Assembly (NCBI GenBank): GCA_007133845.1
Contig: SLLY01000009.1
Coordinates: 1-17,146, forward strand
Direction of reading: 5' to 3'
From: Candidatus Woesearchaeota archaeon
GTDB lineage: Archaea > Nanobdellota > Nanobdellia > CSSed11-243R1
Length of the DNA stretch: 17,146 bases
Part shown: positions 1-17,146 of the stretch, piece after piece
Position numbering within the stretch: position 1 is the first letter of the stretch
Layout: each line of letters starts with the position of its first letter
Notes under the pieces: model-generated
Told to the model about the DNA's origin: nothing
Database searches by the model: none
The model's input: only the letters and a program-made list of their open reading frames with translations
Translations under genes and position numbers: made by a program

Positions 1-44
1 ACTTTTTTATACATTTAAAAAATTAACTTATGTTAATTATGGCA

Positions 45-54
45 TATATAAATT
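45..54 (+). promoter_or_regulatory. TATA box for the RelB-like gene
   Basis: TATATAAATT lies about 33 nt before the ATG at 83, the spacing expected for an archaeal promoter giving a leaderless or very short-leader mRNA. No transcript data; seen by motif and distance only. Confidence 0.5.
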
Positions 55-82
55 TAAGGTGTGTAATATTTTCCTATATATC

Positions 83-238
83 ATGTGTGATATTATGAAA
101 TCGAATTGGAATTTTTATGAAGATAATGAAAAAATTTCAGAGAAAACAAAAAAAGAAATTGAAGAAGCAAGAAAAGAAATCGCAAGAGTAGAATTCGTGA
201 CTTTATCTGAAGTTAAAAAGAATTATTCAATTAACTAA
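83..238 (+). CDS. RelB-like antitoxin, solitary (51 aa)
   Basis: A 51-residue charged, helical protein. Its second half has the pattern of archaeal RelB-type antitoxins: a K/E-rich helix ending in EEARKEIAR, then a short strand and helix FVTLSEVKK that usually closes these proteins. Such antitoxins neutralise RelE/ParE-fold mRNA interferases encoded directly downstream. Here the stop codon overlaps a further ATG (TAATG), the usual coupling to a toxin gene, but the frame that follows closes after 20 codons and the next 24 bases lead into the 3' end of the convergent spoIIM gene. No toxin is visible, so this looks like an orphan antitoxin or the remnant of a pair. An internal ATG at 95 is an alternative start. 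The family call rests on pattern only. Confidence 0.6.
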   Translation: MCDIMKSNWNFYEDNEKISEKTKKEIEEARKEIARVEFVTLSEVKKNYSIN

Positions 239-261
239 TGAAAAAATATTTACAAATAAGT

Positions 262-1149
262 TTAACTTATTACTCTTGGAGTTATTCCTACTTCAATTAA
301 CGCCGCTATAATTATCAAAAGTGCTGCAAGAGCGATTAAATCAAGAGAATCTAAAATTATATCATAAAATTTAGGGTCTTTATAATCTGTTTTTATTACA
401 GCTGCAGAGATTATACCTCCAGCAATAGCTCCTAGAAAGTAAGCAGCTATCTCGGGAAGTCCATGAATCATATATCTAGCGATTCCGAAAGTTCCTGCAT
501 AAAAATAAGCCTGAACTCCTGAAAAACCAATCAATTCACCAAACGCAGCCAATTCTCTTTTTATGAAATTTCCCATGGCGACTGCAAGAATGCTTGCATT
601 CCATGCAAGAACGAATATTGCTCCTGCGCCGTATAAAAATGAAAATAAAACACAGAAAAGAAGAACTTTGAAATTGTTTATCATAATTATTCTTAAAGCA
701 CTTTCAGATGTAATCAATGCACCTGTTATTTCAGGCATAGCAAAAAACCCTCCAGGCCCTACTATAGAGATTATTGTTTCAATTTGTTTTGAAAAGAATA
801 AATTGACTGTTTCTGTTGGAAATGTTACATAAATTGCTATGTAGCATATAAAAAATCCAAAGAACATATATGTGAATATCATAAAAACATCCAAATGTTC
901 TTTTATTAATGGACGCTTCTTGGTTTCCTTTAAATTATCTTTCTCCTCCTCTTGTTCTAATGTTAATACATCAATAAGTAAGGGAAGTGCTGCAAGTGTT
1001 GTCAAAAATATAACAGAAATGCTTGGGTCGTCTGGAAATATAAAATAAGCCAGCACTAAAGCTATTGCTGCATAGATTATACCTAAGAAAAAACTTTTAA
1101 TTGGTTTGTTCTTAACTCTCTTAGGACCCACCAAACTTTGTAAAACCAT
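262..1149 (-). CDS. SpoIIM-family (DUF95) integral membrane protein
   Basis: A 295-residue polytopic membrane protein. Hydrophobic segments lie near residues 20-38, 45-62, 88-110, 158-190, 212-250 and 268-288. A charged cytoplasmic-looking loop, rich in E and K, lies at 64-84. The C-terminal half carries features of the SpoIIM/DUF95 family: a Gly-rich stretch after residue 130, the NNF segment before the long central membrane segment, and the HGLPEIAAYFLG motif at 229-240. In bacteria SpoIIM belongs to the engulfment complex; archaeal members have no firm function and may act in membrane or envelope remodelling. The gene diverges from fen1 and shares its 56-bp promoter region. Family confident, role unknown. 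Confidence 0.8.
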   Translation of the reverse strand: MVLQSLVGPKRVKNKPIKSFFLGIIYAAIALVLAYFIFPDDPSISVIFLTTLAALPLLIDVLTLEQEEEKDNLKETKKRPLIKEHLDVFMIFTYMFFGFFICYIAIYVTFPTETVNLFFSKQIETIISIVGPGGFFAMPEITGALITSESALRIIMINNFKVLLFCVLFSFLYGAGAIFVLAWNASILAVAMGNFIKRELAAFGELIGFSGVQAYFYAGTFGIARYMIHGLPEIAAYFLGAIAGGIISAAVIKTDYKDPKFYDIILDSLDLIALAALLIIIAALIEVGITPRVIS

Positions 1150-1172
1150 ATATTTTTACAAAAGGGAAGTAA

Positions 1173-1183
1173 TTATATATATT
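1173..1183. promoter_or_regulatory. Shared symmetric TATA element between spoIIM and fen1
   Basis: TTATATATATT is almost its own reverse complement. Its centre (1178) is 28 nt from the fen1 ATG (1206) and 29 nt from the spoIIM ATG (1149). Both genes can therefore be read as leaderless transcripts from one element in opposite directions. Inferred from spacing. Confidence 0.55.
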
Positions 1184-1205
1184 ACTAAATTTTTCAATAT
1201 TTGTT

Positions 1206-2219
1206 ATGGGTTCAAATTTAAGAAAATTAATCCTGGAAAAAGACATAGAAATACAGAAATTAAGAAATAGAAAAATAGGAATAGATGGATACAACTGGGC
1301 GCACCAGTTTCTTTCTACTATAAGAACCAGTACGGGAGAACTTCTAAAAGATAGTGAAGGAAGGGTAACCTCTCACATATTAGGACTATTCAATAGAACA
1401 GTTAATCTCTTAAAAGAAGACATAAAACCCTGTTTTATTTGGGACGGGAAACCGCCCAAATTCAAACATAAGACTTTAGAAAAGAGAAAAAGAAGAAAAA
1501 AAATAGCAAGAGAAAAATTTGAAGCAGCAGAAACAGATGAGGAAAAACGAAAATATGCCCAACAGCTTTCTAAACTTACGGACGATATGGTTGATGATGC
1601 AGTTGTTCTTATTGAAGCAATGGGAGTTCCTTGTGTAAAAGCACCAAGCGAGGGAGAAGCACAAATTTCACACATGGTTAAAAAAGGAGATTTATGGGCG
1701 TGTGCTTCACAAGATTGGGATTCTATATTATTTGGAAGCCCTCTTTTGATAAGAAATTTGTCAATTTCAGGAAAAAGAAAGGTTCCTGGAAAAAAAATAT
1801 ATGTTCCAGTAAACCCAAAAATTATTGATTTGAAAGAGAACTTGAAAAAACTTGAGATAGATAGAAAACAACTAATAATCGCAGCAATGTTAATTGGAAC
1901 TGATTATTGCAGAGGTATAAGAGGATATGGTCCCAAAAGAGCACTCCAACTTATAAAAAAAGAAAAAACACTTGAAAATATCCTAAAAGTCATAGATTGG
2001 AATTCAGAAACAAAACCGCAAAAAATACTGGATTGGTTCATCAACCCAGAAAAAACAGAAAAATATCAATTGGAATGGAAAGACGTTGACGTGGAAAAAA
2101 TTCTAAAAATACTCGTAGACAAGCACGAATTTTCTCAGGATAGAATAGAAAATCAGCTCAAATCTGTCATAGGGGAAAGAGCTAATATGAATCAAAAAGG
2201 ATTATCGCAATACTTTTAA
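1206..2219 (+). CDS. fen: Flap endonuclease 1 (FEN-1/XPG family)
   Basis: A structure-specific 5' nuclease that removes RNA-primed flaps during Okazaki fragment maturation and acts in base excision repair. The 337-residue length is normal for archaea. The N-terminal XPG region contains D27 (IGIDGYN) and D80 (CFIWDGKPP) and the conserved GRVTSH segment at 52-57. The internal XPG region contains E149 and E151 (APSEGEAQ), D170 and D172 (ASQDWDS) and D233 (IGTDYCRGIRGYGPK), so the full set of metal-binding acidic residues is present, followed by the helix-hairpin-helix. The last eight residues QKGLSQYF form a PIP box for binding the sliding clamp PCNA. The start is fixed by the conserved MG N-terminus, which participates in catalysis in this family. 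Divergent from spoIIM. Confidence 0.97.
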   Translation: MGSNLRKLILEKDIEIQKLRNRKIGIDGYNWAHQFLSTIRTSTGELLKDSEGRVTSHILGLFNRTVNLLKEDIKPCFIWDGKPPKFKHKTLEKRKRRKKIAREKFEAAETDEEKRKYAQQLSKLTDDMVDDAVVLIEAMGVPCVKAPSEGEAQISHMVKKGDLWACASQDWDSILFGSPLLIRNLSISGKRKVPGKKIYVPVNPKIIDLKENLKKLEIDRKQLIIAAMLIGTDYCRGIRGYGPKRALQLIKKEKTLENILKVIDWNSETKPQKILDWFINPEKTEKYQLEWKDVDVEKILKILVDKHEFSQDRIENQLKSVIGERANMNQKGLSQYF

Positions 2220-2221
2220 AA
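2214..2221 (+). promoter_or_regulatory. TATA box for the MscS-RimB-RimK operon
   Basis: TTTTAAAA overlaps the fen1 stop codon and is centred about 26 nt before the ATG at 2244, fitting a leaderless transcript for the downstream operon. Read-through from fen1 is also possible. Confidence 0.4.
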
Positions 2222-2243
2222 CAGAAAAGTAATATTTCTCACT

Positions 2244-3071
2244 ATGAGCAATCAAACTTTAGTTGAAAGTTTTGGAGGATTTTTTACAATATCTGATTGG
2301 GCTATGGCATATTTACCTCAATTGATTTTAGCTATAATACTTTTACTTCTTGGATTTGCAACAGGAAAAATATTAAGGTATGGAGTAATAAAATTAGGAG
2401 AAATTACAGGATTTGATAAAATTTCATCCAGCACAAATAAAATTCTTAGAAAATTTGGTTACAAAAAAACTACAATAGAGTTTATGGGCGGAGTGATAAT
2501 GTGGGTCACATTCCTTTTCTTCGTAGGTGTTGCAGTTCAATATATATTTGGAGAAAGAATACTTACTCAAACTATTACAGCAATTGCTATATTCCTTCCT
2601 AAGGTTGTATTAGCAATAGTCGTAATTATTTTAGGTTTAATATTAGGTGATGTTTTTGGAAACATTGCAAAGGGAATTATTGAAAGTCTTTTCCCTAACT
2701 TAAAAGACAAGAATTTGATATCCTTTTTTTCAGGTGGAATGACTAAACTACTTGTTTTTCTGATAGGTATTATTATCGCATTAGATGTTTTAGGAATTTA
2801 TGTAGAAGTTTTTACTATGGGATTTGCTGTGATACTTCTTTCAATATCGCTTATAATAATTGTTGGAAGCAAAGATTTGCTCTTAAATTTATTTGCGGGA
2901 ATATATATTCAATCTTCTGGAAATCTCAGAAAAGGGATGGAAATAGAATTTGATAACAATAAAGGTATAATAAAAGAAATTGGGATGATACATACAAAAG
3001 TTGAAATAAAAAAAGATGAAGTACAAATTCCAAATCATCTTTTCATGAAAAAAATTTGTAAAGTACGGTGA
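2244..3071 (+). CDS. Short MscS-like mechanosensitive channel
   Basis: A 275-residue membrane protein with hydrophobic helices near residues 23-45, 81-101, 113-136, 165-183 and 188-208. The Gly-rich GFATGKIL and GLILGDVFGN repeats are of the 'conserved TM helix' kind found in MscS-type proteins. After the last helix comes an amphipathic segment (GSKDLLLNLFAGIYIQSSG) and a beta domain ending in VQIPNHLFM, matching the MscS pore helix and the beta domain's typical VPN motif. The protein stops just after the beta domain, so the C-terminal alpha/beta vestibule of classical MscS is missing. It probably releases solutes on osmotic downshock. Its TGA overlaps the GTG start of the next gene (GTGA), so the two are translationally coupled. 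Confidence 0.8.
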   Translation: MSNQTLVESFGGFFTISDWAMAYLPQLILAIILLLLGFATGKILRYGVIKLGEITGFDKISSSTNKILRKFGYKKTTIEFMGGVIMWVTFLFFVGVAVQYIFGERILTQTITAIAIFLPKVVLAIVVIILGLILGDVFGNIAKGIIESLFPNLKDKNLISFFSGGMTKLLVFLIGIIIALDVLGIYVEVFTMGFAVILLSISLIIIVGSKDLLLNLFAGIYIQSSGNLRKGMEIEFDNNKGIIKEIGMIHTKVEIKKDEVQIPNHLFMKKICKVR

Positions 3072-3442
3072 TTCTCTTGAAGAAAAAAATAGTGGGTTTA
3101 ATAGAGCCAGTAAAGATAATTGGGAAAAATGAAATAGAAGCAAAAGCAAAGTTTGATACGGGTGCTGCAAGAAGTTGTATAGATGAAAAACTTGCAGAAA
3201 AAGTTAAACTAGGCCCCATTATAAAATTTGTAAGAGTGAAATCAGCTACACTCGGAAAAATAAAATTTGTAAGACGCCCTGTTTACAAAGCAAAAATAGA
3301 AATAGCTGGTAAAAAAATTCCAGTTGAAATTAGTATCGCAAATAGAAAAAATTTGAAATATGATGTTCTTATAGGAAGAGACATAATAAAATCTAATTTT
3401 ATAGTGGATGTAGAACATAAAAATAAGACTGTGGAAATGTGA
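3068..3442 (+). CDS. RimB-like retropepsin-fold protease (PF05618 type)
   Basis: A 124-residue protein of the family often annotated 'ATP-dependent zinc protease' or RimB. The hallmark D30-T-G-A (FDTGAARSCID) is the active-site motif shared with retropepsin-like aspartic proteases. The C-terminal LIGRDII at 101-107 and the following FIVDV are also family-typical. In bacteria RimB is paired with the ATP-grasp ligase RimK and is thought to remove the glutamates RimK adds. The same pairing occurs here, with two RimK-like genes immediately downstream. GTG start, overlapping the upstream stop by four bases. The substrate cannot be told from the sequence. Confidence 0.82.
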   Translation: MILLKKKIVGLIEPVKIIGKNEIEAKAKFDTGAARSCIDEKLAEKVKLGPIIKFVRVKSATLGKIKFVRRPVYKAKIEIAGKKIPVEISIANRKNLKYDVLIGRDIIKSNFIVDVEHKNKTVEM

Positions 3443-3448
3443 ATTTAA

Positions 3449-4324
3449 ATGGTAGATTTATTGGTTTTGGCACCAAAAAAGAAAGCAAATTCAACAGATA
3501 TGTTAATAACTGAAGCAAAAAAAATGTTTAAAAAAGTAGATTTTGTTCCGATTAAAGAAGTTTCACTTGAAGTAGGAGAAAAATATGGAGTTTTTCATGG
3601 TGAAAATTCTCTTTTAGATTATGATTATGTACTTCCCAGAATAGATTCTCACAGAGCAGGTTTTGGTTATCATATCATAAAAATGTTGGATTATTTTAAA
3701 ATAAAAAAACCATACTCTGCAGAAAGCATTTTAATTGCACATAATAAATTCGCGACAATATTTGAAATAAAAAAACATGGAGTTCCCGTACCAAAAACAA
3801 TATACACACAATCTCAAAAAACAGCAAAAGAAATTCTTGATATGATGAAATTTCCAATCGTCATAAAATTAGTAGATTCTTTTGGAGGAAAAGGAGTTTT
3901 ATTTGTTGAAAGTGAAACAGCCGCAAAAAGCGTATTCAAAACATTAGATGTTTTAAATCAACACTTATTGATAGAAGATTATATAGAAAATCCTGGGGAA
4001 GACGTTAGAGGAATAGTTGCGGGAAATGAAATTGTAGCAAGTTTTAAACGGGTTGCCGCGAAAGGAGAGAAACGTTCAAATGCATTATTAGGAGGTAAAC
4101 CCACATCCTATTATCTTACTGAAGAAGAGAAAGAGATATGTATCAAAGCAGCAGAAGCAATAAAATCTGACATATGTGCAGTAGATATAATTCAAAGCAA
4201 GAAAGGACCCAAAGTTATTGAGGTAAATCTAAATCCTGGACTTAAATCTATATCAACTACAAAAACAGGAAAAGATGTAGCAAAAAAGATAATACGATTT
4301 TGTCACAATCAAACCAAGAGGTAA
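3449..4324 (+). CDS. RimK-like ATP-grasp carboxylate-amine ligase
   Basis: A 291-residue RimK-superfamily ligase that would join an amino acid (often glutamate) to a carboxylate using ATP. Nucleotide-binding features are intact: K140 (IVIKLVD), the glycine-rich loop S144-F-G-G-K-G149, the HLLIEDY strand, D185-x-R187 and the RSN motif at 209-211. Metal ligands are D246 (CAVDII), E258 and N260 (IEVNLNPG). Relatives include ribosomal S6 ligase RimK, LysX, MptN and CofF, so the substrate is open; the adjoining RimB-like protease favours a reversible peptide tag on a protein. It sits 6 nt after the protease gene and 3 nt before a second ATP-grasp gene. Confidence 0.9.
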   Translation: MVDLLVLAPKKKANSTDMLITEAKKMFKKVDFVPIKEVSLEVGEKYGVFHGENSLLDYDYVLPRIDSHRAGFGYHIIKMLDYFKIKKPYSAESILIAHNKFATIFEIKKHGVPVPKTIYTQSQKTAKEILDMMKFPIVIKLVDSFGGKGVLFVESETAAKSVFKTLDVLNQHLLIEDYIENPGEDVRGIVAGNEIVASFKRVAAKGEKRSNALLGGKPTSYYLTEEEKEICIKAAEAIKSDICAVDIIQSKKGPKVIEVNLNPGLKSISTTKTGKDVAKKIIRFCHNQTKR

Positions 4325-4327
4325 AAA

Positions 4328-5221
4328 ATGAAAATTTGTATAATAGGTTCCAAAAAAAGAACTGAATCCGACAATTTATTAATAGATACAGCTCAAAAAT
4401 TCGGAGAAATCTTATATGTACCAATAGAAGACATTTCACTATTAATTGATAATGGAATAAATTTTACATACGAATACAAAAACATAATAGAAAATGATAT
4501 TATATTGTTTAAAATACCAAAATCTAAATATTCTTTAGCAGGAATGATAATAGAAGCGCTTCCTGAAACCACAACCCTCCTCAATTCTCCAAGGTGTTTT
4601 TACACATGTTGTTCCAAAATACCTTTTTACGAAAAACTTTCCCGTTCCGAAATGAATGTACCTAAATCCATATTCGCAGATAATCCACAAGCAGCAATTT
4701 CAGATTTGAAATTTCTAAGATTCCCAGTAATGATAAAAGTTCCAACAAGCAACGACAAAGTAATGCTTGCAAATTCAGAACAAGAAGTTCGCTCAATGGT
4801 TGATGCCCTTCAAGTTTTAAAACAGCCAATGTTTTTGGAAGAATATTATCCCGAAGCTAAAGTTATTAGCGTACTTGTTTTAGACGGAACTGTTGTTGCT
4901 GCATTAGAAAGAAGCCCTACAGGAATAAATTATTCTGGGGGAGAAATAAAACAAACTAAAGCAGATAGAAAAGTAACTAACACATCATTAAAAGTTGCAG
5001 CTGTCTTAAATACAGAATATGCACAAGTAGATATTTTGAATACAGCAGAACCCACTGTTATCGATGTTAATTTATGTCCGGATGTATTAATGTTTTCGGA
5101 AATTATTCAAAAAAACATAGCTGAAGAAATCTTCTCAATTGCAAAACAAAAATTCGAATCAAATCAACACATTCCAGAAATTGCAGAAAAAATAAAAAAA
5201 GTTTTCAAAGACGTTTTTTAA
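4328..5221 (+). CDS. Divergent RimK-like ATP-grasp paralogue, possible pseudoenzyme
   Basis: A 297-residue tandem paralogue of the preceding ligase, recognisable across its length: N-terminal MKICIIGSKK with VPIEDISL, the PVMIKVP strand with K137, FLEEYY, and the C-terminal VDILN/VIDVNL segment. Key positions differ. The glycine-rich loop SFGGKG is replaced by SNDKVM (141-146), the D-x-R motif by a hydrophobic strand (KVISVLVLDG), the RSN motif by NYSGG, and the metal-ligand glutamate by D246; D235 and N248 remain. Catalysis is therefore doubtful. It may be a regulatory or substrate-binding partner of the active ligase, or a ligase with altered ATP handling. Its stop codon abuts the pcm stop codon with no spacer. 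Confidence 0.75.
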   Translation: MKICIIGSKKRTESDNLLIDTAQKFGEILYVPIEDISLLIDNGINFTYEYKNIIENDIILFKIPKSKYSLAGMIIEALPETTTLLNSPRCFYTCCSKIPFYEKLSRSEMNVPKSIFADNPQAAISDLKFLRFPVMIKVPTSNDKVMLANSEQEVRSMVDALQVLKQPMFLEEYYPEAKVISVLVLDGTVVAALERSPTGINYSGGEIKQTKADRKVTNTSLKVAAVLNTEYAQVDILNTAEPTVIDVNLCPDVLMFSEIIQKNIAEEIFSIAKQKFESNQHIPEIAEKIKKVFKDVF

Positions 5222-5857
5222 TTATTTTTGGAAACCATGCTTTCCAATTAAAGGTACAAATGCAAAATTTCCCAAATCTATTTCTTCAAAACCATCTTTT
5301 TTGTTTATTATAAGTTTCATTTTTTGATTGTAATTATTTTCTCCAACTGGAAGAATCATTCTTCCATTAACATTTAATTGTTTAATTAAAACTTTAGGTA
5401 TTTTAGGAGCCCCAGCAGTTATTATTATACAATCGAAAGGAGATTTTTCTTCGAGTCCTTCAGAACCATCTTTGTAAATAACTTCAACATTGTTATATTT
5501 CTTCAAATTATTTTTTGCAAATTTTACAAGTTCCCCCACTCTTTCTATTGTGTAAACTTTTCCAGGTTTTATTATTTCAGATATAATTGCCGCCTGATAT
5601 CCGCTACCAGTTCCAATTTCCAAAACTCTGTCTCCTTTTGATGGACTAATTGCTTCAGTCATGATGGCAACAGTTGTGGGCTGAGAAATTGTTTGTCCTG
5701 CAAGAATTGGAAGAGGATTATCCACATAAGCAAGCTCCTCATGTTCCTTCATGCAGAAATTTTTTCTATCCACCTTATTGAAAGCTCTTATAATAGATTC
5801 TGTTTTAAGCACACCAGAATTTACCATTTTTTTAACTAATTCTTCATTGCTTTTCAT
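5222..5857 (-). CDS. pcm: Protein-L-isoaspartate O-methyltransferase
   Basis: Methylates L-isoaspartyl residues with S-adenosylmethionine to start repair of age-damaged proteins in the cytoplasm. The 211-residue length is standard. Visible motifs are the N-terminal helix pair ending RKNF, the substrate loop GQTISQPTTVAIMTE, and SAM motif I VLEIGTGSGYQAAII, followed by the acidic residue of motif I-post (TIERV) and later DCIIITAGAP. The gene is convergent with the ATP-grasp operon (zero-base gap) and divergent from mnmA. An inverted repeat lies just upstream of its ATG. Confidence 0.95.
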   Translation of the reverse strand: MKSNEELVKKMVNSGVLKTESIIRAFNKVDRKNFCMKEHEELAYVDNPLPILAGQTISQPTTVAIMTEAISPSKGDRVLEIGTGSGYQAAIISEIIKPGKVYTIERVGELVKFAKNNLKKYNNVEVIYKDGSEGLEEKSPFDCIIITAGAPKIPKVLIKQLNVNGRMILPVGENNYNQKMKLIINKKDGFEEIDLGNFAFVPLIGKHGFQK

Positions 5858-5865
5858 ACTATATC

Positions 5866-5880
5866 ATTGATTTTATCAAT
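5866..5880. repeat. Inverted repeat in the pcm/mnmA divergent region
   Basis: ATTGAT-TTT-ATCAAT is a perfect 6-bp palindrome with a 3-nt centre, 9 bp upstream of the pcm ATG and next to a TATA-like AATTTAATTG (minus strand, near 5878-5888). It could be an operator or a short hairpin; in sequence this AT-rich it could also be chance. Confidence 0.35.
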
Positions 5881-5938
5881 TAAATTTTTTTTGAAGCCAA
5901 AACAAAAAATATGTAAATCAATGTGTATATCTTTTTTT

Positions 5939-6982
5939 ATGGAAAAATTAAAATCAAAAAGAATTGCAGTAGCTATGAGTGGTGGGGTTGATAGTTCTGT
6001 TTGCGCACTGATTTTGAAGCAAAAAGGTTTCGATGTGTTTGGGATAACCATGAAAACAATCGAAGGTTCTAAATGTTGTTCTATTGAAGATATACATCAT
6101 GCAAAAAAAGTTGCAAAACAATTAGGAATAAAACACCACATAATAGATTTAAAAGAAATATTTGAAAAAGAAGTTATAGATTATTTTGTTAAGGAGAGTT
6201 TAAAAGGAAAAAATCCAAATCCTTGTGTGCCATGTAATAGAAAAGTAAAATTTGGAGCTCTCGTTGAAGAGGCTAAAAAGTTGGGTGCCGAAATTGTTGC
6301 AACAGGACATTATGCGATTATTGAAAAAAATGAAAAATTGGTTTTGAAGCGTCCAGTTGACATAAAAAAAGATCAATCATATGTTCTTTCTATGCTTCCC
6401 AAAAAAACATTCAAAAATTTGATGTTTCCACTTGGAAAATATACAAAAAAAGAAGTCAGAAAAATTGCAAAAGAAAATAATTTGACTGTTTACGATAAAA
6501 AGGAAACACAGGATTTGTGTTTTCTAGATAAGCCCAAGGGAGATTTCATAGAAGAAAAAGTCGGCGGCGTGAAAAAAGGAAAAATTATTGATAAAGAAGG
6601 AAATTTGCTCGGTAACCATTATGGACACTTTCATTTCACAATAGGACAGAGAAAAGGACTTAACTTAGTTGGACATAAAAGATATTATGTTTGCGACATA
6701 ATTCCAGAAAAAAACTTAGTGGTTGTTTCAGGAAAAGAAGATTTATTCAAAAAAAGTTTTTATGTTTCTGGATTGAATTGGGTTTCAATAGATAAACCAG
6801 AAAAAGAATTTGAAGCTGATGTGATTATAAGAAATAAAATGATGCCAACACCAGCAAGATTAATACCTGAAAAAAACAAAATTAAAGTGATTCCAAAAAA
6901 TCCAGTTTGGGGCGTTTCATCAGGACAGATAGCAGTTTTTATTAAGGGTGATGTTGTTTTGGGGGGTGGATGGATAAATTGA
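5939..6982 (+). CDS. mnmA: tRNA-specific 2-thiouridylase MnmA
   Basis: Installs the 2-thio group on U34 of Lys/Glu/Gln tRNAs, using ATP and persulfide sulfur from a cysteine desulfurase. The PP-loop SGGVDSS is at residues 14-20. The two catalytic cysteines are C99 (NPCVPCNRKVKFG) and C194 (ETQDLCFLD), both in MnmA context. The HYGHFHFTIGQRKGL region and the C-terminal beta-barrel follow. I start at ATG 5939 (347 aa); an in-frame ATG at 5867 would add 24 residues with no family counterpart. MnmA is mainly bacterial and many archaea use Ncs6 instead, so this may be an acquired gene. The 3' end overlaps the HD gene by 13 nt. The desulfurase and scaffold encoded nearby could supply the sulfur. 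Confidence 0.94.
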   Translation: MEKLKSKRIAVAMSGGVDSSVCALILKQKGFDVFGITMKTIEGSKCCSIEDIHHAKKVAKQLGIKHHIIDLKEIFEKEVIDYFVKESLKGKNPNPCVPCNRKVKFGALVEEAKKLGAEIVATGHYAIIEKNEKLVLKRPVDIKKDQSYVLSMLPKKTFKNLMFPLGKYTKKEVRKIAKENNLTVYDKKETQDLCFLDKPKGDFIEEKVGGVKKGKIIDKEGNLLGNHYGHFHFTIGQRKGLNLVGHKRYYVCDIIPEKNLVVVSGKEDLFKKSFYVSGLNWVSIDKPEKEFEADVIIRNKMMPTPARLIPEKNKIKVIPKNPVWGVSSGQIAVFIKGDVVLGGGWIN

Positions 6983-7509
6983 AATTACCTACAAAAGAAG
7001 AATGTATAGAACTACTTAAAAAAAATTGTGCCACAGACAATGTTATAGAACATTCAATAATGGTTTCAAAAATAGCCAAACACTTAGCAGAAAAACTAGT
7101 CAAAAAAGGAATAAAAGTAAATGTGGAATTAGTTGAGAAAGCTGCTCTTTTGCATGATATAGGAAAAATAAAATGCATAAAGAATAACAATGAGAGAGGA
7201 CATGGAAAAAAAGCAGAAGAAATTTTAAAAAATGCAGGATATCCCGAATTAGGAAAACTTGCTAAAATGCATATGCTTTCAAGAGTGGATGAATTAAAAA
7301 CGTGGGAAGAAAAAGTTGTTTTTTATGCAGACAAGAGAATAAGTAGGAGAAAAGTTGTTTCCCTGAAAAAAAGATATGAGGATATGGAAAAAAGATATAA
7401 AATACCAGAACACAAAAAAACCCCATTCGAGAAATTACTTAAACTTGAAAGAGAAATTTTTGACTTCCTCATGGAAACTCCAGAAATTATTGAGATGTTG
7501 ATTTTATGA
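6970..7509 (+). CDS. HD-domain phosphohydrolase
   Basis: A 179-residue protein with an HD metal-dependent phosphohydrolase domain: H28 (VIEHSIMVSKIA), H62-D63 (LLHDIGK), H78 (RGHGKKAEEIL), a further H at 101 (KMHML) and D121 (YADKRIS). These are the expected metal ligands of an HDIG-type enzyme acting on a nucleotide or phosphate ester; the substrate is not predictable. Basic segments after residue 125 (RISRRKVVSLKKR) could contact nucleic acid or nucleotides. The start overlaps the mnmA end and is preceded directly by GGGGGGTGG (6961-6969), a G-rich Shine-Dalgarno-like stretch though very close to the ATG. The stop overlaps the next start (ATGA). Confidence 0.88.
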   Translation: MDKLKLPTKEECIELLKKNCATDNVIEHSIMVSKIAKHLAEKLVKKGIKVNVELVEKAALLHDIGKIKCIKNNNERGHGKKAEEILKNAGYPELGKLAKMHMLSRVDELKTWEEKVVFYADKRISRRKVVSLKKRYEDMEKRYKIPEHKKTPFEKLLKLEREIFDFLMETPEIIEMLIL

Positions 7510-7769
7510 AAATAAAGAAAGCGGCAGAAATAGAAATGAAAAGAATGAAAGAAATATTTGATAATATTTCGATAAAAAATACAGATAAAGCAGACGAATT
7601 TTATTCATTTGCCGAGAATTATTTTGAGGATGGAAAGTATTTTTTTGAAAAAGAAAAATATGTCGAATCCTTTGAAGCTTTCATTATAGCTTGGGCCTAT
7701 TTAGATATAGGCATAAAATTAAAATTTTTTAAGCCGGATAAAATAGTTAAGAAATATTTTACTTCTTAA
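7506..7769 (+). CDS. DUF357 family protein
   Basis: An 87-residue all-helical protein matching the archaeal DUF357 family. The characteristic second helix pair is present: AENYFEDGKYFFEKEKYVESFEA followed by AWAYLDIGIKL (this stretch is residues 36-71). No enzymatic residues are evident; the helical hairpin resembles HEPN/TPR-like packing and the function is unknown. Translationally coupled to the HD gene (ATGA overlap, 7506-7509). Its last 11 bp overlap the end of the convergent iscU gene. Confidence 0.8.
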   Translation: MKIKKAAEIEMKRMKEIFDNISIKNTDKADEFYSFAENYFEDGKYFFEKEKYVESFEAFIIAWAYLDIGIKLKFFKPDKIVKKYFTS

Positions 7770-8139
7770 TTTTGTGTTTTTTATTGTAATTTTTTATTGC
7801 ATCTTTTAGCGCGTCCTGAGCCAAGACAGAACAATGTATCTTATTCTTTGGAACATCTTCTACATTTTTAAGCAAGTCTTGCGCTTTTATTTTGGATGCG
7901 TATTCCAAAGTTTTTCCTTTAGTCAATTCGGTAAGTATTGAAGTCATAGCAATTGCTACAGCACATCCAAGAGTTTGAAATTTTATATCTTCTATTTTGT
8001 CATCTTTCACTTTTAGATATATTTTCATGGTGTCTCCACAAACAGAATTCCCTACTTTTCCAATAGTGTCAGGATTTTCCATTTCTCCCAAATTCCTCGG
8101 ATTTTTGAAATGTTCCATAATCATTTTTGAGTATTTCAT
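7759..8139 (-). CDS. iscU: IscU-type Fe-S cluster scaffold protein
   Basis: A 126-residue NifU_N/IscU scaffold on which [2Fe-2S] clusters are built. Ligands are C34 and D36 (NSVCGDTM), C59 (TLGCAVAIAMTS) and H102-C103 (NKIHCSVLAQDALKDAI). The 43-residue C59-C103 spacing equals that of E. coli IscU, without the insertion typical of SufU. The LPPVK chaperone motif of E. coli IscU is VPKNK here, so HscA-type recognition is unlikely. I start at ATG 8139: MKYSKMIMEHFKNPRN aligns with MAYSEKVIDHYENPRN of IscU, and a GGTGG lies just upstream. A GTG at 8148 would add three residues. Last gene of the sufS operon. Confidence 0.92.
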   Translation of the reverse strand: MKYSKMIMEHFKNPRNLGEMENPDTIGKVGNSVCGDTMKIYLKVKDDKIEDIKFQTLGCAVAIAMTSILTELTKGKTLEYASKIKAQDLLKNVEDVPKNKIHCSVLAQDALKDAIKNYNKKHKIKK

Positions 8140-8173
8140 CTTTTCCACCCACAGTTTCTCATCTTTTCCACCC
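8136..8173 (-). repeat. Two 15-bp direct copies at the IscS-C-domain/iscU junction
   Basis: GGGTGGAAAAGATGA occurs at 8159-8173 and again at 8136-8150. The upstream copy encodes the last four codons and stop (GWKR*) of the preceding gene. The second spans the GTG and ATG start candidates of iscU and provides a GGGTGG ribosome-binding-like element. This is probably a short tandem duplication with an 8-bp spacer. Confidence 0.75.
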
Positions 8174-8494
8174 CGAAATATTTCTCAAAGTTTCAACACC
8201 TTTTTTTATTGAATCAAAAATGTTTTTAACATCTTTTTCAGTAAAATCTTTTTTCCATTTTACGACAAGTGAAGAGTGTGCTTGCTCTCTAGTTAATTCA
8301 TCATTTTTATTATATTCTTTCAAACAAGGAGATTCAGTTGTTGCTTCTATATCCGAATCCTTTAAAATTAGTGAAAGCGCTTCACCTTCAACACCCCCAA
8401 ACCAAAATCCAATCAAATCTTTTTCTAAAGTTTTAAATTTATAACTACCTTCTATTTCAAGTACTTTTTTTATTAATTCTTCCTTTAAATTCAT
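8159..8494 (-). CDS. Stand-alone protein resembling the IscS/NifS C-terminal domain
   Basis: A 111-residue protein that would pass as hypothetical, but residues 29-109 follow the C-terminal small domain of IscS-type cysteine desulfurases as I recall it. GFWFGGVEGEALSLILKD compares with SFNYVEGESLIMALKD of E. coli IscS. TTESPC57 falls at the active-site loop SSGSAC328. QAHSSL falls at LAHSSI, FTEKDVKNIFDSI at the FTTEEEIDYTIEL helix, and LRNISGW at LRDLSPLW. The PLP lysine and large domain are absent. It lies between sufS (ATGA overlap) and iscU. In IscS this domain carries the persulfide cysteine and docks IscU, so it could be a persulfide carrier or a docking adaptor. The C57-to-AHSS loop is about six residues shorter than in IscS. 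Homology is by eye; function is inferred. Confidence 0.65.
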   Translation of the reverse strand: MNLKEELIKKVLEIEGSYKFKTLEKDLIGFWFGGVEGEALSLILKDSDIEATTESPCLKEYNKNDELTREQAHSSLVVKWKKDFTEKDVKNIFDSIKKGVETLRNISGWKR

Positions 8495-9675
8495 TTTAAA
8501 CCATCCACTATTTCTTCCAATTTTTTTATGAATATGTCAATTTCTTTTTTTGTGTTATAAAAGTAAAAGGAAATTCTTGCAGAAGAATCAATACCTAATT
8601 TTTGATGCATTGGCATAGCACAATGATGTCCACTTCTTATGCAAATATTATTGCTATCCATTATACCTGCAACACTTTCAGAATCGATTCCTTTTATATT
8701 GAATGAAATTATGCCGCATCGTTTTTTATGATTTTTAGTTCCATAAATTTCTACACCCTTCATTTTTTTCATTTTTTGAAGAGCATATTTTACAAGATTT
8801 TGTTCGTGTTTCCATATGTTATTCAATCCCACATTTTTAAGATAATTTATCGCTGCTGAGAATCCAACAGATCCTGCTATGTTAGGGGTGCCCGCTTCAA
8901 ATTTCCACGGAATTTCACAAGATTCAAACTTTTCAAAGTCAACACTTTCAATCATATCCCCACCACCCAGAAAAACATCCATTTTTTCAAGAAGTTCTCT
9001 TTTTCCATATAAAACTCCAATTCCTGTAGGTCCGCACATTTTATGAGATGAAAATACTAGAAAATCACAGTTCATCTTTTGAACGTCTACTTTTTTATGA
9101 GGAACTGATTGAGCCGCATCAACAACAAATATTATATTGTTCTTTTTCGCAATTTTTCCTATTTTATTAACAGGATTTATTGTTCCTAGAAAATTTGAAA
9201 TATGTGGACAACTTATGACTTTAGTGTTTTTTGTTATTAGTTTTTCAATCGCATTTATTTCTAATTCTCCATTATTATTTACTGGAATATATTTTATTCT
9301 TACACCTTCAAGCATCATCCAAGGAACCATATTCGAATGGTGCTCCATCTCTGTTAAAATTATTTCATCACCTTTTTTTAATTTCAAGCTTTTTGAAATT
9401 AAATTTATAGATTCTGTTGTGTTTTTTGTAAAAATTATTTCCCTCCAAGATTTTGCATTTATAAATTCCGCTGTTTTTTCGTGAGCTAAAGTGTATAATC
9501 TTGTCGCATCCTCAGAAATTTTGTAAACTCCTCTATGAACATTTGCACAACCTCTTTCATAAAAATTTTTTATATCCTCTATAACTTGTTTTGGTTTTTG
9601 TGTTGTAGATGCATTGTCTAGGTAAATTATCTCGTTCTTTAAAAATGGAAAATCTTCCATAATTTTTTTATTCAT
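8491..9675 (-). CDS. sufS: SufS-type (group II) cysteine desulfurase
   Basis: A PLP enzyme that takes sulfur from L-cysteine as an enzyme persulfide for Fe-S clusters and tRNA thiolation. With ATG 9675 it has 394 residues, normal for SufS. Visible are YLDNASTTQKP near 18-28, H112-H113 (MEHHSNMVPW), D186 and Q189 (VVDAAQSVPH), the PLP lysine K212 (SSHKMCGPTGIGVLYG), FEAGTPN, and the active cysteine C352 in RSGHHCAMP, then SARISFYFYNTKKEID. The RSGHHC context marks group II. An upstream in-frame ATG at 9732 would add 19 residues without family counterpart. The start overlaps the PadR gene end by 8 nt (GATGAATAA) and the stop overlaps the IscS-C-domain gene (ATGA), so the genes are coupled. Confidence 0.95.
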   Translation of the reverse strand: MNKKIMEDFPFLKNEIIYLDNASTTQKPKQVIEDIKNFYERGCANVHRGVYKISEDATRLYTLAHEKTAEFINAKSWREIIFTKNTTESINLISKSLKLKKGDEIILTEMEHHSNMVPWMMLEGVRIKYIPVNNNGELEINAIEKLITKNTKVISCPHISNFLGTINPVNKIGKIAKKNNIIFVVDAAQSVPHKKVDVQKMNCDFLVFSSHKMCGPTGIGVLYGKRELLEKMDVFLGGGDMIESVDFEKFESCEIPWKFEAGTPNIAGSVGFSAAINYLKNVGLNNIWKHEQNLVKYALQKMKKMKGVEIYGTKNHKKRCGIISFNIKGIDSESVAGIMDSNNICIRSGHHCAMPMHQKLGIDSSARISFYFYNTKKEIDIFIKKLEEIVDGLK

Positions 9676-9964
9676 CTTTATAACCACATTTTCCACATAC
9701 ATATTTTTCAAATATGTCGTTGTAGACTTCACAAAAATCTATACAAGCTTTTTTGAGAATTTTTTTACCTTTATCCGTTATCTCGTACTCTTTTTTTCTT
9801 TCCAATTTAAGTGAATCAATCAACCCATTCTTCTCTAACGAATTTAAAAGAGGGTATATTGTCCCCTGATTTGTTTTAATCTTATCCATTAATTCATACC
9901 CATGACAAGATTTTTTACTTATAATCCAAAGTACTTTCAATTGAAGCATTGTTAAGTTTATCAT
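9668..9964 (-). CDS. PadR-family regulator with cysteine-rich C-terminus
   Basis: A 98-residue winged-helix regulator. HGYELMDKI (21-29) and GTIYPLLNSLEKNGLI (34-49) are the PadR hallmarks. The wing and C-terminal helix follow (KKEYEITDKGKKIL). It has five cysteines: C20, C74, C78, C90 and C93, the last two as VCGKCGY at the end. A C-x3-C plus C-x2-C set could bind a metal or Fe-S cluster or act as a thiol switch. ATG 9964 is chosen because the PadR fold begins there and a TATA box sits 28 nt upstream; the longer frame to 10150 runs over the metallopeptidase gene. As first gene of the sufS operon, overlapping sufS by 8 nt, it is a good candidate for controlling Fe-S assembly. Confidence 0.85.
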   Translation of the reverse strand: MINLTMLQLKVLWIISKKSCHGYELMDKIKTNQGTIYPLLNSLEKNGLIDSLKLERKKEYEITDKGKKILKKACIDFCEVYNDIFEKYVCGKCGYKDE

Positions 9965-9970
9965 ATGTAG

Positions 9971-9990
9971 AATTTCGACATATTGAAATT
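9971..9990. promoter_or_regulatory. Candidate PadR operator (palindrome)
   Basis: AATTTC-N8-GAAATT is a perfect 6-bp inverted repeat with an 8-bp centre (GACATATT on the plus strand). It lies between the TATA box and the ATG of the padR-sufS operon and overlaps the TATA edge. PadR dimers typically bind palindromes with about this spacing at their own promoters, so autorepression is likely. Binding itself is not shown. Confidence 0.55.
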
Positions 9991-9998
9991 TATAAATC
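9986..9998 (-). promoter_or_regulatory. TATA box of the padR-sufS operon
   Basis: GATTTATAAATTT on the minus strand is centred about 28 nt before the ATG at 9964. It overlaps the stop codon of the upstream metallopeptidase gene (9990-9992), so the Fe-S operon can be transcribed separately from the genes before it. Confidence 0.6.
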
Positions 9999-10373
9999 TT
10001 TTCTTTCTTTATATTTTTTATAAAGTTTTTCAACCCTTCTTCTTGTAACGTAATTTTTATGATGTTTAAATCCTCCACCCATATTGAAAGGTATATGCAG
10101 TAGTTCGTGAATGAGTGTTTTTTCTTTTTCTTCTTCTGAAAGTTTCTCATATTTTTCAGAAATCATTTCTATTATATAGTGAGAGTCTATCTCAAGAATA
10201 TCTTGCCATATTTTTGAAAGTCCGTAACATCTAGCTATAGTACTTTTTGCTTTAGAACCGTAACTTTTTACACATTTGACTCTCGAAATATCTATATGGT
10301 TCATGTCTAATTTTTCAACTATTTTTCTCATTTTTTGATTTAATTCTGGAGAATTAAAATATTTTATAGCCAT
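9990..10373 (-). CDS. Small HELLH zinc metallopeptidase (putative phage-metallopeptidase type)
   Basis: A 127-residue protein with the zinc motif H89-E-L-L-H93 (LIHELLHIPFNMGGGFKHH) and further histidines at 104-105 as likely third ligand. The preceding block (RVKCVKSYGSKAKSTIARCYGLSKIW, residues 31-56) and YIIEMISEKYEKLSEEEK agree with the family known as putative phage metallopeptidase (PF18894 type), which also occurs in archaeal chromosomes. No signal peptide, so cytoplasmic. Substrate unknown; members often sit near informational or stress genes. It starts 1 nt after the cupredoxin stop codon, hence is co-transcribed with it. Confidence 0.8.
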   Translation of the reverse strand: MAIKYFNSPELNQKMRKIVEKLDMNHIDISRVKCVKSYGSKAKSTIARCYGLSKIWQDILEIDSHYIIEMISEKYEKLSEEEKEKTLIHELLHIPFNMGGGFKHHKNYVTRRRVEKLYKKYKERKDL

Positions 10374-10374
10374 T

Positions 10375-10746
10375 TTATTTCACAATTATTGTTCCTCTCA
10401 TACCCGGATTAAATTCACAACTATAAACGTATATTCCTTTCTCAATAAATCTATGCGAAAATCTACCTCCTGGATTTAAAACATTACTTCTAAATTCGAT
10501 TCCATTAATTCTGTGCTTTTGATTTCCTCTATTTATCCAAAGAACTACATTACCAGAATAAATTTCAATTTCTCCAGGCACAAAAGTTTCATCACTTATT
10601 ATTATTGTAAAATCTCCTGTATGAGGATCATCCGAAGCTAACAGTTTAGCTCTTTCTGAAGAAGGAATCATTATTAGATATATTATCATAAATGCAATTA
10701 AGCATAAGAATATTGCAGCTGTTAATATATATCTCTTTGTTGCCAT
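10375..10746 (-). CDS. Membrane-anchored cupredoxin-like protein with altered copper site
   Basis: A 123-residue protein with an N-terminal membrane anchor (about residues 6-27) and an extracytoplasmic cupredoxin domain (about 45-123). Domain features are FVPGEIEIYSGNVVLWIN, H78 (NQKHRINGIEF), RFSHRF, and the ligand loop YSC110EFNPGM116RGTIIV. Plastocyanin-like proteins use C-x2-H-P-x-M in this loop; here the histidine position is N113. H78, C110 and M116 remain. It may bind copper with an altered site, bind another metal, or be purely structural. Located between the ThiI-like gene (10-nt gap) and the metallopeptidase gene. Confidence 0.85.
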   Translation of the reverse strand: MATKRYILTAAIFLCLIAFMIIYLIMIPSSERAKLLASDDPHTGDFTIIISDETFVPGEIEIYSGNVVLWINRGNQKHRINGIEFRSNVLNPGGRFSHRFIEKGIYVYSCEFNPGMRGTIIVK

Positions 10747-10756
10747 AATTATTTTA

Positions 10757-11617
10757 TTAATTTAATATATAAAAACTTAATTCAGAACTTATTGAAGGAT
10801 AAAAAATTGGCAATTCTGAAACATTTTCGAATTTGGCCATTTTACTTTTTTCCAAAACTATCGCCTTTGCATCTTCCATTTTAGCAATTTTTTTTAAATC
10901 CTCAAAATTAAATTCTTCCATTTCAATAATTTTCATACTTTCTTTAAAATGATAATATTGTTTTTCAAATTTTTTTGAAAATTCGTGCAAATATTTAATT
11001 TTTCCAGCAAGTATTATTTCACAACCTCTTCTCGCCATTAAAAAAGCATTTTTTTCAGATTCTTTTTTCTCTGAAATATAACAAAGAACTTTTCCTTGAG
11101 TTCCTATTGGAAGTCCTCCATATCCCTCATAAAATTCAGAAAATACATACGCGTCATTTTCATTTATTTCAAAACAGATATTTAATTCGTAATTGTTCAA
11201 ATCTACTTTTGCATTCATATTTTCAACTATATGTGCTCCTATCTCAGAACTTATCTCCATAGAAGTTAATGGAAATTTTTTATCTCTTCTTGTTGTTGTA
11301 ATTCTGAATTTTTTTCCAACATTTTTTTTATAAATTTTAATTGCATATTCTTTCATTTCAGTTAAATTCGGAGAAATAAATTCGGCTGGAGAATAAGAAA
11401 CAATCCCAAAAACATTTTTAAAAATTTTCAATGCTCCTTTTATATCACTGCACCAAACATATATTCTTCCTCCAACTTTAGAAATTTTTTCTATCTCTAT
11501 ATTGTTATTTACAAGAGCCCTAGATAAATTATCTATCAAGATATTTTCAAATTCCTTTCTAACCCATCTAGATTTTATACCTATTTCACCATATCTTACT
11601 ATTATTACATTTTCCAT
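10757..11617 (-). CDS. ThiI-like THUMP protein with degenerate PP-loop
   Basis: A 286-residue relative of ThiI, the tRNA 4-thiouridine synthetase. The N-terminal ferredoxin-like region (IIVRYGEIGIKSRWVRKEFE) and THUMP domain (to about residue 165) are well preserved. The junction to the catalytic domain, YGGLPIGTQGKVL at 166-178, is also typical. Where ThiI has the ATP-binding SGGIDSPVA, this protein has SEKKESEKNA (182-191), then resumes with FLMARRGCEI. The rest is short, about 85 residues, and lacks the normal catalytic-cysteine regions. It should still bind tRNA but probably cannot adenylate it. Possible roles are a tRNA-binding cofactor or a decaying gene; the frame is intact, which argues against recent decay. 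Confidence 0.82.
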   Translation of the reverse strand: MENVIIVRYGEIGIKSRWVRKEFENILIDNLSRALVNNNIEIEKISKVGGRIYVWCSDIKGALKIFKNVFGIVSYSPAEFISPNLTEMKEYAIKIYKKNVGKKFRITTTRRDKKFPLTSMEISSEIGAHIVENMNAKVDLNNYELNICFEINENDAYVFSEFYEGYGGLPIGTQGKVLCYISEKKESEKNAFLMARRGCEIILAGKIKYLHEFSKKFEKQYYHFKESMKIIEMEEFNFEDLKKIAKMEDAKAIVLEKSKMAKFENVSELPIFYPSISSELSFYILN

Positions 11618-11618
11618 G

Positions 11619-11864
11619 TTAATCCTTTAAAGCTGTTTTAATACTATATACAATACATGCAATTGAAATAGCAGAAAACACAATTAAAAACATTTTGAAA
11701 GTACTCCCAATTTCTAAATAAATATTTCCAATTACGAAAAAAACCCAAATAATCATTAATGAAAAAACAGAACTAAAAAATATTAAAAAGCATTTATCCC
11801 TTTCATCCAATTTTCCTTCTTCTAAAAAAGAAAAAACACCCATTTTAATACATAATTCACTCAT
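11619..11864 (-). CDS. Small two-helix membrane protein
   Basis: An 81-residue protein with two hydrophobic segments, near residues 26-47 and 57-76, after a charged N-terminus (FLEEGKLDERDKC). No family recognised. It is the first gene of the minus-strand run and ends 1 nt before the ThiI-like ATG, so the two are probably co-expressed. Divergent from the thioredoxin-fold gene across a shared TATA element. Confidence 0.6.
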   Translation of the reverse strand: MSELCIKMGVFSFLEEGKLDERDKCFLIFFSSVFSLMIIWVFFVIGNIYLEIGSTFKMFLIVFSAISIACIVYSIKTALKD

Positions 11865-11894
11865 TTTTAAAATGTTTGTGGTTTATGAGTTAAG

Positions 11895-11904
11895 TTTATA
11901 AAAA
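11895..11904. promoter_or_regulatory. TATA element shared by divergent genes at 11864(-) and 11937(+)
   Basis: TTTATAAAAA reads as TTTATAAA in both directions. It is about 33 nt from the minus-strand ATG and about 38 nt from the plus-strand ATG. On the plus side a GGGTG (11925-11929) lies 7 nt before the ATG as a possible ribosome-binding site. Confidence 0.5.
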
Positions 11905-11936
11905 AGGGTTTTGTCATTATTAATGGGTGTATAATT

Positions 11937-12938
11937 ATGACTAAAAAAGATAAAGAAGATGAATTTAAAATATCTATACCAAAGAATAAACTTTTCAAAA
12001 TTATTGGTGTATTCATTGCCGTTGTAATTTTGATGGTTGCTGCAGGTTCAATCACAGGATACTTTTCCTTTGGATTGAAAAGCCATAGTGGTGTAGAAGA
12101 AAAAACATTGAATTTCGTAAATACATATATGATGTATCCTGGAATGGAAGCAGAAATTATTGATTCTACCTTTGAAAATGGAATGTATAAAATAAACATA
12201 TTATTTGCAGGAGAATCTATCGATTTGTTTGTTACTGAAGATGAAAGATACTTGTTTTTAGATTCTATAGACATGGAAGATGAAGAAGAGCTACGAGATA
12301 TGTTAGGCGATGATGTTGAAATAGATACAGAAGTCCTTGAAAGGAAAGTAGAAACACAACAAGAAATAGAACAAAAAACATTGGATTTCATAAGAGAATA
12401 TTTACTTATCGAGCCAAATACACAAGTAGAATTTATTGAAACAAACTTTGAAAATAATTTATATGAAATGTTTTTTGATATAGAAGGAGAAATAATTGAA
12501 GTTTTTGTCAGTGAAGATGGAAGATACATGTATCTAGGTCCAATAGACATGGATATGGATATGGATGCAATGATGCCAGAACAACCAGCAACCGAACCAA
12601 CAGAATATGTAGAATACGACATAGGAGAAGAAATTAAATACAATGAAAACGGACAATTAATCATTCATTATTTCTATGCAGAAACATGTCCATATTGTAC
12701 AATGCAAAGAGAAGTTTTAGATGATTTAGAAGAAGATTATGGAAATGAAATAGAAATTATTTCATATAATACTGCTGAAAGCGAAAATTCTCAACTTGTT
12801 CAACAAATGGCAGCAATGCACGGAGTTGCAGCAAGAGGAGTTCCAATGACTTTTATAGGCGGTGAAGCTTTCACAGGACTTTCAGATTACGGAGTTCTTG
12901 AAGCACATATAGTGAACTGTATAGAAACAGTTTGCTAA
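11937..12938 (+). CDS. Membrane-anchored thioredoxin-fold protein with CPYC and a duplicated N-terminal domain
   Basis: A 333-residue protein with a basic N-terminus, one membrane segment (about 21-43) and an extracytoplasmic remainder. Two tandem copies of a roughly 60-residue domain follow: EEKTLNFVNTYM...VTEDERYLFLDSIDME (54-114) and EQKTLDFIREYL...VSEDGRYMYLGPIDMD (145-206). Next is a DMDMDMDAMM linker, encoded by GATATG repeats near 12549-12567, and a proline/glutamate spacer. The C-terminal thioredoxin fold (about 238-333) has C251-P-Y-C254 and the cis-proline P303 (RGVPMTFIGG), plus a second pair C328/C333. It is probably a thiol-disulfide oxidoreductase or isomerase for exported proteins. 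The duplicated domain resembles N-terminal modules of archaeal and bacterial DsbA/DsbC-like proteins, but I cannot name it. Confidence 0.85.
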   Translation: MTKKDKEDEFKISIPKNKLFKIIGVFIAVVILMVAAGSITGYFSFGLKSHSGVEEKTLNFVNTYMMYPGMEAEIIDSTFENGMYKINILFAGESIDLFVTEDERYLFLDSIDMEDEEELRDMLGDDVEIDTEVLERKVETQQEIEQKTLDFIREYLLIEPNTQVEFIETNFENNLYEMFFDIEGEIIEVFVSEDGRYMYLGPIDMDMDMDAMMPEQPATEPTEYVEYDIGEEIKYNENGQLIIHYFYAETCPYCTMQREVLDDLEEDYGNEIEIISYNTAESENSQLVQQMAAMHGVAARGVPMTFIGGEAFTGLSDYGVLEAHIVNCIETVC

Positions 12939-12941
12939 TTT

Positions 12942-13208
12942 TTATTTTATTTTTTTATAAATTCTTTTTATTATTTCTCTAGATTCTTTTTCATTTTTAT
13001 TTCTTATTATTATTTTTCCATTTTTGAATACATTTAATGTGTGTTCTTTTTTTGCTATTATCAAATCATTTAATAAAAGTTCTATTTTATATCCTTCTTT
13101 TATTAGAATTTCCTTTATGCTTTTTAAATCAAATTCAACGTCTTCAAAATTTGCCTGAAATGCCACATTAGTTTTACAAGGCTTAAAAACAAACAATTCT
13201 TTCTTCAT
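12942..13208 (-). CDS. Small protein resembling a single TBP-type repeat
   Basis: An 88-residue protein. From residue 13 the order of elements resembles one half of the archaeal TATA-binding protein: NVAFQANFEDVEFDLKSIKE compares with the NVVASVDLG...LDLEKV strand and helix, and TLNVFKNGKIIIRNKNEKES with the TLIFRSGKMVCTGAKSEEE strand pair and helix. The C-terminal helix is basic (REIIKRIYKKIK). No DNA-binding phenylalanine pair is evident, so promoter binding is not implied. The fold assignment is by eye and may be wrong. Coupled by an ATGA overlap to the gene upstream and convergent, 3 nt apart, with the thioredoxin-fold gene. Confidence 0.55.
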   Translation of the reverse strand: MKKELFVFKPCKTNVAFQANFEDVEFDLKSIKEILIKEGYKIELLLNDLIIAKKEHTLNVFKNGKIIIRNKNEKESREIIKRIYKKIK

Positions 13209-13456
13209 TTTTCCACGATTCTAACAGGACTTTCTCCCCATTTATAATCTATCAATCTTTTTTCAAGTTCCTTTTTCCATTTTCTCAAATCTAAATCATC
13301 AGGTTCAAATATGAGGACAACTTCTTCGGTTTCGGCATAAATTCTAAGTACATTTCCATTTTCAGATATGTCTAAATTTATGTAAAATTCAGCATTTTCT
13401 AATTTAGAAAATTCTTCTTCAAATTCATCCCAATCGTAAATTATTTTTCCTTCCAT
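13205..13456 (-). CDS. Small acidic protein of unknown function
   Basis: An 83-residue acidic protein (many D and E in residues 8-50) with predicted strands (FYINLDISENGNVLRIYAE, VVLIFEPDD) and a C-terminal Lys-rich helix with WKKELEKRL. No motif or family recognised. It starts a two-gene unit with the TBP-repeat-like gene (4-nt overlap), so the two products may act together. A TATA-like element lies 26 nt upstream of the ATG. Confidence 0.6.
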   Translation of the reverse strand: MEGKIIYDWDEFEEEFSKLENAEFYINLDISENGNVLRIYAETEEVVLIFEPDDLDLRKWKKELEKRLIDYKWGESPVRIVEK

Positions 13457-13476
13457 ATTGTTTCAAAAGAACTTTT

Positions 13477-13486
13477 TTGTTTAAAT
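13477..13486 (-). promoter_or_regulatory. TATA box for the two-gene unit ending at 12942
   Basis: ATTTAAACAA (minus strand), centred about 26 nt before the ATG at 13456. One base beyond it begins copy 1 of the 20-bp direct repeat. Confidence 0.4.
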
Positions 13487-13487
13487 C

Positions 13488-13507
13488 ATTATTGGAATTA
13501 ATGGACA
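13488..13507 (+). repeat. 20-bp direct repeat, copy 1 (left edge of PIN/RHH cassette)
   Basis: ATTATTGGAATTAATGGACA, identical at all 20 positions to the copy at 14266-14285. The two copies bracket the PIN and RHH genes exactly, suggesting insertion or recombination boundaries. Confidence 0.85.
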
Positions 13508-13525
13508 GCACCACAAATCCAATAA
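13489..13525. repeat. Inverted repeat upstream of the PIN gene
   Basis: TTATTGGA (13489-13496) and TCCAATAA (13518-13525) are perfect 8-bp inverted arms with a 21-bp centre; with one mismatch they extend to 11 bp. The left arm is part of direct-repeat copy 1. It lies 22 bp before the PIN start, so it could be an operator or recombinase site. Confidence 0.5.
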
Positions 13526-13547
13526 GGAAATAAGACTAATTATTAAT

Positions 13548-13961
13548 ATGAAATTTTATATAGATACTTCAGTTTGGAGAGATTATTTTGAAGATAGAAA
13601 AGACAATTTGCGTCCACTAGGTCAATTCGCTTTTGAATTTTTGGCAAAAATTAAGAGAAATAAAGATAGAGTGGTTTATTCTGAATTAATAATTAAAGAA
13701 CTTTTGAATGTATTTAATAAAGATGTAATAACCGAAATTTTTAAGATTCTTAAAGAAGATGAACTATTAGATGAAATAAAAATCAGAAAAAAACATTTAA
13801 CAGAAGCTGAAAAAATTTCAAAGCAGTTGAATGTGCATTTGAGTGACTGTGTTCATGCAGTTCTTTGTAAAAGTAGTAGAGCAATTTTAGTAACTAGAGA
13901 TAAGCATTTTTATTTGCTTGAAGGTATTATTAAAGTTAAAAGACCAGAGCAATTACTTTGA
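13548..13961 (+). CDS. PIN-domain ribonuclease (VapC-like toxin)
   Basis: A 137-residue PIN domain. Expected acidic residues are D6 (FYIDTSVW), E46 (YSELIIKELL), D100 (HLSDCVHAVLC) and D118 (VTRDKHF), the metal-binding quartet of VapC-type RNases that cut tRNA, rRNA or mRNA. The full fold and all four acidic positions are present, so it should be active. Its 3' end overlaps the RHH gene on the other strand by 9 bp, unusual for a toxin-antitoxin pair, which is normally co-directional. Both genes lie inside the 20-bp direct repeats. It may be a toxin or an antiviral RNase. Confidence 0.88.
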   Translation: MKFYIDTSVWRDYFEDRKDNLRPLGQFAFEFLAKIKRNKDRVVYSELIIKELLNVFNKDVITEIFKILKEDELLDEIKIRKKHLTEAEKISKQLNVHLSDCVHAVLCKSSRAILVTRDKHFYLLEGIIKVKRPEQLL

Positions 13962-14216
13962 CCAACCTTTTTCTTTGATGAATTCGTCCAAAACCTTTTC
14001 TCTGATTTCGAGAAGTTTTTTATCGTCCAATTTCGCTTTTTCAATTCCTTTGAATTTTTTTATTTTTCTCATAAAAATTTCAGTTTCTAATTCTTTTATT
14101 TTATCTCTTATGGCTTCTCTTATGAATTCTGTTTTTGTACTATAATGAAAAATTTTAGATAATTCATCTATTTCTTTAACAATACCCTTTTTCAATTTTA
14201 AGCTCACAGTTCTCAT
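13953..14216 (-). CDS. Ribbon-helix-helix protein (probable antitoxin of the PIN protein)
   Basis: An 87-residue protein with an N-terminal ribbon-helix-helix DNA-binding domain: strand RTVSLKLKKG, helix IVKEIDELSKIFHY, then STKTEFIREAIRDKI. A charged C-terminal helix region (about 45-87, ending IKEKGWSK) would wrap a toxin. This is the usual shape of CopG/VapB-type antitoxins. It is transcribed towards the PIN gene, tail to tail, from its own TATA box with a repeated sequence between TATA and start that may be its operator. Confidence 0.85.
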   Translation of the reverse strand: MRTVSLKLKKGIVKEIDELSKIFHYSTKTEFIREAIRDKIKELETEIFMRKIKKFKGIEKAKLDDKKLLEIREKVLDEFIKEKGWSK

Positions 14217-14224
14217 ATTATTAT

Positions 14225-14247
14225 GTAATACTAAGTAATATTTAAAA
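14225..14247 (-). promoter_or_regulatory. RHH gene promoter with putative operator repeats
   Basis: On the plus strand GTAATA occurs at 14225-14230 and 14235-14240, exactly 10 bp (one helical turn) apart, as RHH repressors often require. AATATTTAAAA (14237-14247) is the TATA element, about 27 nt before the ATG at 14216. Autorepression of the antitoxin gene is inferred. Confidence 0.45.
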
Positions 14248-14265
14248 CTTTTGAATATTTTAGAT

Positions 14266-14285
14266 ATTATTGGAATTAATGGACA
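14266..14285 (+). repeat. 20-bp direct repeat, copy 2 (right edge of PIN/RHH cassette)
   Basis: Identical to 13488-13507. It lies between the RHH promoter and the tRNA-Cys gene, about 90 bp from the 3' end of the tRNA. The interval 14286-14367 otherwise holds nothing I recognise. Confidence 0.85.
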
Positions 14286-14367
14286 TGTATCTTTTTAGGA
14301 ACTCTCAAATGAATCATTTTACTTTTTTTCACGATATGTATTGATAATTATATGTTTTGATTGAGAC

Positions 14368-14372
14368 AAAAA
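14368..14372 (-). terminator. T-run terminator after tRNA-Cys
   Basis: TTTTT on the minus strand begins 4 nt after the tRNA discriminator base, a typical archaeal oligo-T termination signal. Confidence 0.5.
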
Positions 14373-14375
14373 GCA

Positions 14376-14461
14376 AGCGGGATCCCGGAATCGAACCGGG
14401 CTAATCCGGGAACTGCTAAACTATTTGCAGCCGGACACATAAACCAATCTGCCAATCCCGC
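14376..14461 (-). tRNA. tRNA-Cys (GCA) with a 14-nt intron
   Basis: The acceptor stem GCGGGAT/ATCCCGC pairs perfectly. The D arm carries GG in its loop, and the T arm CCCGG-TTCGATT-CCGGG is canonical. The anticodon stem TCCGG/CCGGA is separated by 21 nt instead of 7, which resolves into a loop CTGCAAC with anticodon GCA (14426-14428) and an intron at position 37/38. The discriminator base is U73, an identity element for cysteinyl-tRNA synthetase. CCA is not encoded. It lies 47 bp downstream of cysS on the same strand and has its own TATA box. Confidence 0.95.
14411..14424 (-). other. 14-nt tRNA intron with bulge-helix-bulge motif
   Basis: ATAGTTTAGCAGTT. CTGC of the anticodon loop pairs with GCAG of the intron (4 bp), flanked by 3-nt bulges AAA and TTC. 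Cutting after the second base of each bulge, as the archaeal splicing endonuclease does, removes exactly these 14 nt at the canonical 37/38 site. Confidence 0.9.
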
Positions 14462-14484
14462 ACATCTTAAACAAGAGAAATTTA

Positions 14485-14492
14485 ATTTAAAT
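14485..14492 (-). promoter_or_regulatory. TATA box of tRNA-Cys
   Basis: ATTTAAAT preceded by a purine-rich AAAAGG on the minus strand; centred 27 nt before the first base of the tRNA (14461). Confidence 0.55.
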
Positions 14493-14508
14493 CCTTTTTG
14501 AATTTTTA

Positions 14509-15933
14509 TTATATACGTTTTATTATTTTTTGCCCTTTTTCTGTATCCTGAACTTCCCAACCAAGTTTTTTAATCTTTTCTCTAATCTCGTCGGATTCTT
14601 TGAAGTCTTTATTTTTTCTAGATATTCTTCTTTGTTTTAAAAGTTTTTTAACCTCTTTTGGAACATTTATTTTATCTATTTTTAATACGCCGAGAACATT
14701 GTCAAATTCCTGCATTGTTTTCTTTATTTTTTTAGCATCTCTCTTACACATATTTTTTTCATCAATAAGTTTATTTATTTTAGAAATAAAATTATGAATT
14801 GCAGAAAGTGCTATTGGAGTATTCAAATCATCATCCATTGCTTTTCTGAATTCCATTTTAACATTTTCAATTAATTCTTTTACAATCGGATTTTTTTTAC
14901 CATCGACTTCATCAAGTTTTTCCATAAATTCTATTAAACTATCGAGGGTTTTTTTAGCTGCACCCAAACTTTCCATCGTAAAATTCATGGGTTTTCTGTA
15001 GTGCGCATTCAAAAAAAGATATCTGATTGTTTTTGGAGAATGTCCTTTATCTATTAAATCTTGAAGCGTATAAAAATTATCAAGACTTTTTGACATTTTT
15101 TCTCCTTCAATTAAAAGATGTCTTACATGCATCCAACAATTAACAAACTTTTTTCCATTAGCAGCTTCAGATTGAGCAATTTCTGACTCATGATGAGGAA
15201 AAATATTGTCTTCGCCACCTGTATGTATGTCTATTGTTTCACCTAAATATTTCATAGACATTGCAGAACACTCCAAATGCCATCCAGGATATCCAACACT
15301 CCAAGGAGACTCCCATTTCATTATATGGTTTTCATTTTTTATCCACAGCGCGAAATCCAATTGAGATTTTTTGTCAGGATTATGTTTTACTCTTCCTCCT
15401 CTTCCAGCTTCTAGTTTTTCAATCGTATTTCCAGAGAGCTTCCCATAATCTTTGAATTTATGAACATCGAAATATACCGAACCGTTGCTTATGTATGCGT
15501 ATTTTTTTTCTATCAATTTTTCTACCAGTTTTATCATTTCTTTTATGTGTTCAGTTGCTCTCGGTAATTTGTATGGTTCTTTGATATTCATCTCTTCACA
15601 GTCTTTTTTGAAAGCGTTAATATAGAATTCAGCAATATCCCAAACATCTTTGTCTTCTCTTTTAGCTGCTTTTTCCATTTTATCTATTCCAGATTCTATC
15701 TCTTCGTGAGTTAAATGCCCCACATCTGTTATGTTTACTATTTTTTTTACATTATATCCGCTATATTCCAAATATCTTCTTAAAATGTCTGAAAAAACAT
15801 AAGCTCTAAGATTTCCAATATGTATGTAATCATAAACGGTAGGTCCACAAGTATACATTCTAACTTTTTTATTTTCTATTGGTTTGAAAACTTCTTTACT
15901 TTTAGATAATGTGTTGTAAAATTTAATTGCCAT
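14509..15933 (-). CDS. cysS: Cysteinyl-tRNA synthetase
   Basis: Charges tRNA-Cys with cysteine. The 474-residue class I enzyme has C29 (MYTCGPTVYDY), the HIGN motif at 38-41, zinc ligands C222 (GWHLECSAMS), H247 and E251 (PHHESEIAQSE), and the KMSKS motif at 279-283 (GEKMSKSLDNF). The C-terminal helical bundle and a small anticodon-binding end (ESDEIREKIKKLGWEVQDTEKG) follow. Complete and typical in length. tRNA-Cys lies directly downstream, so synthetase and cognate tRNA are neighbours on the same strand. Divergence or transfer relative to archaeal CysS cannot be judged without a tree. Confidence 0.97.
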   Translation of the reverse strand: MAIKFYNTLSKSKEVFKPIENKKVRMYTCGPTVYDYIHIGNLRAYVFSDILRRYLEYSGYNVKKIVNITDVGHLTHEEIESGIDKMEKAAKREDKDVWDIAEFYINAFKKDCEEMNIKEPYKLPRATEHIKEMIKLVEKLIEKKYAYISNGSVYFDVHKFKDYGKLSGNTIEKLEAGRGGRVKHNPDKKSQLDFALWIKNENHIMKWESPWSVGYPGWHLECSAMSMKYLGETIDIHTGGEDNIFPHHESEIAQSEAANGKKFVNCWMHVRHLLIEGEKMSKSLDNFYTLQDLIDKGHSPKTIRYLFLNAHYRKPMNFTMESLGAAKKTLDSLIEFMEKLDEVDGKKNPIVKELIENVKMEFRKAMDDDLNTPIALSAIHNFISKINKLIDEKNMCKRDAKKIKKTMQEFDNVLGVLKIDKINVPKEVKKLLKQRRISRKNKDFKESDEIREKIKKLGWEVQDTEKGQKIIKRI

Positions 15934-16006
15934 TTCAAAAATATTATTATCTATACACTAAAATAGTTTTCTGAATAGATATAATCAATAAAATTTAAAA
16001 TTTCAT

Positions 16007-16135
16007 TTAAGGTTGTGGCGGCCATTTAAAAAGTGAACACATTCTTCTTCTAACTGCCTTCTTCCTCAATGAGTTAAGTCCTATAATTATTCCAAGCCCG
16101 ATTAAAATCCAAGGCAAATATGTACTAATTTCCAT
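16007..16135 (-). CDS. 42-residue basic membrane peptide
   Basis: An open frame of 42 codons: MEISTYLPWILIGLGIIIGL (one hydrophobic helix, residues 5-20), then a strongly basic stretch NSLRKKAVRRRMCSLFKW and a PPQP end. The layout (outside-in helix followed by RKK and RRR) obeys the positive-inside rule, and the codons are well used, so a real small membrane protein is likely. Not similar to anything I know. It lies between the structured RNA and cysS on the same strand and could be read through from either direction of that unit. Confidence 0.55.
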   Translation of the reverse strand: MEISTYLPWILIGLGIIIGLNSLRKKAVRRRMCSLFKWPPQP

Positions 16136-16195
16136 AATAAATAATTAAATTTGAAGGTTAAAAATCTTTCTTATAACAGTATTATAGTATTATTT

Positions 16196-16266
16196 GGGAA
16201 CTAAGAAGCTACCCTGTATTTCACAGGCTTTCGCCTCATTGGGTGTCAACACTTCATCATCGTCCC
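16196..16266 (-). ncRNA. Unassigned structured RNA, about 71 nt
   Basis: The minus-strand transcript would begin GGGACGAUGAUGAAG and end GUUCCC. Pairings seen: terminal GGGA/UCCC, GAAG/CUUC (16252-16255 with 16205-16208), ACCC/GGGU (16241-16244 with 16211-16214), hairpin AGGC-GAAA-GCCU with a GNRA loop (16225-16236), and alternative hairpins GUGU/ACAC and CUGU/ACAG. The GAAA loop reads on the minus strand only. A TATA box is placed 27 nt before the first G, and a T-run (minus strand, near 16160-16164) lies about 30 nt beyond the end. Higher GC than its surroundings. Not a tRNA (no T arm), SRP RNA or 5S rRNA. Confidence 0.6.
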
Positions 16267-16285
16267 TATATCAAATAACCAGCTT

Positions 16286-16298
16286 TTATTTATAAAAC
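16286..16298. promoter_or_regulatory. TATA element serving the structured RNA (-) and the gene at 16339 (+)
   Basis: TTTATTTATAAAA: on the minus strand TTTTATAAAT is centred 27 nt before 16266, the proposed RNA 5' end. On the plus strand TTTATAAAAC is 26-30 nt before 16320-16324, near the GTG at 16324 and upstream of the ATG at 16339. Confidence 0.55.
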
Positions 16299-16338
16299 CA
16301 TTGGAAAACTTAATAATTGTTGAGTGAATTTTTTATTC

Positions 16339-16572
16339 ATGAAAATCTTTGATAAAAAAGAAGCAAAGTGGTATTTCTATTTTGGTGTCGGTGCAGCTTT
16401 TATAGCTACAGGCGCACTATGGATTTTTAATCATTATGCAAAAATTCCTATAATGGCTACAAGAGGAATAGAATCCGAATTTCCTATGTTTCCAGGATTT
16501 CTTTTTGTTTTTGGAATCGTAATTTTTTTAATAACTAAATATGTATATGAAAAAAAGAAGGTGAGAAAATGA
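16339..16572 (+). CDS. Small membrane protein with two helices
   Basis: A 77-residue protein (from ATG 16339) with hydrophobic segments about residues 12-32 and 51-69, an intervening loop MATRGIESEFPMFPG and a basic end YEKKKVRK. No family recognised. An in-frame GTG at 16324 would add five residues (MNFLF) and would suit a leaderless transcript; I keep the ATG, which gives a polar start MKIFDKKE. Coupled to the zinc-ribbon gene by an ATGA overlap. Confidence 0.6.
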   Translation: MKIFDKKEAKWYFYFGVGAAFIATGALWIFNHYAKIPIMATRGIESEFPMFPGFLFVFGIVIFLITKYVYEKKKVRK

Positions 16573-16829
16573 AAAAACCAAATTCAATGGACGAATGTGA
16601 TTTTTTTACAAATAGAATTTTGGAAGATAACACAAAACTTTATGCATGGATACCAAAAGAACAGAATATCGTTAACGTAATTTACACATGTGGCAATTGT
16701 GGTTTTAAAGGAGAACTGAGTCAAAAATATGAAAAACCAATAACATTTATTTGTGAAGATTGTGGAGAAAAAATAGTCGTTAAACCGTTGAAAAAAGGAA
16801 AACGAGGAAGAAAGAAAAAGAAAAAATAA
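16569..16829 (+). CDS. Zinc-ribbon protein with lysine-rich tail
   Basis: An 86-residue protein with two CxxC knuckles, C41-x2-C44 (YTCGNCGFKG) and C62-x2-C65 (FICEDCGEKI), forming a classic zinc ribbon. A strongly basic C-terminal tail (KKGKRGRKKKKK, 75-86) suggests nucleic-acid or ribosome contact. The N-terminal 35 residues (MDECDFFTNRILEDNTKLY) are not recognised. Translationally coupled to the small membrane protein upstream. Confidence 0.75.
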   Translation: MKKPNSMDECDFFTNRILEDNTKLYAWIPKEQNIVNVIYTCGNCGFKGELSQKYEKPITFICEDCGEKIVVKPLKKGKRGRKKKKK

Positions 16830-16831
16830 AT

Positions 16832-17146
16832 TTATTCTTCGATGGTTTGATTAATAGTTTGATTAATGGAATCTACATAACCATATCTAAATAATATGGT
16901 TTCTCCTCTTGTAAGGGTATAATCTTCTATTTTTTCATCAATTTTTATTTCAATAGGACCTGTTGCAGTTTCTTCAATTTTGTAAAATTCCCATTCTCTA
17001 TGAATAGTGTTGCAAAAATGAGCAATACATTCTACATTTCCTTGGGATACGCTAACAGAATAAGCTATATTTGATATTGCATTTAATGCAGTTGTAGTGC
17101 CTTCTTGTATTGGTACATTTTCTCTAATTACGCCATCTTCTCCCAA
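16832..17146 (-). CDS. C-terminal part of a probable exported protein (window-truncated)
   Basis: The last 104 residues at most of a gene entering from beyond the right edge; its true start is not in the window. The pattern EWEFYKIEETATGPIEI...DYTLTRGETILFRYG followed by a short tail resembles the end of DUF4430-type domains, where a strand with YxL and a G-D/E-x-I-x-F-x-Y strand close the fold. Two cysteines (NVECIAHFC) could form a disulfide outside the cell. Convergent with the zinc-ribbon gene. Family assignment tentative. Confidence 0.55.
   Translation of the reverse strand: MGEDGVIRENVPIQEGTTTALNAISNIAYSVSVSQGNVECIAHFCNTIHREWEFYKIEETATGPIEIKIDEKIEDYTLTRGETILFRYGYVDSINQTINQTIEE

What the first reader, a model, noticed from the sequence alone, without database searches (positions are those of the whole stretch)
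8159..8494. Detached IscS C-terminal domain between sufS and iscU
The 111-residue protein lines up by eye with the small C-terminal domain of IscS: VEGEALSLILKD against VEGESLIMALKD, a cysteine at the active-site-loop position, AHSS, an FTEKD helix and LRNIS..W. It has no PLP domain. The neighbouring desulfurase is group II (RSGHHC), while the scaffold is IscU-like in spacing and in its IHCSVLA motif. In IscS this C-terminal region docks IscU and carries the persulfide. The attractive hypothesis is a separate adaptor or persulfide carrier that lets a SufS-type enzyme feed an IscU-type scaffold, in place of SufE or SufU. I know of no described system with this arrangement.
Basis: partly seen in the sequence, partly recalled or inferred. 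Interest (0 to 1): 0.88.

Follow-up and report, generated by a model that had tools for sequence, protein, structure and literature searches.

The report
Free-standing IscS tail domain
A few tiny archaea keep only the tail domain of the sulfur-supplying enzyme IscS as a separate small protein, encoded between a different sulfur enzyme and the iron-sulfur scaffold, where it probably acts as the plug that connects the two.

Summary
The 111-aa protein X (8159-8494, minus strand) is the C-terminal small domain of an IscS/NifS desulfurase without its PLP domain: a profile of X hits A. fulgidus IscS at E 1.3e-9, and a model from X sequences alone matches IscS best. It lies in padR-sufS-X-iscU, intact in three species of one archaeal family, dN/dS 0.16-0.24. 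A sister genome has full-length iscS-iscU there, with sufS nearby. In another, SufB is present, iscU is reduced to its tail and X is frame-broken, while sufS is intact. So X follows IscU, not SufS. X keeps the segments by which E. coli IscS binds IscU and the loop cysteine, but not the active-site side. SufE, SufU, SufBD and TusA were not found in the three (incomplete) genomes. Best reading: an IscU-docking adaptor acting in trans, probably a persulfide relay or cluster-ligand donor, that lets SufS serve IscU. Docking and sulfur transfer are untested. Two or three other genomes of the class pair a divergent group-II enzyme with IscU without a detected X, so X is not the only solution. No paper search worked, so novelty in print is unchecked.

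The parts
8159..8494 (-). X: free-standing IscS C-terminal (small) domain, 111 aa
   Evidence: fold
8324..8326 (-). Codon of Cys57, at the position of the IscS active-loop cysteine (E. coli Cys328)
   Evidence: alignment: Cys in 3 of 3 X and 21 of 21 IscS domains; codon checked
8366..8389 (-). X residues 36-43 (EGEALSLI), matching IscS helix a8 (E. coli 309-316), a published IscU contact; invariant in 3 of 3 X
   Evidence: E. coli numbering recalled and checked against residues named in PMC2854127
8285..8287 (-). X Glu70, matching IscS Glu347 (published IscU contact); invariant in 3 of 3 X
8162..8191 (-). X residues 102-111 (TLRNISGWKR), matching the start of IscS C-terminal helix a12 (E. coli from 379), a published IscU contact
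8491..9672 (-). sufS, group II cysteine desulfurase (open frame to 9732; start uncertain)
8491..8494 (-). ATGA overlap of sufS stop and X start (likely translational coupling)
7759..8139 (-). iscU, IscU-type scaffold (CGD, GC, IHC ligand motifs; open frame from 8148)
9668..10150 (-). PadR-family regulator, first gene of the cassette (PadR domain about 9752-9934; start uncertain)
5867..6982 (+). mnmA (tRNA 2-thiouridylase), convergent neighbour; likely another sulfur consumer (start uncertain)

Best explanation
X is the IscU-docking half of a split IscS. In an ancestor with padR-iscS-iscU and a nearby sufS, the PLP-binding part of iscS was lost and sufS came to stand in its place, while the C-terminal small domain stayed as its own gene. 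X binds IscU with the surface that IscS uses, placing its flexible loop with Cys57 over the IscU cysteines. SufS makes the persulfide; Cys57 most likely takes it over and hands it to IscU, or serves as a temporary cluster ligand there. Shown: homology, predicted fold, gene order, purifying selection, retained contact segments and cysteine, lost arginine, loss together with IscU in one genome. Inferred: the order of evolutionary events, physical docking on IscU, contact with SufS, sulfur transfer through Cys57.
Against: G103 and G169 (and G024 with a lower score) combine a divergent group-II desulfurase with an IscU-type scaffold and have neither IscS nor a detected X, so such pairing can work without X. 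X ends near E. coli residue 388 and lacks the last part of the IscS tail. From the Cys to the AH motif it is 6 residues shorter than DPANN IscS. The loop leucine that matters for IscU in E. coli (Leu333) falls on N/D/K, and the residue before the Cys is Pro (E. coli A327V weakens IscU binding). The X and iscU losses in G003 may be largely one deletion. The contact statistics rest on three related sequences, and the contact set was defined after the alignment had been seen. No complex was predicted; no experiment.
Confidence: 0.6

Rival explanations
1. X is a structural cap or ligand donor on IscU, not a sulfur relay: Cys57 completes the nascent cluster as the IscS loop cysteine does in the A. 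fulgidus IscS-IscU complex, and SufS provides sulfur directly or as sulfide.
For: Best structural and sequence matches are A. fulgidus IscS, including its complex with IscU; entry titles list a D199K mutant and an 'unusual' desulfurase. That this enzyme lacks the PLP lysine and offers a cysteine ligand is recalled, not read here.
Against: Group II desulfurases usually need a protein acceptor (recalled), and none other than X or IscU was found.
Confidence: 0.22
2. X mainly acts on SufS, as an activating subunit, or is partly made as a SufS-X fusion by -1 frameshifting at the TTTAAAA before the sufS stop.
For: TTTAAAATGA at the sufS end in G000 and G001 puts X in the -1 frame; X has invariant aromatics (W31, W80) where most of the 21 IscS domains have Ser and Leu, a possible new contact face.
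Against: No such heptamer at this place in G004 or G003; in the 18 window genes given to the script TTTAAAA occurs in that phase 7 times in 4203 codon positions. SufS is kept in G003 where X is broken.
Confidence: 0.09
3. X is a relic of iscS on its way out.
For: Long branch and lost catalytic-side residues; narrow distribution; broken in G003.
Against: dN/dS 0.16-0.24 over synonymous distances of 1.0-1.6 (rough), amino-acid divergence similar to sufS, iscU and mnmA; intact frame and Cys57 in three species.
Confidence: 0.05
4. X carries sulfur to tRNA thiolation (MnmA or the ThiI-like protein nearby) rather than to IscU.
For: mnmA and a ThiI-like gene lie in the same neighbourhood.
Against: G003 and G005 keep mnmA and the ThiI-like gene but have a broken X or none at the locus. 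The kept segments are those for IscU; the TusA site is mainly on the large domain that X lacks.
Confidence: 0.04

Closest known systems
IscS/NifS group I cysteine desulfurase, C-terminal small domain (E. coli IscS 264-404; A. fulgidus IscS, PDB 4eb5/4eb7/4hvk)
   Same: Sequence along the whole length, predicted fold, loop cysteine, IscU-contact segments.
   Different: No large PLP domain, the invariant arginine replaced by V/V/T, the helix after the loop shortened by 6 residues; separate gene.
SufE and SufU (acceptor proteins of SufS)
   Same: Small cysteine protein encoded next to SufS; proposed job of taking sulfur from SufS.
   Different: Unrelated in sequence (no SufE or NifU_N match to X); derived from a desulfurase domain itself.
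ISC core pair IscS-IscU
   Same: IscU-type scaffold and, by inference, the same docking surface.
   Different: Catalysis is on SufS, the docking domain on another polypeptide.
Reduced archaeal systems seen in the same class (SufC-SufB, SufS-SufU, group-II desulfurase with IscU-type scaffold)
   Same: Reduced iron-sulfur assembly in small genomes; G003/G005 carry SufB at this very locus.
   Different: No X was detected in those looked at. Published names for such systems are recalled only.

Membership tests
IscS/NifS cysteine desulfurase (enzyme) | Large PLP domain with PLP lysine | tested here: not met
   111 aa, matches only model positions 270-386 of the IscS/NifS models; no Pfam match
IscS/NifS cysteine desulfurase (enzyme) | Substrate-binding arginine of the small domain (role recalled) | tested here: not met
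   Arg in 21 of 21 IscS domains, V/V/T in the three X
IscS C-terminal small domain | Homology over the domain | tested here: met
   one of the three X also hits CsdA models (best 1.4e-4), weaker than NifS/IscS (best 6.3e-10)
IscS C-terminal small domain | Fold | tested here: met
   and from X rows alone
IscS C-terminal small domain | Active-loop cysteine | tested here: met
   C57 in 3 of 3 intact X; the broken G003 copy reads Tyr there in its open frame
IscS C-terminal small domain | Binding of IscU | not testable with these tools
   contact segments kept; no complex prediction or assay
SufE | SufE domain PF02657 | tested here: not met
   no Pfam match for X at E up to 10; 0 of 6 family genomes have a SufE match
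SufU | NifU_N domain with three ligand cysteines | tested here: not met
   X has one cysteine and no NifU_N match

The most novel reading that the evidence does not exclude
A naturally split cysteine desulfurase system: catalysis on SufS, and IscU docking plus persulfide delivery on a free-standing IscS small domain. It would be a domain-derived adaptor that re-wires a SUF enzyme to an ISC scaffold and disappears once SufBC replaces IscU.
Probability: 0.45. Interest if true: 0.85.

Novelty: new variant of a known kind. Interest (0 to 1): 0.72.

Why it matters
If true, the scaffold-docking domain of IscS can work in trans. That separates sulfur production from sulfur delivery and gives a small natural tool to ask what the docking domain alone does to IscU. 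It also shows how SUF and ISC parts can be recombined: full IscS, split IscS with SufS, and SufBC are all seen at one locus within one archaeal family.

Tried and rejected
Chimeric assembly or annotation artefact: rejected, the same order stands in three separate assemblies, two of them named (identity of the named and unnamed copies checked). Short open frames elsewhere: of 69 contigs of the genome-contig scan five had frames under 368 aa: the two other intact X, the broken G003 copy, L058 (cut by a contig end) and L094, a full-length IscS with one in-frame stop. A tree of 67 C-terminal domains (119 columns) makes the three X one clade (99/93) but leaves its place unresolved; X is on a long branch and joins another long one. 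A Gln in the X-partnered IscUs (E. coli Lys59 position) looked like a signature but is common in the other IscUs; five positions are unusual there, the rarest V61 (1 of 63) and M65 (0 of 63), and shared ancestry of the three explains them as well. Scans of viral contigs gave no relative. The fold search in viral models gives full-length NifS-like proteins first (E 1.3e-5, target 367 aa) and adds nothing. Pfam on the three X gave only a meaningless FRB hit at E 0.22. The window has no tRNA or Rfam match. No complex of X with IscU or SufS was predicted: the tool folds single chains, and I did not try to join two genes by a special code.

Rows left out: the structure alignment used 47 of the 69 loci. 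The IscS domain comparison used 21 of 29 loci tried; 8 were missed by my motif filter. The IscU comparison used 63 of 64 IscS-partnered IscUs; G088 was missed by my filter.

Literature: all nine paper runs failed by time-out, so no claim is made that the arrangement is absent from print. Paper reading failed. One paper, PMC2854127, was seen: outline, sections 7, 15 and 16 in full, part 1 of 2 of section 9.

Full report
What is there. On the minus strand the window reads padR - sufS - X - iscU, facing the convergent block mnmA - HD - DUF357. X is 111 aa. Its ATG overlaps the sufS stop (ATGA), and the iscU ATG lies 19 bases after the X stop. Pfam lists nothing for X at E up to 10, but NCBIfam IscS/NifS models match it at E near 1e-4, TIGR02006 over residues 2-107 on model positions 270-382. 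A profile of the three intact X proteins hits A. fulgidus IscS at E 1.3e-9 and E. coli IscS at about 5e-5. Scanned one by one, all three X hit four IscS/NifS models (best 6.3e-10); one also hits CsdA models at 1.4e-4 or weaker.

Distribution. Of 188 same-class genomes, 61 matched X at E up to 0.01. Four, all of the window's own family, have short frames (125, 115, 116 and 64 residues); in the other 57 the match lies in a frame of 335-446 residues, as expected of full-length IscS. At E up to 1e-8, 9 of 378 class genomes match: the same four plus five with frames of 385-401 residues. In a 371-genome phylum sample, which did not list G001 and G004, 187 matched; the row list was cut, and the listed rows show no further frame under 244 residues outside the family. 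Named carriers: Candidatus Parvarchaeota archaeon CSSed11_243R1 (PWUQ01000038.1 = G001), archaeon Dive96_bin10.467 (JAJRVP010000005.1 = G004) and, with the broken copy, Nanoarchaeota archaeon AUK188 (JAGGYW010000020.1 = G003). I call the group DPANN from memory; NCBI places Ca. Parvarchaeota in the kingdom Nanobdellati.

One locus, four states (genes of the other genomes outside the searched families were named by eye from their likeness to the window's). G002: sufS, a ferredoxin, a ThiI-like and a cupredoxin gene, then padR, full-length iscS and iscU. G000 (window), G001, G004: padR - sufS - X - iscU. G003: sufS intact; X goes out of frame at the cysteine and runs into the last residues of iscU, the rest of iscU being gone; SufB is encoded near mnmA. 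G005: the metallopeptidase and DUF357 genes are direct neighbours, the whole cassette is gone from the locus, and SufC-SufB stand beside mnmA; this genome is 68% complete. In these six genomes NifU_N matches in G000, G001, G002 and G004, SufBD in G003 and G005, full-length IscS in G002 only, SufS in all but G005. So X is present where SufS is found with IscU and without IscS, and broken where IscU is gone but SufS is not. A single deletion may account for much of the joint loss in G003, so this is one observation, not a statistic.

Selection. NG86 dN/dS between the three X genes is 0.164, 0.243 and 0.165; amino-acid identities 72, 64 and 64% compare with 80, 62 and 65% for SufS, 78, 60 and 61% for IscU and 66% for MnmA (one pair). 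Synonymous distances of X are 1.0-1.6, so the ratios are rough; X still looks maintained.

What X kept and lost. In E. coli the small domain is residues 1-15 and 264-404, and IscU touches helix a8 (309-316), Glu347, the end of a11 and a12 (379-391), each IscU on one subunit only; TusA sits on the large domain except for the loop tip (PMC2854127, sections 7 and 15). X spans E. coli 271-389. The positions matching that footprint (36-43, 70, 102-111; the end of a11 was not assigned) are invariant in 16 of 19 cases against 46 of 92 elsewhere (p 0.005), and of IscS-conserved columns 6 of 7 are kept there against 12 of 33 elsewhere (p 0.024). The set was taken from the paper after the alignment had been seen, and three related sequences are not independent. 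Lost in all three X though invariant in the 21 IscS domains compared are an arginine (V/V/T; the substrate arginine by recall), the NG and R before the sheet, the Gly and Ala of the GSAC loop and the loop leucine; five conserved columns are deleted, four of them in the helix after the loop. C57 is kept in 3 of 3. This is what one expects of a domain that no longer closes an active site but still docks a scaffold.

Acceptors. No SufE (0 of 6) and no TusA (0 of 6) matched in the family genomes. The only NifU_N protein of each X genome is IscU-type: HC third-cysteine motif as in the IscS-partnered IscUs, and 31-36% identity to two SufU proteins of the class against 46-54% to the IscU of G002. The X genomes are 71-91% complete, so absences are provisional.

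Class-wide check and counter-evidence. Of 188 genomes, 70 have a NifU_N protein of at least 117 bits; 64 of the 70 also have an IscS match of at least 298 bits. The six without are the three X genomes, G148 (only a weak desulfurase match, E 8e-32, not followed), G169 and G103 (lists copied by hand from the printed rows). G103, and G024 with a lower score, encode the scaffold next to or one gene away from a group-II desulfurase only 40-45% identical to the SufS of this family; in G169 the two lie on different contigs. These lineages manage without a detected X, so X is one solution, not a necessity.

How it most likely works. X holds IscU in the way IscS does, brings C57 to the scaffold cysteines, and either passes on persulfide made by SufS or serves as a cluster ligand. 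The steps up to 'X is a kept IscU-docking domain' rest on the data above; docking itself, contact with SufS and sulfur transfer are inference. For E. coli the authors argue that the IscS loop cysteine must travel to reach IscU (PMC2854127 section 16), which a small mobile domain might do well; that too is inference.

Novelty. X matches no Pfam family and only the C-terminal part of full-length desulfurase models in NCBIfam. Whether such a domain is described in print could not be tested because all paper searches failed.

Noticed in passing
window 8136-8171; L004 1406-1512: The X stop / iscU start junction carries tandem copies of a 23-base unit with a ribosome-site-like GGTGGAAAA and ATGA: about one and a half copies in the window, 4.7 perfect ones in G001. 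Each full unit reads as an 8-residue mini-frame (MRNCGWKR / MRSCGWKK) echoing the end of X.
   Followed up: partly
window 10757-11617: ThiI-like protein with ferredoxin-like and THUMP domains but, by eye, a degenerate PP-loop part; G002 has a separate PP-loop frame with SGGIDS upstream (L122 2969-3598).
   Followed up: no
L123 4356-5291; L124 5846-7473: A single SufB (with a SufC-like ATPase in G005, named by eye) near mnmA in G003 and G005, apparently replacing the SufS-X-IscU route at the same locus.
   Followed up: partly
window 8490-8500: TTTAAAA heptamer before the sufS stop in G000 and G001 puts X in the -1 frame; absent there in G004 and G003.
   Followed up: partly
G070, G087, G117, G120, G182, G184: NifU_N matches inside frames of 508-608 residues, possibly IscU fusions.
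   Followed up: no
L094, frame from about 5100 to 6320: Full-length iscS of a Ruminiclostridium MAG with one in-frame TAA.
   Followed up: no
L131 1743-4074; L132 2072-3695: Another unusual pairing: divergent group-II desulfurase (RSGQHC) next to, or one gene away from, an IscU-type scaffold, in genomes without a detected IscS.
   Followed up: partly
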